64,000 nt of DNA, from assembly GCF_900473935.1 (NCBI RefSeq), contig NZ_UCNN01000015.1:1-64000 (forward strand), given 5' to 3'. The position numbers and the translations under genes were made by a program. The notes under the pieces were generated by a model that was not told the DNA's origin, searched no databases, and saw only the letters and a list, made by a program, of their open reading frames with translations. Below are positions 1-64,000 of the stretch, in pieces (position 1 is the first letter of the stretch; the number at the start of each line of letters is the position of its first letter). Source of the DNA: Synechococcus sp. UW105 (GTDB lineage Bacteria; Cyanobacteriota; Cyanobacteriia; PCC-6307; Cyanobiaceae).

Positions 1-2
1 AC

Positions 3-1130
3 TCAATCAAATACGACTACAACTTTGATCGCAACGACGTGATCGGCATCCTTAAGAGCGCCGGCGACTATGGCTCTGTTACCGGCACCGAGCGAACTGA
101 TCTGCGTCAATTCTGGAATACCTTCAGCGGCACCATGCGTGCTGATATCGCCGGCCTCTCCAAAAAGGTGGTCTTCTCCGATGACAGCAATGCCTGGTAC
201 ACCGGCTACGACAGCATTCGCAATGAACTCGGCAATCTGGAAGCCGGCACCAGCACCCAAAACCTCAACCTGCTGATCGGCAAACACATGCTCGGCACCG
301 ATAGGCCCGAGATTCACCGCAACAGCAGCGGCAACCTGAGCGGGAGCTACACGGAAGCTGGAGGCAATTTATTCATGAACGATGTCAGCTTTGATGATGT
401 TGATCAAGGCAACATGGGCACTTGCTACCTACTCGCCGGCCTCGCCGGTACAGCAAACGACAAGCCGAGCATGATCCGCGACATGTTCACTGACAATGGT
501 GACGGCACCTACAGCGTGCGCTTCTACACCAATGGTCAGGCCGACTACGTCACCGTCGACAACATGATGGCAACCCGGAGCAATGGCGCCTACCTGTATG
601 CCAATGATGGTGGAGACAATGGATCCCAAGATCTTGTGTCTGGAAACAACGAGCTGTGGGTAGCTTTAGCCGAAAAGGCCTATGCACAGCTGAATGAATC
701 TGGGCGACTTGGCCAACAAGAAGCCACCAACTCCTATGCAGGAATCAGTGGCGGCTCCTCAGCACTGGCCACCGAACAGATCACCGGCCTCGAAACGAAG
801 AGCGAAGGGGCTATTCACAACTGGTTCTCCTGGTTTGGGGTTAGCGATGGCGAGCTACAAGAACTTGTCAATGGCAACAACATCGTGACCGTCGGGGGCT
901 TCAACAACAATGCCTCAACCGACGATGATGGCGATGGAGCGATCGACTGGAAAAGCACTAGTTCCACCAACATTGGCCGGGCCGTGCAAAGCCATGCATA
1001 TTCGATCGTTGGCTACAACGCGACAACGGGGCGCTACGACATTCGCAATCCCTGGGACACCGCCAATCTGAGCCTGACTCACGCTCAACTAAGACAACTC
1101 GGTGCCAACATCCGCTACAGCCTGAGCTGA
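3..1130 (+). CDS. Calpain-like (family C2) cysteine protease, 5' end outside window
   Basis: The reading frame is open from base 3 and continues past the left edge, so at least 375 residues are visible and the N-terminus is missing. The calpain catalytic triad can be read directly: Cys in QGNMGTCYLLAG (codon 423-425), His in QSHAYSIVGYN (codon 993-995) and Asn in RNPWD (codon 1047-1049). These match the calpain core motifs in the same order and spacing style. The protein is rich in Asn, Gly and Asp, as secreted or surface bacterial calpain-like proteins often are. There are no calpain EF-hands, and the C-terminus ends shortly after the Asn motif. Substrate and location are unknown, and upstream domains (for example repeats or a secretion signal) cannot be judged. 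A strong hairpin terminator follows. The internal GTG at 39 is not a likely start because the frame is open upstream of it. Confidence 0.85.
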   Translation, partial: SIKYDYNFDRNDVIGILKSAGDYGSVTGTERTDLRQFWNTFSGTMRADIAGLSKKVVFSDDSNAWYTGYDSIRNELGNLEAGTSTQNLNLLIGKHMLGTDRPEIHRNSSGNLSGSYTEAGGNLFMNDVSFDDVDQGNMGTCYLLAGLAGTANDKPSMIRDMFTDNGDGTYSVRFYTNGQADYVTVDNMMATRSNGAYLYANDGGDNGSQDLVSGNNELWVALAEKAYAQLNESGRLGQQEATNSYAGISGGSSALATEQITGLETKSEGAIHNWFSWFGVSDGELQELVNGNNIVTVGGFNNNASTDDDGDGAIDWKSTSSTNIGRAVQSHAYSIVGYNATTGRYDIRNPWDTANLSLTHAQLRQLGANIRYSLS

Positions 1131-1159
1131 GCCATTCGCAATCAAGACGAAGTCAACAC

Positions 1160-1186
1160 AAGGAGGCAATTGCGCCTCCTTTTCTT
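1160..1186 (+). terminator. Rho-independent terminator after the calpain-like gene
   Basis: AAGGAGGC (1160-1167) and GCCTCCTT (1174-1181) form a perfect 8-bp stem around a 6-base loop, followed by a T-rich run. It lies about 30 bases after the protease stop and before the start of the next gene. Confidence 0.8.
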
Positions 1187-1213
1187 TCCTTTCTATCGAG
1201 GAGCAAGAGCCTC

Positions 1214-1690
1214 ATGAAATTCACCACACTTGCATTCCTTTCCATCCTCACTATGGCCACCAACTTCTCTACGCAGCAACCTGTCATCGCCTGCCCCAAT
1301 GGCGAAATTGTCCCTGAATTACTCACGTGGGTCAGCCCAATTCCTATCGCTCAAGCTCATGCGCTTCCCCCTGAAGAACCACCAGCACCAACACCGAGCA
1401 GAACAGATCACACCCATGTGCTGCACATGGAACTCCGCTTGCACAACACCACCCGTGATACCCACACCGCTGAAGTGTTGAAAGCCAACTGGAGCCAAAA
1501 CGGACACACCCATCTGCTCACGTGGCACAAACAACCCGACCTGAGCCCTCTTAACCGGTTCAACACTATTGAGCATCGACCGATTCAGGGCGACACAACA
1601 CAGCCCCTCACCGTGACCTTGAAGCTCACGATCGATGGCAAAAGCTGCACGCTAAGCAAGGTCACATCCGTGCCAGTGCGCATGGAGTAA
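1214..1690 (+). CDS. Small secreted protein of unknown function
   Basis: 158 residues. The first ~20 residues have a Lys followed by a hydrophobic stretch, consistent with a Sec signal peptide. The remainder is rich in His, Thr and Pro, including a proline-rich segment near residues 50-60. It has only two Cys after the signal (in ACPNG and SCTLS), which could form one disulphide. A good ribosome binding site, GAGGAG, ends 10 bases before the ATG. I do not recognise the family. The C-terminal half alternates polar and hydrophobic residues, which suggests a beta-sandwich domain, but that is only an impression. It converges with the photolyase gene, leaving 18 bases between them. Confidence 0.6.
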   Translation: MKFTTLAFLSILTMATNFSTQQPVIACPNGEIVPELLTWVSPIPIAQAHALPPEEPPAPTPSRTDHTHVLHMELRLHNTTRDTHTAEVLKANWSQNGHTHLLTWHKQPDLSPLNRFNTIEHRPIQGDTTQPLTVTLKLTIDGKSCTLSKVTSVPVRME

Positions 1691-1708
1691 GCATCCAGTT
1701 CTCAGGAT

Positions 1709-3187
1709 TTAGCCACGAATCGTGGCGTAAAGCACTTTAAACCGAGCCTGCTGCTGCTTGTGATCCACCAGCAGCTCGGGATAACCACGGCGCTCCAAGG
1801 CAGCAATCTCACCACTGAGTAGATCCTTGGTGTTCACATGCCTCAACTCCGGCAACCACTGGCGGATGTAATCAGCTTCAGCATCAAACTTGGAGGCCTG
1901 GGTGGACGGATTAAAGATGCGCAGGGGCTTTGGATCCATACCGCTACTCGCACTCCACTGCCATCCGCCATTGTTGGCGGCAAGATCGCCATCCACCTCG
2001 AGTTCCATGAAGGCGCGCTCACCCCAGCGCCAATCACAAATCAGGTCTTTAACCAGATAAGAGGCCACGATCATGCGGCAGCGGTTGTGCATCCAGCCGC
2101 TCTGATTCAACTGACGCATGGCCGCATCAATCATCGGCATGCCGGTCTGACCAGTCTTCCAAGCCTCAAACCAGTCGTTGTTGTTCTGCCAAGGGAAACG
2201 AGTCCACTGCTCGCGGTAAGGGCCCTGTTCCAGCTCCGGGAAATGGAACAACGCCTGCTGGTAAAACTCCCGCCAGCCCAGCTCCTGCTCCCACACCATG
2301 ATCGCCTTGCGCTGCTCATCACTGCGGGCCATCTCTTTCATCTCCTGGGCCGCGCACCAGGCCTGGCGCGGGCTCACCGTGCCCACACTCAGCGCTGCAC
2401 TGAGAGAGGACGTTCCCTCGACCCCAGGGAAATTGCGATCGGGTTCATAGGCCAGCAACGGTCCGTCCACAAAAGTGGCCAGCTGTTGCGCTGCTGCTGC
2501 CTCACCTGGCCGGCAGGGGCAAAGTTCCATCCCGACGAAACCGTGCTCGGCCCGCAACCGCTCCAGCTCACCATGGCCGTAAGCACATAAACGACCCAGC
2601 TCACCTTCCCCGCTGGTGAGCGCCTCGAGGGTGTCTGAGTCCAGGTCGCTTAATCCAACGGGGGCTTGAACGGTGCTGGGTTGTCTGCGCTCAACCTGTC
2701 CGCGCCAATTGCGCAGAAAAGGGCCATACACCCTGTAGGGGTCACCGCCTCCAGTCTTGATCAGCTCCGGGGCCACCAGCAGCTGATCCCAATCCACCAA
2801 AAGCTTGCAGCCATCGGCCTGTAAAGCCTTGGCAACCTGGCGGTCACGAGCACGGGCATAGGGCTCCACATCCCGGCTCCACACCACCGTTGGGGCATCA
2901 AGCAGCGACGCCAAACGTGGCAGGAGCTCCACCGGATCTCCTGCAACCACCAACAGCCTGCTGCCGACCGCTCGCCAACGCTGCTTTAGCTCGATCAGGG
3001 TTTCAATCAAAAACCACAGCCGAGCCGGAGCCATCGGCGGCAGTTGCTGCGGAGGGGTGATGAGCAATGGATCAAGCACATACACCCCAGTGACCGCAGG
3101 CCCCAGTGCAACAGCAGCCTGCAGGCCAGTGTTGTCAGCCAGACGCAGATCGCGACGGTGCCAGAACAAGGTGCGAGGTGATGACAT
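1709..3187 (-). CDS. phrB: Deoxyribodipyrimidine photolyase (class I CPD type)
   Basis: Light-driven repair of cyclobutane pyrimidine dimers using FADH-. 492 residues, typical for the family. The N-terminal antenna-binding alpha/beta domain opens with FWHRRDLRLADNTGL. The C-terminal FAD-binding helical domain shows GWMHNRCRMI and WQWSASSGMDPKPLRIFNP, both hallmark photolyase stretches. The Trp residues of the electron-transfer chain lie in this region. The open frame extends two codons further to a TTG, but the ATG at 3187 is the better start. The Nudix gene lies upstream on the same strand about 90 bases away, so co-transcription is possible. A cryptochrome-like role cannot be excluded from sequence alone, but the C-terminus lacks the long extension of plant cryptochromes. 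Confidence 0.92.
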   Translation of the reverse strand: MSSPRTLFWHRRDLRLADNTGLQAAVALGPAVTGVYVLDPLLITPPQQLPPMAPARLWFLIETLIELKQRWRAVGSRLLVVAGDPVELLPRLASLLDAPTVVWSRDVEPYARARDRQVAKALQADGCKLLVDWDQLLVAPELIKTGGGDPYRVYGPFLRNWRGQVERRQPSTVQAPVGLSDLDSDTLEALTSGEGELGRLCAYGHGELERLRAEHGFVGMELCPCRPGEAAAAQQLATFVDGPLLAYEPDRNFPGVEGTSSLSAALSVGTVSPRQAWCAAQEMKEMARSDEQRKAIMVWEQELGWREFYQQALFHFPELEQGPYREQWTRFPWQNNNDWFEAWKTGQTGMPMIDAAMRQLNQSGWMHNRCRMIVASYLVKDLICDWRWGERAFMELEVDGDLAANNGGWQWSASSGMDPKPLRIFNPSTQASKFDAEADYIRQWLPELRHVNTKDLLSGEIAALERRGYPELLVDHKQQQARFKVLYATIRG

Positions 3188-3279
3188 CAACAAAGCAGAA
3201 GCAAGAGAGCCCCGATCAACACGATTCCTGCAGGATCAAAAGGCAGGCCACAAGCAGAGGGTGACGCGCGCGATCCTGC

Positions 3280-3855
3280 TTAGAGCCCCAGCAATTGCTT
3301 GGCCCTGAACCAGGCCGTGACGCTCTTGCCATCCAGCCATTCCTCACCAGAGGCCAGTCGTGCATCCAACTCGGCCGGGCTCATCAGCACCACTTCAAGA
3401 TCCTCATCGTCATCCCCAGCCGGAGGATTCTCAAGAGGACTCAGCTCCCTGGCCAGAAAGCAGTGGATCACCTCATCGGAATAGCCAGGACAGGGCAACA
3501 TTGGCCCAAGCACGTCCCAGCGAGCAGCGCTGTAACCCGCCTCTTCGCCAAGCTCCCGCTGCATTGACTCCAGCGGATCTTCACCCTCTTCGAGGGTCCC
3601 GGCGGGGAACTCCAGCAAACGAGCCTGCACAGCAAAGCGGTACTGACGCAGCAACACCACCTGGCCATCAGCCGTGATCGGCACTGCCAGTGAGGCCCCG
3701 GGGTGGCGAATGATCCCGAAGGTGCCCTCAACCCCCATCGGGAGACGGATACGGTTGCACTCGAAGCGAATCTTGCGCGAGTCGAGTGCAGCGATGGTCT
3801 CCAACAACTGGGAGGGTTCTGGGGGCGGCAAAGGCGCCATGGGCTCGCGGGGCAT
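3280..3855 (-). CDS. Nudix hydrolase, ADP-ribose pyrophosphatase-like
   Basis: 191 residues. A full Nudix box runs from Gly86 to Tyr108 (G-x5-E-x7-REL-x-EE-x-GY), giving the Mg-binding helix that hydrolyses nucleoside diphosphates linked to another moiety. The upstream strand VVLLRQYRF and the sequence LLEFPAGTLEEGE resemble ADP-ribose pyrophosphatases (NudF type), which clear free ADP-ribose. Substrate assignment beyond Nudix is inference. It is transcribed away from the ABC transporter gene and toward the photolyase gene. ATGs further in (residue 6) are alternatives, but 3855 is the most upstream ATG. Confidence 0.85.
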   Translation of the reverse strand: MPREPMAPLPPPEPSQLLETIAALDSRKIRFECNRIRLPMGVEGTFGIIRHPGASLAVPITADGQVVLLRQYRFAVQARLLEFPAGTLEEGEDPLESMQRELGEEAGYSAARWDVLGPMLPCPGYSDEVIHCFLARELSPLENPPAGDDDEDLEVVLMSPAELDARLASGEEWLDGKSVTAWFRAKQLLGL

Positions 3856-3939
3856 TGCTGAGGCCCAGCATGACGGTTGAGCAGCAGGATCGTTAGTGCA
3901 ACATCGATCCTGCTGCGTTGGTGGGACTTTGCATTGTTG

Positions 3940-5673
3940 ATGGCATCAGCACCCCGTGGCCTTCCCCGTCTGCTGCAGATCAAACTGCTGAAAGACCTTG
4001 CACAGGAAGCCGGGTGGCGCCATCTGGTCTTACTGGGCTTGCTCAGCAGCATCAGCAGCCTGCTCGACATTGCCGGCCTCGGATTGGCGGTGACACTGCT
4101 GCTGGGATCTGGGTCTGCGGCCGCTGCATCACTACCGCTCGCCATCAGCCTGTCCTTGCCAGCAAGTCTGGCGCTGCTGGTGGGTCTGATCCTCCTGCGC
4201 GGTCTGATGCAAGCACGCGTTGCCATCAGCCGAGAACGGTTGCGCTCCGGTTTCACCGATCGCCTGCGCCATCAACTCCTTCACCAGGTGTTCACCGCCT
4301 CCTCGTCGCAACTCGACCGACTTGGGCGTGGTGCCCTGCTCGCCCTCTTGATGGGCGACATCAACCGCACCACCCTCAGCCTGGACCAGGCCGTACGCCT
4401 GGTCCAGGCCCTTCTGGCCATGGTGATTTACCTCGCCAGCGTGTTGCTCATTGGCCGCAGCGCTGCCTGGCCACTGCTGTTGGCGTTGCTGGCAACAGCA
4501 ACAGCAGCGCTGCTACAACGCTCGGACAGCTGGGGACTAGGCCGCATCCAGAGCCGCCTCAATGCAGCGCTGCAGCGCACCGTGGGGGACAGCCTGCATG
4601 GTCTTAAAGCAGTACGCGCAGCAGCAGCGGAAGCCTGGCTCCTGGAGCGCTTCAGCAAGGAGACCGCACAAGGCCGCTGGCTTCTGAAAGAACGGGTGCG
4701 ACGTCGAGCCGGCTACAACGCTTGGCGCGACACGCTGGTCGTGGCGATTGCGGGTCTGTGGATGCTCCTCCAAGGAGACGCGCTGACTGCGAAGGTGCTC
4801 ACCACAACGCTGGTGCTCGCCTATCGAGCCGGCTCCTCCCTCAGCAACGTGGTTCAGGCCAGACGGCTCTGCCTAGGCAATCTGCCCGGATATGAAGCCC
4901 TCTGCCAGCGGAGGCAACAGCTGCGACCCATCCCTCGACTGGAAGGCGAAAACACCCTGTCAGACCGTGACCTTGACAGGCTGGGGCTGGCGCCATGGAC
5001 AGCATTGCGATGGCAAGTGATGCCAACGGCTTCTGCCGCCGTGACCTCTCTCACCCTGAAGCCGAACAGACTGATTGCCATCACTGGGCCCTCTGGCTGC
5101 GGCAAGACCAGCCTGCTCGATCAACTCTGCGGATTATTAAGCGAAGAGCACAGCGCCTGGGAGTTGGTCTGCAACACGGAGAGTTGGCACCTCTCCGGCC
5201 CAGCCGGTGCCGTGCAAATGCACCAATTGATTGGCTACGCACCGCAACATGCTGTGCTGTTTGAAGCCAGCTTGCGCGACAACTTGCTGCTGGGTGGAGA
5301 GCAGTCGCGAACAGTGATCGAAACCTGGCTGCAACGGCTTGGCCTGAGCCATCTACTGCTGCGAGAAGGCGGTCTGGATGCTCCCATGACCCTGGCACAG
5401 GATCCCTTCTCCGGCGGTGAGATTCATCGACTCGGCCTCCTACGCGCCTGGCTGCGGGATCGACCAGTGGAGGTGCTCGATGAACCGACTGCATTTCTGG
5501 ATACCGCTGCTGCAGAGAGCGTGCGTGCGGTCATCCAGGAAAGAACGCAAGGCCGACTGGTTCTGGTGAGCACCCATGATCCACAGCTGATTCAACAAGC
5601 CGATCAGGTGATTACGCTCAACCACTCCAAAAGCAGTCCAAGTCACCCATCTGGCTCAGCAGCCATCCTTTGA
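3940..5673 (+). CDS. ABC transporter, fused membrane and ATP-binding domains
   Basis: 577 residues from the ATG at 3940; the frame runs back to a TTG at 3877, which is less likely. The N-terminal half has about five to six hydrophobic segments, as in ABC exporters. The C-terminal nucleotide-binding domain shows Walker A GPSGCGKTS (about residue 383), signature SGGEIHRL (about 491), Walker B VEVLDEPTAFLD (about 510) and the switch His in STHD (about 545). The signature lacks the usual Gln, having SGGEI instead of SGGQ. Type I exporters act as dimers. No partner gene is adjacent, so a homodimer is possible. Substrate is unknown; lipids, peptides or glycans are the usual cargo of such proteins. 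Nothing ties it to the polysaccharide locus 11 kb away. Confidence 0.85.
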   Translation: MASAPRGLPRLLQIKLLKDLAQEAGWRHLVLLGLLSSISSLLDIAGLGLAVTLLLGSGSAAAASLPLAISLSLPASLALLVGLILLRGLMQARVAISRERLRSGFTDRLRHQLLHQVFTASSSQLDRLGRGALLALLMGDINRTTLSLDQAVRLVQALLAMVIYLASVLLIGRSAAWPLLLALLATATAALLQRSDSWGLGRIQSRLNAALQRTVGDSLHGLKAVRAAAAEAWLLERFSKETAQGRWLLKERVRRRAGYNAWRDTLVVAIAGLWMLLQGDALTAKVLTTTLVLAYRAGSSLSNVVQARRLCLGNLPGYEALCQRRQQLRPIPRLEGENTLSDRDLDRLGLAPWTALRWQVMPTASAAVTSLTLKPNRLIAITGPSGCGKTSLLDQLCGLLSEEHSAWELVCNTESWHLSGPAGAVQMHQLIGYAPQHAVLFEASLRDNLLLGGEQSRTVIETWLQRLGLSHLLLREGGLDAPMTLAQDPFSGGEIHRLGLLRAWLRDRPVEVLDEPTAFLDTAAAESVRAVIQERTQGRLVLVSTHDPQLIQQADQVITLNHSKSSPSHPSGSAAIL

Positions 5674-5685
5674 GCACCGCTGGAT

Positions 5686-6186
5686 TCAAACCGTCCAGTC
5701 GACGGATGCCTGCATCGCCGCCAGCAAAGGCTCCATCACGAAGGCACGCAGATGCATCCGAGGGTGGGGCAAGACCAAGCGCGGATGCGCAAGGCGTAGT
5801 TCATCCCAGAACAACAAGTCGAGGTCAAGCGTGCGCGGGCCCCAGCGCTGCTCCCGAAAGCGATCCCGCCCGAACTGCCGTTCCAGCGCATGGAGCGACA
5901 CCAACAGCTCCAGGGCTGCATCCTGGTGCGGCACTCGGTTCAGACCCCGCACGATGACCACCGCATTGAGATACATCGGTTGTTGAAGCGGACCGCCCAC
6001 TGGTGCCGTTTCGAGCAACGGTGACCAGCGGTAGTGCAAGGCTTCACCGGCCCAATCAGCAAGCAACTGCTCCAAGAGAGGACGCACTGCAAGCAGGGTC
6101 TGACGCGGATCCCCGACAGAGCTGGGCAGGTTTGCACCGAGGGCCACTGCCAAGCAACGGGGTTGATCAGCGAGACTGGCGCTCAC
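5686..6186 (-). CDS. folK: 2-amino-4-hydroxy-6-hydroxymethyldihydropteridine pyrophosphokinase
   Basis: Transfers pyrophosphate from ATP to 6-hydroxymethyl-dihydropterin in folate synthesis; cytosolic. 166 residues, normal length. Recognisable family elements are [13 protein letters not shown] near the N-terminus, YLNAVV in the middle, and the catalytic and metal-binding region [22 protein letters not shown] followed by [16 protein letters not shown]. The start is GTG at 6186, only 20 bases from the ATG of the divergent chlD gene. It converges with the ABC transporter gene, with 12 bases between stops. Confidence 0.93.
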
Positions 6187-6206
6187 GCAAGGACCTGGAA
6201 ACGTTC

Positions 6207-8297
6207 ATGGTGTCAGGAGGGGTGGCAGCAGCGGGTGGTGTGGCCAACAGTGCCGCCCAAGATCAGGCCAGCCGTGCCTTCCCACTGGCGGCGATCACCG
6301 GCCACGGCACCCTCAAGCTCGCCCTGCTGCTGGCGGCCGTGGATCCGGCGCTCGGTGGTGTGATCATTGCAGGGGGTCGCGGCACGGGAAAATCCGTACT
6401 GGCACGCGGGCTCCATGCCCTTCTGCCGCCGATCGAAGTGCTGGATGTGGAAGGCACAGCTGGCCGCAATCTCGATCCCCTACGGCCTGAGGAATGGGGC
6501 GGAGAGGAAGACGCAACCGCTGCCAATCTGCCCACCAAGGTGCTGCCAGCCCCTTTCATCCAGGTGCCGCTGGGCATCACGGAAGACCGACTCGTTGGCG
6601 CCGTCGACGTGACGGCCTCCTTGGCCAGCGGCAGTGCCGTGTTCCAGCCTGGCCTGCTGGCGGAAGCCCACAGAGGCGTGCTCTATGTTGATGAGCTCAA
6701 CCTGCTTGATGACGGCATCGTCAACCTGATGCTGGCGGCCGTCGGCAGCGGCGAAAACCAGGTGGAACGCGAAGGCCTCAGCCTCAGCCACCCCTGCCGA
6801 CCGCTCCTGATCGCGACCTACAACCCGGAAGAAGGTGCCGTACGCGACCATTTACTCGACCGCTTTGCGATCGCCCTCTCCGCCGACCAGCTGGTGAGCA
6901 CAGAACAGCGTGTGGAGATCACCGAGGCCGTGCTCTCCCATGGCCAGTGCAGCCGCAGCTTCGCCGACAAGTGGGGGGAGGAAACCGAAGCACTTGCCAC
7001 CCAGCTGTTGCTGGCGCGCCAATGGCTGCCGGATGTCCAGATCAGCACCGAACAGATTCAGTACCTGGTCACCGAAGCCATCCGCGGCGGCGTTGAGGGG
7101 CACCGCTCCGAGCTCTATGCGGTGCGCGTGGCCAAAGCCCATGCCGCTCTGAGCGGCCGAGACCGAGTGGAAGCCGACGACCTGCAAGTGGCCGTGCGCC
7201 TGGTGATCGCGCCAAGGGCCCTGCAACTGCCGCCCCAGGACGAGCAAATGGAACCTCCACCTCCGGAAGATCAACCGCCGCCGCCCCAGGGCGAGGAGTC
7301 GCCTGAGGACCAAGAGCCGCCGGACGACAACCAGGACGACAGTGAGGACGAACAGGACAACGACGAAGACGACACTCCAGACGACGAGCCCCCACCGTCG
7401 ATTCCGGAAGAGTTCATGCTTGACCCGGAAGCTGTCGCGATCGATCCCGATCTCCTGCTGTTCTCATCGGCCAAGGCCAAGAGCGGCAATAGCGGCAGCC
7501 GATCGGTGGTCTTGAGTGATAGCCGCGGCCGCTACGTCAAACCGATCCTGCCCCGTGGCCCTGTCCGCCGCATCGCCGTCGACGCCACGCTGAGGGCAGC
7601 GGCGCCCTATCAAAAAGCACGGCGAGCCCGCCAGCCAGATCGCACGGTGATCGTGGAGGAATCGGATCTGCGCGCCAAGCTGCTGCAGCGTCAATCCGGG
7701 GCTCTCGTGATCTTTCTGGTGGATGCCAGTGGCTCGATGGCCCTCAACCGGATGCAAAGCGCAAAGGGAGCTGTGATCCGTTTGCTCACTGAGGCCTACG
7801 AGAACCGCGACGAAGTGGCCCTGATCCCTTTCCGCGGCGACCAGGCCGAAGTTCTGCTGCCACCCACCCGCTCCATCACCGCTGCACGCCGACGGCTGGA
7901 ATCGATGCCCTGCGGCGGCGGCTCCCCCCTGGCCCATGGCCTCACTCAGGCCGCCAGAGTCGGTGCCAACGCCCTGGCAACAAGCGATCTCGGTCAAGTG
8001 GTTGTGGTCGCCATCACAGATGGCCGCGGCAACGTCCCCCTCAGCACGTCTCTTGGCCAGCCTGCACTTGAGGGAGACGAGAAACCCGACCTCAAGCAGG
8101 AAGTGCTGGATGTTGCCGCCCGCTACCGAATGCTGGGCATCAAGCTTCTGGTGATCGACACCGAGCGAAAATTCATCGGCAGCGGCATGGGCAAAGACCT
8201 GGCCGAGGCTGCTGGTGGTAAGTACGTGCAACTGCCGAAGGCCAGCGATCAGGCGATTGCCGCCATTGCCATGGACGCCATCAACACCGTGACTTGA
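6207..8297 (+). CDS. chlD: Magnesium chelatase subunit D
   Basis: Part of the ChlH/ChlI/ChlD complex that inserts Mg into protoporphyrin IX, the first committed step of chlorophyll synthesis. 696 residues from ATG 6207; the frame stays open back to 6003, but that stretch is antisense to folK. Three parts are visible: an AAA+ domain with a Walker-A-like GGRGTGKS (about residue 56), an acidic proline-rich linker (about 347-400), and a C-terminal von Willebrand A domain with the MIDAS motif DASGSM (Asp about 506) plus the downstream conserved TDGRGN. This domain order is diagnostic of ChlD rather than ChlI. The promoter must lie inside or next to the folK start. Confidence 0.95.
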
Positions 8298-8406
8298 GAC
8301 CTGAGCCTTTCGGAGCTCTCTCTGGCCCGGAGGCAACAATCAAAATCTCAAGCCAACGACAGGTTGTCGATTCGGAACAACAACACCATCAGCGCTCCGC
8401 CAGCAC

Positions 8407-9297
8407 TCAGGGCTTGCTGGTCTCGGCCGGATAGAGCTCCTGAAAAAAAGCACCAAGACCAATCGCCACATCCCGCACCGCCTTGATGAACTTCGGGTCG
8501 TCAGTGAGCTGCTCAATGTCCCCGCCAACAGCATCGAAGCGCTGCGTCAACGAACGGGCGTTCGAGACAGTTTGCTTGAGCTCCGAAACAGTTTTGGGGT
8601 TATCGAGTGCCGCTGACAAGTTGTTGATATGAGCAGCAGCCTCAACCGCCTCTGCCGTGGCCAGATTGAGGTTGGTGATCGTTGGCGCTGCCCGCTCAAG
8701 TTCATCTCCCAACTGACCGAGCACCGTCTTGGCCTCCTTGGCGACAGCATCGAATTCCTTGGAGGAATTCACCAGGCTGGAGACCAACTTCTGGTCTTCG
8801 GCTTCTTGGAGGAGACGTTGCATCGAAGCCGTCACCGTGTCGAGACTTGCACCTGCCTCGCCGCGAATCGTCGTGCCTGCACACAGCACCTTGCCCCCTC
8901 TGCACTGATCAGATTTCGGACCAGGCGTGGTCGCAGAGAGCAACGCGGCATTACCGCCACTAATCAAATTCACCTGAGCATCACCACCCAACAACGAGCC
9001 TGAAGCCACCGTTGCCGTCACGGGGGTAGGAAGACGGAGATCCTCCTGATTGATTTCCAGCACAACCTTGACGGCAGCTGGAGTGACTTTCACTTCCTGC
9101 ACCACACCGACCACGATGCCGCGATAAGTGACAGGCGAACGCTCGGCCAGACCACCTGCATTGGCGAATTCCGCAGTGACCGTCCAAGTTTCAGCGCCGA
9201 GGCTATAGCCGCGAAGCCAAAGCATGGTGCCGGTGAAACCCACCAACGCTCCAACGAGGGAGAATCCGACAATCGCTTCACGGACACTGCGACGCAT
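8407..9297 (-). CDS. MlaD/MCE-domain protein of an ABC lipid transporter
   Basis: 296 residues. A single N-terminal membrane helix (about 8-28, GFSLVGALVGFTGTMLWL) is followed by an MCE domain with the characteristic FANAGGLAERSPVTYRGIVVGVV and GSLLGGDAQVNL stretches. The C-terminal half is predicted helical. MCE proteins form periplasmic rings that bind lipids for an inner-membrane ABC transporter; in plastids the TGD2 homologue moves phosphatidic acid. The cognate ATPase gene ends 5 bases upstream on the same strand, so the two form an operon. No MlaE-like permease is in the window. Confidence 0.88.
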   Translation of the reverse strand: MRRSVREAIVGFSLVGALVGFTGTMLWLRGYSLGAETWTVTAEFANAGGLAERSPVTYRGIVVGVVQEVKVTPAAVKVVLEINQEDLRLPTPVTATVASGSLLGGDAQVNLISGGNAALLSATTPGPKSDQCRGGKVLCAGTTIRGEAGASLDTVTASMQRLLQEAEDQKLVSSLVNSSKEFDAVAKEAKTVLGQLGDELERAAPTITNLNLATAEAVEAAAHINNLSAALDNPKTVSELKQTVSNARSLTQRFDAVGGDIEQLTDDPKFIKAVRDVAIGLGAFFQELYPAETSKP

Positions 9298-9302
9298 AGC
9301 AA

Positions 9303-10145
9303 TCAGTGATCAGTGGGTTGCATCGGCCCGTGCAGGTTACCGGTCCTGAACTGTTGGACGTAAGGGTTATCGCTTCGGCGGTACTCGTCGATCGATCCAT
9401 CCCAGCGAAACTGACCGCCATACAGCAGTACGACCCGCTCAGCCGTGCGCTCAATCGTGCTGTGAACATGGCTCACCACAACCGAACAGCCGTTGGCAAC
9501 AGCAGTGGTCTTCACAATCAGATCCTCAATCCGGGTGCAAGCAACGGGATCGAGACCGGCCGTGGGCTCGTCGTAGAGCATCAGCGGCATGGCCTCCGCA
9601 TCCCGATCGGGATCATCCACAAGAGCCCGGGCAAAGCTGACACGTTTCTGCATGCCACCGCTGAGCTGACCAGGGAATTGGTCTGCCACATCGTGCAGGC
9701 CCACCGCTTCCAGACAGGCCATCACCCGTTCGCGAATCTGACTGGGCTTAAAGCGCCCGAGCCGCATCAATAAAAAGCCGACGTTTTCCTCCACCGTGAG
9801 CGAAGCCAAGAGCGCCGGGTTCTGGAACACCAGGCGCACATCCTTGGGATAACGCTGATCGAGGCGCAAATAATCCTGAGGCTCGCCGAACAATCGCAGC
9901 TCCCCAGCCGTGGGCAACTGCAGACCAGCCAATAAGCGCAACACAGTTGATTTGCCTGCGCCGGAGGGGCCAACAACCGCAAGCCGCTGTCCAGGCTCCA
10001 TCCTCAAATCAACCCGATCGAGCACGGGCCGCGCTCCCCACTGCATCGTGAGTTTGCGCATCTCCACCACGGGATGGTGCGCTGAAGGAGTTGAGCTCGC
10101 CGTCAGGCTTTGCACGCGAAGAAGAAAACGGTGCTTGAGCCCCAT
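9303..10145 (-). CDS. ABC transporter ATPase, MlaF/TGD3-like
   Basis: 280 residues. It has Walker A GPSGAGKST (residues 59-67), a Q-loop at LVFQNPAL, signature LSGGMQKRVSFARAL, Walker B PLMLYDEPTAGLDP and switch His in VVSHVHST. The signature LSGGMQKRV and the phrase DEPTAGLDP are typical of the MlaF group of lipid-transport ATPases. It precedes the MCE-domain gene in the same operon, which supports this family assignment. The permease subunit is presumably encoded elsewhere, as is common in cyanobacteria. It is divergent from the YvcK-like gene. Confidence 0.9.
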   Translation of the reverse strand: MGLKHRFLLRVQSLTASSTPSAHHPVVEMRKLTMQWGARPVLDRVDLRMEPGQRLAVVGPSGAGKSTVLRLLAGLQLPTAGELRLFGEPQDYLRLDQRYPKDVRLVFQNPALLASLTVEENVGFLLMRLGRFKPSQIRERVMACLEAVGLHDVADQFPGQLSGGMQKRVSFARALVDDPDRDAEAMPLMLYDEPTAGLDPVACTRIEDLIVKTTAVANGCSVVVSHVHSTIERTAERVVLLYGGQFRWDGSIDEYRRSDNPYVQQFRTGNLHGPMQPTDH

Positions 10146-10259
10146 CCTGCATGCTTTTGCAAGGGGGGTGATGGATCCTGGCCACTTCCGTACAGTTCAG
10201 GAAGCCCTGCCGATGCCGCCCAGCTGTTGAGCTCGCCTAACCCTTCATCACGGCCCAGG

Positions 10260-11660
10260 ATGAGGCGCAGCAGCCGCACAGACAGGCTGCGTGGGCTGCA
10301 ATCAGAACGGCAACGCGATCTGATGAACCGGTCGCGCCGGGCCGTGCGCTGGCTACAACCAGGTCTAGTGGTGAAGCGCTGGCTGCTCACCTCCAGTGTT
10401 GGGCTGATGCTGGCATTGCTGGGTGCAGCAGTGTGGGCTGACCTGCAGCCGATTTACTGGATGCTGTGGGCCATCCAGGAATCACTGGGCTGGATCACGC
10501 GAGTCCTGCCGCGCGAAGTGACGGGTCCCCTTGTCGTGCTTATCGGCATCGGCCTGCTCTTATGGGGCCAGAGCCGCAGCTTCGGGTCAATTCAGCAGGC
10601 TCTTGCGCCCGAGAAAGACACGGTGCTGGTGGATGCGCTGCGGGCCAAAAGCCGACTTAACCGCGGCCCGAACATTGTTGCCATTGGTGGCGGCACAGGC
10701 CTTTCCACCCTGCTCAGCGGGCTGAAGCGCTACAGCTCGAATATCACGGCCATCGTCACCGTGGCCGATGACGGCGGCAGCAGCGGTGTGCTGCGCAGGG
10801 AACTGGGCGTGCAGCCACCCGGCGACATCCGCAACTGTCTTGCCGCCCTATCGACAGAGGAACCACTGCTCACCCGCCTGTTCCAATATCGATTTTCGGC
10901 AGGCGGGGGCCTAGAAGGCCACAGCTTCGGGAACCTATTCCTGTCGGCACTCACAGCGATCACCGGCAGCCTGGAAACAGCCATCACCGCGTCCAGTCGC
11001 GTTTTGGCCGTCCAAGGTCAAGTCGTGCCAGCGACCAACGTGGATGTGCGCCTCTGGGCCGAACTGGAAAACGGCCAACGCATCGAAGGGGAGTCGGCCA
11101 TTGGCCATGCACCAAGCCCAATCGTGCGGCTGGGTTGCCTACCGGAACAACCACCGGCCCTACCGCGAGCCCTCGAAGCCATTGCCCATGCGGATCTGAT
11201 CCTGCTCGGCCCCGGCAGCCTCTACACCTCGCTCCTTCCCAACCTGCTTGTGCCCGAACTGGTGACGGCCATTCAGCGCAGCAGGGCTCCTCGGCTGTAC
11301 ATCTGCAATCTGATGACACAACCAGGCGAAACCGACGGGCTGGATGTGAGCGGCCACCTGCGAGCCATCGAAGCCCAGCTCGCAAGCCTTGGGGTGAGTA
11401 AACGCTTGTTCACGGCAGTGCTGGCTCAAGAAGACTTACCCGAATCACCCCTGATTACCCACTACCGATCCCGGGGAGCAGAACCCGTGCTGTGCAATCG
11501 CCGGGCACTGCAGACAGAGGGCTATGAGGTGATGGAAGCGCCACTGCAAGGAAGCAGGCCCACGGCCACGCTGCGCCATGACCCCCGCAGCCTGGCGCTT
11601 GGAGTGATGCGCTTCTACCGCAAACAAAAGTCCGACAAGCAAGCAGGACAAGGTCAATAA
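10260..11660 (+). CDS. YvcK/CofD-like protein with N-terminal membrane segments
   Basis: 466 residues from ATG 10260; the longer open frame from 10110 would overlap the divergent ATPase gene and is unlikely. After two N-terminal hydrophobic segments (about 40-65 and 80-105) comes a Rossmann-like core beginning NIVAIGGGTGLSTLLSGLK (glycine motif about residue 143), then ADDGGSSGVLRRELG, PPGDIRNCLAAL and GHSFGNLFL, all conserved in the YvcK family. YvcK proteins bind UDP-sugars and are needed for cell-wall and carbon homeostasis in Bacillus. The CofD relatives are phospholactate transferases. Cyanobacteria lack F420 synthesis of the archaeal type, so the YvcK-like role is more likely. The exact function is not established here. 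Confidence 0.85.
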   Translation: MRRSSRTDRLRGLQSERQRDLMNRSRRAVRWLQPGLVVKRWLLTSSVGLMLALLGAAVWADLQPIYWMLWAIQESLGWITRVLPREVTGPLVVLIGIGLLLWGQSRSFGSIQQALAPEKDTVLVDALRAKSRLNRGPNIVAIGGGTGLSTLLSGLKRYSSNITAIVTVADDGGSSGVLRRELGVQPPGDIRNCLAALSTEEPLLTRLFQYRFSAGGGLEGHSFGNLFLSALTAITGSLETAITASSRVLAVQGQVVPATNVDVRLWAELENGQRIEGESAIGHAPSPIVRLGCLPEQPPALPRALEAIAHADLILLGPGSLYTSLLPNLLVPELVTAIQRSRAPRLYICNLMTQPGETDGLDVSGHLRAIEAQLASLGVSKRLFTAVLAQEDLPESPLITHYRSRGAEPVLCNRRALQTEGYEVMEAPLQGSRPTATLRHDPRSLALGVMRFYRKQKSDKQAGQGQ

Positions 11661-12023
11661 AAACGACCCGGCCCAGAAACAAGCGAGTGAACTAAACCGA
11701 AAAAACCTGCAAGAAAAAAAGGGGGCAATGTGAATCACACCTGAAGTCAAAAGAGACCAAAAAGAAAACACCAGCCCCCCCTCAGACCCTGCTAAAATCT
11801 TTCGTGCCCTCTAGACAAGAAGGATACAAGAAGAACGAATACAACGACTGGGAGGAGATCAACACCTATCAATCACCCATTTCGTCCTTACCACAATCAA
11901 TACTTGAATGATGATTTTACCGTAGCTATTTCCATCAACGAGTGCAGAGCATCGACGAGCCGTGAGCGCTCTCCGCCTGCCGGCTCGAAAACATTCTCAA
12001 CCAAGCAATCAAGTCGAACCCAA
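11661..12023. other. Convergent intergenic region with a GC-rich hairpin
   Basis: 363 bases lie between the stop of the YvcK-like gene and the stop of ndhJ. I see no credible gene. An inverted repeat is present: CGAGCCG (11956-11962) and CGGCTCG (11981-11987), enclosing the palindrome GAGCGCTC (11964-11971). It lies about 37 bases past the ndhJ stop on the minus strand. It may end ndh transcription, but it has no clear T-tract on that strand. Confidence 0.5.
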
Positions 12024-12581
12024 TCAATAGGCGTCCTGCATTTCGTAAAAGTCAGGCTGCACATAATCCTTGCGCAGAGGCCAGCCCTTCCAATCCTCCG
12101 GCATCAATAAGCGCTTGGGATGGGGATGGCCATCAAAACGAATGCCAAACATGTCGAAGGTTTCACGCTCCTGCCAATCCGCGCCACGGAAGAGGCCGTA
12201 AAGCGAGGGCAGATGGGGCTCGCCTTCGCGGGAAAGGAACACCTTGAGCCGCACTTCACGCACCTGGTCAACATTGCCCTCCACCACTTCGGCCATCGCC
12301 ACCAAGTGATAAAAACAGACAAGCCGTTGCCCCGGACCTTCGTCGTAACCGCCCTGGCACTGGAGATAGTCGAATCCATACCCTTTCAAGGCTGCAGCAA
12401 TCACAGGCAGAAACATCGGTTCAATCCCGATGGTTTCCACACCAACATGATCAGCTGGCAACAGCTCATGCTCGAAGCCTTGTTGCTGCAGCCACAAACT
12501 CACAGGGCCACGTTCGCGCGCAGCTGGAAGCTGGCTCTCTTCAGAAGTGCTCGCTGCGGAAGACTTAGGCGTTTCACTCAT
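12024..12581 (-). CDS. ndhJ: NAD(P)H-quinone oxidoreductase subunit J
   Basis: 185 residues. This is the peripheral-arm 30-kDa-type subunit of the NDH-1 complex, which in cyanobacteria accepts electrons from ferredoxin for cyclic flow and respiration. The signature region [40 protein letters not shown] is the NuoC/NdhJ hallmark. The N-terminal ~30 residues are Ser/Glu-rich and variable. It is the last gene of ndhC-ndhK-ndhJ, 11 bases after ndhK, so it is co-transcribed. Confidence 0.95.
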
Positions 12582-12592
12582 GGCAATAGCGC

Positions 12593-13360
12593 TCAGGAGG
12601 CAGAAGAGTCAGTCGAAGGCGATTCCGCAGGGGCTGACGCAGGGGTGGAGAATGCTGGCATGGGGAGACCTGCGCCGGGCTGCAAGGCTGCAATTTGGGT
12701 TTCAGCTTGAAGGTATGCCCCGGTCACGATCGGCTCAACCGGCTTCATGGCATGTTTCACCGTGCAATAGCGATGCGTTTGCTCCAACTGGCGCCGATCA
12801 CTGACTGACTCATTCGAAACTTTTTTTCGCAACTTGATCACCGCATCAAAGATCGCTTCCGGCCGAGGCGGGCACCCAGGCAGATACAGATCCACGGGGA
12901 TCAGCTTGTCAACACCGCGGACCGCCGTCGTGGAGTCGGCGCTGAACATGCCACCGGTAATCGTGCATGCACCCATTGCAATCACATATTTGGGTTCTGG
13001 CATTTGCTCATAGAGCCGGACCAGAGCGGGAGCCATCTTCATCGTCACCGTTCCGGCCACGATCAGAAGGTCCGCCTGACGGGGTGAACTGCGAGGCACC
13101 AAACCGAACCGGTCAAAGTCAAAACGGGAGCCAATCAGGGCCGCAAATTCGATGAAGCAACAAGCTGTGCCATACAACAAAGGCCAAAGGCTGCTCAGTC
13201 GGGCCCAGTTATGCAGGTCATCAAGGCTGGTGAGGATGACGTTCTCACTTAGATCAGACGTGACAGTGGGAGCTGAGTCAGCGGCTCCAGCCACAGGGCC
13301 ACAGCTGGCAGCCCGCAGATCACGAACAGCTGAGATTGAAGGGGACGTTGATTCAGGCAT
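12593..13360 (-). CDS. ndhK: NAD(P)H-quinone oxidoreductase subunit K
   Basis: 255 residues. It carries the terminal 4Fe-4S cluster N2, which passes electrons to plastoquinone. The four ligands are visible as Cys67 and Cys68 (GTACCFIE), Cys132 (MGACTITGG) and Cys163 (LPGCPPRPE). N-terminal (about 1-38) and C-terminal (about 195-255) extensions are Ala/Ser/Pro-rich and low in conservation, longer than in bacterial NuoB. The start ATG at 13360 lies 3 bases after the ndhC stop, as in other cyanobacteria where these genes are tightly coupled. Confidence 0.96.
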
Positions 13361-13363
13361 CAG

Positions 13364-13726
13364 TCAGCTCCACTCAAGGGCGCCTTTGCGCCAGGCATAG
13401 GCCAGCGCCACAAGCAGGATGGCAATAAAAATGAGGGCCTCGATAAAGGCCAACAAACCAAGGCGATGGAATGCCACGGCCCAGGGATACAGGAAGACGG
13501 TCTCGACATCGAAGATGACGAAGACCAGCGCAAACATGTAGTAGCGGATGTTGAACTGAATCCAGGCACCACCGATGGGCTCCATGCCCGATTCGTAAGT
13601 GATCTCACGCTCACCTTGCTGACTGCGAGGGGCGAGAAGCTTGTTGGTGATCAACGCCAACACTGGCACCGCTGCTGCAATCAGCAGGAAGCCCAGAAAG
13701 GCGTCGTAACCCGGCAGCGCAAACAT
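13364..13726 (-). CDS. ndhC: NAD(P)H-quinone oxidoreductase subunit 3
   Basis: 120 residues from ATG 13726; a longer open frame to 13768 adds 14 poorly hydrophobic residues and is unlikely. Three transmembrane helices are apparent. The conserved loop [22 protein letters not shown] is the NuoA/NdhC hallmark that reaches the quinone site, except that the usual Cys of ESGxxP loops in some homologues is Met here. [15 protein letters not shown] is likewise typical. It is the first gene of the ndhC-K-J operon and divergent from rubA, 87 bases apart, so both promoters should lie in 13727-13813. Confidence 0.96.
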
Positions 13727-13813
13727 GAATGAGCCCGACCTAAGCGTCAGTCTGGCATTCGCCAGCACCTGACTGCCGCCCCCGATAGAGTCTCATGACC
13801 CAGAGAAGCAGCA

Positions 13814-14269
13814 GTGAGTGACGAGATTTCTGGACCCAAGGCTGCTGCTCCGGCTGAGGCATCCGGCACAGAAGCTGAGGTCGTCAGCACAACGGTGACT
13901 GCCACTGAGTCATCGACCACCGAGTCTTCAACCGCCGAAGCATCGACCACCGATCCGCGCACCCATCGCTTTGAGTGCCGCAGCTGTGGCTATGTGTACG
14001 ACCCCGCCGAAGGGGTAAAAAAGCTTGGAATCGATTCGGGTACAGCCTTTGAAGACCTCGACGCCATTCGTTTCCGCTGTCCGGTGTGCCGCAGCAAGGT
14101 GGGCGCCTTCCGAGATATTGGCCCTTCCACGAAGCCCAGCGGATTCGAGGAAAACCTCAACTACGGCCTTGGGGTCAATCGCCTCACACCAGGTCAAAAA
14201 AATGTGCTGATCTTCGGCAGCATGGCTCTGGCCTTTGCCTTTTTCCTCTCCCTTTATTCCCTGCGCTGA
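13814..14269 (+). CDS. rubA: Membrane-anchored rubredoxin
   Basis: 151 residues, GTG start. The rubredoxin iron site has ligands Cys55 and Cys58 (CRSCGY) and Cys89 and Cys92 (CPVCRS). A C-terminal transmembrane helix spans about 129-149. RubA is a thylakoid protein needed for assembly of photosystem II, and in many organisms of photosystem I as well. The N-terminal ~48 residues are an unusual Ser/Thr/Glu/Ala-rich tail, longer than in typical RubA proteins. It heads the rubA-ycf48-psbEFLJ block, which is conserved across cyanobacteria and supports the assignment. The in-frame sequence gives no ATG upstream; a nearby ATG at 13796 is in another frame and stops quickly. Confidence 0.94.
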   Translation: MSDEISGPKAAAPAEASGTEAEVVSTTVTATESSTTESSTAEASTTDPRTHRFECRSCGYVYDPAEGVKKLGIDSGTAFEDLDAIRFRCPVCRSKVGAFRDIGPSTKPSGFEENLNYGLGVNRLTPGQKNVLIFGSMALAFAFFLSLYSLR

Positions 14270-14309
14270 TCGCATCACTGCCATCCAGCCTGCACTCCTG
14301 TTGTTCCCC

Positions 14310-15302
14310 ATGAAGCGCCTATTCAAACCCTTGATCCAGCTGCTGCTGGTGGCCTGCCTCGGCCTTGGCCTCGGAGGTTGCGTAGCAACACGTCTGGCAG
14401 CGGCGGAGACCAGCCCCTGGCAGGCCATTGCCCTCGACACCCAGTCCAATCCCCTGGATGTGGCGTTCACGGACGCCAACCACGGCTTCCTTGTCGGCAG
14501 CAACCGCATGATCCTGGAGACCCAAGACGGGGGTGAGAGCTGGAGCGAACGCAGCCTGGACCTACCTGAAGAAGAGAATTTCAGACTGATCAGCATCGAT
14601 TTCGACGGTCAGGACGGCTGGCTTGCTGGTCAGCCGGGCCTGCTGATGCACACCAGCGATGGCGGCAGCAACTGGACCCGACTCTTTCTTGACACCAAAC
14701 TCCCAGGTGAGCCTTATCTGATTACAGCCCTTGGCCGGAATCAGGCTGAACTCGCCACCAACGTTGGGGCTGTTTATCAAACCTCTGACGGAGGCGGCAG
14801 TTGGGATGCCGAAGTCAGCGACGCCGCTGGAGCGGTCCGAGATTTGCGCCGCAGTGACGATGGCCGCTACATGAGCGTCAGCAGCCTGGGCAACTTTTAC
14901 GCCAGCTGGGATCCCGGTCAGTCCGTCTGGCAGGTGCATCAACGGGTGAGCAGCCAACGCCTACAGAGCATCGGGTACCAGCCAGACGGCCACCTTTGGA
15001 TGCTGGCCCGTGGTGCGCAAATCCGTCTGAATGATGACGCCGACAACTACGAGAGCTGGGGCAAGCCCATCGTGCCAATCACGAATGGATACGGCTATCT
15101 CGATCTGACCTGGACCCCAGACGGCGCCATCTGGGCTGCCGGCGGCAACGGCACTCTGCTCGTCAGCAACGACGGTGGGCAGAGCTGGCAAAGGGACCCT
15201 GTTGGCGCAAAGCAACCCAGCAACTTCACTCGCTTCGCGATGGTGGACGGGAAAGGGTTCGTGCTTGGCGAGAGAGGCGTTCTGCTGCGCTGGGTGGGCT
15301 GA
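14310..15302 (+). CDS. ycf48: Photosystem II assembly factor Ycf48 (Hcf136)
   Basis: 330 residues from ATG 14310; the frame is open to 14235, but that extension overlaps rubA. The signal peptide ends in a lipobox with Cys24 (GLGLGGC), so this is probably a thylakoid-lumen lipoprotein. The body is a seven-bladed propeller built of BNR-like units with repeated DGGxSW sequences (for example TQDGGESW, TSDGGSNW, TSDGGGSW, SNDGGQSW). Ycf48 helps insert pigments and D1 early in photosystem II assembly. Position between rubA and psbE is the canonical cyanobacterial arrangement. Confidence 0.95.
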   Translation: MKRLFKPLIQLLLVACLGLGLGGCVATRLAAAETSPWQAIALDTQSNPLDVAFTDANHGFLVGSNRMILETQDGGESWSERSLDLPEEENFRLISIDFDGQDGWLAGQPGLLMHTSDGGSNWTRLFLDTKLPGEPYLITALGRNQAELATNVGAVYQTSDGGGSWDAEVSDAAGAVRDLRRSDDGRYMSVSSLGNFYASWDPGQSVWQVHQRVSSQRLQSIGYQPDGHLWMLARGAQIRLNDDADNYESWGKPIVPITNGYGYLDLTWTPDGAIWAAGGNGTLLVSNDGGQSWQRDPVGAKQPSNFTRFAMVDGKGFVLGERGVLLRWVG

Positions 15303-15404
15303 TCCAACACCACCCAGCCCACAACTCTGTGTAACCAACAGAGGCAAGAGGCCCCGAGGATCGGACCCAGCCCTTAAGATCATCAAGCTGATACGCCCGA
15401 AGCC

Positions 15405-15653
15405 ATGGCTGCCGGCTCCACCGGGGAACGCCCGTTTTTTGAGATCATCACCAGCATCCGTTACTGGGTGATCCACGCTGTGACACTGCCTGCGATTTTC
15501 CTCGCCGGCTTCCTGTTCGTGTCCACTGGCCTGGCCTACGACGCCTTTGGCACTCCTCGTCCTGATGCTTATTTTCAGGCGAGCGAGAGCAAAGCACCAG
15601 TTGTGAGCCAGCGATACGAAGGCAAGTCCCAACTCGACGTTCGCCTGAAATAA
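15405..15653 (+). CDS. psbE: Cytochrome b559 subunit alpha
   Basis: 82 residues. One transmembrane helix carries the haem-ligand His24 ([11 protein letters not shown]), followed by the lumenal tail conserved in PsbE (GTPRPDAYF and [11 protein letters not shown]). It forms the photosystem II reaction-centre cytochrome with PsbF. It is the first gene of psbEFLJ; the 102 bases upstream probably hold the operon promoter, although I could not define -35 and -10 elements. Confidence 0.98.
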
Positions 15654-15656
15654 ATC

Positions 15657-15794
15657 ATGACGCAGTCCCCTACAACCTCCACACCGCGCAACTACCCGAT
15701 TTTCACGGTGCGTTGGCTGGCCCTTCACACCCTCGGAGTGCCTACGGTGTTTTTCCTTGGCGCCCTTGCTGCCATGCAGTTTATTCGCCGCTGA
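15657..15794 (+). CDS. psbF: Cytochrome b559 subunit beta
   Basis: 45 residues. One transmembrane helix with haem-ligand His24 in [19 protein letters not shown], ending FIRR as in all PsbF proteins. The start lies 3 bases after the psbE stop. Confidence 0.98.
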
Positions 15795-15817
15795 TCACCT
15801 CACAGATCTGAGACACC

Positions 15818-15937
15818 ATGGAGCGCAACAACAATCCGAACAGCCTTCCTGTTGAGCTGAACCGCACCAGCCTGTACCTGGGCCTGTTGTTCATCTTCAC
15901 CTGCGGGATTCTGTTCTCCAGCTACTTCTTCAACTGA
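15818..15937 (+). CDS. psbL: Photosystem II protein L
   Basis: 39 residues, the normal length. Polar N-terminus ([20 protein letters not shown]) then one transmembrane helix ending SSYFFN, the invariant PsbL C-terminus. It lies at the photosystem II monomer interface and supports QA function. It is the third gene of psbEFLJ, 23 bases after psbF. Confidence 0.98.
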
Positions 15938-15948
15938 GGAACTGATTC

Positions 15949-16149
15949 ATGAGCGGCAAAAAATCCAATCTTCCTGACGGTCGCATTCCTGATCGTCTCC
16001 CTGACGGTCGTCCTGCAGTCGCATGGCGGTCTCGCTGGACCGAAGGAACTCTTCCTCTTTGGCTAGTAGCCACAGCTGGAGGGATGGCTGTTCTTTTCGT
16101 CGTCGGCCTCTTTTTCTACGGTTCCTATACCGGAGTCGGTTCCGCCTGA
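15949..16149 (+). CDS. psbJ: Photosystem II protein J
   Basis: 66 residues. The single transmembrane helix [20 protein letters not shown] followed by [10 protein letters not shown] is the PsbJ hallmark. The N-terminal part, with a [21 protein letters not shown] segment, is longer than the ~40-residue chloroplast version; similar extensions occur in marine picocyanobacteria. A GAGGA ribosome binding site overlaps the psbL stop. It is the last gene of the operon and is followed by a terminator. Confidence 0.96.
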
Positions 16150-16187
16150 ATTCATTACAGCGAAGACTGTCAAACATTTCGCATCCA

Positions 16188-16219
16188 CCCCCCTGTGCTG
16201 TTTTAGCCAGGGGTTTTTT
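16188..16219 (+). terminator. Rho-independent terminator of the psbEFLJ operon
   Basis: CCCCTG (16190-16195) pairs with CAGGGG (16208-16213), extended inside by GCT with AGC, and is followed by six T. It lies about 40 bases past the psbJ stop. Confidence 0.85.
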
Positions 16220-16334
16220 GATGGGAGCGTTCTATGCGTATCCGGCATCGCTTAGGACACTCACCGTAGCGACGCACACTCTTAGAGCCGAGCCCTTAAG
16301 CCATACATTTAGAAAAGGCATACCAGTGGATTCC

Positions 16335-16803
16335 ATGGTTGATGCGTCGACAGGTTCAATGCAATCTTCAACCTCCGCACCAACCCAGCACCCCAAGCTC
16401 CGGCCCAAGCGGCGTGAACTTTTTTGCCCCGCCCATCCGGAGCAGCGCGTCGAAGAAAACGCCAAAAAATACTTTCTGCACCTGGCTGCAGCCTGAGCAA
16501 CTGCAGCATCGGGGCATGTCAGCCAAGCGAGCTCGCTTAGTGATCAACGCTTATCCAGTGTTTGTACTGAGCGATGAGTGGTTGGAAGAGTTGTTTTGTC
16601 TCAAGTGCGGCTGCAGCCATTGGTGCCACATCACTAGGCACGACCGGGTATCCCACAGCGTGCGCTGGTCGCCGCGAGATCTCTGGGAGCATGTAGCCCA
16701 TGTCGATCCCAATGCCGCCAACCCTACAGTCAGTGAGTAGACACACCGCCACGCTCGCCGTACCCAGATCAAACGGGTCGACGGCAAACGCTTCTTCGTG
16801 TGA
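16335..16803 (+). pseudogene. Broken conserved gene for a small Cys-containing protein (frameshift plus stop)
   Basis: Two overlapping frames together read as one protein of about 155 residues. Frame A runs from ATG 16335 through RRELFCPAHPEQRVEENAKKYFLHL to a TGA at 16494-16496. Frame B (+1) picks up at about 16484 with PEQLQHRGMSAKRARLVINAYPV and LEELFCLKCGCSHWCHI, then meets TAG at 16738-16740. Past the TAG the same frame continues HARRTQIKRVDGKRFFV to TGA at 16801-16803. The paired Cys motifs (FCPAHP, CLKCGC) suggest a zinc ribbon. The style matches a conserved hypothetical protein of marine picocyanobacteria as I remember it, where the break positions read through. Sequencing error could explain the frameshift but not easily the TAG as well. 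It converges with the epimerase gene. Confidence 0.6.
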
Positions 16804-16821
16804 AGCCCACCGGAATAGAAC

Positions 16822-17856
16822 TCAAACACCGTAGTAGCTGCGATACCAGTCGGCAAAGCGTTGCACCCCCTCTTCAATGGGGGTAGCGGGCTTGAACCCC
16901 ACCCACTCTTCCAAGGCGGCGGTGTTAGCGGCGGTGGCTACCACGTCACCAGGCTGCATCGGCTGAAAATCCTTCACAGCCTCACGGCCGAGGGCCTGCT
17001 CCATCACCTCAATGAAGCGCATTAACGGAGTGGGCTGGCTGTTGCCGATATTGAATACCCGATGGGCAGCCGCAGCGGTGGCGGGATCAGGGGCCAGGGG
17101 ATCAAAGGCTTGATTAGCCATCGCTGGCTTATCGCAACAGCGCAGGACCCCCTCAACGATGTCGTCGATGTAAGTGAAATCTCGCTGCATCTTGCCATGG
17201 TTAAACACCTTAATTGGGTCGCCGGCCAGGATCGCTTTGGCGAACAACATCGGCGCCATATCCGGCCGGCCCCAGGGGCCATACACCGTGAAGAAGCGAA
17301 GACCCGTCGCCGGTAGACCGTAGAGATGGCTGTAAGTGTGTGCCATCAGCTCGTTGGCCTTTTTGCTAGCCGCATAGAGACTCACCGGGTGATTCACTGC
17401 CTGCCGCTCATCGAACGGCAAGTTGCGATTGCCGCCATACACGGAGCTGCTTGAGGCGTACACCAAGTTCTCCACACTGTGGTGACGACAACCCTCAAGG
17501 ATGTTTCCGAAGCCCACCAGGTTGCTCTGGATGTAGGCCGCAGGGTTTTCGAGCGAATAACGCACACCAGCTTGGGCCGCCAGATTCACCACCACCCTGG
17601 GGCGTTCACTCGCAAAGACACCGAGGAGGGACTCTCCATCTTCCAGAGCCATGCATTCAAAACGCCAGGCCTCAGCTGGAGCCATCGCCTTGATCTGGGC
17701 CAGCCTTGCCTGCTTCAGGGCCGGATCGTAATAGGTGTTGAGGTTATCAATGCCAATCACACGATCTCCCCGTTCCAGCAGCCGCTGGCAGAGAGCGGCT
17801 CCGATAAAACCGGCTGCACCGGTCACCAGAGTCGGACGGGAGGAAGACAAGGGCAT
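16822..17856 (-). CDS. UDP-glucuronate 4-epimerase-like NAD-dependent epimerase
   Basis: 344 residues from ATG 17856; a GTG at 17904 would overlap the upstream gene. Short-chain dehydrogenase fold: NAD motif GAAGFIG (13-19), catalytic SSSSVYGG and YAASKKANE (YxxxK). The phrase GIDNLNTYYDPALKQARL and the RFFTVYGPWGRPDMAPMLFAKAI stretch are typical of the group that converts UDP-glucuronate to UDP-galacturonate (CapI/Gla type). The gene is 25 bases downstream of UDP-glucose 6-dehydrogenase on the same strand, which supplies UDP-glucuronate, so substrate and context agree. Confidence 0.88.
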   Translation of the reverse strand: MPLSSSRPTLVTGAAGFIGAALCQRLLERGDRVIGIDNLNTYYDPALKQARLAQIKAMAPAEAWRFECMALEDGESLLGVFASERPRVVVNLAAQAGVRYSLENPAAYIQSNLVGFGNILEGCRHHSVENLVYASSSSVYGGNRNLPFDERQAVNHPVSLYAASKKANELMAHTYSHLYGLPATGLRFFTVYGPWGRPDMAPMLFAKAILAGDPIKVFNHGKMQRDFTYIDDIVEGVLRCCDKPAMANQAFDPLAPDPATAAAAHRVFNIGNSQPTPLMRFIEVMEQALGREAVKDFQPMQPGDVVATAANTAALEEWVGFKPATPIEEGVQRFADWYRSYYGV

Positions 17857-17881
17857 CAGACCAACTGCTGAGAGTAAAAGA

Positions 17882-19333
17882 TCAGGCCTCAGACTCGACA
17901 CCACCAGCGCCCACGCGCCAGAGATTCAGGCCAGCGGCGGCGACGATTGGGGGATCGACGACTGAGCGAGCATCAAAGATCCAGGCAGGCTGGCGCAGAA
18001 GCGGGGCCAGAACGGTCCAATCGAGCTGACGGTACTGCTGCCACTCGGTGAGAATCAGCACCGCATCAGCCCCAGCAATGGTGGCCGCCTCATCGGCCCC
18101 TTTCCACCACGTGCCCTCGCCGCTGAGAGCAGCCCGGGACGGGAGGGCAGAAAGGTCTGGAGCTGCGATCGCGGGGAGATGCAGATCGCGGGCAATCTGC
18201 TCCGGATCAACCTTGGGATCGTGAATCGATAGCTGAGCCCCCTCCTCAAGCAGATCGCGACAGATACGGATCGCCGGTGCCTCGCGAGTGTCATTCGTAT
18301 CGGCCTTAAACGCAAAACCAAGCACAGCCAGACGCTTGCCTGTCACCGTTCCGAACAATTTCTGGACGACTAAACGAGAGATGCGATGTTGCTGCCAGGT
18401 GTTCAGGGCTACCACGCTCTCCCAGTAATCAGCAACCTCTGGCAAGCCGAAATGACGACAGAGATAGACCAAATTGAGGATGTCTTTCTGAAAGCAGCTG
18501 CCACCAAAACCAGGACCTGCCTGAAGGAACTTGGGTCCGATCCTGCTATCTGTACCAATCGCCCGAGAAACTTCGCGCACATCCGCACCGGTGGCCTCAC
18601 AAAACGCCGCGATCGAATTGATCGAGCTGATGCGTTGGGCTAAAAAGGCGTTGGCGGTGAGCTTAGAGAGCTCACTGCTCCAGAGATTGGTGCGCAGAAT
18701 CTTCTCTTGGGGAACCCAGTGGGCATACACCGAAGCAAGCGCATCAATGGCTGCTGGTTCTTCTCCACCGATCAGCACCCTGTCAGGGGACTCCAGATCA
18801 CTGATGGCGGTGCCCTCCGCCAGAAATTCAGGGTTGGACAAGACAGAAAAAGTGCGTGCAGAGTCACCAGAGCCCCGAGCTGCGCTGAGGATCTGTTTGA
18901 TCGCCTGAGCTGTGCGCACCGGAAGAGTGCTTTTCTCCACCACGATCGTGTGCCCCTGAGACACCTTGGCCACCTGGCGAGCACAAGCCTCCACCCAGCG
19001 CAGGTCACTGGCCTGGCCAGCACCTAACCCCTTTGTTTTCGTGGGCGTGTTCACAGAAATGAACACCAAGTCAGCGTTGGCGATCGCCTCATCAACAGCA
19101 GTGGAAAAGGTGAGATTGCGACCGCGGGCCCGGCCCACAACCGCGTCGAGGCCGGGCTCATAAACCGGTAACTTGTCTAGGTCGCTGTCGTTCCAGGCAG
19201 CGATTCGTTGCTCATTGAGATCGACCACAGTCACATGGATCTGCGGACATCGATCGGCAATTACCGCCATGGTGGGGCCGCCCACATAGCCGGCGCCGAT
19301 GCAGCAGATGCGGCGGATTAAAGCAGCTGGCAT
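17882..19333 (-). CDS. ugd: UDP-glucose 6-dehydrogenase
   Basis: 483 residues from ATG 19333 (a TTG directly upstream is possible). It oxidises UDP-glucose twice to UDP-glucuronate with NAD. NAD motif [10 protein letters not shown] (GxGxxG 13-18), the substrate loop [18 protein letters not shown], and the catalytic Cys in [19 protein letters not shown]. The length and the phrases [16 protein letters not shown] and [11 protein letters not shown] resemble the eukaryotic-type enzyme more than the short enterobacterial Ugd. It feeds the adjacent epimerase and the UDP-xylose synthase at 20.6-21.5 kb. It sits at the boundary where base composition drops upstream. Confidence 0.93.
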
Positions 19334-20591
19334 CAAGTGTCAGGGTCTAAGACATGAAGTAAGGAAAGGGTATCGCTAAAAGCCACATAAGGGTTATCAC
19401 CAAGTGATGGTCGGAAAAATGGACACAACAGAAACTGAAAGAGTCGAAACAAAGTAACGGAGTTTAGCCGAAGAGGACACCGTAAGAGACCGTAAACCAT
19501 GGAAAGCGAAACCTGGATAGCGAAAGCAGGAATAGCCACAATTTGCATGGAAACCATTGAACTGGCTGAAAGAAAACAGAGAGGGGAAGAAGTCGAGAGG
19601 AAGAGAAACAATAAAGCCAGGAAAGATCAATAAAGTAAAAAGCAAATAATCAGTCCATGGCAAAACGAGGAAAAGTATGTATATGATCAAACACCAAATT
19701 AGTGAACATCAAAACAGGTAAAGTTCGAATGATCAGAAACTTAACCAGAAAGAGTGAATAAGGTCGTGCTTGAAGCAAAATAGGTGCCAATGCAAGGGAG
19801 GATAGGGGAGATATGCAAAACGGAAAAATGGATATAGACGTCCACAAAAGAATGAATGCATGAGGCGGGGAGCCATGCAGGGAGAGAGTTGACGAGATAT
19901 GACAGAAATAAATGAACAAGTAGCTCGAGAGAGACAGGAGTTGACGACAATGTAAATAAATTCCTGAGCCAAGAGAAAAATCTCGAAAAATGGCGCTAAG
20001 AATATTAGAGGATACCTAAAGAGTTAATGACGGAAGGAAGGAAAATAACGCATGACCAAAAAAGAGGAGAGAAGACAAAGCATTCTCGAAAAAATAAAGA
20101 TAAAACAAAAAATACAAAGAATGAATGAAAAATCATAACGGACAATCCATAAACATAAAAAACAGGCGGCGAAATCAGACCATAGTAACCAAGCGGAATA
20201 GCATGAATGGACTTACATAAAGATTTCAGAGCAAAGAAATGGCTACATACATAAGAAGAAGAACTCAACTGGCGCTCCTAGAGTATGAACGGAGCAGGCA
20301 GTATAGACAACAAATGAAGCATAAATAAAAAAATGCTCACAAGGGTTAATTGCCTAAAATAAATACGGGATAGATTCTAACAAAAAATTGGAAATGGCAG
20401 GAAAATACAACCTGTCAAGTAAGCTCTAGTTTGTTGATCTTAAGACGATAGAGAAGAGCCAATGATGAATCAGAAAGCTAAACAATTTAGAAAAAAATAC
20501 AATAAGAGAGGGTCAAGAATATAATGTTCGAGGGGAGGTAGATAAAGTTGAGAATATAGAAAAAAAGTAAAGGCGAAATTAGTTACGGGGA
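19334..20591. other. Gene-free, AT-rich, plus-strand purine-rich region
   Basis: 1258 bases without a supportable gene. Open frames on the minus strand here (up to about 97 codons) translate to Ser/Phe/Leu-rich peptides with no start context and no family resemblance, as expected from a pyrimidine-rich strand. In the 60 bases starting at 20041, 46 are purines. I see no terminator, tRNA, IS end or obvious long repeat. A short direct repeat accgtaa occurs near 19480 and 19490. It could be decayed sequence, or hold promoters for the ugd-side genes. Confidence 0.55.
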
Positions 20592-21545
20592 TTAAGCCAG
20601 GTTTCGACCAAGTAGATCACGAAACCAGGAGATAGTAGGAAGCAAGCCTTGATCCAAAGTCACCGATGGTGACCAGCCAAGCTCACGGGTCGCGAGAGAG
20701 ATATCAGGCTGACGTTGGCGTGGGTCATCATCAGGAAGGGGTAGGTTAATCCAGGGAAGGGAAGGATTGACAAGCAAGCGTACCTTTTCACCAAGCTGTC
20801 TGATGGTAAACTCCTCGGGATTACCAATGTTAATTGGTCCAGAATAAGATCCATTCATCAAACGAATCATTCCCTCAATCAAGTCGTCCACAAAACAAAA
20901 ACTTCGTGATTGAATACCATCACCATAAAGAGTAAGGGGCTCACCCTTTAAGGCCTGAACAATAAAATTACTAACAACACGGCCATCATCTGGCAACATA
21001 CGAGGACCGTAAGTATTGAAGATTCGAATAATACGAACCTCCAATCCGTGCATCCTTTGGTAATCAAAACATAGAGATTCAGCAATTCGTTTGCCTTCGT
21101 CATAACAACTACGAATACCAATTGGATTAACGCAACCCAAATAACTCTCTGGTTGAGGGTGAACTTCAGGATCACCATAAACTTCACTGGTACTGGCCAA
21201 CAACAAACGTGCTCCTACCCTGCGGGCAAGGCCGAGCATGTTGTAGGTACCAAGAAAACTAGTTTTGGCGGTTTTAACGGGGTTAAACTGATAATGTACA
21301 GGTGAAGCTGGGCATGCCAAATGCCAAATCCGATCAACTTCGAGTTTTATAGGGTCTGTAACATCATGGCGGATAATTTCAAAATTTGGATGACCAATCC
21401 ATTTTAAAATATTGGCCTTACGTCCTGTGAAATAATTATCTAAGCAGATAACTTCTTCTCCATCTTCCATCAATCGGTCGCATAGATGAGATCCAAGAAA
21501 ACCGGCTCCACCAGTGATGAGATTGCGAGTTATGGAAGAAGGCAT
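20592..21545 (-). CDS. UDP-glucuronate decarboxylase (UDP-xylose synthase)
   Basis: 317 residues. Short-chain dehydrogenase: GGAGFLG (12-18), active-site [17 protein letters not shown] and the YxxxK in [12 protein letters not shown], then [20 protein letters not shown] and [19 protein letters not shown], all typical of UXS enzymes, which convert UDP-glucuronate to UDP-xylose through a 4-keto intermediate. Substrate would come from the ugd gene 2 kb downstream. It stands alone between two long gene-free stretches, so it probably has its own promoter in 21546-22134. Codon use is AT-rich like the rest of the island. Confidence 0.92.
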
Positions 21546-22134
21546 TACAAAAAGGGGAAAGAATTGAGTTTACAGGAACTTCACTCTAAAGGCTAAACAT
21601 GGGATCGCAATAGCCATAATAGTATGTTTATAGTTACAGGATATAGGCACAAACCCTAGCCATATGGAAGAAAATTTAAAGTGAATCACCAAAGACAAAG
21701 AATACATTTAAGAAGTACTTGGGGGAACCCAAAGAACAAATGGGAAAAAAATAATACGGATTAGCAGGCGCGAATCAAAAAAATTGGACTGGAGGTTCAA
21801 GCAATGGAGTAGTTAAAAAGAAAGACATGCCTAGTGAGTGGTATCTCACGTATGATGCAAGAATGATGGAATGTGAAAGGATCCTTATGACAATTAGCCA
21901 GGCAAAGGACTCATGTAGCCATAAGTAGAGAATAACGCTCAAACCGAAACCAGAAAAAATATGGATGGATTTGAGGAACAAAAGACAAAAAGGGAAAGGA
22001 AGAATAGTAAAAAACAGGGCCAATGAAATAATATCAACGCAACCTAAGCAGCAGGCAGAAGAAAAAAGGAGGGGATTTGGATAGGGTGAATAAAAATTTT
22101 AACAAGTGATATAACTATTGAACGAGACACGGAG
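21546..22134. other. Gene-free AT-rich spacer
   Basis: 589 bases between the decarboxylase start and the WbpM-like stop, both on the minus strand. Minus-strand open frames here are hydrophobic, Ser/Phe-rich and unconvincing. Plus strand is purine-rich as in 19334-20591. A 5-bp inverted repeat (TTGGG/CCCAA around GGAA, near 21720) has no T-tract. Nothing else stands out. Confidence 0.5.
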
Positions 22135-24021
22135 TTAGTGATTTTGCTGCCATTCTGGAACCAATTTAGACAATATTTTGAGGGCTGTGGATTCATCATG
22201 AGAAAAAACAGCGTCCTCAAGATCATCTATGAGAGGCCATAACTCATCTGGAGGAATAGAGGCTTCTTTAGCTCGAAAAATCAAAGGATGCTGAGTGGGC
22301 TCCGATGTAGCATCAATTAAAAGTTCCTCGTACAGTTTTTCACCAGGCCTCAAACCAGTATGAATGATTTCGATATCTCCAGTAGGATTAGATGCATCTC
22401 TAAGAGAAAGACCACAAAGGCTTACCATCTGTTCGGCTAAATCTTTAATACGAACAGGATCACCCATATCGAGAAGAAATACATCACCACCTTGAGCTAA
22501 AGAAGCTGTTTGTAAAACTAACTGAGCTGATTCGTAAATGGTCATGAAAAACCTGATTATCTCAGGATGGGTTAGTGTAATTGGCCCACCTGAAGCGATC
22601 TGGCGCCTAAATAAAGGTACAACGGATCCAGAAGAACCAAGAACATTCCCAAAACGAACCATCGCCAAACGAGTGAATGGAGCAAATCGAGTCTTAGAAA
22701 GTTGTGACTGCTCATCTGCAAAAGCCTGTAATATTAACTCTGCAAGCCGCTTACTAGCACCCATAATGTTAGTAGGCCTGACGGCTTTATCAGAAGAAAT
22801 CATGATAAGAAGAGGTACGCCGCAACGTGTAGCTGCTTGACAGACATGACGTGTACCAAAAACATTATTAGACAAGCCGGAGAGCGGATTGCTCTGAACA
22901 AGAGGTACATGTTTATAAGCTGCAGCATGAAAGACTACATCTACCGGAGAGGTAGAAAACAAATGTTGAAGGAGGACGGAATCTGACGTACTACCAAGAA
23001 CTGCTTGTACGGGTACGTTGGAAGCCTCTGTGGCAAGTAACTCTTGCTCAATAGAATATAGTGAAGGCTCACTTTGTTCAAGGAGAATTAGTCGCTTGGG
23101 ATTAAGTTTTAAGATCTGACGGCAAAGTTCACTACCAATGGAGCCACCCGCACCTGTGACGCAGACAACAGCCCCTCTAATAGCAGGAGCCATAAGTGAA
23201 GGATCTGGAGTAACAGGATCACGACCGAGGAGATCCTCAATAGATATTGGACGCAAAGAGTTAATAAGAGATATACCAGAGGTAAGATCATTTACAGAAG
23301 GAATATGCATGACTGGAATAGATAATTTTCTAAGCTCAAACACAATCTGTCGACGTTCACTACGAGTAAGAGATGGGATCGCAAGTAGAACCTGGTCAAT
23401 TTGGTTATAAATCTGATGAAGAACCTGCGGAGGTTGTATAGGGGTACCGTTGAGTGTACGTTCCCAAAGAAAGGGTGCATCATCAAGAAAAGTAATTATC
23501 TGATGATTGCCACCAAGACGGAGAGCTGCTGCTAACTGAGCTCCTGCTTGACCAGCTCCATAAATGGCAACTCGAACCGTTTGCTTTTTCCTGACGGAGT
23601 TTAGTGAAAGTAAAATATCTCGGAAAATAAAGCGTATGGCTCCAGTGAAACCTGTGAGTAATAACCATAAGAGTAACCAGCTACTGCGTGGTGGCATTGG
23701 CAACCTGAAGGTTATACCGACTAAGACAAGAAGTAAGACAAGAAGACCATTACGGTAAGCAAGCCGATAAACAGCAATACTACCTACGTACCGTGTTAGC
23801 CCCTTATATAATCCTGTAAGTGCATAAATGGGTAAACCCAAGAGCAATATCGCCGGTAACATCCAACTGCCAGACACCTGGAATGAGAGGTGAAAAGGAT
23901 TTGCGAGACGAAGCCAAAAACTGAGCCAAACCGATAAGGAAAGGAGTAAAATATCAATAAATACCAGAAGAAAGCGCCGAAAACTAGGAGGGAGTCGGAG
24001 AATAGGATCAAGCAAAACCAT
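22135..24021 (-). CDS. WbpM/FlaA1-type UDP-HexNAc 4,6-dehydratase, membrane-bound
   Basis: 628 residues. The N-terminal ~130 residues contain four hydrophobic helices, followed by a CoA-binding-like Rossmann domain (VAIYGAGQAGAQLA, about 151-164) and a C-terminal dehydratase domain with TGAGGSIG (289-296). The catalytic Ser410, Met420 and Lys424 lie in SSDKAVRPTNIMGASKR; Met in place of the usual Tyr is the signature of the large WbpM-type dehydratases. It makes UDP-4-keto-6-deoxy-HexNAc, the precursor of QuiNAc or FucNAc. The WbpV-like reductase and WbpL-like transferase follow upstream on the same strand, matching a known three-gene priming module. Confidence 0.93.
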   Translation of the reverse strand: MVLLDPILRLPPSFRRFLLVFIDILLLSLSVWLSFWLRLANPFHLSFQVSGSWMLPAILLLGLPIYALTGLYKGLTRYVGSIAVYRLAYRNGLLVLLLVLVGITFRLPMPPRSSWLLLWLLLTGFTGAIRFIFRDILLSLNSVRKKQTVRVAIYGAGQAGAQLAAALRLGGNHQIITFLDDAPFLWERTLNGTPIQPPQVLHQIYNQIDQVLLAIPSLTRSERRQIVFELRKLSIPVMHIPSVNDLTSGISLINSLRPISIEDLLGRDPVTPDPSLMAPAIRGAVVCVTGAGGSIGSELCRQILKLNPKRLILLEQSEPSLYSIEQELLATEASNVPVQAVLGSTSDSVLLQHLFSTSPVDVVFHAAAYKHVPLVQSNPLSGLSNNVFGTRHVCQAATRCGVPLLIMISSDKAVRPTNIMGASKRLAELILQAFADEQSQLSKTRFAPFTRLAMVRFGNVLGSSGSVVPLFRRQIASGGPITLTHPEIIRFFMTIYESAQLVLQTASLAQGGDVFLLDMGDPVRIKDLAEQMVSLCGLSLRDASNPTGDIEIIHTGLRPGEKLYEELLIDATSEPTQHPLIFRAKEASIPPDELWPLIDDLEDAVFSHDESTALKILSKLVPEWQQNH

Positions 24022-24046
24022 TTAATGACTAAACAATTCGAGAGAA

Positions 24047-25036
24047 TCAGGCGCGAGAGGCAAGATGAAAAGGAACAGCAATAAACCTATCTAGCAAAAA
24101 ACCAAGGACAAGTACCAATAAGCCAGCCAAAACCAAAACCATAAAATCAAAATATAGATAAACAATAGACAAAAATGTAGTTGATAAGATATAAAGAAGA
24201 GAGACTTGGCGATGATTCCATCCAGCCTGCGTCAACCTCTGAAACAAATGTAGGCGGTGAGCTTGAAAGATCGGTTGACGAGCTAGGAAACGGCGACAAA
24301 CACTCAAAGAAGCATCAGCCAACAAAGGGGTCGAAACTATCAAAAAAGAAAGAGCATCTAACCAGGAGTGTGCATATAAAACCAATGCAATAAATATGGA
24401 TCCTAAAAAAGTACTTCCTGAATCACCCATAAATAATTTTGCTGGACTCCAATTCCAAATCAAGAAACCGAGAATTGAGCCCAACAATGACCAAATGGGC
24501 CAAGGTGCACTTAGATGGAAAGCAAGGGTAGCGAGAAGAACAGACATACAACCTGCCAATAAACCATCGAGACCATCCATGAAATTGGTAAAGTTAATAA
24601 CAGCAGTAACTATAATTATAAACAAAACCAAGGAAGATATGAGAAGAGGCAAATTTGTAATTTGCAAAATAGATTCATGCGGAAGAGGAGAGGTTAATAA
24701 TATGAAAACTGCCATAGCCAAGTGCGCTCCGTATCGCAAAATACGAGGGAGATCATGACAATCATCTAAAAAACCAACAAATGCAATAGGAACGGTCGCA
24801 AGCGGTAAAAGAGCTAATGAAGAGTAGCCTGAGAATATTATGAAGAGAGTACTGGCAATAGAAGATACGAATACAAATACAATACCCCCGCCAACAGGGG
24901 TTGGATTGGTGTGAGAGCTACGGTGATTAGGGTTATCGAGAAAACGAAGCTTTAATAAAGGAATTAAGATACCTATAAGGAACCAACTTATTGAAGCAGA
25001 AAGCAAGACAACACAGGATACTAATATTACATTCAT
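24047..25036 (-). CDS. Undecaprenyl-phosphate sugar-1-phosphate transferase (WbpL/WecA family)
   Basis: 329 residues, about ten hydrophobic segments. Family motifs are visible: DNPNHRSSHTNPTPVGGG near the N-terminus, NFMDGLDGLLAG (the DDxxD-related loop, with NxxNxxDGxDGL pattern) and KLFMGDSGSTFLG, then a cytoplasmic HxH-like ARQPIFQAHRLHLFQRL. Such enzymes load HexNAc-1-P or 6-deoxy-HexNAc-1-P onto undecaprenyl phosphate and start repeat-unit synthesis at the inner membrane. The ATG overlaps the end of the reductase gene by 4 bases, so translation is coupled. Neighbours suggest QuiNAc or FucNAc as the primer sugar. Confidence 0.9.
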   Translation of the reverse strand: MNVILVSCVVLLSASISWFLIGILIPLLKLRFLDNPNHRSSHTNPTPVGGGIVFVFVSSIASTLFIIFSGYSSLALLPLATVPIAFVGFLDDCHDLPRILRYGAHLAMAVFILLTSPLPHESILQITNLPLLISSLVLFIIIVTAVINFTNFMDGLDGLLAGCMSVLLATLAFHLSAPWPIWSLLGSILGFLIWNWSPAKLFMGDSGSTFLGSIFIALVLYAHSWLDALSFLIVSTPLLADASLSVCRRFLARQPIFQAHRLHLFQRLTQAGWNHRQVSLLYILSTTFLSIVYLYFDFMVLVLAGLLVLVLGFLLDRFIAVPFHLASRA

Positions 25037-25908
25037 AGATCTATACCGCGATAAAGAGAAACCTCCATTTGTATTCCCTCATGAAAAGAGATGGGTTTAT
25101 ACCCAAGAATGTGAGCTGCATTAGTGTATGAGAAATTTTTATTTTCGTTTAAGCGGAGAATCTGCTCGGATTTCAATGGTAAAAATAGTTGGAAGAATTC
25201 TAACAGTTTGAGCAGGTAAACAACAGGAGTAAAGGGTATATGTATACGGATTAAAGGGCGGCCTAAATAGAAAGCAATCAGACGAACTACTTCGTTATAG
25301 GTGAGTGGTTCTTCACCTGAGATATTGAAATCAAGACCAATGGATTCGGGATGTTGCAGGGACTCAACAAGAGTCCATGCAACATCGGATACATGCACTG
25401 GTTGTTGAAGAGAGAGGCCATCGCCAAACACTGGAAGGATAGGCCAGCGATCGATCCACCGAACTAGACGTATCATGTTTCTATCCCTATTTGTACCATA
25501 AATCATTGTGGGTCGAATGATAGTATAGTCTAAAGAACTAGACTTGATCGAGGCTTCTGCAGCCAAACGAACTTTTTTAGAGCCGGCATTTAATTTCGTA
25601 TAAATAGAAGTTGTGCTGACAAAAACAACTCTAGAGATACCGGCCCTTTTGCATGACTCAATAATGGAAGGTGCACTTCCAAAGCCAATAGATGCAACAT
25701 GCAAAAGAGAGCTACACCCCCGAAGTGCATGAACAAACTGCTGAGGATCTTCTAGATCGGCAAAGCGGTATCGTATTCGTTTATTTAACATCCAGGATGG
25801 GTCATTACCGGGACGAAGTACAGCAATAAAGGGAAGCTGACGGCGAAGTAATTCAGAACAGACAAATCGACCCGTAAAGCCATTGGCTCCAGAAACAGAA
25901 ATAGTCAT
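25033..25908 (-). CDS. NAD-dependent epimerase/dehydratase, WbpV-like 4-keto sugar reductase
   Basis: 291 residues. Rossmann start ISVSGANGFTGRFV, then VVFVSTTSIYT and YTIIRPTMIYG, the latter typical of the reductases that act on UDP-4-keto-6-deoxy-GlcNAc to give UDP-QuiNAc or UDP-FucNAc. The classical YxxxK is not evident after the STTSIYT motif; a Lys or Arg in the segment KKVRLAAEASIKSS may serve, which is normal for this subgroup. It overlaps both neighbours by 4 bases (PGT downstream, glycosyltransferase upstream), showing a tight operon. Confidence 0.8.
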   Translation of the reverse strand: MTISVSGANGFTGRFVCSELLRRQLPFIAVLRPGNDPSWMLNKRIRYRFADLEDPQQFVHALRGCSSLLHVASIGFGSAPSIIESCKRAGISRVVFVSTTSIYTKLNAGSKKVRLAAEASIKSSSLDYTIIRPTMIYGTNRDRNMIRLVRWIDRWPILPVFGDGLSLQQPVHVSDVAWTLVESLQHPESIGLDFNISGEEPLTYNEVVRLIAFYLGRPLIRIHIPFTPVVYLLKLLEFFQLFLPLKSEQILRLNENKNFSYTNAAHILGYKPISFHEGIQMEVSLYRGIDL

Positions 25909-27131
25909 TGGCCAATCACAGTGCGCAACAAAGCATTAAATCGAACGTTAATAAGCTGTCGAGAGTAAACCGTTTTAGAGAGCACAACAGCCCTTTCGGC
26001 CATAGCTTTTCTTTCTAGGATAGAGGTTTCAAAAAGTTGTTGAATAGCAAAGGCTAGATCTTCAGGTATACCAGGAAGAGCAGTAAAACCAAGCTTATAG
26101 CTTTCAACCTCGGTATTAATATCACCTGGAACTGTAGTTATAACTGGTCGCCCTAAAGCATAAGCATCATAAAGCTTGTTTGGGGAGACTGCATAACGAA
26201 AAAGAGGTACGTCAATAAGAGACAACAAAATTGCATCTGCATCTGCCATTATCTCAGGAATTAAAGATTTAGGCACCGGTTCGCTAAACGTGACTGAATT
26301 CAAGTCAGAAGCAAGTTGAATTAATTTATCCTTTTCAGGGCCATCTCCGAGAAATTGAATTGATATAGGAAGTGATTTGTTCTCAAGTAAGCGAGCCGCC
26401 TCTATTACATTATCAAGACCATTTGCGACACCATGAGCTCCAGCGTAAAGAACCTTGAAATTTGTTCTTTCGGGAGGAAGAGGGGTTGGAATAAACAAGT
26501 CTAAATCGGGACCATTAGGTAACCATTCAATATGCCTGGCTCCACGAGCTTCCACATAAGAAACAGCACCTTTAGCTAAGACAACAAGCTGAGAAGAGTG
26601 AGAATAAATATAACTTTCCATAAAGCTAAGGAGGCGAACCAGGATATTATTGCGACTTTTGCCGCATTGATCAATCAATACTTGGGGCCAGAGATCACGA
26701 ACTTCCAGTACGAAAGGTATATGATAAAGACGTGCAATACATAAAGCTGTGAATGCAGCTGGAAGTTGAGGAGAACTCGCAAGTATAACGTTAGGACCTT
26801 TGCCGGTGAGAATTCCAAACAATCCAGTAGGAAGCAATCTCAGGGCGAGATGAAAACAGAAACTCAACATATTGAGTTGCCTTCTCCAGTTGTTACATCG
26901 GTAAGGGAAAACCCAAAGCCAGAACCAGTGGATACCAGAAGGTGTTTCCTTAGATGCTAATTGGGGAAAACGAAGGCGCCGATATTTACGTTGAGCTAGA
27001 TTGAAGTCAGACGAAAAAACTGAAACATCCCATCCATTGTTAACAAGACTTGCGGCTACCTCGTATTGACGGGTATGACCAGGGAGATCAGGAGTGTTAG
27101 CAAACTGGTTAATAAGCCAAAGTCTAGGCAT
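25905..27131 (-). CDS. Glycosyltransferase family 4 (WbuB-like)
   Basis: 408 residues, GT-B fold. N-terminal WLINQFANTPDLPGHTRQYEVA, the middle LEVRDLWPQVLIDQCG, and the donor-binding half with VLYAGAHGVANGLDNVIEAA and GRPVITTVPGDINTEVE (the ExxxxxxxE-type region) match retaining GT4 enzymes. WbuB-type enzymes with the RDLWP motif add the second sugar, often FucNAc or an N-acetylated deoxy sugar, to the lipid-linked primer. This fits a gene adjacent to the primer module. Acceptor and donor are inferred only. Confidence 0.88.
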   Translation of the reverse strand: MPRLWLINQFANTPDLPGHTRQYEVAASLVNNGWDVSVFSSDFNLAQRKYRRLRFPQLASKETPSGIHWFWLWVFPYRCNNWRRQLNMLSFCFHLALRLLPTGLFGILTGKGPNVILASSPQLPAAFTALCIARLYHIPFVLEVRDLWPQVLIDQCGKSRNNILVRLLSFMESYIYSHSSQLVVLAKGAVSYVEARGARHIEWLPNGPDLDLFIPTPLPPERTNFKVLYAGAHGVANGLDNVIEAARLLENKSLPISIQFLGDGPEKDKLIQLASDLNSVTFSEPVPKSLIPEIMADADAILLSLIDVPLFRYAVSPNKLYDAYALGRPVITTVPGDINTEVESYKLGFTALPGIPEDLAFAIQQLFETSILERKAMAERAVVLSKTVYSRQLINVRFNALLRTVIGQ

Positions 27132-27133
27132 TC

Positions 27134-29023
27134 CTATGAGGGTGTAAGGAAGGCAACGGATAGCGGGAGAGTTACTCTGAGAAGGTGGTCACCTGAGGGC
27201 AAAAAACCAATGATACAGAAACTTTGACTAGGCAAACGGTGACCTAACCCCATGGCAAACCATGTGGGTTGCCAAAAGGTTTTAACATCTAAGGCAGAGG
27301 AAGCGTCAATAAGCAGAGAATTTAATAGTGAAGTAGGGGAGCTGGGAGAAAGATGCAACCAAAGACGGAAGTATAAAGGAACGTGCGTAGAAACACTATC
27401 CTCGATAATAAGCGTAATCTGGTCGGAAGAAGCAGCGCTTAGCTGAACACGACGATGATGTTGTGCACCTCTACTGTCGAAACCATTATGGCTGCCTGCA
27501 GCGAAGTAGACTTGATCAGATGAATGAGAGCATTCGCGATGTCGAGGTAAGGCTTTTCGACCTGCACGGAAACTTCCCCAAACATCTACAGGTTCAACCC
27601 AATCAATTTCACCAGATGGAGAAGAGAAACCAAGTTGCAATACATTATGAGCAGCACCAGACCTTTCGTATAGACGATCTGAACAATAGCGGTAAATACT
27701 AGTACCAGTTTCACTGATAACTGGTTGGCCAAAGTAGGTTAGGTCAAAACTCAATTGATCGGAATGGACATGTGCAGGGAGATGTGGAGGACAAGGAACA
27801 CCACATTTAAAAATGAGCTCCCAACCATATCCAGGTCGTAAAAGCGTCCAGCCAGTTGCAGGTAAATCGAGGACACTAGGAGAAATCGTGAGTGGTCGGC
27901 GATTGGAGGAAGATTCTGGGAGGGAAAATAAGGAAGAAGCCAAATATCGCCGCAGGGGAGAAGTAAGAAAGAAGTTGTTTTCTGAACAATGTGATTGATT
28001 GAGATATATTTGAGCAAACGATACCACCTCATCAAGTGACGGGGATATATCAACTGGACTGTCGTTGAAACGTGGATATTGGCCATTATATAAACGTACT
28101 GAGGAGGCCCATGACGCCATTTTTCTAATGGCGGAAACGAGCCAAGACGGGCGTTGATGGGTAATTAACGCAATGGCAAAACCTAGTTCAACCAAACGGT
28201 CTAATAGCAAGAGATGATAACAAGCAGAGCGCTCTTCATGCCCTCCGTCCGATAGTATTTGAGTTTTAATCTCTATTTCAAGTAGGTATAGGGCCCGAAT
28301 GTGCATGGAATAGGCATCAGGTCCAAAAAATTGAAGACCGCCAAGCGCCAAGGCAGTTAGATTTTCTATCCAATGATTACCTCCATGACAATGCTCAGGA
28401 TGAGACTGTAACCAACGCAACTGCTGCCAAAGAGATTGTAATCGCGATGAAGATATAAGCTCAGGGCAACAACGGAATAACCAAATCCAATTCCTGGTAC
28501 GGAGAGAAATAGTGTAACTATTCCAACCATCACCATTTCCAGGTGTATTTGCTGAGATCCAATGATCAAGAAGTTGTTCTAAAGCAATAGCGTCAAATGA
28601 CCAGGATTTAGATATCAATGCATGTTCGAGCCAATCACGAGCCCAATCAAAATAATGTAAATGGAATTGCCATAGTCGGGGCCAAGAAGAATCATTCCAC
28701 GAGAAGGGGAAAAATAGTTGACGTTCCTGTTGAAGAAAAGAAAAACGTATTGAAGAAAGAGGTCGTTCTAGACTTGCCGGTGGATGGAGACCATGACAAT
28801 AAAGCTCACGAAGTACAGGACGCCATCCTGGATTGGAATTATTGGCATCAGCCAAAGCAAGGGAGCAGTTAGAGGGTAGAAAACTATCAAAAAACTTATG
28901 AATATCATATACTATGCGACGTTTAAGCCGGATAGGACCTATATCAAGCAAAGTGCGAAATAAGCGCCGATAATAGGAAGCAAAAAAAGGAAAGTTGGGC
29001 TTAAACAATGTTAGTGACCCCAC
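27134..29023 (-). CDS. Heparinase II/III-like (alginate-lyase family) protein
   Basis: 629 residues. The N-terminal (alpha/alpha) toroid domain includes FHLHYFDWARDWLEH and HCHGGNHWIENLTALALGG. The C-terminal beta-sandwich has HVHSDQLSFDLTYFGQPVISETGTSIY, the heparinase II/III C-terminal signature with the metal or catalytic His. Such proteins cleave uronate-containing polysaccharides by beta-elimination. No signal peptide is apparent at the N-terminus (LTLFKPNFPFFASYYRRL), which is unusual for a degradative lyase and suggests a cytoplasmic or membrane-associated biosynthetic role. It lies between a glycosyltransferase and a UDP-sugar dehydrogenase and overlaps the latter by 23 bases. Confidence 0.83.
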   Translation of the reverse strand: MGSLTLFKPNFPFFASYYRRLFRTLLDIGPIRLKRRIVYDIHKFFDSFLPSNCSLALADANNSNPGWRPVLRELYCHGLHPPASLERPLSSIRFSFLQQERQLFFPFSWNDSSWPRLWQFHLHYFDWARDWLEHALISKSWSFDAIALEQLLDHWISANTPGNGDGWNSYTISLRTRNWIWLFRCCPELISSSRLQSLWQQLRWLQSHPEHCHGGNHWIENLTALALGGLQFFGPDAYSMHIRALYLLEIEIKTQILSDGGHEERSACYHLLLLDRLVELGFAIALITHQRPSWLVSAIRKMASWASSVRLYNGQYPRFNDSPVDISPSLDEVVSFAQIYLNQSHCSENNFFLTSPLRRYLASSLFSLPESSSNRRPLTISPSVLDLPATGWTLLRPGYGWELIFKCGVPCPPHLPAHVHSDQLSFDLTYFGQPVISETGTSIYRYCSDRLYERSGAAHNVLQLGFSSPSGEIDWVEPVDVWGSFRAGRKALPRHRECSHSSDQVYFAAGSHNGFDSRGAQHHRRVQLSAASSDQITLIIEDSVSTHVPLYFRLWLHLSPSSPTSLLNSLLIDASSALDVKTFWQPTWFAMGLGHRLPSQSFCIIGFLPSGDHLLRVTLPLSVAFLTPS

Positions 29024-30215
29024 AGAAATCTAATATGGGACGATCAAGGAGGCGAAGTCTTTTAAAATCGGTATGAGCAACTAAGAAAACAAGCAGATCA
29101 GCATTGGCAAGAACAGAATCGATAGAATATAGTCTGAAGTCAGGATGGCTAACAAGGTTAGGTTCACAGACAAGAACATTTAGACCTGACGAAATTATTT
29201 CTGAGACAATATTGAGAGCCGGGGATTGACGCAGATCATCGACATCAGGCTTGAAAGTGATGCCAAGAAGGCCTATTTGTACTGGACGTTCTAATTGAGA
29301 GGCAAGAGAATCAGCTCGTGACTTAACTTGTTGTACAACCCAGAGACTTTTTTGATCGTTAACGAGCCGAGCGGCTTGGATGAGAGGGGTAGAGTTAGGA
29401 AGAGCAGAGGCAATAAACCAAGGATCTACTGCTATACAGTGCCCCCCAACACCACAACCAGGTTGTAAAATATTAACTCTGGGATGGTGATTGGCCAAAC
29501 GTATCATATTACTAATATCAATATCTAACTCATGGCAAATAATTGAAAGCTCATTGGCAAAAGCAATATTTACATCGCGGAAGCTATTTTCTGCAAGTTT
29601 AACAAGCTCTGCAGTACGAGAGTCCGTCAGATAAAGCTCTCCGTCGCAAAAAGTGGAGTAAAACCTTCTAGCATGCTGAGATGCGCTGTAAGTCAAACCA
29701 CCAATTACACGATCATTATTGACCAGTTCAGAAAGAATACGTCCAGGTAAAACACGCTCTGGGCAATAGGCTATGCTTAATTGATCTTTAGTGAGACCGC
29801 TAATCTCCTCAAGCAATACACAAACTTGCTCAGTAGTGCCTACCGGAGAAGTGGATTCTAGTAATACTAAGTTACCAGGAAGAAGATATGGAGCAATAGA
29901 CTGTACCGCAGTCAACACAAATTCTATATTAGGTTGAGGGATACTATTGTGAGAGGTGTCAAAAGGAGTGGGCACAGTTATAATAAAAATATCAGCAGAG
30001 CATGGAAACAATTGAGCCGAAAGATTACCTGATGAAACACCATCAGCGACAGATTGTTCTAAATCAGGTTCAATAATATGAACATTTCCATCGTTGACAA
30101 TGTTTACAACATCGGGATTGATGTCTACACCAAAAACACGATGACCTACTTTTGCCAATAGAGCAGCAGTTGGAAGGCCAATATAGCCGAGGCCAAGGAT
30201 GCAACATGTACTCAT
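29001..30215 (-). CDS. UDP-N-acetyl-hexosamine 6-dehydrogenase (WecC/WbpA family)
   Basis: 404 residues. NAD motif ILGLGYIGLPTA (GxGxxG 8-13), VPTPFD substrate loop, LLESTSPVGTTEQ, and the catalytic Cys in GCGVGGHCIAVDPWFI. The GGHCIAVDPWF wording is closer to WecC (UDP-ManNAc dehydrogenase) than to Ugd. The product would be a UDP-HexNAc uronate. Its start overlaps the stop of the fused oxidoreductase by one base. A second enzyme of this superfamily is at 51367-52695, so the locus probably makes two different amino-uronates, or keeps one enzyme for each of two repeat-unit branches. Confidence 0.88.
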   Translation of the reverse strand: MSTCCILGLGYIGLPTAALLAKVGHRVFGVDINPDVVNIVNDGNVHIIEPDLEQSVADGVSSGNLSAQLFPCSADIFIITVPTPFDTSHNSIPQPNIEFVLTAVQSIAPYLLPGNLVLLESTSPVGTTEQVCVLLEEISGLTKDQLSIAYCPERVLPGRILSELVNNDRVIGGLTYSASQHARRFYSTFCDGELYLTDSRTAELVKLAENSFRDVNIAFANELSIICHELDIDISNMIRLANHHPRVNILQPGCGVGGHCIAVDPWFIASALPNSTPLIQAARLVNDQKSLWVVQQVKSRADSLASQLERPVQIGLLGITFKPDVDDLRQSPALNIVSEIISSGLNVLVCEPNLVSHPDFRLYSIDSVLANADLLVFLVAHTDFKRLRLLDRPILDFCGVTNIV

Positions 30216-32311
30216 TAATCTAATACCTGTAAAAGTAAGCGTTGTACCTCAAAAATTTGAGATATGGGTATAGGACTACTAGAACCAGTAGCAATTGATC
30301 TGAGAAAAGCAGCAGAACATTGAACTTGACCTTTATTTTGAGATAAAAGACGTCGAGTTCGGAAACCCTCTACTCCCCAAGCTTGAAGTTTGCGGAAATT
30401 GGATAGGCAAAAGACCTTTGTGCCAGCGAAAACCTCGATGCGCTCCTTAGGAAAGGACTTATGACCATTCGCAAAATAGTGAATGGTACCAATTGATCCA
30501 TCAACAAAACGAAGTTGAAGAGAAAATGTGTCCGAACGGGCCATTGAGTCAGAAGCCTTGAATAGATGAAGGGTGTCTATAGGACTATCTACAAGGAAGC
30601 GAAGAAGATCGACAAAGTGACAAGCTTCGCCTAATAAACGTCCTCCACCAATTTTGGAATCATGAACCCAATGGTCAGGTGATACAGAACCAGCATTACA
30701 AGTATATACAAATGCCTTTGGTCCTGTAAGGACGGATATATGTTGCTTAAGTTCAACAGTGAGAGGAGCAAAACGTCTATTAAAGCCAACCATAAGTAAA
30801 CTGTCACCAGTATAACTAGACTCGATAGCTGCTAATTCATCAAGAGAGAGGCAAAGAGGTTTTTCAACAAATACATGTTTGCGAGCGGACAAAGCCTTGA
30901 TAACATAATATGCATGACTATCGTGGCGAGTTGCTATAACAACAGCATTGACCGATGGATTAGAAATAGCATTATTGGGATCTGTTGTTGCATTACGAAA
31001 ACCAAACTTCTTACCATAATAAACTGGACCTATGCCAGAAATAGCACAGAGGGTATGAAAACTACCGCCTGCAGAAGCGAAGGCGGGGATAAGTATCCTA
31101 CGAGAATAGTTTCCACAACCAATAAAACTGAGGGCAGGGATCGAAGGTTTGCTCTTAAAATCGGCAAAAGGCAGATTAACTGTAGATTTGGGAGAAGCAG
31201 ATTTAAGAGAATATGTCAATATAATGCCCAACGAGGGCTCAGAACTTGTGAGTAACTCATAAGCATTTGGGGCATCCTGAAAAGAAAAGTGATGGGAGAT
31301 GAGGCCTTCTGTTGACAATGAACCCCGTGAAAGTGCTTCAAGTACAGCTGAAAAATTACGCTGCTCAGTCCATCTAACAAAACCAATAGGATAATCATTG
31401 CCAAGAAGCTCGTAAGATGAATCATAACGCCCAGGTCCATAAGAACAACTGACTTGAAAGGAAAGCTCTTTTTTATAAAATAAATCACGCTTAAGTTGCA
31501 AACCTGAAACACCAACTAACACAATACGACCACGCTGACGACAGACTGTAGATGCGATATCAACTGGTTCGGAAGAAGTTGTAGAGGCAGTAATGAGAAC
31601 ACCATCAACACCAATACCAGAAGTTTGACTCATACACCATGAAATGGGGTCGTCATGCTTCGAAGTACAGATAGATTGTATACCAAATGTTTCAGCAATC
31701 GTGCATTTTGATAAATCAGGATCGAGACCCAAGACACGACATCCATGTGCAATTAATATTTGCCCAGTAAGCAATCCAATTAAACCTAAGCCACTAACTA
31801 GGTATGTTTCTCCAAAAGTAGGCTTAGATAATCGAACGCCCTGCAAACCAATGGAAGCGAGAACAGTGAACAGGGCAGATTGATCACTTACATTATCTGG
31901 TATACGAGCACAGAGATGATGAGGAACTGAGACAATCTCAGCATGTGGACCATTAGATATGACACGGTCTCCAACAGAGAAGCCAAGTACGTTCTGGCCA
32001 ACTGATAAAACAACGCCAACATTGCAATATCCAAGGGCTAGGGGATCATCAAGTTTGCTTTGAACGGACTCAATAGCAGGCTTTGGACCATCAGTACGTA
32101 CTTTATCCATAAGTTGCTTAACCTTATGAGGTTGTTTCTTAGCTTTATCAATGAACCCAGATTTGCCAAAATCTACAAGCATACGCTCTGTACCAGAGGA
32201 TAATAATGAGGAATATGTTTGTATGAGAAGGTGACCTGTTGAAAGAGAAGGCGAGGGAACCTCCAAAATTTCACATTTACCGGTACGTAGTGAAAGAATT
32301 ACTTGTTTCAT
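30215..32311 (-). CDS. Two-domain oxidoreductase: zinc-ADH-like plus Gfo/Idh/MocA
   Basis: 698 residues. The N-terminal half resembles medium-chain alcohol dehydrogenases (SSGTERMLVDFGKSG, LALGYCNVGVV, VGDRVISNGPHAE, then Rossmann SGLGLIGLLTGQIL). The C-terminal half, from about residue 385, is a Gfo/Idh/MocA oxidoreductase (ALSFIGCGNYSRRI, HVFVEKPLCLSLDELA, GFNRRFAPLT). This fused architecture recurs in bacterial O-antigen and exopolysaccharide loci, often beside heparinase-like genes; its reaction is not established to my knowledge. The ADH half seems to lack the structural-zinc Cys cluster. It overlaps the WecC-like gene by one base. Confidence 0.85.
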   Translation of the reverse strand: MKQVILSLRTGKCEILEVPSPSLSTGHLLIQTYSSLLSSGTERMLVDFGKSGFIDKAKKQPHKVKQLMDKVRTDGPKPAIESVQSKLDDPLALGYCNVGVVLSVGQNVLGFSVGDRVISNGPHAEIVSVPHHLCARIPDNVSDQSALFTVLASIGLQGVRLSKPTFGETYLVSGLGLIGLLTGQILIAHGCRVLGLDPDLSKCTIAETFGIQSICTSKHDDPISWCMSQTSGIGVDGVLITASTTSSEPVDIASTVCRQRGRIVLVGVSGLQLKRDLFYKKELSFQVSCSYGPGRYDSSYELLGNDYPIGFVRWTEQRNFSAVLEALSRGSLSTEGLISHHFSFQDAPNAYELLTSSEPSLGIILTYSLKSASPKSTVNLPFADFKSKPSIPALSFIGCGNYSRRILIPAFASAGGSFHTLCAISGIGPVYYGKKFGFRNATTDPNNAISNPSVNAVVIATRHDSHAYYVIKALSARKHVFVEKPLCLSLDELAAIESSYTGDSLLMVGFNRRFAPLTVELKQHISVLTGPKAFVYTCNAGSVSPDHWVHDSKIGGGRLLGEACHFVDLLRFLVDSPIDTLHLFKASDSMARSDTFSLQLRFVDGSIGTIHYFANGHKSFPKERIEVFAGTKVFCLSNFRKLQAWGVEGFRTRRLLSQNKGQVQCSAAFLRSIATGSSSPIPISQIFEVQRLLLQVLD

Positions 32312-32329
32312 AGTAGTAAATATGGAAAA

Positions 32330-33700
32330 TTAGAGATGGGAAAGGACAAATCTAAGCTTTGAAGAATTAATACGCGGTATAGCTGACACACGAGTGAAAT
32401 CAATTTGAATCTTGTCTCCCAAACGCATCCTCACTGATTGCAACAACGAGTTCATTAGGTCGTGTGTATTCGAAAGGTTAGTTACATAATACAACTTGGC
32501 ATGTCCTGGTCGATATTGTACGAACTGTGCCTCTTGAATAAAAGGAAAGTCTTTTAAGATGAAATCCATCCTACCGACTCGAGTTCCATCGCAAAGAACG
32601 AGACAATCCTCGATTCGACCATCAATAGAATCAACTAGTCTCCACCCAGAATGGTCGTGCAAATTATTAGGATTAATAGAAACTAGATCTTGAGTGTCAT
32701 ACCGAAAAAGAGGGAAAGCGATATTAAAAAGAGTAGAACCAATCAGTTTATAGGAATTCGGTTGATCAGAAGGGATTAGTTCTACAACGGAAAAATCCTC
32801 ATCAACTCGCAAATAGCCATTATTTTGTTGTGAAATATTTGCAACATATTCTGCTTGGCCGTAGTGATCAAATATGGGAACTTTAAACACATCAGAAAGA
32901 AGTTGTCGTTGGTGCTCTAACAGACTCTCTGCACCTGTAGAAACAACACGCAAATGATCAGATAAATCAAAATTATACTTTTGACAATATGATGCAAGCA
33001 ATACCAAGAAGGATGGGTAACCATGGAGCCAAGGTAGGCCGGATCTGCGTATTTTAGTTAAATAAGAAAAAGCAGTATCATCATTAAGATGATATGAACT
33101 GAATAGGATTTGTTTAGCTGGATAATTTAGCCTCCAATAAGGTGGTTTAGTCTGATTGGGGCTTACTATTGGTCTACCAGCAAATATTCCGCACCAATCA
33201 TTGAAAGAGATGTTATGAGAGTGACGATAACGCCACCATGTAGCCCACTGTTCTCGTTCGGCAGATAAAGAAGCTTTGAAGACTAGCCCAGTTCCAGTTG
33301 TACCACTTGTGTGACATGATATAAGTTTATTAGAGGTATAGGTAGAGATAAAATCAGAAGCAGGTGGTATTATTGCTAGATTGCGTTGAACCTCTTTCTT
33401 GGTGATAATTGGCAACTTAACAAGATCATCTAAAGGACACTTGGAGGAGAAAGAAACTCCATAGTCGAGAAATTTAGAACGCCAAAAAGGACTGAAGGAA
33501 GCAGCGAGAAAAAGAAGTTTTAATCGTTCATTTTGATATTGACGAATAAAGTCTATCGATTGTTCTGATCTGTAAATAGAGTCTTGCAATCGTTTAGTAA
33601 AGTCACCGCCATAACGACGTCGGTTTAGAAAATAACCGTTAATTGAACAAACAGCATTTTGAAATTGACATGGCAGGCGATGATACAACTTTCCTTTCAT
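32330..33700 (-). CDS. CapK/PaaK-like adenylate-forming enzyme
   Basis: 456 residues from ATG 33700; the frame continues to 33754 but would overlap the glycosyltransferase stop at 33708. The AMP-binding P-loop SCHTSGTTGTGLVF and the later VVSTGAESLLEHQRQLL and FDHYGQAEYVA are typical of phenylacetate-CoA ligase-like CapK proteins. These activate a carboxylate with ATP. In capsule loci the substrate is generally unknown, but may be an acyl group attached to a sugar. Placed between GT2 and the fused oxidoreductase in the same operon. Confidence 0.83.
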   Translation of the reverse strand: MKGKLYHRLPCQFQNAVCSINGYFLNRRRYGGDFTKRLQDSIYRSEQSIDFIRQYQNERLKLLFLAASFSPFWRSKFLDYGVSFSSKCPLDDLVKLPIITKKEVQRNLAIIPPASDFISTYTSNKLISCHTSGTTGTGLVFKASLSAEREQWATWWRYRHSHNISFNDWCGIFAGRPIVSPNQTKPPYWRLNYPAKQILFSSYHLNDDTAFSYLTKIRRSGLPWLHGYPSFLVLLASYCQKYNFDLSDHLRVVSTGAESLLEHQRQLLSDVFKVPIFDHYGQAEYVANISQQNNGYLRVDEDFSVVELIPSDQPNSYKLIGSTLFNIAFPLFRYDTQDLVSINPNNLHDHSGWRLVDSIDGRIEDCLVLCDGTRVGRMDFILKDFPFIQEAQFVQYRPGHAKLYYVTNLSNTHDLMNSLLQSVRMRLGDKIQIDFTRVSAIPRINSSKLRFVLSHL

Positions 33701-33707
33701 TATTTTG

Positions 33708-34496
33708 TTAACGGTTGAAAATAAATCTAATCGAGCTAAATGCCAAACCAACAATTGCTTTAGGGCTATAGATAGAGAAAAGACATAAACGCCTTGTAAA
33801 GGGTAGATCCTGGTTGAAAAATATTCTGATTAAAGCGAGAATGCGCCCTAGGTGACTATGGAAAGTTTTTAAATTAGATTGTTCACGAGAAAGGAAATAT
33901 CGGGAATAGCTAGGAATGCTTTTACCTGTATGTTTGACAGCTAGGGCATAAACTAAATAATAGTCTTCACCTATTCCGCCATAAGTACCCAACATCTGGT
34001 AAAGATATGAGAGGCCGAGGGAAGTTTTGTATGAAAGAGTATTATGAAAAGGGAGAGGAAAATACGATAAGCCGGCGTATGGAAGTTTACGTAGGATAGC
34101 GTTTTTACTATTGACAATATATACAGGTTCCCAACAATAGTCGCAACCAGAGTTCAGTAAATTAAATATATTTGCCAAACGAGTAGATGGGTATGTATCA
34201 TCAACATCCCAGATAGTCGTAAAAGGAGATTTCACATGGAAAAGAGCAAAGTTTCTTGCAAACCCACGACCCATATTACGAGGAAGATGAAATAGTCTGA
34301 TACGAGGATCAGTTGATGCAAGAGTATTACAAATTTCGGCTGATGAATCTGTCGATCCATCATTGACAATGATCCATTCCCAGTCAAAAAAGGTCTGTGC
34401 TTTTATAGATTCATGCGTGGAAACGAGAAAAGAATTGACATTATATATAGGCGAAATAATAGAGATCTTAGGAGTAAAGTTAGGGTGACTAGTCAT
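33708..34496 (-). CDS. Glycosyltransferase family 2
   Basis: 262 residues, GT-A fold. It begins ISIISPIYNVNSFLVSTHESIKAQ, then WIIVNDGSTDSS and the metal-binding TIWDVDDTY (DxDD). It adds one sugar to a growing repeat unit at the cytoplasmic face of the inner membrane. Donor is unknown. Its start overlaps the end of the Wzy-like gene by 8 bases. Confidence 0.9.
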   Translation of the reverse strand: MTSHPNFTPKISIISPIYNVNSFLVSTHESIKAQTFFDWEWIIVNDGSTDSSAEICNTLASTDPRIRLFHLPRNMGRGFARNFALFHVKSPFTTIWDVDDTYPSTRLANIFNLLNSGCDYCWEPVYIVNSKNAILRKLPYAGLSYFPLPFHNTLSYKTSLGLSYLYQMLGTYGGIGEDYYLVYALAVKHTGKSIPSYSRYFLSREQSNLKTFHSHLGRILALIRIFFNQDLPFTRRLCLFSIYSPKAIVGLAFSSIRFIFNR

Positions 34497-35667
34497 AAGC
34501 TGGTCCTATAGTTCGAGGATTGATACTATGATAATATCTAGACGAAATAATTGCAGTAAGAGCAAAAACAACTGAACCCGCAGAGGTAAACAAAAGATTA
34601 TAATGTAAACTTGCCAAAAGGAAAAGAACAGTAGTGAAGGAGGGTGAAATAGATATCAATAGTATACCAAGCAGAACACTGCCGATAAAGCCAAGATAAT
34701 AATATATTTCTAAGTAACCAAAATCACTACCGAAACCGACATGATCTAGAACTGAATGCGTATAACCTAAGAGAGGATGCTCAGATGAAAAGACCAGAGA
34801 AAGCCGCCAGATCTTATGATCAACAAAAAGATATGAAATATAACGGAGGCTAAACATAGGAAAAATATATTCAGCATAGGTGAAAAACAAAAACAGAATC
34901 AGTGAAAAGATTACGAGGATAACAAGAAAAGTGGTAGAAAATTTGAGGCGTTTAGCCAAATATATGGGAAACTGATAATAGGGGACTAGAATATAGTAAA
35001 AAATTAGAGAAGCCAATACGAGTCCAGCTGCTGTACCTGATGCAATAAGAATAAAAGCAATGCAAAATATTGCAAAGCTGATGAATGATAAATATGGTTT
35101 ATTCTTGAGGTAAGAAAAAGATTGAGTAATAGATACAAATAAAACAACCAATAGTGATCCGGTTGTAGATGGTCTGCCAGTTAACCCGTAAACACGAGCG
35201 CTTAACAATTGAGTTGAACCTGTGATCAGTCTTGAGCTTTCTTTAAGCATAGAAGTGAATAAGGGGAACGAAGGATAAAACCACTCTAAAAGTAGTAAAG
35301 CAAATACTACAAACAGCATACTTAGAAATAGTTTTGGAAAAAAATTGGATTTAGATGGATAATAAAGCTCTAGGGAAGCGGCTGCAAAATCAACAAGAAA
35401 AAGAACAAAAAACCAAGCAAAATATTGACGAAGAATAATAATTTCACTGTAAAGCGAGGAGTCAACGAAAAAGAAACGCGCTGAAAAATAAACAATGATA
35501 AGCAATATGCCGATACAATATTTTTTTATTGGAATCGCCAAGGAAACAGAGAAATTATTTGAGATAAAAAGAGAAGCTAGTATGAGGAAAAAACCGTAGA
35601 AATACAAAGGTTTATAAAAAACAGTAAGAATGAAACAATAGATAGAAGAAAGGAATAGGATAGACAT
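34489..35667 (-). CDS. Candidate O-antigen/capsule polymerase (Wzy-like)
   Basis: 392 residues, very hydrophobic, with about ten to twelve membrane segments. The largest polar loop, containing SARVYGLTGRPSTTGSLL, resembles the Wzy/WaaL periplasmic loop with its conserved RPxxxG pattern, and a later loop has SSEHPLLGYTHS, like the HPxxG(x)G region of O-antigen polymerases. Low conservation is normal for Wzy. It is the only such protein in the locus, which favours polymerase over ligase. Confidence 0.72.
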   Translation of the reverse strand: MSILFLSSIYCFILTVFYKPLYFYGFFLILASLFISNNFSVSLAIPIKKYCIGILLIIVYFSARFFFVDSSLYSEIIILRQYFAWFFVLFLVDFAAASLELYYPSKSNFFPKLFLSMLFVVFALLLLEWFYPSFPLFTSMLKESSRLITGSTQLLSARVYGLTGRPSTTGSLLVVLFVSITQSFSYLKNKPYLSFISFAIFCIAFILIASGTAAGLVLASLIFYYILVPYYQFPIYLAKRLKFSTTFLVILVIFSLILFLFFTYAEYIFPMFSLRYISYLFVDHKIWRLSLVFSSEHPLLGYTHSVLDHVGFGSDFGYLEIYYYLGFIGSVLLGILLISISPSFTTVLFLLASLHYNLLFTSAGSVVFALTAIISSRYYHSINPRTIGPAYD

Positions 35668-35691
35668 GATTATCGAGATAAATAAATAGAC

Positions 35692-37497
35692 CTACAAGAC
35701 CGACTCAGAAAAAATGGGTTTGGTCAAATATGAATAAAGTGTGCTTGGTAGATTTGGGGAGGGATTGCTGTAAGTTTGAATAAAGGAGCTTCTAGCGGCT
35801 TGAACATCAGAGGAAAACCACCAGTCGGATAAATAAGACCAGTTATCGATCATCATACGGGCGGCTGAGACAGGGTTATCATGCAATATACCTACATCAG
35901 ATAGAGAAGTTAGATGGTATTTGGCAGATTTACGAACCTCCCAGTAGATAGGATCCCAAAATATAAGGGTGGGGATATTTAGATAAAGAGATTCAAGAAA
36001 TGTGGTTGCATTATAAGTGCTGATGAATAGTTTAGTAGATGGATATAATGAATAGATAGGTTTGGTGCCAAGATCAATATCAATATTGGGGAAGAGATGT
36101 GACCATCGTTCAGACTGATGATTATTATAATCAGTAGGACATAGTCTTACCTTGAGTATGGCTTGGAGATGAGAAGGTAATTCATTGACAAAAGCGCACT
36201 GATCACGGAAATAAGAATTCCATTGACATGCAGAGACTGGTACGCTGTACATGTAATAGCTGTAACGTGGCAGAGCACATTGAACTAATAAGGCAAAACC
36301 ATCAGAATTATAACGATATTTTTTTCCATATAGCTTTAAGTTTCCACCGGGTATGACCTTGGGTTTCTTACGATCAGCCCACCCCCAACTAAGAAAATAG
36401 TCACTAATAGATATCTGATGGTCTTCCGTAAAGTTCCATAGAGAAATCCCATAATTACCACCATGCTGGCCTACAAAAAAAGTTGTAGTAGAGTTGGATA
36501 TTGTTTCAGCCACCCAAGCTTTAAAAAAGTCTTGACTGTGGTTGGAATTGGAATCAAAAATAGTTCTTGGATTATTAGGCCAAGGTGATTTCAAAATAAG
36601 GTCGATAAGATCTAAGTATCCTTCTAAATAAATAGTAGGCAGGTGCCTAGGAATAAAGATGGACAAAAGCTTGATGAATTCATCACTAATGGAGGGTATG
36701 CTACAGTTTTGTAGATTTAGTTGAAAACAACGAGCGTTAATGTTGAGAGAGCTATGTGAAATATGGGGAGAAAAGTTGTGTATAGGAGTCTGGCGAAGAA
36801 GAGTGAGAAGAGCAGAATTTAAAGCAGAGCTAAAGTATGTTGAAATGAAGAAATGCTTTTGGTTCTTTAGGGGAAACTTATACAGAATTGAAGAGATTGA
36901 ATAGATCAACCGTCTGAAGAGGATTGAAATACGGGGAAGTACATTAAATAACTTAGTCTCTGCGCCTGCTTCAACCAAACTGACTCGTTCAATGGCATGA
37001 AATTCTAAGAAGTTGAGAATTTGGCCAAAAATCATTTCATTCCAAGGGTCATTTGTAATCATTTCATTGAAAGTCAACATATCTCTTGGAACAAGATCAT
37101 ATATATTGCGATTAATAATGCTTACATATGATATGTCATATAGATTTATAGCGTATTTAAGCATGTACCAACGATCAAAGAGTATTTGCGTAAATGTTCC
37201 AAGCCAAGGAGCGAGAAGTATCCTCCAATAACGCTTATCATAGGACTTGTTATGAATGAGATTAAGCTGATGAGTGAGAGTGTCTAGAAGATGTTCGTGA
37301 AGTAAGCTTAGAGAACAGTAATCCCTATATAATTTAGTGCGGTCATTCCAATGATATTTTACTGTTAATGAATCAAGACTGCTCCAAATATGTTTACGTG
37401 GAAACAAACAACACCATTCACCTAAAAATAATACAGGTTGAGCATCATGAGGCCATGTAGCCTCAATTGGGGTGGTGATCAAAACTCTCTTTGCCAT
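35692..37497 (-). CDS. LIC12162-family putative surface-carbohydrate transferase
   Basis: 601 residues. The N-terminus reads TTPIEATWPHDAQPVLFLGEWC, followed by KYHWNDRTKLYRDY and WRILLAPWLGTFTQILFDRW, which match the LIC12162 family first noted in Leptospira O-antigen loci. The C-terminal half (VGQHGGNYG, then LFISTYNATTFLESLYLNIPTLIFWDP) looks like a GT-B donor domain. Biochemical activity of the family is not known to me. In the operon it follows the tandem hairpins at 37584-37625 and precedes the polymerase. Confidence 0.88.
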   Translation of the reverse strand: MAKRVLITTPIEATWPHDAQPVLFLGEWCCLFPRKHIWSSLDSLTVKYHWNDRTKLYRDYCSLSLLHEHLLDTLTHQLNLIHNKSYDKRYWRILLAPWLGTFTQILFDRWYMLKYAINLYDISYVSIINRNIYDLVPRDMLTFNEMITNDPWNEMIFGQILNFLEFHAIERVSLVEAGAETKLFNVLPRISILFRRLIYSISSILYKFPLKNQKHFFISTYFSSALNSALLTLLRQTPIHNFSPHISHSSLNINARCFQLNLQNCSIPSISDEFIKLLSIFIPRHLPTIYLEGYLDLIDLILKSPWPNNPRTIFDSNSNHSQDFFKAWVAETISNSTTTFFVGQHGGNYGISLWNFTEDHQISISDYFLSWGWADRKKPKVIPGGNLKLYGKKYRYNSDGFALLVQCALPRYSYYMYSVPVSACQWNSYFRDQCAFVNELPSHLQAILKVRLCPTDYNNHQSERWSHLFPNIDIDLGTKPIYSLYPSTKLFISTYNATTFLESLYLNIPTLIFWDPIYWEVRKSAKYHLTSLSDVGILHDNPVSAARMMIDNWSYLSDWWFSSDVQAARSSFIQTYSNPSPNLPSTLYSYLTKPIFSESVL

Positions 37498-37866
37498 AGT
37501 ATTTAAAGTTCATTAGTTAGATGGGGTTGATTGAGGCTGGCATGGAAGAAGTTTGCTAAAGCATTCGATCTACTAGCGAATAATACATAAGATCACTTAT
37601 GTAAGATGTAGTTGAATACTACATCACGGAAAAAAGAGAAATGGTGCCACAAAATTAGCATGTTGTTGGCAGATGCAATTATGTATAGGATAAATAACTA
37701 TGCATTAAACAAATTCTTCTTGATGATAAGTATTTAGTGATCTTAAAATAATCAATGGGCAAGGGGTGCGTCGCATAGATGTATTATAAGAGGAAATATG
37801 GGTTGGTATGAATTGGTTATAGAGCAATGAATCTAGAGTAAAAGAGGCTATAGACTCGATAACTTA
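37498..37866. other. AT-rich intergenic region with two tandem hairpins
   Basis: 369 bases between the methyltransferase stop and the LIC12162-family start. TACATAAG/CTTATGTA (37584-37591 and 37596-37603, loop ATCA) and GATGTAGT/ACTACATC (37605-37612 and 37618-37625, loop TGAAT) are perfect 8-bp stems one base apart. No gene is seen. They may end or attenuate minus-strand transcription, or mark a regulator site. Confidence 0.6.
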
Positions 37867-38559
37867 CTAAACATGAGGTTTGTAAGAGGCTGAAAGCAGC
37901 ATGACTTCTTTAGAGAACCGAACCCATTTAGATGATGACTTGAAAATTGATGGAATCAGTAAACGTGTAATCTCGGCTAAAGGAAAAAGGTATTTGCCAT
38001 AATTGCCCCAAAGAATAGGAAGTTGACGGAATTTTTGAACCTTAACAGAATCGAAACCGTGAATTAATAGAATGTCCCGTAATGAAGAACTCATAAAAGG
38101 GGTTCTATGTGTATAGTCTTCAAAGTAGATTCGATAGTTATAGGTCCAATCTGGACATAAAATGATTGCCAAACCCCCTGGCTTAAGAACCCGATAAACT
38201 TCAGAAATCATACGTTCAGGATAATAAAAGTGTTCAATGACAGATTTTGAATAAACAACATCGAAAAAATTATCTTCATAAGGAATACCATCAATTTCTA
38301 TATCGGATATTTTAAGTATGGCTTGTGGGCAGTAATGTTTAGCAGCAATTGACTGATCAACACCGTAACCATTTACACCCTGGTCAATAAAACCAGCAAG
38401 AAATTCACCACGGCCACAGCCAACATCGAGAAGCTTGTCACCAGACTGTATATTGAAACGCTCAAATAGATAACGAGTTAATTTCTTCGGGTAGGAAGTC
38501 AGAGGACGATCAACCTCGTTGTAAACAACAGATACATAATCAATGCGCTTATCAGCCAT
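37867..38559 (-). CDS. SAM-dependent methyltransferase, class I
   Basis: 230 residues. SAM-binding motif I LLDVGCGRGEFLAGF (about residues 40-54), the acidic end of strand two at YGVDQS, motif at FDVVYSKSVIEHFYYPERMI, and the post-motif VLKPGGLAIILCPDW. This is the Methyltransf_11 style, common in polysaccharide loci for O-methylating a sugar or capping the chain. Substrate not determined. It stands between two gene-free gaps, so it may be expressed separately. Confidence 0.87.
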   Translation of the reverse strand: MADKRIDYVSVVYNEVDRPLTSYPKKLTRYLFERFNIQSGDKLLDVGCGRGEFLAGFIDQGVNGYGVDQSIAAKHYCPQAILKISDIEIDGIPYEDNFFDVVYSKSVIEHFYYPERMISEVYRVLKPGGLAIILCPDWTYNYRIYFEDYTHRTPFMSSSLRDILLIHGFDSVKVQKFRQLPILWGNYGKYLFPLAEITRLLIPSIFKSSSKWVRFSKEVMLLSASYKPHV

Positions 38560-38754
38560 AAAGAAAAAATTCTGAACTGAACGGAGGAATGTGAAAGGGA
38601 TATGGTGTTACTGAATAAATCAATCAAGCATCAGTTGAAAATCAAACTTTGTCTTCATTCTAGCTTTCGAAAAGGGGGCTCATGAAGATTCTCATAAATT
38701 TTTCATACAAGTAGATTTGACGGGTAAGGGCTAAATATGGCAATTATATGTAGG

Positions 38755-40644
38755 CTATTCAAATTTAGTCAAAAATCTACGCCAGAGAGGTAAAGACAAA
38801 TCACAGTTAAATATTTTAGTAGCGTCAAATTGGTGATCAGATGCTTCGTCTATAAATGTTTGGCAAAACAGTAAGAGATCGTCAGCAGAACGAGCATAAT
38901 GCACAAAAGAAGAGGATCTTAAAGGTGAGTTATTCAAAAATTGCTCATCATGAAACAAGCAAACCTTAAAACCCATGAATAGACAATCTAAAATAACGGA
39001 GCTATTAGCAGGTACAATAGCTAGTTTGTAGAGAGGACGGAGGCTGGATAAAGGAAGATAGGAGATTTCTACAAATGGTATGGACTGCTTAACAAAAGAG
39101 AGAGTGGATGCAGTTGACGAGGGATGTGGTTTAAACAAAAAAGTGTATGTTCCGCCAGAGAGTGAGTATAGTTTTGATACAGCTGAAATCATTGACCTTG
39201 TATAGTTGTCATAAAAATCACCAAAAAATAGTATAGTAGGCTTGATATGCGAATTGCCAATAGTAGAAAAGGGTTTATGAGCCAGAGAATCAACTCTACG
39301 TACTAAATGAAGATAACGAAGAGATTCAACACGTATAACTCTGGATGGGTGAATGCCAAATGAGGTCCAGATCTGATCGGATAGAGGTCCAGATGAGGCA
39401 ATGATGTCTGCAGAAAGCCTAATGTCCTGGAGTAGTGTATCGTCAAGTGGTTGACGTAGCGAATTATCAAATAGCTTTAAATCCCAAAATCGAGTAGTTG
39501 AGTGAGGGTATGCAACAGATCTGCCGGAATGATTATTGTGAAATGCTTGAAGAGCAAGAGATTCCCAGCCAAAGCCCTCAGACAGATATAGGAAGAGAAT
39601 AGACGGAGGACTCGCTCTGAAGGCAGTATCGAATAAGTGAGAAAGTAGAATAGAATGAATAGCTTGTTTCCCGAAAAGAGAATTAATATACTCTTCTAAA
39701 AGTAGGGGATAAAAATCAAATTCTAAGATCTTGAATCTAGGCACATGAGTGTTGCTGACAAGTATTTTAAAGTAATCACAAATTGTGCTTTTGAGCACTT
39801 TTAGCGAGACAAAGGAAGAAATATCGAGATGAATATTATTTCCATTGTTATGGGCAAGTAGTTTAAAGAATAACTTTATAGACGGCAAAAGACCATTTGA
39901 GGGCATATATATATGCAAAAAACGTAAGGGGCTATTTGAATATGCAGGCAAAGCAGAAGGTAGACTAGCCCAAAACTTGTCTGTCAATGATTGGTCAAAT
40001 ATGGAGGAAACTGTAGCGTAGTTAAGTACAATAAAACTAGAGGGTAAAGAAGCCCATCGCTTAATATTCAAAAAGAGAATTGGAAAGCGAATGAAGCAAT
40101 AGCCAAGTAGCCAAGAGAGTGATTTAAATGAATAAAGAAATTTTCGCGTGATCGGTAGTGAATCAATTTTGTTGATTGAGGTTTTGAAAGGAGAAGATGT
40201 CCGATGATTGAGGACTGAATAAGATTTTTGTGTATCCGAAAAAATACTTCTTAGCAATAAGCATTCAGTCTCAAGGTATACATTAACGCGTGCTTTGTCA
40301 TCATACGTATCATTTATCCAACAACTAAATGCAAGACATTTAAGAATCAATGGTATGCAGCTGTTTGCTGAAAGATTATGCTTTTCATAAATAGTTGAAG
40401 CAGGCCAAATGTCAATATTGTTTGACAATGTGGAATAAAAAGGGATAGATTTGCAAATATCAGATTTAAGAGAGTGAACCCAATTAAGATAAATATCCTT
40501 GACTTGATTGGCATAGAGCTCGATGATGCGAGTAATAGGTAGGGCATTTATTGCCTCATGAGAATTATTATTCCACAGAATTATGGAGTCATAGCCGTAT
40601 GTCGATGGATTATGCTTTGAATCCCAAATTAGTATATTAGGCAT
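38755..40644 (-). CDS. Large protein of surface-carbohydrate type (possibly TIGR04326-like)
   Basis: 629 residues, rich in Ser, Leu and Ile. The C-terminal third reads like a GT-B transferase: GRSVAYPHSTTRFWDL, then ILFFGDFYDNYTRSM, FLFKPHPSS and LAIVPANSSVILDCLFMGFKVCLF, similar to CMP-sugar-type or glycerophosphotransferase-like donor domains. The N-terminal start NILIWDSKH and central helical part resemble the surface-carbohydrate family TIGR04326 seen with LIC12162 proteins, but I am not certain. No signal peptide or membrane helix. The gene's 5' side abuts a deletion-scar-like region. Confidence 0.55.
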   Translation of the reverse strand: MPNILIWDSKHNPSTYGYDSIILWNNNSHEAINALPITRIIELYANQVKDIYLNWVHSLKSDICKSIPFYSTLSNNIDIWPASTIYEKHNLSANSCIPLILKCLAFSCWINDTYDDKARVNVYLETECLLLRSIFSDTQKSYSVLNHRTSSPFKTSINKIDSLPITRKFLYSFKSLSWLLGYCFIRFPILFLNIKRWASLPSSFIVLNYATVSSIFDQSLTDKFWASLPSALPAYSNSPLRFLHIYMPSNGLLPSIKLFFKLLAHNNGNNIHLDISSFVSLKVLKSTICDYFKILVSNTHVPRFKILEFDFYPLLLEEYINSLFGKQAIHSILLSHLFDTAFRASPPSILFLYLSEGFGWESLALQAFHNNHSGRSVAYPHSTTRFWDLKLFDNSLRQPLDDTLLQDIRLSADIIASSGPLSDQIWTSFGIHPSRVIRVESLRYLHLVRRVDSLAHKPFSTIGNSHIKPTILFFGDFYDNYTRSMISAVSKLYSLSGGTYTFLFKPHPSSTASTLSFVKQSIPFVEISYLPLSSLRPLYKLAIVPANSSVILDCLFMGFKVCLFHDEQFLNNSPLRSSSFVHYARSADDLLLFCQTFIDEASDHQFDATKIFNCDLSLPLWRRFLTKFE

Positions 40645-40671
40645 ATTTATAGAATTAATTGCGCAACAAAG

Positions 40672-40992
40672 TCAAGAAATGCGTTTCAAGTTTGACATTA
40701 ATATATGTGCAGCATAGTTCTTGTTGTTGTATTTAATGGAAGCGTAGTAGCCCTTATGTGCGTATTCATATGCCACAGCACGGTGAGTGAGAAGATACTT
40801 CAGTTTATCATATAAAGACCAATTATATGTTACTAACCAACAGTCCTTAAAACCTGGATTGATAAATGGATTTTTGTACGGATCGGCTGAGGTCAGGAGT
40901 GCATTAAAGTTGGCAAGTGCCTCGTATGCAAATAACCCTGGTGCCATAGAATAAAGCTCGTTGATTACAATGTGGCTTGGAGGAGTTCTAAT
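40672..40992 (-). pseudogene. C-terminal remnant of a CgeB-like glycosyltransferase
   Basis: The frame is open from just after a TGA at 40993-40995 to the stop at 40672. The readable sequence SHIVINELYSMAPGLFAYEALA, LLTSADPY and WSLYDKLKYLLTHRAVAYEYA matches the pattern of the C-terminal donor domain of Glyco_trans_1_2 (CgeB-type) transferases: a serine-asparagine start, EA(L/M)A, LLTSAD and the terminal helix. The only ATG (40947) cuts into this domain, so 91 residues from it would be a truncated protein. The N-terminal ~two thirds of the enzyme is absent. Confidence 0.5.
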
Positions 40993-41144
40993 TCATCGGC
41001 GGCATGATGAAAATATTGCACAAGTTCTACTGTTGTCTCATCAACAATCAAGAGTAATTTTTCCTCAGGGAGCATACCTCCAAAATGGGAGAGAAGATAT
41101 CGAGAAACATTGGAGAGCTGGGTAAAAGAAGAATCATTAGTCAT
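40965..41144 (-). pseudogene. N-terminal remnant, 59-codon frame
   Basis: ATG 41144 to TAA 40965. The peptide starts MTNDSSFTQLSNVSRYL and contains EEKLLLIVDETTVELVQYFHHAADEL, a strand-then-helix pattern reminiscent of the N-terminus of M29-type aminopeptidase-like proteins, but this is a weak resemblance. It ends in the region where the glycosyltransferase remnant begins in another frame, and the two overlap by about 28 bases. It could be a true small protein; a truncated gene start is more likely given the neighbour. Confidence 0.35.
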
Positions 41145-41147
41145 AGT

Positions 41148-41864
41148 TCATTCATAGATGTGATGATCAAAATATGTATCAGGATGGATTAGTAAATAAA
41201 TTAAGGGATGCAGGGAACGGACATGCTCAGAAATAGATCTGGTATCACCAGATTGCAATTTTCCATGCGAATAACATTTCCATTGAGTCCACTCAGAGTC
41301 ACTAATGTAGAAAGATGAATTAAATAAATTAAAACTCGGAGAATTGTCATAGGCCTCATAAACAAGGCCAAACTCTTCAGGATTACGATCAACCCAAAAA
41401 TCTAAATTGTTAAATCCTGTCATGCCGCCGTGACTAGCTACACCACGGACTGATATATCGAGAATAGTGTTCAAAGTTGATAAATCCCTACGTAAACAAT
41501 CTGCCGGATCTTCATGCCAGATACAGGCTTGGTCAATAATTTCACTATGATAACCTATTTCATGTCCTGAATCGCGAATTGACCTTAAAATTTTATAACT
41601 TTCGAAAGAGAACGGGTTGTATTCTTTTGCATGTAAGCGGACAAAAAAAGTAGCATTAATCCCTAGCCGATTAAACATCTCTTTCAAGCGATCTGCTTTT
41701 TTGACAGACATATCGATATCTACTCTGTTGACAATGGTTAGAGGCGAAAGATTGCATTTTTTTTGAGAGTATTCAAAACATGAAATAAATTCATATCCAG
41801 CTTTAATTGCTGCAATATATTGATTTTCCAAATTTTGATATGTAAAGCTAAATTTTTTTTTCAT
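41148..41864 (-). CDS. Polysaccharide-deacetylase-like protein
   Basis: 238 residues, NodB-like fold. Motif 1 is VNRVDIDMS (the paired Asp), then ATFFVRLH, and SGHEIGYHSEIID. In classical NodB deacetylases the last motif has HxxxH as zinc ligands; here only the first His is followed by SE, and no second His at +4. A similar HEIGYHYE form occurs in deacetylase-like proteins of O-antigen loci. So metal use and activity are uncertain. The ATG overlaps the HisF-like stop by 4 bases, so the two are translated together. Confidence 0.72.
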   Translation of the reverse strand: MKKKFSFTYQNLENQYIAAIKAGYEFISCFEYSQKKCNLSPLTIVNRVDIDMSVKKADRLKEMFNRLGINATFFVRLHAKEYNPFSFESYKILRSIRDSGHEIGYHSEIIDQACIWHEDPADCLRRDLSTLNTILDISVRGVASHGGMTGFNNLDFWVDRNPEEFGLVYEAYDNSPSFNLFNSSFYISDSEWTQWKCYSHGKLQSGDTRSISEHVRSLHPLIYLLIHPDTYFDHHIYE

Positions 41865-42622
41865 TTTAAAAGCCCATGAATTAATTTGTTGTCTGGGAAA
41901 TTTACTAACACTCCCATGCCTTGTTTTTGAAACACAACCATACTGCCTAGAGCTACTGCAGAAGAGCCACCCTTCTTCACAACATTAACAATATCCTGTA
42001 AGTTGCCTGCACCACCATGAGCAATCAGAGGAATAGACAAGGCGTTGGCAACACTATGTACAAGCTCGAGATCAAAACCATTCCAAGTTCCTTCGCGATC
42101 GATAGAAGTAAGCATGATCTCACCAGCGCCGAACATTTCAGCTTTCTTCGCCCAGACCACCGGATCAAGGTCTGTGCGCCTTCGGCCATTCCGAGTACGC
42201 ACAGTATTTGCTCCGAAAAGTCCTCTCTTGACGTCAATAGAGACAATAACTGCTTGGCTCCCATAAACGGTCGATATTTCGCGGATAAGATCAGGTCTCT
42301 CTATCGCAGCAGTATTGATAACCACCTTCTCAATACCGGCAGCAAAGATAGCGCGAGCATCCTCCAACGAGCGGACACCGCCACCGATACCAAGTGGCAT
42401 GAAACACTCATCAGCCAGGTCAGCAATTAGGTGATAATCGGGTCCGCGATGAAAACGATCTGGAGTAATATCTAGTACTAATAGCTCATCAACCTCGAGC
42501 TCATTGAAAATACGAACGGTATTACAAGGGTCTCCGACATATTCAAATCGATTAAATTGGATAGTCTTGACTAGACAACCCTCACGAACAAGCAATACAG
42601 GAATAACTCTGGTTCTTAACAT
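41861..42622 (-). CDS. HisF-like cyclase subunit of an amidotransferase system (HisF2)
   Basis: 253 residues, TIM barrel: RVIPVLLVREGCLVKT, FNELEVDELLVLDITPDR, PLGIGGGVRSLEDA, EIMLTSIDREGTWNGFD and PLIAHGGAGN, which parallel HisF of histidine synthesis. Position next to HisH-like and WbpG-like genes shows it is the HisF2 of sugar amidine synthesis, which with HisH2 delivers ammonia to WbpG in Pseudomonas O-antigen synthesis. The LLVREG wording differs from the true HisF CLDVxxGRV start. Overlaps HisH by 7 bases. Confidence 0.88.
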   Translation of the reverse strand: MLRTRVIPVLLVREGCLVKTIQFNRFEYVGDPCNTVRIFNELEVDELLVLDITPDRFHRGPDYHLIADLADECFMPLGIGGGVRSLEDARAIFAAGIEKVVINTAAIERPDLIREISTVYGSQAVIVSIDVKRGLFGANTVRTRNGRRRTDLDPVVWAKKAEMFGAGEIMLTSIDREGTWNGFDLELVHSVANALSIPLIAHGGAGNLQDIVNVVKKGGSSAVALGSMVVFQKQGMGVLVNFPDNKLIHGLLK

Positions 42623-43227
42623 GAAAAGTACGCAAAGTTTTTTAATAGCTGCATACCGAAGCGGTGACTCTTCTCAGGATGGAATTGTGCACCCATTATG
42701 TTTGAATGTTGCACAGCAGCAGCAAAATCCTGTCCATGCCTGGTTCTCAGGACCGTGTCATGCGGATCGTCAGTTTTAACACAAAACGAGTGAACGAAAT
42801 AGAAGCGAATCTCCCCATCAAGGTGATCTGTGAGCTTAGATTGACGAGTTCGTTCCGCAACGTTCCAGCCCATATGCGGAATCTTGATACCAGATTCCGA
42901 AGGGATCCGACGAGTGACCGCAGGAATCCAACCTAAGCCAGGTCGGGTACCTTCCTCGCTTCCGCGTGTTAGCAGTTGCATTCCCAGACAGATTCCCAAT
43001 ATAGGCACCTTTTGATGCAGAGCTTTATCGTCTAACACTTGCCGAATTCCTGAATCATCAATCCTTTCCATCGCGGCATCAAACGCACCAACACCAGGAA
43101 GAATGATGCTAGAAGCATTCGAAATTCGCACCGGATCACAGGTTACTTCACAATCAACCTCAACCCGACGGAGCATATTAACCACCGAGCCTAAGTTGCC
43201 CATGCCATAATCAATAATAGTAATCAT
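42616..43227 (-). CDS. HisH-like glutamine amidotransferase (HisH2)
   Basis: 203 residues, class I glutaminase. It has IIDYGMGNLGSVVNML, nucleophile Cys in GICLGMQLL, and the His-Glu pair in GAQFHPEKS. It generates ammonia from glutamine and passes it through HisF2. The WbpG-like gene lies 5 bases upstream on the same strand. A duplicate of the histidine-pathway hisH would normally not be in a polysaccharide locus, so the sugar-amidine role is the better reading. Confidence 0.9.
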   Translation of the reverse strand: MITIIDYGMGNLGSVVNMLRRVEVDCEVTCDPVRISNASSIILPGVGAFDAAMERIDDSGIRQVLDDKALHQKVPILGICLGMQLLTRGSEEGTRPGLGWIPAVTRRIPSESGIKIPHMGWNVAERTRQSKLTDHLDGEIRFYFVHSFCVKTDDPHDTVLRTRHGQDFAAAVQHSNIMGAQFHPEKSHRFGMQLLKNFAYFSC

Positions 43228-43232
43228 TCAGA

Positions 43233-44417
43233 TTATTTAGATGGGAAACAATACTTCAAATAAAAGCTCATGGGGACTAGATCAGCTTTTGCGAGCAACT
43301 TAAACAGTAGTCTAAACCGCTCAAAACGTCTTTTATAGGTAGGGAATTCGGACCAATCACGTGGTGGCTCGCTCATGACAAGAGAGTACTCAGAAGGAGA
43401 GATATTAAGTCTCTTTAAAAAGTAGTCAAGCAATTGCCGCTCAACTATTGGAGGTGAATTGTACTCAGCCCAAGCAGTAGCGCGATCCATAGATCCATTG
43501 CGAACACGAGCTGCAAGTGTGTTATTCCGAAGATCACCACCGAATTTTTCCGGCATGTAGATACTATGGTAAAAAGCCGTCATACGGTTTTCAAGATGGT
43601 GTCCACCGTAATATTGCCAGCCATAACGCTGATTAAGAAGAAGTTGAGCTTCTTCCTTGGAGTAGTTAAGATACCAAAGAGGACGGATAAATTTCGGCTT
43701 GTCGATAATAGCTGACTTTAAAAACCTCGAAAACGTCATCAACGGATAGGTCCGTAACTGCTGCTCACCAAAAAGTCGATGGATAGACTGAATGTACTTG
43801 CCGTCGAAATAATTCCGCCCGAGTGGAGTAATACCTTCCTCAATAAATGAATGTCCTTCCAATATTGCACTAATTCCGTATTTAGCAGCCACTCTCCTCA
43901 GTGTATATGCATAACCCAAATCAGTAGAGGCTTCAATTTCAGCAACACCCGCGAAAAAAAAGGATCGAAAAATATCATCAATTTCTTTATTGTTTACAAC
44001 GTGAGTGTATAAATCAACCCCTGTGCTAAAAAGAACTTTACGAATATTCTGAGTCGCGATCGCAGTATTCCATGTGTTGTCGTAATGAACTGCAAGTGGT
44101 CGCAAACCCTGTTCGACTGCCCAATGAATAAGATATGACGAATCAGTCCCTCCACTAACGCCGATAACGCAATCATATCTTTTTTTTCGACCTTCAAAAC
44201 GGATCTCATCTATAATTTTTTTAAGGCGATTTTTACCATTTAACTTTCCTGTAGCGTACTGCGCTGACAAACTTTCGACCTGTCTACAATAGTTACATAC
44301 ACCCTCCGAATCGAAAGTGATAGAGGGTACGCGTTCATCGTAAATACATCGACTGCAAATACGAACGTTAGCAAGAGAAATATCCGGATTAAGCCTATAC
44401 ATTGCTGTTTCGGTCAT
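43233..44417 (-). CDS. N-acetyl sugar amidotransferase (WbpG family)
   Basis: 394 residues from ATG 44417; a second ATG at 44402 is nearly as plausible, and the frame extends to a TTG at 44432. N-terminal zinc-ribbon-like [11 protein letters not shown] and CNYC, then the PP-loop [19 protein letters not shown], and [12 protein letters not shown]. This is the WbpG/PseA type, which with HisH2/HisF2 converts an N-acetyl group into an acetamidino group on a nucleotide-linked amino sugar. The start overlaps the acyltransferase stop by 23 bases. Confidence 0.9.
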
Positions 44418-44937
44418 TAACAACAGGTCCAACTATTTGACATGGATTTCCGTAAGCCTTCATTGCATTTGGCACATCATTCAAAACAACACTATTTGCT
44501 CCAATAATACAGCCATCTCCGATACTTACACCTTTAGCAATGATAACGTTTGGACCAACATAACAATTACTCCCAACCGTTGTAGGAGCCCGCTCAATTT
44601 CAACATTGCCACCAGAAGTTGCCCATTTCACGGAATCGTGAGTATAAATCTGCACCCCCGCGGCAATAGAGCAATGCGAACCAATTGACAAACTCCCGGT
44701 ACCATCAAGTAACACCCAAGGACCTATCCAAGTATTAGCGCCAACAGATACATTGCCCAATACAATAGAACTATCGTAGATACTGGCTCCCTCTCCAAAA
44801 CCAAGAAGTCGTGCTTTTTCCCATCGATTAACGATATAATCACCGAACGGTAAAGTTCGCTTAATTTTAGTATTCAGATCATCGCGTGCAGCACGCCATA
44901 CGGTTTGGAGCCGACTCAAAGTATATTCTTCGTTCAT
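44395..44937 (-). CDS. Hexapeptide-repeat acyltransferase
   Basis: 180 residues. After ~45 helical residues there are left-handed parallel beta-helix turns ([57 protein letters not shown]), with the catalytic His in YTHDSVKWA, as in maltose/galactoside O-acetyltransferases. It probably acetylates a sugar of the repeat unit. The stop overlaps the WbpG-like gene start and its own ATG overlaps the asparagine synthase stop by 4 bases. Confidence 0.86.
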
Positions 44938-46811
44938 GACAAAACCTCATTTAAATACTGATCTACATTTAAGATTGACCAAATTAAAAGACGATTATTA
45001 CGTTCACCACGCAAATGTTGTTCTATAAGGGGGACGATAGCATTGCGGTCCAAAACAGAGTAGATAACGGCGTCATTATCAACGAGTCTATGTCTAACGA
45101 AATCGATGCTCTCGCCCCGAAACCAGCTTGCATCGGGAGAAGAAAAACCTTGCTTTTTAGCTTGCACTGCCTCGCTGGGGATATATTTTGCCATAACTTC
45201 GCGAAGTATCTGCTTCCCATCATTAGTCTTCTGAAAGTAGATATTCGGTTTATCGCTATGAACATTCTCATTGATTCGTAGAACTTCTGAAAGATTATTG
45301 AGCTTCAAGCCTACAGGACAAGACATAGCAAAATCCACAAGTTCGTTATCCATAAAAGGGACCCTATTCTCTAAACCATTCGCCATCGAAAGCTTATCTT
45401 CAACCACAAACAATCCATGCAGAAAAGTCTTGGCCTCAAGATATAGAGAATGATTGATATAATCTTCTGGTTTTACCAACTCATTGTCATGAGTTGCAAA
45501 GACACTCCTAAAGACATCTCGAGTCCATACTCCATCAACTTCATTAGCAATTGGTGCAAACATTTTTTTAAGTTGCTTGTTGTCCACTAGGCGCTGCCAG
45601 TAGAGATAATACTGATCGATGTATTGCTCGAAGTTCTGGCAATTAGCGGCCCTGTAGTACCGCCATGGATAACCGCCGAAAAGCTCATCTCCACCACTAC
45701 CAGATAACACAACCTTCACAAACTTACTAGTAAGTTTTGCTGCGTAATAGTTTGGATAACTCTGCCCAACGCGGGGCTCCTCAAGGTGACGCGCCACATG
45801 AGGCAGTGATCGTTCCATATCTCCTGCCTTGAGAACCATCTCGTAGTGCTCAGTCTTAAACTGAGCGGACATAGCTTCAGCTTTCGTACGTTCGTCAAAA
45901 GATAATTCAATGCCAGAGGCGGAGCTGAGATCGAATCCGCAAGTGAAAGTCTTGAGGTTAGAGCAACTCTGAGCAGCGATAGCTGTAATTGAACCCGAAT
46001 CCATGCCTCCTGATAGGTATGCACCGAGCTCTACATCGCCCACAAGTTGCCTATTCACAGCTTGCCTGAAAAGCCGGTCAAGTTCCTCTACATACTCTTC
46101 GCGGCAAAGTGGGCTCTGAGGCTCACGGAAGCGGTAGTCCCAGTAACGATGGAGCTCCAAGCAATCAGCTTGGTCTAATCTCAGCGTCAGGAAGTGACCA
46201 GCCGGCAAGATGTTGATGTCCTGCAGCAGTGTCTGGTCGGTGAAGATGTTCTGAAAGGTGAAATATTCGAGCAATGCCGGCTTATTAAGCTCTCGTCGAA
46301 AACCTGGATGGGCAATGATTGCCTTCTGTTCTGAGCCAAACGCAAATCGGCCCGACTGGTCGCTGTAGTAGAGGGGCTTGATCCCGTAGCGATCGCGCGC
46401 AAGCAGCAGAGTTTGTTCCTTGCGGTCCCACAGAGCCAGCCCAAACATGCCGTTGAATTTCAGAAGCGCCTCCGTGCCCCAGCGCGCAAGCGCATAGAGC
46501 ACTACTTCGCTATCGGTTTGGCTGCGGAACCAGAACCCTTCTGCTTCTAATTCGGTGCGAAGTTCGCGGTAGTTATAGATCTCACCGTTATAGCTAAGCA
46601 CCCAGCGGTGGTCAGCGCTGATCATCGGCTGATGGCCCGCGGGGCTCAAATCGATGATGGCCAGACGCCTATGCCCGAGGCCAACATTGCCTTCTATCCA
46701 ATGGCCTTCACTGTCAGGACCGCGGTGCTCAATCGCATCGGTCATCTTTTTGAGAATGACCGGAGATATCGGATCCCCGTTGAAATCGATCAGACCCGTA
46801 ATGCCACACAT
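44934..46811 (-). CDS. Asparagine synthase (glutamine-hydrolysing) homologue
   Basis: 625 residues. N-terminal Ntn glutaminase begins [12 protein letters not shown] with the nucleophile Cys2 and EHRGPDSEG; the C-terminal synthetase has the PP-loop [17 protein letters not shown] and [19 protein letters not shown]. Many exopolysaccharide loci carry such AsnB-like proteins, which are thought to amidate a sugar carboxylate rather than make asparagine. Given the uronates predicted here, a GlcNAcA-type amide is a plausible product. This is inference; a housekeeping asparagine synthetase cannot be excluded. Confidence 0.88.
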
Positions 46812-48016
46812 CAGAGCAACCGACTAAGCACAACATCAATCACATGCTTCTGCTCATCGGCGAGCATCCCATGAAACAGGGGCAACGAAATACTGCAATC
46901 GTTGGCAGCCTGAGCTGCAGGGAACTGTTCAGCCTTTAATTCGTACTTCTTTCGGTAGTAGCTGAGCATGTGCACTGCATGAGTGGCAGGGCGGGTTGAC
47001 ACACCCTGCTGCTGTAACTCTTCCATCCAGGCATTCCGCCGCTCATGCACTGCGTTGAGCTGCTGCTGATTGCCCGTCTTTAGGGCCTGGTGCACTTGGA
47101 TGGGTTCAAACAAGCATGGGTAGCTCTGAAAGCCGTGGCCGTAACCGGCTGGCGCCGCCGGTGTCTGCAGCCAATCCAGATCAGCAAAGGCAGTGTCATA
47201 GGTCGCTGCCAGATGTCGGCGTTCAGCCACGATTGCATCAGCGCGTTGCATCTGAGAGGCGCCCAGCGCAGCCTGGAGGTCGGTCATACGCTGGTTGTAA
47301 CCGGCCTCAGGATGATCTGCTAGCAGATAGGGCCTCGGACCTAGGTGCCGCTGGAGATCACTCATAGCCGCACCGTGATCCCGCAGACGTCGCAACCGCT
47401 CAGCCAACTGGGCATCGTTAGTGGTGATCATCCCCCCCTCGCCAGTGGTGATCGCCTTTCGAGGGTGAAAACTGAAGCAGCCAGTATTCCCTAGTGACCC
47501 GACATGGCTGCCCTTAAAGGTTGAACCGAATCCGCAAGCTGCATCCTCCACCACCCAGAGCCCATGGCGCCGGGCTACGGCATTAATGGCCTCCATATCA
47601 GCAGCCAGGCCGAACAAATGCACCGGCAAAATCGCCTTAGTACTAGGGGTGATCAGCTCTTCAAGGCCGGCGGGGTCAATGTTGAAAGTTGCCAGATCAA
47701 TGTCGGCAAACACCACGCTGCCACCAAGGTGCTCCACCACGTTGGCGGTAGAAATCCAGGTAAAAGCGGGCACAATGGCTTCGTCACCTGGACCAAAACC
47801 TAAAGCCGCCAAAGAGAGATGCAGGCCTGTTGTGCAGCTGGTAACCGCAATACTGTGCTCAGCCCCCGTGAACGCGCTCCAGGCCTGTTCAAAATCCCGC
47901 ACCTTGGGGCCCTGCACCAACCATCCGCTACGCAACGGCTCAAGCACGCTTTGAATTTCAGGCTCAGTGAGGCCTGTGCGAGCAATCGGAATGTTCATTG
48001 AAGGATGATTGCTCAT
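46811..48016 (-). CDS. DegT/DnrJ/EryC1/StrS aminotransferase
   Basis: 401 residues, PLP-dependent, vinylogous type I fold. ARTGLTEPEIQSVLEPLRSGWLVQGP start, EHSIAVTSCTTGLHLSLAA, VPAFTWISTANVVEHLGG, LWVVEDAACGFGS and the PLP Lys in SFHPRKAITTGEGG. Transfers an amino group to a 4-keto or 3-keto sugar nucleotide. The second aminotransferase (52752-53888) belongs to the WbpE branch, so this one probably makes a different amino sugar with the SDR partner next to it. Start overlaps the epimerase stop by 4 bases. Confidence 0.9.
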   Translation of the reverse strand: MSNHPSMNIPIARTGLTEPEIQSVLEPLRSGWLVQGPKVRDFEQAWSAFTGAEHSIAVTSCTTGLHLSLAALGFGPGDEAIVPAFTWISTANVVEHLGGSVVFADIDLATFNIDPAGLEELITPSTKAILPVHLFGLAADMEAINAVARRHGLWVVEDAACGFGSTFKGSHVGSLGNTGCFSFHPRKAITTGEGGMITTNDAQLAERLRRLRDHGAAMSDLQRHLGPRPYLLADHPEAGYNQRMTDLQAALGASQMQRADAIVAERRHLAATYDTAFADLDWLQTPAAPAGYGHGFQSYPCLFEPIQVHQALKTGNQQQLNAVHERRNAWMEELQQQGVSTRPATHAVHMLSYYRKKYELKAEQFPAAQAANDCSISLPLFHGMLADEQKHVIDVVLSRLL

Positions 48017-49014
48017 GCCGAGACCCTCTGTGCATCGCGACGGGCTTCCACCTCAGCCTTATGAGAAGAGCGCCAATCGATCAAGCGCTGCAGGCCCTCC
48101 CGGAGATCGGTCGCAGCGGTATAACCGATTTCTTGACTTGCTTTCTCAGGACAACCGATACGGTTACGAACGAGAGTGGCCTGGCTACGCGGTGCATAGT
48201 TAATGGTGTTCGATGTGCCCGTGAGTTCGATCAACAACTCAGCTAAATCTTTGAGAGATGTTCTAATTCCTGTTCCGACATTGTAGAAGGAATCAGAAGC
48301 TGTCGCCTTCATAGCGCACACATTAGCTTGAGCACAATCTTCAACAGAAACAAAATCAAACGCCTCTGAGCCGTCTCCAAGAATGGTTGGACTTTCGCCA
48401 CGATCAATAGCATCCAACATCTTCATAATTACAGCGATGTAAGCTCCCTGATAGTCCTGACGGGGCCCGTACACGTTCATGTAGCGCAGACCCACATAAT
48501 CAAGTCCATAGCGATGATGAAATGAGCGCAACATCGCTTCGCCGCATATTTTGGTAGCTCCATAGAAATTTTTATTATTAAAGGGATGGTCTTCGGTCAT
48601 TGGCTCGCTTAGGGCATCGCCATAAACAGAAGCCGATGAGGAGTAAACCAGCCGCTCTACCCCTGCCTTAGTGCATGCCTCCATCACATTGAAGGTGCCG
48701 CGGACATTCACATCAAATGCGGAGCGCGGAAACTCATGACACTGGAGCAGCCATAGCGCTGCCAGATGGAACACACCGTCAGCGCCCTGCATAGACGCCT
48801 CCAGGATGTCGCTTTGAAGAATATCACCGCCGATATCATAAACCTTGAAGCGTGGGTCCTGGCGGGCCTGAGCCAGATTTTCCATGCGCCCACGCACAAA
48901 GTTGTCATAAACAATCACCTGACCTACATCTTCTTTGAGAAGTGCATCAACCGTGTGGGAACCTATCAGGCCGGCACCACCAATCACGAGGAGCTTCTTA
49001 CCGCGAATGTCCAT
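48013..49014 (-). CDS. NAD-dependent sugar epimerase/dehydratase
   Basis: 333 residues. NAD motif IGGAGLIGSHT, active-site YSSSASVYGD and YGATKICGE (YxxxK), then RYMNVYGPRQDYQGAY. It belongs to the extended SDR group with UDP-glucose 4-epimerases, but the exact reaction cannot be told. Located between aminotransferase and L-2-hydroxyglutarate oxidase genes. A WbpP-type C4 epimerase of UDP-HexNAc(A) is one option, and 4,6-dehydratase is less likely because the TDE motif is not visible. Confidence 0.82.
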   Translation of the reverse strand: MDIRGKKLLVIGGAGLIGSHTVDALLKEDVGQVIVYDNFVRGRMENLAQARQDPRFKVYDIGGDILQSDILEASMQGADGVFHLAALWLLQCHEFPRSAFDVNVRGTFNVMEACTKAGVERLVYSSSASVYGDALSEPMTEDHPFNNKNFYGATKICGEAMLRSFHHRYGLDYVGLRYMNVYGPRQDYQGAYIAVIMKMLDAIDRGESPTILGDGSEAFDFVSVEDCAQANVCAMKATASDSFYNVGTGIRTSLKDLAELLIELTGTSNTINYAPRSQATLVRNRIGCPEKASQEIGYTAATDLREGLQRLIDWRSSHKAEVEARRDAQRVSA

Positions 49015-50246
49015 CAGTTAGAAAACAAAGAAGATTGATCAAGGATGAGGTCAGCCAAAGCGAAGCTAGCCGTGAACGCAGGGGAAATAGCATTCAGCAC
49101 ATGTGTACTGGAATGGCCATGCTCCAGTCGAAAGTCCTGCACTAACTCCCCTGCTCTTCGATCGTAGAGCTGAGCACGAATGCCTACCTTCTGACTCGGG
49201 ATTAGATGCTCACTGCGCAAGCCCGGTACCAAGGCCTGAGCTGCTTTGAGAAACAAGGGCTTGATGCCATGCAGGGCCTGCTCTCTCGCATAGCGGCGAA
49301 AGCCGCCTGCGTTGCGCCACCACTGGCTAGCTAGATCGCCCATGAACTGAATGGCCATGAGCGGCTCAATCCCCTCGAAACCTCGGTAGTTTTCACGTCC
49401 CAAGGCCGGGATAGCCGTTGGCCCAAGGCTAACCGTGCCATCCGGGCTGGGTGTCACATGAACACCTAAAAATGGTACGTGCAGATCTGGAACTGGATAA
49501 AGATTGGTGCGAAAATTAAAGGGAGCACGTGGATGAAGCTGCCAGTAGATGCCCTTAAATGGCAAAAGTGTGCAGCATTCTCCTAGTCCAAATGCACGCG
49601 CCACACGATCGGCCTGTAAACCTGCAGCATTAAATAAAAAACCATATGTAAACGTAGTAGTGGTGTCGCCAAGTTGTGAAACGCGGAGCTGCCTCGCTTG
49701 CGGGTTAACAGCATCCAACTGAGCTCCGACAATAAACCTTACTCCCCGCTCCTTGAGCCGTTGCTCTAACCGCTTAAGAACCAGCTTGGGCTTTACCACG
49801 CAAGTACTTGGACTCCATAGAGCTCGACTCGAGGCTGTGTGGCCATCAGGCACCAGCTCGAGAAACTTCTCTTCATCGATCAGCTTTACCTCAGCACCAT
49901 TGGCACGACCGCGCTCGAGAAGCAACTCCAACTGGCCATCAAGCTCAGCAGTCTGAGGCACAATTACCTTGCCACAGGCCAGCACAGGTAAGCCCTCAGA
50001 TTCACACCATGCGCGTAAGCGCTTGGCTCCCTGCACGCATACATTTGCCTTGAGAGTTTTCGGAGGGTAATAAATTCCGGCATGCAAAACACCACTATTG
50101 CGACCGGAACTGTGTCGCCCGATCTCGGGTTCCTTATCGATCACAGCAATCGAAAGATGTTTGTCATGTTCGATGAGTTGATTGGCTATTGCCATCCCAA
50201 CCATTCCACCACCCAATATGACAATATCGCTGATGACCTCAGTCAT
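49014..50246 (-). CDS. lhgO: L-2-hydroxyglutarate oxidase (LhgO-like)
   Basis: 410 residues, FAD-dependent. FAD motif VILGGGMVGMAIA (12-17), then GRHSSGRNSGVLHAGIYYPPKTLKA, typical of LhgO and its human counterpart, and HVTPSPDGTVSLGPTAIPALG near the middle. LhgO oxidises L-2-hydroxyglutarate to 2-oxoglutarate and passes electrons to quinone. It overlaps the downstream SDR gene and lies 3 bases from the WbpB-like gene, whose family (WlbA/WbpB) produces 2-hydroxyglutarate when recycling NADH. Within a nucleotide-sugar operon it is therefore likely a recycling enzyme. Confidence 0.9.
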   Translation of the reverse strand: MTEVISDIVILGGGMVGMAIANQLIEHDKHLSIAVIDKEPEIGRHSSGRNSGVLHAGIYYPPKTLKANVCVQGAKRLRAWCESEGLPVLACGKVIVPQTAELDGQLELLLERGRANGAEVKLIDEEKFLELVPDGHTASSRALWSPSTCVVKPKLVLKRLEQRLKERGVRFIVGAQLDAVNPQARQLRVSQLGDTTTTFTYGFLFNAAGLQADRVARAFGLGECCTLLPFKGIYWQLHPRAPFNFRTNLYPVPDLHVPFLGVHVTPSPDGTVSLGPTAIPALGRENYRGFEGIEPLMAIQFMGDLASQWWRNAGGFRRYAREQALHGIKPLFLKAAQALVPGLRSEHLIPSQKVGIRAQLYDRRAGELVQDFRLEHGHSSTHVLNAISPAFTASFALADLILDQSSLFSN

Positions 50247-50249
50247 GAG

Positions 50250-51362
50250 TCAATGCTCCAATGGCAGGTGCACCGATCGGCCATCACGGGCAGAGCGATA
50301 AGCGCCGATCAGCAATTCCAAGCTACGTAGCCCCTCGAGACCGTCACACATGGCTTCTGCCTTACCCTGCAGAGCATCAAGCATATTGGCATAGTATGGC
50401 AGATGGCCAAAACCATATACGCTAGTGGTTAGGTAACTGGCATGCTGCACCTCGGCATCATCTGCGCTTTCGTCGGCGAAGGCCCAATGCTCAATCTTGT
50501 TAACAGCCGGCCCACCGATCTTCACCGTACCAGTTTCTCCCAATAGCGTGATCGAACCCTCCAAGTTCTTCGGGTAGGCAAGCATCGTCACTGCCATCGT
50601 TCCCAGGGCACCGTTACACCAACGCATCTGCAAAGCAGCGGTGTCTTCTGCCTCAATCTTTCGACCCAGAGTTGCAGTTGAAGCACTCAAACTTTCGACC
50701 GGACCAATCAACCAGTCAAGAAGATCGATATAATGACTTGCCTGATTCATCAGAGCTCCGCCATCCATATTCAGAGTCCCACGCCATTCATCTTGATCGT
50801 AGTAACTTTGGGGTCTTTGCCAAAAGACATTAACCGCCACCAATGCCATCTGACCAAAGCGGCCGCTCTGTATTTGACGCTTGACTAACTGCAGTGTGCT
50901 ATTAAAACGATTCTGCTTCACAACAAATAACCTCACGCCCGCTTGATCACATGCCTTGACCATTCCCACCCCATCATGCCATTGAGTAGCCATCGGCTTT
51001 TCAGTGCAAACGTGAATTCCAGCTTCAGCTGCTTGAATGGCTTGACTGGAATGAAGGCCGCTTGGAGTTACTAAAACCATCAAATCCACTAACGTAGATT
51101 TAGTCTTGACAGCTTGAACCAACTCGCCATAGCTGGTGAACTGATCCACATTCTTAGCAGCACCCGGGTATTCGCCCGCTGCATCAGCGATCAATTGCTG
51201 GGCCTGCTCCAGGCGGTCGGCCTGGGTGTCGCAAATGGCCACAAGCTCTGCCCGATCTTGATGCGCTGCTATCGCTTTGATGTGGTTTCGGCTGATCCGA
51301 CCACAGCCCACCAGGGCAATTCTGATGCGGTGTTCGGTAATCGGAGTACTTGGTTTATCCAT
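50250..51362 (-). CDS. wbpB: WbpB/WlbA-type UDP-GlcNAcA 3-dehydrogenase (Gfo/Idh/MocA)
   Basis: 370 residues. IALVGCGRISRNHIKAI (dinucleotide motif 19-24), GIHVCTEKPMATQWHDG with the conserved EKP, KQNRFNSTLQLVKRQI and NQASHYIDLLDWLIG match the WbpB group. It oxidises C3 of UDP-GlcNAc uronate; known members keep NADH bound and regenerate it with 2-oxoglutarate. It is followed upstream by WbpA, then WbpE and WbpD-like genes, giving the expected pathway set. Gene symbol is by analogy to Pseudomonas. Confidence 0.88.
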   Translation of the reverse strand: MDKPSTPITEHRIRIALVGCGRISRNHIKAIAAHQDRAELVAICDTQADRLEQAQQLIADAAGEYPGAAKNVDQFTSYGELVQAVKTKSTLVDLMVLVTPSGLHSSQAIQAAEAGIHVCTEKPMATQWHDGVGMVKACDQAGVRLFVVKQNRFNSTLQLVKRQIQSGRFGQMALVAVNVFWQRPQSYYDQDEWRGTLNMDGGALMNQASHYIDLLDWLIGPVESLSASTATLGRKIEAEDTAALQMRWCNGALGTMAVTMLAYPKNLEGSITLLGETGTVKIGGPAVNKIEHWAFADESADDAEVQHASYLTTSVYGFGHLPYYANMLDALQGKAEAMCDGLEGLRSLELLIGAYRSARDGRSVHLPLEH

Positions 51363-51366
51363 CTAG

Positions 51367-52695
51367 TCAAGCCCTAATGACGTTGTTGGATGGTTGAAAA
51401 CGCCCTCGGCTATCAATCATCACCTGGCTGTGGCTGGCAAGGAGCGTGTATTCAAAGGCGTCATGGTCTGTAGCCAGTACCACCGCATCAAAAGAGGCCA
51501 CAGATTCGGCTGTGAGCACCACACTTTGAAGCGCAAACTGGTGCTTCCGCATCGGAGGAAAGCTTGGGAAGAAGGGATCGCTGTAGTGCACATCTGCCCC
51601 CTTCGACCGGAAGAGCTCCATCAACTCCACAGAGGGCGACTCGCGCATATCATCCACATTTTTTTTGTAGGCAATCCCCAGAACCAACACCCTGCTTCCC
51701 ATCAAAGGTTTACCAGCCTGATTTAGAGCATCGGCCGTTTTTTGTACTACATAGGCGGGCATAGCTGTATTGATCTCTCCCGCCAGCTCAATGAAGCGGG
51801 TATGCATGCCATATTCTCGCGCTTTCCACGTGAGATAAAAGGGATCTATCGGAATGCAATGGCCGCCGAGGCCAGGACCAGGGTAGTAAGGCACAAAGCC
51901 AAAGGGTTTGGTCGACGCAGCTCGGATCACCTCATAGAGATCGATCCCCATGCGATCAGCAAGAGGCTTCAGTTCATTCATCAAACCAATGTTCACAGCC
52001 CGGTGAATATTCTCGAGCAACTTGGTCATCTCAGCAGCCCTTGTACTGCTTACCGGCACCACCTGGCTGATCGCCTGTTCATAAAGCGCTATGCCCACTT
52101 CTCTGCAAGCTGAAGTGCTCCCTCCAACTACCTTTGGAATCGTAGCTGTATTGAAATCAAGATTGCCAGGATCTTCACGTTCAGGCGAGTACACCAAGAA
52201 CACATCTTCGCCGATCGTAAAGCCACGCTGCTCGATGAGCGGCCGAAGCTCTTCCTCAGTGGTGCCCGGATAAGTGGTGCTCTCCAGGCTGATCACGTGA
52301 CCGGAGCGCAAGTAGGGAAGCAGTGCCGCCATCGTGTTGTGAATAAAACTGAGATCCGGCTCGCGGTATTGATTCAGCGGCGTGGGCACACAAAGAATCA
52401 AGGCATCCGCTTCCACAGCCCTAGTGAAATCCGTTGTGGCATCAAGCCGTTGCTGCTGCAAGGCCTTAACAACACGCTCACTATTAATGTGATTGATGTA
52501 GCTCTGCCCTTGATTGATCGCCTCAATCTTGCTCGTGTCGATATCGAACCCTAGAACTCGGTATCCCTGCTCGGCATAGGTGAGCGAAAGAGGTAAACCC
52601 ACGTAACCCAAGCCTGCCACGCCAATCAAAGCTTCCTTTTTGCGCAGGCGCTCCAGGAGAATTTGATGATGCTGAGAGGAAGAGAAGGCAGACAT
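51367..52695 (-). CDS. wbpA: UDP-N-acetylglucosamine 6-dehydrogenase (WbpA-like)
   Basis: 442 residues. NAD motif [12 protein letters not shown] (28-33), [25 protein letters not shown], and the catalytic Cys in [20 protein letters not shown]. The longer C-terminus and [12 protein letters not shown] wording fit WbpA, which makes UDP-GlcNAcA. It lies 4 bases upstream of the WbpB-like start on the same strand. The 56-base gap to wbpE upstream is AT-rich. Confidence 0.9.
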
Positions 52696-52751
52696 TCAGC
52701 GATTTTTACTTAAGGTAGTGATTGAGGTGCAGCCAAAGATGATTCATTTCG

Positions 52752-53888
52752 TTAATGCAAAGCTGCTGTCACCGCAGAGACCACTTGATCCTGATCCCGC
52801 TCGGACAGATAGGGATGCATGGGCAAGCTCATCACCCGCTCGCTGGCGCTCTTTGCCAAGGGAGTCGAACAGATACTGGTGGAGCTACTTTTAAACGGCT
52901 GAAGGGCGGGCTGCTGAGAGAGCAGGAGTGGGTAGTGCACCGCGGTGGGAATGCCATAGGCTTTGAGGTGCTCTTGAACAGATGTGCGATTATCCACCTG
53001 AATCGTATATTGCGCATAAACACTTGTATTGCCCAGCTCGAGATAGGGCGTAGTGATAACACCAGCCTTCTGTAAGCATTTGCTGTAACGCTCACCAATC
53101 TGCTGGCGACAAGCTACTTCTCCATCAAAAACTTCAAGCTTTGCCAGTAAAATCGCGGCTTGCAGCGTATCAATACGGCCATTCACACCAACCTCGGTAT
53201 GGAAATATCGCCGGCTTTGACCATGGCGGGAAATACGGCGCATCAGACCCGCGATCTCAGCATCATTGGTGAAACATGCTCCGCCATCGCCGTATCCCCC
53301 AAGAGGCTTGGAAGGGAAAAAGCTGGTAGTACCGACTGTGCTGAGACTGCAGCTGCGTTGCCCACGCTGTTGAGCCCCAAAGCTCTGGGCACCATCTTCA
53401 ATGACAGGCAACCCATGGCGCTCGGCGATCGTGTTAATAGCGAAGAAATCGGCCGGCTGCCCATACAGGCTCACCGGAATAATGGCCTTAGTGCGGGGCG
53501 TGATCGCCACCTCAATCTTGCTGGGATCCAGGTTGTAAGTACGCGAATCAATGTCGGTATAGACTGGTACCGCACCGAGCAATGCAATGGTTTCCGCGGT
53601 CGCGATGTACGAAAACGGCGTAGTAATCACCTCATCTCCAGCTCCAACACCAAGCGCCATCAGGGCGATCAGCAGAGCATCGGTACCACTGGCCACAGCG
53701 ATGCAGTGCTCAACTCCCACATAAGCAGCCAAGCGCTTCTCCAGCTCAGCCACCTCAGGGCCAAGGATGTATTTGCCGTGGTCCAGCACAGCTGCAATCC
53801 GGGCATCCACTATCTCCCTCAAGCTTTGCTCATCTGCTAAACGCTGTTGCTGCTGAGCTTTAAGATCTATGAATTGCATCGTGATCAT
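52752..53888 (-). CDS. wbpE: WbpE-type aminotransferase (DegT/DnrJ/EryC1/StrS)
   Basis: 378 residues. [10 protein letters not shown] start, [58 protein letters not shown] and the PLP Lys in [17 protein letters not shown] match WbpE/WlbC, which aminate the 3-keto UDP-GlcNAcA with glutamate. An ATG three codons in (53879) is an equally good start. It overlaps the upstream acetyltransferase gene by 4 bases. Confidence 0.9.
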
Positions 53889-54499
53889 CCGGCGGAATGA
53901 GCTGATGGCGCAGGTTGGTATCTCAATTGCTCTCCGTACAGAGCATATTGATCACCGGTATGAGGACAAATCCATTTGCCAGCTCCAGACAATGGAAGAT
54001 CAACCCGCTCGCCATAAGCACTCATCCATCCAATCTGACGCGCAGGTACACCGACCATCAAGGCAAACGGTTTCACATCCCTGGTCACTACAGAACCAGC
54101 GCCCAAAAAAGCGTGATGACCTATCCGAATTCCGCATACAATAGTACAATTGGCACCAAGAGTGGCACCGCGCTCAACCCAAGTTTCACGGTATTCTTCT
54201 CTACGAGATACTTTTGAACGTGGATTATACACATTTGTGAACACCATGCTCGGCCCGCAAAACACATCATCCTCCAGAGTCACGCTTTCATACACTGAGA
54301 CATTATTCTGAATTTTAACGTTGTCTCCTATCCGAACTCTGTTGCCGACAAATACGTTCTGACCAAGCGAGCATCCCCTACCAATTACCACACCTGAGCT
54401 AATATGGACCCAATGCCAAATGCGACTAAAGTCACCAATAACTGCGCCTTCGTCAACAATAGCAGTGCAATGAACACTAGCTGTAGGATGAACCGACAT
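53885..54499 (-). CDS. wbpD: WbpD-type UDP-GlcNAc3NA N-acetyltransferase
   Basis: 204 residues, left-handed beta-helix: repeated hexapeptides from residue ~5 ([20 protein letters not shown] through [19 protein letters not shown]). [11 protein letters not shown] and [30 protein letters not shown] correspond to WbpD/WlbB. It acetylates the C3 amino group to give UDP-GlcNAc3NAcA using acetyl-CoA. First gene of the wbpD-E-A-B-lhgO run, so the promoter should lie in the upstream 337-base spacer. Confidence 0.9.
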
Positions 54500-54836
54500 G
54501 AGTCGCCTGCGAAAAAACAGCTTTAACCAAGTTACTAGAACAAAATCTTACTTCAATACCAGCAAGAGAACACGGGATTATTTTTAAGTGGAATGAATAC
54601 GCATTGCCAACATTAACCACTCGAAACGGATTACCTGCATTCAAAAAGGGGGAGAAACATTTTAACAAGATTTCATCCCAGAAAGGCAGATTTTCGGCGA
54701 ATAAAGCATGTCAATTCAACATAGCAGCAACAGGAATGAGGCGAGGCCTCATTTTAGCCTAACTACTTCATCATAATAGCCCGGATAAGCTGACTGATTT
54801 TAAGCCTACGGGAAATAAGCGCTTTTTAGCCCAGCT
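54500..54836. other. Spacer between wbpD and the Wza-like gene
   Basis: 337 bases. Probably contains the wbpD operon promoter (minus strand) and the 3' end of the Wza-like transcript. A minus-strand frame of 63 codons here is not convincing. The only clear structure is the 8-bp hairpin at 54735-54753. Confidence 0.45.
54735..54753 (-). terminator. Hairpin downstream of the Wza-like gene
   Basis: AATGAGGC (54735-54742) and GCCTCATT (54746-54753) form a perfect 8-bp stem with a 3-base loop, about 85 bases past the Wza-like stop. It is symmetric, so it would also work in the plus direction, where TTT follows. The T-tract is weak on the minus strand. Confidence 0.35.
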
Positions 54837-55952
54837 TTAACGATTCACCAGGTCTAACAACGTCCAAATTGTTACAAGGCCAGTGAGCGGTTGGCTCACC
54901 GCCCCAATCGCATCACTACCTTTAGCCATAAGACTTCGTCCAACACGCACTGTGTCTCCCTGCCGAAGCGGGGGGTTAGAAGCATTAGAAACGCCTTGAC
55001 TCATGTCGAAACGGAAGCGCTTTAGAGTGGCGGTACCATTTCGATTGATCCGCACCAACTCAACATTGCCACCATTCGCCCTCCAGTCTTTCAAGCCCCC
55101 AGCTGCTAATATTGCTTGTACAAGTGGTGTATTTGCCATTAACTCAAGACGACCAGGACTATTCACCTCGCCAATCAAATTCACTTCGATCATCTTTGGC
55201 GAAAGGTTAGCAGCCGCCAGCTCAATTGCTTCGGATGGCGGTTCCTCAGCGCGATCCAACCGGATCATGTCTCCATCAAAAAGAAAAGGATTTTGCTGCT
55301 GATCTCCCTTCAGCACTAGATCGAGCAAGTTTAGATGCGTGCGTTTGTAACGAAACGGTGTGCCGGGCAATCGTCTCTGCAGCTGAACCACTCTCAAATT
55401 TGCCTGCTGGGAGATTCCACCTGCCTTTTGTATCGCATCCACCACCGTTGGTAGACCGCTCATACTCAAAGCGGGAGCGCCTTCAGTTTGGGTGGTTTCC
55501 CTCGTGGTAAGTGAATACAAACCAGGTCGCTCCACAGCCCCCACCACTGTCACGCGAATAGGCCTTGGCTTGACAATGAGCAGCTGAAGCTCAGGCCGTA
55601 AAAGTTGATCTCCAAGCAGCTGTTGTGCCCAAAGACTGGCCTGCTGAATCGTGAGACCACTCAGACGCACACTCCCCACTAATGGTAAGGACACGCTGCC
55701 GTCGTTCAAAACTTCTAACGTCCCTGAGAGATCCGGAGCACCGAACAGCTTGAGCTCAAGAAGATCGCCAGGACCGATGATGTAAACGTCATCTTGCAGA
55801 GATGGATATTGGGCTTGCAGCTCCCTCTCGGGAGGAACGTTAGGCAACACAACCTCTTGCCCACTAGCCGCCAATCCAAACGGACCAGACACAAGCAGCA
55901 TCAAGGCAAGACTCAAGCGACTCGCTCGATTCACGGCAACAGCAGCAACCAC
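54837..55952 (-). CDS. Polysaccharide export protein, Wza-like
   Basis: 371 residues, start GTG 55952 or GTG 55934. N-terminal signal peptide (RLSLALMLLVSGPFGLAAS), then the Poly_export domain with DVYIIGPGDLLELKLFGAPDLSGTLEV and SLPLVGSVRLSGLT, followed by two SLBB-like segments (VTVVGAVERPGLY and EVNLIGEVNSPGRLELM). Wza-type proteins form the outer-membrane and periplasmic channel that takes long polysaccharide chains out. There is no lipobox Cys in the signal region, unlike E. coli Wza, so anchoring may differ. It is divergent from the Wzc-like gene. Confidence 0.9.
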   Translation of the reverse strand: MVAAVAVNRASRLSLALMLLVSGPFGLAASGQEVVLPNVPPERELQAQYPSLQDDVYIIGPGDLLELKLFGAPDLSGTLEVLNDGSVSLPLVGSVRLSGLTIQQASLWAQQLLGDQLLRPELQLLIVKPRPIRVTVVGAVERPGLYSLTTRETTQTEGAPALSMSGLPTVVDAIQKAGGISQQANLRVVQLQRRLPGTPFRYKRTHLNLLDLVLKGDQQQNPFLFDGDMIRLDRAEEPPSEAIELAAANLSPKMIEVNLIGEVNSPGRLELMANTPLVQAILAAGGLKDWRANGGNVELVRINRNGTATLKRFRFDMSQGVSNASNPPLRQGDTVRVGRSLMAKGSDAIGAVSQPLTGLVTIWTLLDLVNR

Positions 55953-55984
55953 AACACTTCGAGGCTTTCATGCCTTTAGTCAAA

Positions 55985-55998
55985 AGGGTTTGAACCCT
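55985..55998. promoter_or_regulatory. Inverted repeat in the wza/wzc intergenic region
   Basis: AGGGTT (55985-55990) and AACCCT (55993-55998) are a perfect 6-bp inverted repeat with a 2-base spacer, in the 75-base gap between the divergent export and kinase genes. A TTGAAC at 55990-55995 overlaps it and could be a -35 element. Role as operator is inference. Confidence 0.4.
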
Positions 55999-56027
55999 GT
56001 ACAGTTCGCGTTCCGAATGCTTTGTGA

Positions 56028-58490
56028 ATGTCGAGTCTGATCCCACGACCGGGCACTTCGCCCTCGGGGCCAGGTCCTGAAATTCAGACGGTGCACGTGC
56101 GTGATTTAGGCACGACTGGACAGCCCCTAAAGCAAGGCAATGACAACAATGACGTTGATCTGCGCGAGCTTTGGCAGGCACTGGTCAGACGGAAAAAGCT
56201 TGTTGGCGTAACCGCCGGATCCATCATCGTGCTGGCTGCGTTGATGACTTGCTACCAGCGCCTCTTCCGGCCTGTCTATCAGGGTTCTTTTTCATTGCTG
56301 ATCACCGATCCAATCAGCAGTGATGGTCGGGCTCCCAGCACTGCCACTGGAGCAAGCGGCGCGGTCTTTGAGGATCTGGCGCTCAACACGACGAGGAATG
56401 ACATCCCCACCCTTATTGAGGTGCTTCAAAGCCCACTGCTGCTATCACCAGTCGCCAAGCAATTCGGCCTGACCGCCGGAGAATTGAATGAGCGCATTTC
56501 GATTACCACTGGAGGAGAAAAACGCAATGAGGCCAAAGGCGTTCTCAACGTGAGCCTCATAGGACGCAAGCCCAATGAGGATTCGAAGCTACTTGAGGCT
56601 GTCAGTGAAGTTTACCTTCAGGCGGCCTTACAACAACGCCAGCAACGACTGTCAGATGGCCTGGAGTTCCTCAACAAGCAGGCTCCTTCTCTAGAAAACA
56701 AAACTTCCGAGCTCCAAGGAAAGCTTGCCTCTTTCCGCGAACGTCACTCCCAACTTGAGCCAAGCGTTGAAGGAGGAGCTCTCAAAGAACGCCAGATTGC
56801 TCTTGAAACAGTTGTAATGAACATAAAGTCCGAACGCAACAGGCTTTCCAGAGTGCGAGCAGAAATTGCCGCGGGCAACCTCAGCGCGCGAAGCTTTCAG
56901 GAAGCCGTTAGCACCGGCAGTAGCAATGCAAGCAGCGGCCAAACTCAAGGCTTATCAGTAACTGATGCTGACCAAACCCTGCTACAGCAAACTCTCAAGG
57001 TGGAAAGCGAACTCGCCGAAGCACGTTCCAAATATCAGCGCAACTCTGCGATGGTGCGAAGCCTGGAATCGCGCCTCAACCAACTCCAGCCACTGCTCCG
57101 CAAAAACCAGCTCGAAGCCGTTGATGCTGCTTTAAAGCTGAACGCGGGGCGGCTAGATACTGCCAATCGCCAGCAAGAACAGCTGGAAAGTCGCTTTCTC
57201 AAGCAACCCGCCTTAATCCAAGAATACGAAGCTCTGCAACAGGATCTCAACATTGCCAAGGCAAACCTGTCAGGGCTCGTGAAAGCACGCGAAAAATTTC
57301 AACTGGAAATGGCTCAGCGCTCTGTGCCATGGCGGGTACTTTCTCCTCCAGAAATCAATCCTGAACCGATCAAACCCTCGGTGCCCCGCAACATGGCCCT
57401 GGGAGTGTTGATCGGTCTGATCTCTGGTGCTGGAGCAGCTCTGCTGCGAGAACGTTTCGATCATGTCTTCCGCAAACCCGAAGAAGTGAAGGACGATTTG
57501 GGTTTACCTTTATTAGGCCATGTGCCCCATGTACAGTTTTTCGAAGGGGTAAGAGAAAACAAACGTTTTCTACTCGAAGAACTTGATCGCTCAGTCTCAA
57601 GTGATGCAAACACACTTGAGACCACAGATTCAGAGTCACGACGTCAACAAATCTATCAACGCTTTTTCTATCAAGAAGCATTCCGGAACCTGTTTACCTC
57701 CATTCGCTTCCTCAACAGCGACACACCCTTGAAGGCCATCGCCCTCACCAGCTCTCAACCTGCAGAAGGCAAATCACTTGTGAATGTGTTGTTGGCCAAA
57801 ACCCTTGCAGAAATGGGGCAACGGATATTGCTGGTAGATGCCGAATTACGTAAACCACAAATGCACAGCCGTCTTGGACTCAACAACCTCATGGGCCTCT
57901 CCAATCTGTTGACCGGTGAATCTAATGATTGGCAGAAAGTCGTACAAAAGGTGGATACTTATGAAGGCTGGTCGGTCATCACTGCTGGTCGGCGGCCACC
58001 CGATCCAGCACGCCTAATGAGTTCAAAGCGCATGCATCAATTAGTACAGGACCTAAAAGAAAGTGGCCAGTTCGACCTCATTCTCTTCGACACCCCACCG
58101 GTATTAGGCCTGGCCGATGCTGCCTTGGTGTCTGAACATTGTGACGGCTTGATGCTGCTGGTGAGCTTAGGCCGTGTAGACCGCAGCCTGCCAAAAGAAG
58201 CCATTGCGCGTATTCGCACCAGCGGGGTACCACTTTTAGGCCTAATCACCAATTCCATCAATAGTGGAATGGATGGCTCCGAAGCGTATGGATATGGAAA
58301 CTATGGGTCTGCGTATCAGTATGGATATAGCGACAGCTATGCAAAGTTCCAAACGCCTGCAACTTATGCGCATTATGCGAACGACGACGATTCCTCATCA
58401 AGAATCGCTCCTCAAGAAGCTAATACCACTTGGAAGGGCAAAGTGCGCCAACGCTGCGGGCAAATGATGCGCTGGCTTGACGGCAGATAA
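56028..58490 (+). CDS. Wzc-like polysaccharide co-polymerase and tyrosine autokinase
   Basis: 820 residues. A membrane helix (about 51-75) follows a Wzz-type N-terminal domain; a long coiled-coil periplasmic region spans about 190-440; a second membrane helix (about 445-470) leads to a BY-kinase domain with Walker A SSQPAEGKS, Walker A' LLVDAELRKP and Walker B LILFDTPP. The tail (about 753-785) holds nine Tyr, the usual autophosphorylation cluster. It controls chain length and export. In Walker A' the second acidic residue is Glu, where the consensus has Asp. The stop codon overlaps the phosphatase ATG by one base. Confidence 0.9.
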   Translation: MSSLIPRPGTSPSGPGPEIQTVHVRDLGTTGQPLKQGNDNNDVDLRELWQALVRRKKLVGVTAGSIIVLAALMTCYQRLFRPVYQGSFSLLITDPISSDGRAPSTATGASGAVFEDLALNTTRNDIPTLIEVLQSPLLLSPVAKQFGLTAGELNERISITTGGEKRNEAKGVLNVSLIGRKPNEDSKLLEAVSEVYLQAALQQRQQRLSDGLEFLNKQAPSLENKTSELQGKLASFRERHSQLEPSVEGGALKERQIALETVVMNIKSERNRLSRVRAEIAAGNLSARSFQEAVSTGSSNASSGQTQGLSVTDADQTLLQQTLKVESELAEARSKYQRNSAMVRSLESRLNQLQPLLRKNQLEAVDAALKLNAGRLDTANRQQEQLESRFLKQPALIQEYEALQQDLNIAKANLSGLVKAREKFQLEMAQRSVPWRVLSPPEINPEPIKPSVPRNMALGVLIGLISGAGAALLRERFDHVFRKPEEVKDDLGLPLLGHVPHVQFFEGVRENKRFLLEELDRSVSSDANTLETTDSESRRQQIYQRFFYQEAFRNLFTSIRFLNSDTPLKAIALTSSQPAEGKSLVNVLLAKTLAEMGQRILLVDAELRKPQMHSRLGLNNLMGLSNLLTGESNDWQKVVQKVDTYEGWSVITAGRRPPDPARLMSSKRMHQLVQDLKESGQFDLILFDTPPVLGLADAALVSEHCDGLMLLVSLGRVDRSLPKEAIARIRTSGVPLLGLITNSINSGMDGSEAYGYGNYGSAYQYGYSDSYAKFQTPATYAHYANDDDSSSRIAPQEANTTWKGKVRQRCGQMMRWLDGR

Positions 58491-58975
58491 TGGCATCTCA
58501 ACCTTCACACTTTAGGATCGACTGGGTGCTTGTTAATGAGCTGGCTATTGGCCCTGCTCCAAGAGCCGAGCGGCACTTAGCACGCTTGGAAGAAGAAGGT
58601 GTCAAAGCCATATTGAGCCTCTGCAGCCTTGATGAGGCTCCACCACCCTCTGGACTTGAGAACAAGTTCTCATGCAAGCGTCTTGTGCTTCCCGATCACC
58701 GAAGTGGTCGCATGCCAGAACTCAGCGAACTCATTGAGGCCCTCAGTCTGTTGGAAGAGCTACAACAGCAACACGGAACAGTATTCGTTCATTGCGTTGC
58801 AGCAATGGAACGCTCACCACTGGTATGCCTAGGCTGGCTGGTCTGTAAGCAATGCCTTAGCCCCGAAACAGCCCTCGATTATCTCATGCAAGTCCATCCT
58901 GGAACCAATCCTTTGCCCGGACAGCTTGCTCTACTACGAATCCTGCAATTCGAAAAAAATAATCTCCCCCAATGA
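58490..58975 (+). CDS. Dual-specificity-type protein phosphatase
   Basis: 161 residues. The CX5R active-site loop is FVHCVAAMERSPLV (Cys followed five residues later by Arg-Ser), with upstream LVLPDHRSGRMPELSEL that could carry the general-acid Asp (PDH). Cysteine-based phosphatase folds of this small size suit dephosphorylation of the Tyr tail of the Wzc-like kinase, with which it shares one base. Bacterial capsule loci usually use an LMW-PTP (Wzb) or a PHP phosphatase (CpsB), so a DSP here is a different solution. Only 161 residues; no signal peptide. Confidence 0.8.
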   Translation: MASQPSHFRIDWVLVNELAIGPAPRAERHLARLEEEGVKAILSLCSLDEAPPPSGLENKFSCKRLVLPDHRSGRMPELSELIEALSLLEELQQQHGTVFVHCVAAMERSPLVCLGWLVCKQCLSPETALDYLMQVHPGTNPLPGQLALLRILQFEKNNLPQ

Positions 58976-59502
58976 GCAAGCCAGGCATCCATTAAGGCGA
59001 TACTTGCTTGTTGTTCTTCAGTCAAAGCACAAGGACCTTACCAAACCCTCCAAGACTGAAAGAAAATATCGAGCATACCCTAAAAGAAGACTGGCTTAGC
59101 TTCGTTCAGGATCAAACAACTGATCAACACATAGTGCGATTGCATAAAGCCATTATTCCACGATGAGTATTAAAATGCCAACAGGCATCGAAGCCTTGAG
59201 GGCTGTCCCACATCAGGCAAATGAATTAAAGGGCAATTCCCTTTGAGCTGGGAACTAATAATGCTAAGAACAGAAAGCAAACAATGGACTCTTCACAAGC
59301 AGAATGACCGCTCCTTACAGAGACGAACCAAAACATACACTGTCAAACGTGGAAAGAAATACTTATTCTTGCAGCTCATGCTATGACAGGAGACCAGCCA
59401 AACCTCAATCATTTAGCAACGCGTTTCAACCAACAACGTATCTAGTAGAACTGCAATGGATGACAAAAACGAGAGCAATTCGCGCCCCAAGCAGAAACTA
59501 AC
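58976..59502 (+). other. Region without an intact gene, possible 5' remnant of the next gene
   Basis: 527 bases with three short plus-strand frames: 59304-59501, one from ATG 59456 to a TAA near 59580, and a short one from about 59261. None has a start signal that fits the outer-membrane gene. Frame 59304 ends LVELQWMTKT and frame 59456 starts MDDKNESNS and continues KLTWELAS. They may be one disrupted N-terminal part. I see no promoter or terminator. Confidence 0.35.
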
Positions 59503-60489
59503 TTGGGAACTGGCATCTGCCAACAAAAACCAAGTGTCATTTTACGAGAATCGAATCGCATCGCCGGAAACGATGACTTAACTGATAAGAGAGTACATAC
59601 CAGCAGCACTGACAACAAGAGTGAAGCGTACGCAGGCCTTTCTTCCCCCAAGCCTCCGAAGCTGCAATCCTTGAATCGCTCGATTGCCTTCAGTGATGGA
59701 ACTTTGGGGCCCGATCTCAGCATCCGCGTCCCAAATGGCCTCCGATGGAGTCAACGCTGGTTCGGCGATGCCTCCATCCTTGGCTACGACTACCAAGATG
59801 GCCGCAACTCCGATGATGCCTTCATCCCATCTCGCGATTCCGGCGATTTGGATGGCTGGGCAATCGTTCATGCCAACATCCTTCAGACGCGCAACTGGAG
59901 TGTGGCACTGAACACCTCCTTCCGAAGCCTCCAACACGACCCCGAGATCCCTGGAGGCAGTACAGGAATTGAGGACGGCATCAGTTCCGGTTTTCGAATT
60001 GCGCGCGCGATCGGAGATACAGGCGGCATAGCCTTTGGCGGCGAGCAAGTCATCCAATGGGATGACAACACGGATACGGGCCGCAACCTCTATCTAATGG
60101 CGTCTAACGGTTGGTGGCTTGGCGACAAGGGCTCTAACTATCCTCTGTTCATCGCCAATGGAGGCTTTGGAACCGGACGCTTTGCCTCGCTTACCGATCG
60201 CGATGAGCCCTTCAACTTCACATGCAGACCAGTAGAAAAGAACCGCAAGGTCGCCCAAATCGATGAAAACCTTTGCTGGGGAGCGATTGGCTCCGTCAGC
60301 CTTGTATTCAACGAGAGATGGAGCACTTTCGTAGAGTATGCAATCAGTCGGGCCACACTAGGGATATCAACGAATCTCACTAACGATCTTCCTCTGCGCA
60401 TGACGGCTGGCATTCACGTTGTGGAAAATAACGAAATCATGAGCTTCAACCAATTGCGCTGGATGGTGCAAGCAAGTGTTAATTTTTGA
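59503..60489 (+). CDS. Probable outer-membrane beta-barrel protein, start uncertain
   Basis: 328 residues from a TTG at 59503, the earliest start before the frame closes. The first ~60 residues are low in hydrophobicity and give no signal peptide, which is odd for an outer-membrane protein. The core RSIAFSDGTLGPDLSIRVPNGLRWSQRWF and alternating strands (LQTRNWSVALNTSF, GGIAFGGEQVIQWD) up to the C-terminal WMVQASVNF suggest a beta-barrel; the terminal Phe is the usual barrel-assembly signal. This type recalls an abundant uncharacterised family in marine Synechococcus. Function is unknown. The true N-terminus may be in the upstream region in a different frame. Confidence 0.6.
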   Translation: MGTGICQQKPSVILRESNRIAGNDDLTDKRVHTSSTDNKSEAYAGLSSPKPPKLQSLNRSIAFSDGTLGPDLSIRVPNGLRWSQRWFGDASILGYDYQDGRNSDDAFIPSRDSGDLDGWAIVHANILQTRNWSVALNTSFRSLQHDPEIPGGSTGIEDGISSGFRIARAIGDTGGIAFGGEQVIQWDDNTDTGRNLYLMASNGWWLGDKGSNYPLFIANGGFGTGRFASLTDRDEPFNFTCRPVEKNRKVAQIDENLCWGAIGSVSLVFNERWSTFVEYAISRATLGISTNLTNDLPLRMTAGIHVVENNEIMSFNQLRWMVQASVNF

Positions 60490-60658
60490 AGACTAATCCT
60501 TCAAAGAGGGCAGAGACATTTGACTACACTCTATTGATTGACTTGATCGACTCAACCAGAACGACATCCTTATCTAGTTGGCAATCGCATCAATAGCTGA
60601 AGTCAGCCGAATCACCGTCATTCAGCAATTCAAGAGAGCGGAGGACAAACATCGATGG

Positions 60659-61540
60659 TCAAAGATCCTTAGGTGTGTGAGCCTTCGCAAGAATGGGTCC
60701 GCTAATACTGGAACCCTGTTGGATCGTGCCTACAGCCCCGACACAGGGTGGCGAGATAGCAAGAGAGGAATGCACGCCGGTCCGATTAAAAATCTCGGAC
60801 TGATCAAAATGCCCTTCTATCACAAACCAATCGATATCGTGAACGTCATCAGGTACTGGACGTCCTACTGCCTCATAAGCCCAGCTGTAGTGGGCTGTAA
60901 ACACAACACTAGGAACATTGGTCCCTGCCATGACTAGTCCATGATTTGTGATCGCTTCACGAATAAAGCGATCACAAACAGGCCCCAAGTACGGCGGCAT
61001 CATCCCCCAAAGAGGCAAGACACGGAAACCGGAGGGGTAAAAGACGTAGCAGGAGGTATCAACATGACGAAGGGCATAGTCTTCGTCCGCCATCCCGGGA
61101 ATCTCAGTGCCGTCGGGAAGCGCACACTGCCTTCCCATTGCCAGAACATCCGCATTGGGATGGCGATGGTGCAGTGACACCATCGTCTTTAAGTGCCATG
61201 GCCTGAACCAGTTGTCAGCGTCGAGAAACAGAATTGGCCAGTAGCCTTGATTGATCGCCGAAATCGCCCCGAGACAGCGAGGGGTGTTGCCGTTATCAGC
61301 ATGAGCCTTGGGCAAGGTGATGTGATCGACATCCCAACCAGCCAGCTCAGGTCGTGGATGGCCATCCGCGACCATCACATGTCGAAGTGGCCAATCTCCC
61401 TCCTGCTCCTGGCAGCTGCGATGACAGCGCTCCAGCACAGCAAGCGATTCCTCGTAATAGGGAGTGATCACCGCTGCACCACGTGGAGCCATCGCTGAGC
61501 CGCGAGGGGCAAGATTGGAAACGTTGCTGAGAGCTGTCAT
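60659..61540 (-). CDS. Glycosyltransferase family 2-like
   Basis: 293 residues. [26 protein letters not shown], then HVMVADG, and [14 protein letters not shown] with the DxD-like motif. The rest contains [12 protein letters not shown] and FDQSEIF. Its start overlaps hisS by 4 bases, so both are in one operon. The acceptor is unknown and its role need not be in the capsule locus; high GC and codon use look like core genome. Confidence 0.82.
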
Positions 61541-62898
61541 CCCCTCCTCCTGCTCACTCCTGCATCCTTACCACCTGCACCAGGTTTAGCGCCGTTTTGA
61601 AGAGCCTCGACCAGCAGCCCGAGATCGTTGAGGCTCCAATCCTGCTGTTGAGCGTCCCCGGCATCCGGCACAGCTGACGTCAGTGCTTTAAGCCGCACCA
61701 CACTGCGTTCGGCCTCTTCCTCACCAATCACCAGGGCAAAGGCGGCGCCACTGCGGTCGGCTCGCTTGAACTGCTTTGCAAAGGCCGAGCCTGATTCATC
61801 GCGCTGTACGGCCAAGCCAGCTAATCGCAACTGCCTGCAGAGGACGAGGGCTTGGCGTTGGGCCTGCTCTCCCCGGTTCACCAAATACACATCAGGTGAA
61901 GCCTCCTTCACGAGGCGAGCTGCACGACCGCTGGGGTTAGCGGTTGCCGCAGCCTCCAGTACCAAGAGCAACCGTTCCATCCCCAAGGCCCAGCCAATGG
62001 CCGGGGTGGGATCACCGCCAAGCTGCTGAACCAGACCGTCGTAACGACCACCACCGCAGACGGTGGCCTGAGCACCAAGTTGATCGCTGGTGATCTCGAA
62101 CGCTGTGTGACCGTAGTAATCGAGACCACGCACCAGGCGGGGATTCACGGCGTAAGGGATCGAGAGATCATCAAGCGCCTTGAGCACTGCCTGATGGCGA
62201 CTAAGACTGTCAGCAGCGAGGCTCTGCTCCAACATCGGAGCGTCCTGGAGTAGCTCGCGAGTCTGGGGATGCTTGCTGTCAAGAATACGCAGAGGGTTGG
62301 TGCTCAGCCGTTGCTGCGAATCAGCATCCAACAACTCCTGCCGCTGCTCTAACCACGAGACAAGGCGACTGCGATAGACCTGGCGATCATCTGGCGTACC
62401 GAGCGTGTTGATCTCAAGAGCCAGACCATCGACGCCCAGATCAGCAAGCAGATCCCAGGCGAGGGCGATCACTTCTGCATCGCTGAACGCTGAGGTCACA
62501 CCAAGCCATTCCACACCGATCTGATGGAACTGGCGCTGCCGGCCGGCCTGGGGCCGCTCATAACGAAACATCGGCCCGCTATACCAAAGGCGCTGCGATC
62601 CCTGCGCAAGTAATCCGTGCTGCAGCGCAGCGCGCACCACTGAGGCCGTCCCCTCGGGCCGCAAGGTGCAGGACCGGTCTCCACGATCCTGAAAGGTGTA
62701 CATCTCCTTGCCGACAACGTCGGTGGCTTCGCCGATTCCACGAGCGAACAACTCGGTGACCTCCAGCATCGGGGTTCGGACCTCTCGGCAACCCCAGCGC
62801 TGAAAATGCTGACGAGCCAAGGATTCAACCGCCTGCCAGCGGCAAGTCTGCTCAGGAAGCAGATCGACCATGCCGCGCAGGCTTTGCAGTTGCGTCAT
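61537..62898 (-). CDS. hisS: Histidyl-tRNA synthetase
   Basis: 453 residues from ATG 62898, with GTG at 62904 possible. Class II core motifs: [20 protein letters not shown], motif-2-like [13 protein letters not shown] and [11 protein letters not shown], HisA region [14 protein letters not shown] and [14 protein letters not shown], and motif 3 [16 protein letters not shown]. Charges tRNA-His. The adjacent glycosyltransferase upstream ends 16-22 bases away on the same strand. It marks the return to core genome. Confidence 0.95.
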
Positions 62899-62920
62899 CG
62901 ACACGGAGAAATCACCGCAG

Positions 62921-63898
62921 TCAGTTTGCCGGGGAGCTGTCCGCTGGCCTGCGCCGGGGCGATCGGCTTGGTTTTGCCGCAGGCTTGGCTTTGGCAGTTT
63001 TCGCTGCGGGTTTGGCCTTGGCCATCTTGGATGCTGGCGTCTTGGCTACCGCAGGCTTGGCTGGGCTGCTCTTACCGACTGGCTGTGCAGAGACAGCAGC
63101 GACAGCTCCATCCAGCACGGAAACCGATGAAGTGGACGTAGAGGCAGAAGGAGCACTCAACGGTGACGTCGTCGCTGTCGCGGCTGGGGCCGCCGTGAGC
63201 TGAGCACTGAGACGGGTGAGCAGATCGGCCTGAGAGGCTTCCGAGAAGGCGTAGCTGCCCACATGGGTGAGGGCGAAACGCTTGGAAATAAAAATTCGCC
63301 CCCCCAGCGCACGCCAGCGATTACAAAACAGCCAGTCTTCGCTCATAAACACCTTTTCACCAAACAACCCGCACTCAAAGAAGGCGTGAAGGTATTCATT
63401 GATCGAGGGATCCAATCCACAATCGTCGGTGTATTTCAATTCGGGCATTGCCTCGGCCATGCGACTGAACACCTCCCGCTTCAGCAAGAGGAAACCGGTG
63501 CCAATGCGTTCAACTTCTGCCTTGCCATCATCAGCCTCTCCATCCGTGATCGGATTGATCACATAATCGATTGGCAAACTTTTCTTGGGGTAACCACCAC
63601 CGATCACATCAACATCTTCTTGAAGCAGCATCAAGATGTATTCAGGATCAAAGCCGATATCCGCATCCAGAAACATCAGATGGGTCGCACGGGGATTATG
63701 CATTGCCCTTGCGACCAGGGCATTTCGCCCCCTTGGAATCAGGCTTTCATTCACCAGCGTGTCCAGGCTCCACTCCAGACCCAACTGCGGAGCTCTAGCA
63801 ATAAATCTCACAAAACTGGTGAAGGTGACTTCCGAAATCTGACCGCCGTAACAGGGAATCAGAAAATGGATATGCACGCGATCATTGCCAAAGCTCAC
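62921..63898 (-). CDS. GT2-like glycosyltransferase with basic Ala/Lys/Pro-rich tail
   Basis: 325 residues. The catalytic part has [34 protein letters not shown] and [16 protein letters not shown], with DxD in LDADIGF; later [22 protein letters not shown]. From about residue 235 the sequence becomes Ala/Ser/Thr-rich and ends in a run of Lys/Ala/Pro repeats (AKAKPAAK units) like histone-H1 tails. Such a tail is unusual on a glycosyltransferase; it may bind a polyanion or be disordered. The gene is immediately upstream of hisS. Confidence 0.8.
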
Positions 63899-63963
63899 TG
63901 ATCCTATGGGGATTTTGCAGAAGCGATGCCAGGATCTTCATCATTGCCTCTGCCTGTAACAGC

Positions 63964-64000
63964 ATGGCCCTTCAGGATCTGGAGACCTTCCTCGCCACAG
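63964..64000 (+). CDS. Possible gene start running off the right edge
   Basis: ATG 63964 opens MALQDLETFLAT and continues to the window end. The peptide is acidic and helical. Another frame from an ATG near 63925 is also open, so the assignment is uncertain. Too short to name. Confidence 0.3.
   Translation, partial: MALQDLETFLAT

Follow-up and report, generated by a model that had tools for sequence, protein, structure and literature searches.

The capsule-type gene cluster in the window (the whole stretch of 64,000 nucleotides that was analysed) houses homologues of both the L-2-hydroxyglutarate oxidase LhgO and the dehydrogenases WbpB/WlbA. With modest confidence, we favour the reading that LhgO recycles L-2-hydroxyglutarate (L-2HG) formed not by WbpB, but by F22, an SDR encoded directly downstream, and passes the electrons to quinone. 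The general idea of an L-2HG recycler within a nucleotide-sugar pathway is well supported; for F22 itself, we infer what it catalyses, how it handles its cofactor, which substrate it takes and which position it attacks.

Gene layout and the LhgO homologue

The genes of the cluster are listed below in order of decreasing coordinates.

53885-54499, minus strand: WbpD-like hexapeptide acetyltransferase, named by position (NeuD/PglB type, 74 bits, below cut-off)
52752-53888, minus strand: WbpE-like aminotransferase, named by position, as its neighbours are wbpA-like and wbpD-like (217 bits for DegT/PseC type, below cut-off)
51367-52695, minus strand: WbpA-like nucleotide-sugar 6-dehydrogenase (TIGR03026, 427.7 bits, above the cut-off of 189.8)
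50250-51362, minus strand: WbpB/WlbA homologue (UDP-GlcNAcA 3-dehydrogenase), WlbA class by sequence, 370 aa (3q2k, 454.6 bits; 3q2i, 442.6 bits)
49014-50246, minus strand: LhgO homologue, predicted FAD-dependent L-2-hydroxyglutarate:quinone oxidoreductase, 410 aa (NCBIfam NF008726, PDB 8w75, six substrate residues)
48013-49014, minus strand: F22, extended SDR of GalE fold, adjacent to LhgO
46811-48016, minus strand: second DegT-type aminotransferase (PseC model, 305 bits, below the cut-off of 423.5)
44934-46811, minus strand: AsnB-like amidotransferase, conserved at the end of the module (TIGR01536, 445 bits, above the cut-off of 267)
43233-44432, minus strand: WbuX N-acetyl sugar amidotransferase (TIGR03573, 219.7 bits, above the cut-off of 203.2)
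42616-43227, minus strand: HisH-like glutamine amidotransferase (PF00117, 84.4 bits)
41861-42622, minus strand: HisF-like protein (PF00977, 202.5 bits)

The first-pass annotation had reported an LhgO homologue 3 bases from a WbpB/WlbA homologue, and both genes are indeed present, the ATG of LhgO following the stop codon of WbpB after 3 bases. At the other end of the gene, the LhgO stop and the F22 start share one base (TGATG), an overlap absent from that annotation.

The LhgO homologue narrowly passes the cut-off of the NCBIfam L-2-hydroxyglutarate oxidase family NF008726 (303.1 bits against 299), and among PDB entries it is matched best by 8w75 (E 1.3e-51), the Drosophila L2HGDH, or dmL2HGDH (PMC10726252). 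Residues S51, H55, Y250, L260, H263 and R357 correspond to S88, H92, Y289, L299, H302 and R393 of dmL2HGDH, which are described as gripping 2-oxoglutarate, both carboxylates included (PMC10726252). In the same order they are kept in 98, 98, 99, 99, 98 and 86 of 99 homologues, the values for S51 and H55 being biased in the 80 survey loci (see below) because these loci were chosen with patterns that include both residues. All six are present in every LhgO homologue from an F22 or Cj1427 context that covers them. The E. coli LhgO is reported to convert L-2HG to 2-oxoglutarate with transfer of electrons to quinone, and the distribution of LhgO is described as very widespread (PMC6265302). Judging by its sequence, the window's LhgO probably also turns L-2HG back into 2-oxoglutarate. 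The LhgO-type assignment made earlier was upheld by the family cut-off and by the complete L2HGDH-type substrate site.

Genomic partners of LhgO

In a sample of 399 genomes of the order, 23 have WbpB and six have F22. A close LhgO lies next to F22 in all six WbpB genomes with F22, versus none of the 17 without it (DNA around the locus); G050, one of the latter, has a 31% LhgO homologue 7.5 kb away. The difference in close LhgO with and without F22 gives a Fisher p of 1e-5, or 7e-5 if the G050 homologue is counted, values that overstate independence because the genomes are related. Outside the F22 genomes, LhgO and WbpB are found together as often as chance predicts (odds ratio 0.8, p 1.0). A search of 150 genomes of the order at E 1e-40 found LhgO in 20, and anywhere in the genome in none of the F22-less WbpB genomes that it covered (nine of the 17). 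Two of the F22 genomes have their WbpB gene at a distance, of 4.5 and 12 kb. LhgO tracks F22, not WbpB, and the LhgO–F22 junction is the conserved one. Adjacency of WbpB and LhgO was also seen in G020 and in the Prochlorococcus loci L067, L068 and L069, in all of which F22 flanks LhgO on its opposite side. The survey for adjacent wbpB and lhgO that the first-pass annotation had suggested returns such neighbours; WbpB genomes lacking F22 have no close LhgO in the DNA around the locus.

A wider survey comprised the best 80 of 463 LhgO relatives from many phyla, with label cut-offs of 250 bits for F22 and 200 bits each for Cj1427-like SDRs and WbpB. The survey and the order sample partly overlap, with common DNA in L066/G216, L071/G104, L087/G277 and L088/G254. 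F22 was found in 15 of the 80 loci, 6-49 bases from LhgO in 14 of them; at L106 the best F22 match is 2.9 kb from LhgO. WbpB (at least 200 bits) is present in 10 of the 15 F22 loci versus 0 of the 65 others. An AsnB-like gene was matched in all 15 (at least 709 bits), and an aminotransferase gene separates F22 from AsnB in four of four F22 loci and in 12 of 15 in the survey (the latter from gene lists read by eye). Across several phyla, LhgO recurs inside sugar-nucleotide clusters, whose chemistries include diamino-uronic acid, heptose and dTDP-sugar. LhgO also has other roles, as F22 and a motif-bearing Cj1427-like SDR are both missing from 39 of the 80 loci; these loci include some heptose clusters located on short contigs.

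In its other main context (21 of 80 loci), LhgO sits in a heptose cluster that includes a Cj1427-like SDR. Among 22 genomes with such an SDR, LhgO occurs in the surrounding DNA in 15, two of these being distant homologues (33-34%), and on the same contig, 10-13 kb off, in three more. The surrounding DNA holds no LhgO in G397 and G050, with no contig end to blame, nor in G232 and G161, where contig ends are near. The predicted structure of the L079 SDR has its best match in 6vo6/6vo8 (Cj1427), and closer relatives of Cj1427 (367 and 393 bits) occur in the LhgO loci L138 and L131. In Bacillaceae, a dTDP-sugar operon that lacks a recognised RmlB contains a Cj1427-like SDR. Cj1427, whose homologues lie in LhgO-bearing heptose clusters, is an SDR with a ping-pong mechanism: it binds NADH tightly and oxidises a nucleotide sugar, with 2-oxoglutarate converted to L-2HG. 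L-2HG is the product reported for the Campylobacter enzyme (PMC10680097), in a paper whose main text mentions neither LhgO nor hydroxyglutarate oxidase/dehydrogenase by these words.

A single clade of F22-context LhgOs was rejected (AU p 2.8e-7) with 42 of 99 rows, namely 18 distinct F22-context LhgOs and 24 hand-picked others. Rows left out were either long, distant or partial (L053_g, L050_g, L054_g, L133_x, L051_g, L052_g, L049_g), duplicates (L039_g, L047_g) or not picked. In the full 99-row tree, the F22 label changes at least 8 times, with three changes forced by starred branches. For ten loci outside the picocyanobacteria, median identity to the window's proteins is 77% for F22 versus 46% for LhgO; together with the non-single clade, this indicates that different LhgO lineages adjoin the same SDR.

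Candidate sources of L-2-hydroxyglutarate

F22 has the signature of an extended SDR, with the Rossmann glycines G12, G15 and G18 and residues Y151 and K155 invariant in 13 homologues. Its predicted structure matches 4zrm (Z 37.4, 302 residues, rmsd 2.0) and has a GalE-type fold. By sequence and fold it is nearest to UDP-sugar 4-epimerases, with 4,6-dehydratases close behind; the nearest solved structures are mostly 4-epimerases, and GalE, WbpP and WbgU have the fold and the Y/K pair in common with F22. This placement counts against a 2-oxoglutarate-coupled role of F22, since UDP-sugar 4-epimerases require no outside oxidant. In 4,6-dehydratases, the Ser/Thr of the active-site strand is followed by a catalytic Asp-Glu pair; this pair was not found in F22, and 13 of 13 aligned homologues have SSSASVYG. 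Cj1427 and F22 belong to separate SDR subfamilies. F22 was also considered as a Cj1427 orthologue and rejected as such (26% identity, 58 bits to a cyanobacterial Cj1427-like SDR). The SPRMRLD-type motif of the Cj1427 family occurs in no F22 match from the 15 F22 loci, and Cj1427 is missing from the top 60 of the 112 PDB sequences matched by F22. It is likewise missing from the 50 listed structural matches of the F22 model, but this second absence proves nothing. By analogy with Cj1427, we propose F22 as a putative nucleotide-sugar dehydrogenase that uses 2-oxoglutarate and would thereby produce the L-2HG.

The window's WbpB gave near full-length matches to 3q2k and 3q2i, which we take to be the WlbAs of Bordetella pertussis and Chromobacterium violaceum and which are its closest solved relatives; its score against 3o9z, an entry named wbpB, is just 36.2 bits. 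The PAO1 WbpB, 3oa2, is not among the 60 of 72 PDB matches listed for it; the L134 dehydrogenase, taken as a control, reaches 307.2 bits against 3oa2. On this sequence evidence, the window's WbpB fits the WlbA class and not the ping-pong 2-oxoglutarate class of Pseudomonas aeruginosa. WlbA of B. pertussis and C. violaceum is reported to be sequential, in contrast to the ping-pong mechanism with 2-oxoglutarate of the other WbpB class (PMC10622841). P. aeruginosa WbpB is reported to reduce 2-oxoglutarate, and a D-specific sensor identified the PAO1 product as D-2HG (PMC8651671), some L-2HG being still possible because the sensor detects the D form only. One FAD-oxidase_C protein in the window's genome was looked at as an alternative (D-2HG) recycler; its best models are those of the glycolate oxidase GlcD, below their cut-offs (521 bits versus 897 and 505 versus 568), and the D2HGDH YdiJ is far behind at 116 bits.

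The pairing put forward by the first-pass annotation, in which WbpB would reduce 2-oxoglutarate to L-2HG and LhgO would recycle it, is tempting, given the 3-base gap, the further adjacent cases, the activity of the P. aeruginosa enzyme and the presence of WbpB near most F22–LhgO modules (10 of 15 survey loci, all six order genomes). We nevertheless regard it as unlikely, and reject it as our preferred reading on the 399-genome comparison, in which LhgO follows F22 (6/6 versus 0/17) and co-occurs with WbpB otherwise at chance, on the WlbA class assignment and on the D enantiomer of PAO1; the genome-wide absence of LhgO at E 1e-40 in nine F22-less genomes and the distant WbpB genes in two F22 genomes point the same way. 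WbpB is thus probably a wrong partner assignment, which is corrected here. It is likewise improbable that the LhgO homologue acts directly on a pathway sugar or sugar-acid instead of 2-hydroxyglutarate. Its occurrence in clusters of different chemistry and the narrow family score would allow this, yet the six dmL2HGDH-type contacts are kept in both SDR contexts and dmL2HGDH is reported to be inactive on malate, lactate and D-2HG (PMC10726252); as the sugars differ across the contexts, a shared small co-substrate is argued for.

We give little credence to LhgO as a general metabolite-repair enzyme that sits in the capsule island by chance. Its wide distribution and the 39 loci without either partner SDR would suit such a role, but it stands beside one SDR family, at distances from a one-base overlap to 49 bases, in several phyla and in LhgOs that are not one clade, and, unlike a housekeeping gene, it is missing from most genomes of the order. 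Nor does it seem at all probable that F22 is an ordinary 4-epimerase and that L-2HG comes from another enzyme of the cluster or cell, a reading consistent with its nearest solved structures and the Y151/K155 pair. UDP-sugar 4-epimerases are not known to accompany LhgO. Against this reading, an aminotransferase follows F22 in most loci and so calls for a free keto-sugar, no close Cj1427 relative turned up in the window's genome (best 32% identity, 47.6 bits), and, besides the sequential WlbA class, WbpA is described as an NAD+-dependent dehydrogenase (PMC10622841).

Proposed mechanism and known systems

In the preferred scheme, F22 is the source: this SDR would keep NAD(H) tightly bound and use it to oxidise a UDP-sugar, C4 being the probable position. 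2-Oxoglutarate would accept the hydride and depart as L-2HG, as with Cj1427, LhgO would return it to 2-oxoglutarate with two electrons passing to quinone, and the aminotransferase at 46811-48016 would aminate the keto-sugar. The net reaction would be sugar-OH + glutamate + quinone to sugar-NH2 + 2-oxoglutarate + quinol.

So far, L-2HG has been known chiefly as a toxic side product and as an intermediate of the lysine pathway. If the scheme is true, it would here be made on purpose, as an electron shuttle from sugar-nucleotide oxidation to quinone; the quinone pool, not the NAD pool, would drive sugar oxidation, and L-2HG would never accumulate. In cyanobacteria, the synthesis of capsule precursors would be tied to photosynthetic and respiratory electron flow. 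For SDRs that currently carry no annotation beyond epimerase, the gene pair would predict the biochemical activity, and a neighbouring LhgO would flag new keto-sugar-forming dehydrogenases in genomes, such as F22 and the Cj1427-like SDR of Bacillaceae. A general rule would pair an L-2HG:quinone oxidoreductase, in many phyla, with those SDR nucleotide-sugar dehydrogenases that hand their hydride to 2-oxoglutarate; it may hold or fail with about equal chance.

The pairing had been called undescribed in the first-pass annotation. Its D-2HG version, the coupling of WbpB to D2HGDH in P. aeruginosa PAO1, was published in 2021 (PMC8651671); no report of L-2HG/LhgO coupling to sugar-nucleotide synthesis, nor any paper treating hydroxyglutarate oxidase together with heptose, was found in the open-licence literature, a scope that makes the absence weak. 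In PAO1, similarly, a flavoenzyme returns 2HG from sugar-nucleotide synthesis to 2-oxoglutarate, and loss of this recycler is reported to result in less O-antigen; the differences are the D enantiomer and a different dehydrogenase, D2HGDH, which also serves SerA (PMC8651671). The CsiD-LhgO lysine/glutarate pathway of E. coli is alike in that LhgO oxidises L-2HG and reduces quinone, but is described as a catabolic route, in which L-2HG arises from glutarate hydroxylation (PMC6265302).

The LhgO neighbourhood and the probable substrate of LhgO

The genome that holds the window (2.66 Mb, 99.9% complete) carries a minus-strand cluster with, in transcription order, WbpD-like and WbpE-like genes (Wbp names assigned by position), WbpA-like, WbpB, LhgO, the SDR gene F22, a DegT aminotransferase, AsnB, hexapeptide acetyltransferase, WbuX, HisH and HisF. 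Five of these are placed as follows:

50250-51362, minus strand: WbpB, upstream of LhgO
49014-50246, minus strand: LhgO, between WbpB and F22
48013-49014, minus strand: F22, an SDR, directly after LhgO
46811-48016, minus strand: second DegT aminotransferase, after F22
44934-46811, minus strand: AsnB, after the second DegT aminotransferase

The first-pass annotation made WbpB and LhgO neighbours, and this is borne out by a gap of 3 bases; the LhgO stop overlaps the F22 start in TGATG. Elsewhere, open frames at 41148-41864 and 60659-61540 (238 and 293 aa) matched nothing in Pfam or NCBIfam at E 1e-5, and a 629-aa protein (38755-40644) reached 160 bits to the surface carbohydrate family TIGR04326, below the cut-off of 250.

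LhgO of the window passes the NCBIfam equivalog cut-off by a narrow margin. Its nearest named relative is from Synechococcus (locus L066, 77% identity), which, together with the genera in the sampled order, points to a picocyanobacterial host. Among solved structures LhgO is closest to Drosophila L2HGDH (8w75), for which S88, H92, Y289, L299, H302 and R393 are described as 2-oxoglutarate contacts (PMC10726252). Their counterparts in the pairwise alignment, S51, H55, Y250, L260, H263 and R357, are invariant across 10 cyanobacterial homologues and kept in 98, 98, 99, 99, 98 and 86 of 99 LhgO homologues, respectively, the conservation of S51 and H55 being partly built in, as they belong to the patterns used to pick the 80 survey loci. 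Because these contacts are conserved, the substrate is most likely L-2-hydroxyglutarate (L-2HG). By analogy with E. coli LhgO, which is reported to reduce ubiquinone (PMC6265302), quinone may fairly be inferred as the electron acceptor.

All 13 exceptions at R357 (Arg393 in the fly enzyme, a C5-carboxylate contact) have His: L109, L113, L114, L115, L118, L119, L121, L122, L125, L126, L127, L129 and L130. They group together (Zoogloeaceae, Azospira and a betaproteobacterium) and fall outside both sugar contexts described below; survey typing found neither F22 nor a Cj1427-like SDR beside LhgO at these loci, and these homologues possibly act on another substrate.

WbpB and F22 as possible partners of LhgO

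The LhgO gene pair is real and recurrent, and the partner is probably an SDR, here F22, rather than WbpB. We sampled 399 genomes of the order, including Synechococcus, Prochlorococcus and Cyanobium relatives. In a search of 150 genomes of the order, LhgO was found in 20 (E 1e-40), WbpB in 15 (E 1e-60) and both in five, a mild excess (p 0.03) that disappears once the four F22 genomes are set aside (both genes in 1 of 146, odds ratio 0.8, p 1.0). Across all 399, F22 occurs in six and WbpB in 23 (E 1e-90). Every F22 genome carries WbpB and a close LhgO (52-100% identity) adjoining F22, and none of the 17 WbpB genomes without F22 has a close LhgO within the 10.6-32 kb fetched around WbpB; in one of them, G050, a 31% homologue lies 7.5 kb away. 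Nine of the 17, covered by the 150-genome search, have no LhgO genome-wide at E 1e-40, and for the seven outside that search the check covered local DNA around WbpB. The adjacency of WbpB and LhgO, whose lack in all other genomes the first-pass annotation would have taken as refuting the coupling, does recur (G020 and loci L067-L069). Among the six F22 genomes WbpB directly adjoins LhgO in two (G000, G020), lies 1.8 kb away in G205 and G216, 4.5 kb away on the opposite strand in G017, and ~12 kb away in G104.

A wider survey took the best 80 of 463 LhgO relatives on one-genome-per-species contigs, typed by tblastn: 15 loci had F22, 21 a Cj1427-like SDR (relatives of Campylobacter Cj1427), nine a weaker match to the latter, and 35 neither. 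Hosts of the F22 loci were Synechococcus, Prochlorococcus, a groundwater cyanobacterium, a Cloacimonadota bin and several Proteobacteria (among them Thiosymbion, Methylomicrobium, Sphingorhabdus, Sedimenticola and Herbaspirillum). F22 starts 6-49 bases past the LhgO match in 14 of the 15, and WbpB (at least 200 bits) accompanies 10 of these 15 versus 0 of the 65 other loci. Two F22 loci without such a match are L134, whose dehydrogenase belongs to the PAO1 class (307 bits to the PAO1 WbpB structure 3oa2), and L071, with WbpB 12 kb off in the same genome. The LhgO-F22 junction is therefore what is conserved, and WbpB accompanies it as a member of the same sugar pathway.

At the ten F22 loci outside picocyanobacteria, median identity to the window proteins is 77% for F22 (range 54-81), 69% for AsnB, 57% for WbpB (six loci) and 46% for LhgO. 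F22-context sequences are scattered over several places in a tree of 99 LhgOs, and a single-clade constraint, applied to 18 of them with 24 chosen others, was rejected (p-AU 2.8e-7). The same SDR thus stands beside different LhgO lineages, a pattern expected if these loci require an LhgO activity. Gain and loss are not distinguished by the tree.

WbpB of the window scores 454.6 bits to 3q2k and 442.6 bits to 3q2i, which we take to be the WlbAs of B. pertussis and C. violaceum, and 36.2 bits to 3o9z, a WbpB of the contrasting type. The enzymes of these two species are described as sequential and P. aeruginosa WbpB as ping-pong with 2-oxoglutarate (PMC10622841). Being closest to the sequential class, WbpB of the window is expected to use free NAD+ and make no 2-hydroxyglutarate. 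The product of PAO1 WbpB was detected with a D-specific biosensor and is recycled by D2HGDH (PMC8651671); as far as that assay goes, the PAO1 enzyme makes the D enantiomer, an outcome that the first-pass annotation had named as refuting the coupling if shown for the WbpB homologue of the window. The 399-genome comparison and the class assignment also speak against WbpB as the partner of LhgO.

Heptose clusters and other SDR pairings

In 15 other LhgO loci that we drew, a sugar-1-phosphate nucleotidyltransferase directly follows LhgO in nine, seven of which also have a GmhB-type phosphatase immediately before LhgO. Downstream there are usually GmhA, a kinase of the HldE type and one or two SDRs. 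By sequence, the solved structure closest to the last SDR is that of Cj1427 (6vo6, E 4e-34), and Cj1427 chains take ranks 1-4 (TM 0.82-0.83) for the predicted structure of the L079 homologue. Cj1427, a GDP-heptose C4-dehydrogenase, is reported to bind NADH tightly and to reoxidise it with 2-oxoglutarate, giving L-2HG (PMC10680097). By this likeness, the heptose context identifies the probable chemistry.

Cj1427-like SDRs occur in 22 of the 399 genomes (E 1e-60), 15 of them with LhgO in the fetched DNA (two as distant homologues) and three more (G277, G254, G044) with LhgO on the same contig at a distance of 10-13 kb. In G232 and G161 the locus lies close to contig ends; in G050 the fetched DNA lacks LhgO and a distant homologue lies >35 kb off. 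The 19.9 kb fetched for G397 (L213) contain GmhA, nucleotidyltransferase, HldE-type kinase and Cj1427-like SDR and no LhgO; this natural exception may have a different recycler. G016 (L045:9443-19900) has LhgO, nucleotidyltransferase and GmhA, then an open frame of 2628 aa that continues up to where the fetched DNA stops; no Cj1427-like SDR was found in this DNA.

Closer Cj1427 relatives accompany LhgO in a Campylobacteraceae bin (L131, 393 bits) and an Omnitrophica bin (L138, 367 bits), and at L143 a homologue ends 45 bases ahead of the LhgO frame. A motif-based count gave Cj1427-like SDRs in 26 of the 80 loci and neither SDR kind in 39, so LhgO has other uses too. Its sugar contexts have in common an SDR with a nucleotide sugar as substrate.

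In Bacillus and Peribacillus (L136:8375-13672, L145:8345-13685) an operon encodes RmlA (its name at L145 comes only from the similar gene order), an unknown protein of 251-255 aa, LhgO, RmlC, a Cj1427-like SDR with the motif SPRMRFD, and RmlD; RmlB was not recognised nearby in the comparisons made. The operon perhaps leads to a non-deoxy L-sugar, in parallel with heptose synthesis in Campylobacter. In Prochlorococcus, LhgO lies directly ahead of another SDR at L073:10001-12074 (34-36% to the Cj1427-like SDR) and L070:7598-9412 (a 30% fragment at a contig end), with no heptose markers found on these contig pieces; this makes a further LhgO-SDR pairing.

F22 and the proposed recycling of 2-hydroxyglutarate

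F22 is an extended SDR with an invariant glycine motif, likewise invariant Y151 and K155, and the active-site strand SSSASVYG. The Asp-Glu catalytic pair typical of dehydratases is absent from the homologue alignment. The nearest structures to its model (pLDDT 86) are UDP-sugar 4-epimerases, with dehydratases close behind. Orthology to Cj1427 was rejected (26% identity, 58 bits to the Cj1427-like SDR). We infer that F22 may be a 2-oxoglutarate-coupled dehydrogenase, because LhgO is its fixed partner and a keto-sugar is required by the downstream aminotransferase; no other step of the reading is as weak. LhgO would then recycle the L-2HG formed by a nucleotide-sugar SDR. We found no report of such an L-2HG/LhgO version in the open-licence literature, a weak absence; for the D form, recycling of 2-hydroxyglutarate in sugar-nucleotide synthesis is already published (PMC8651671).
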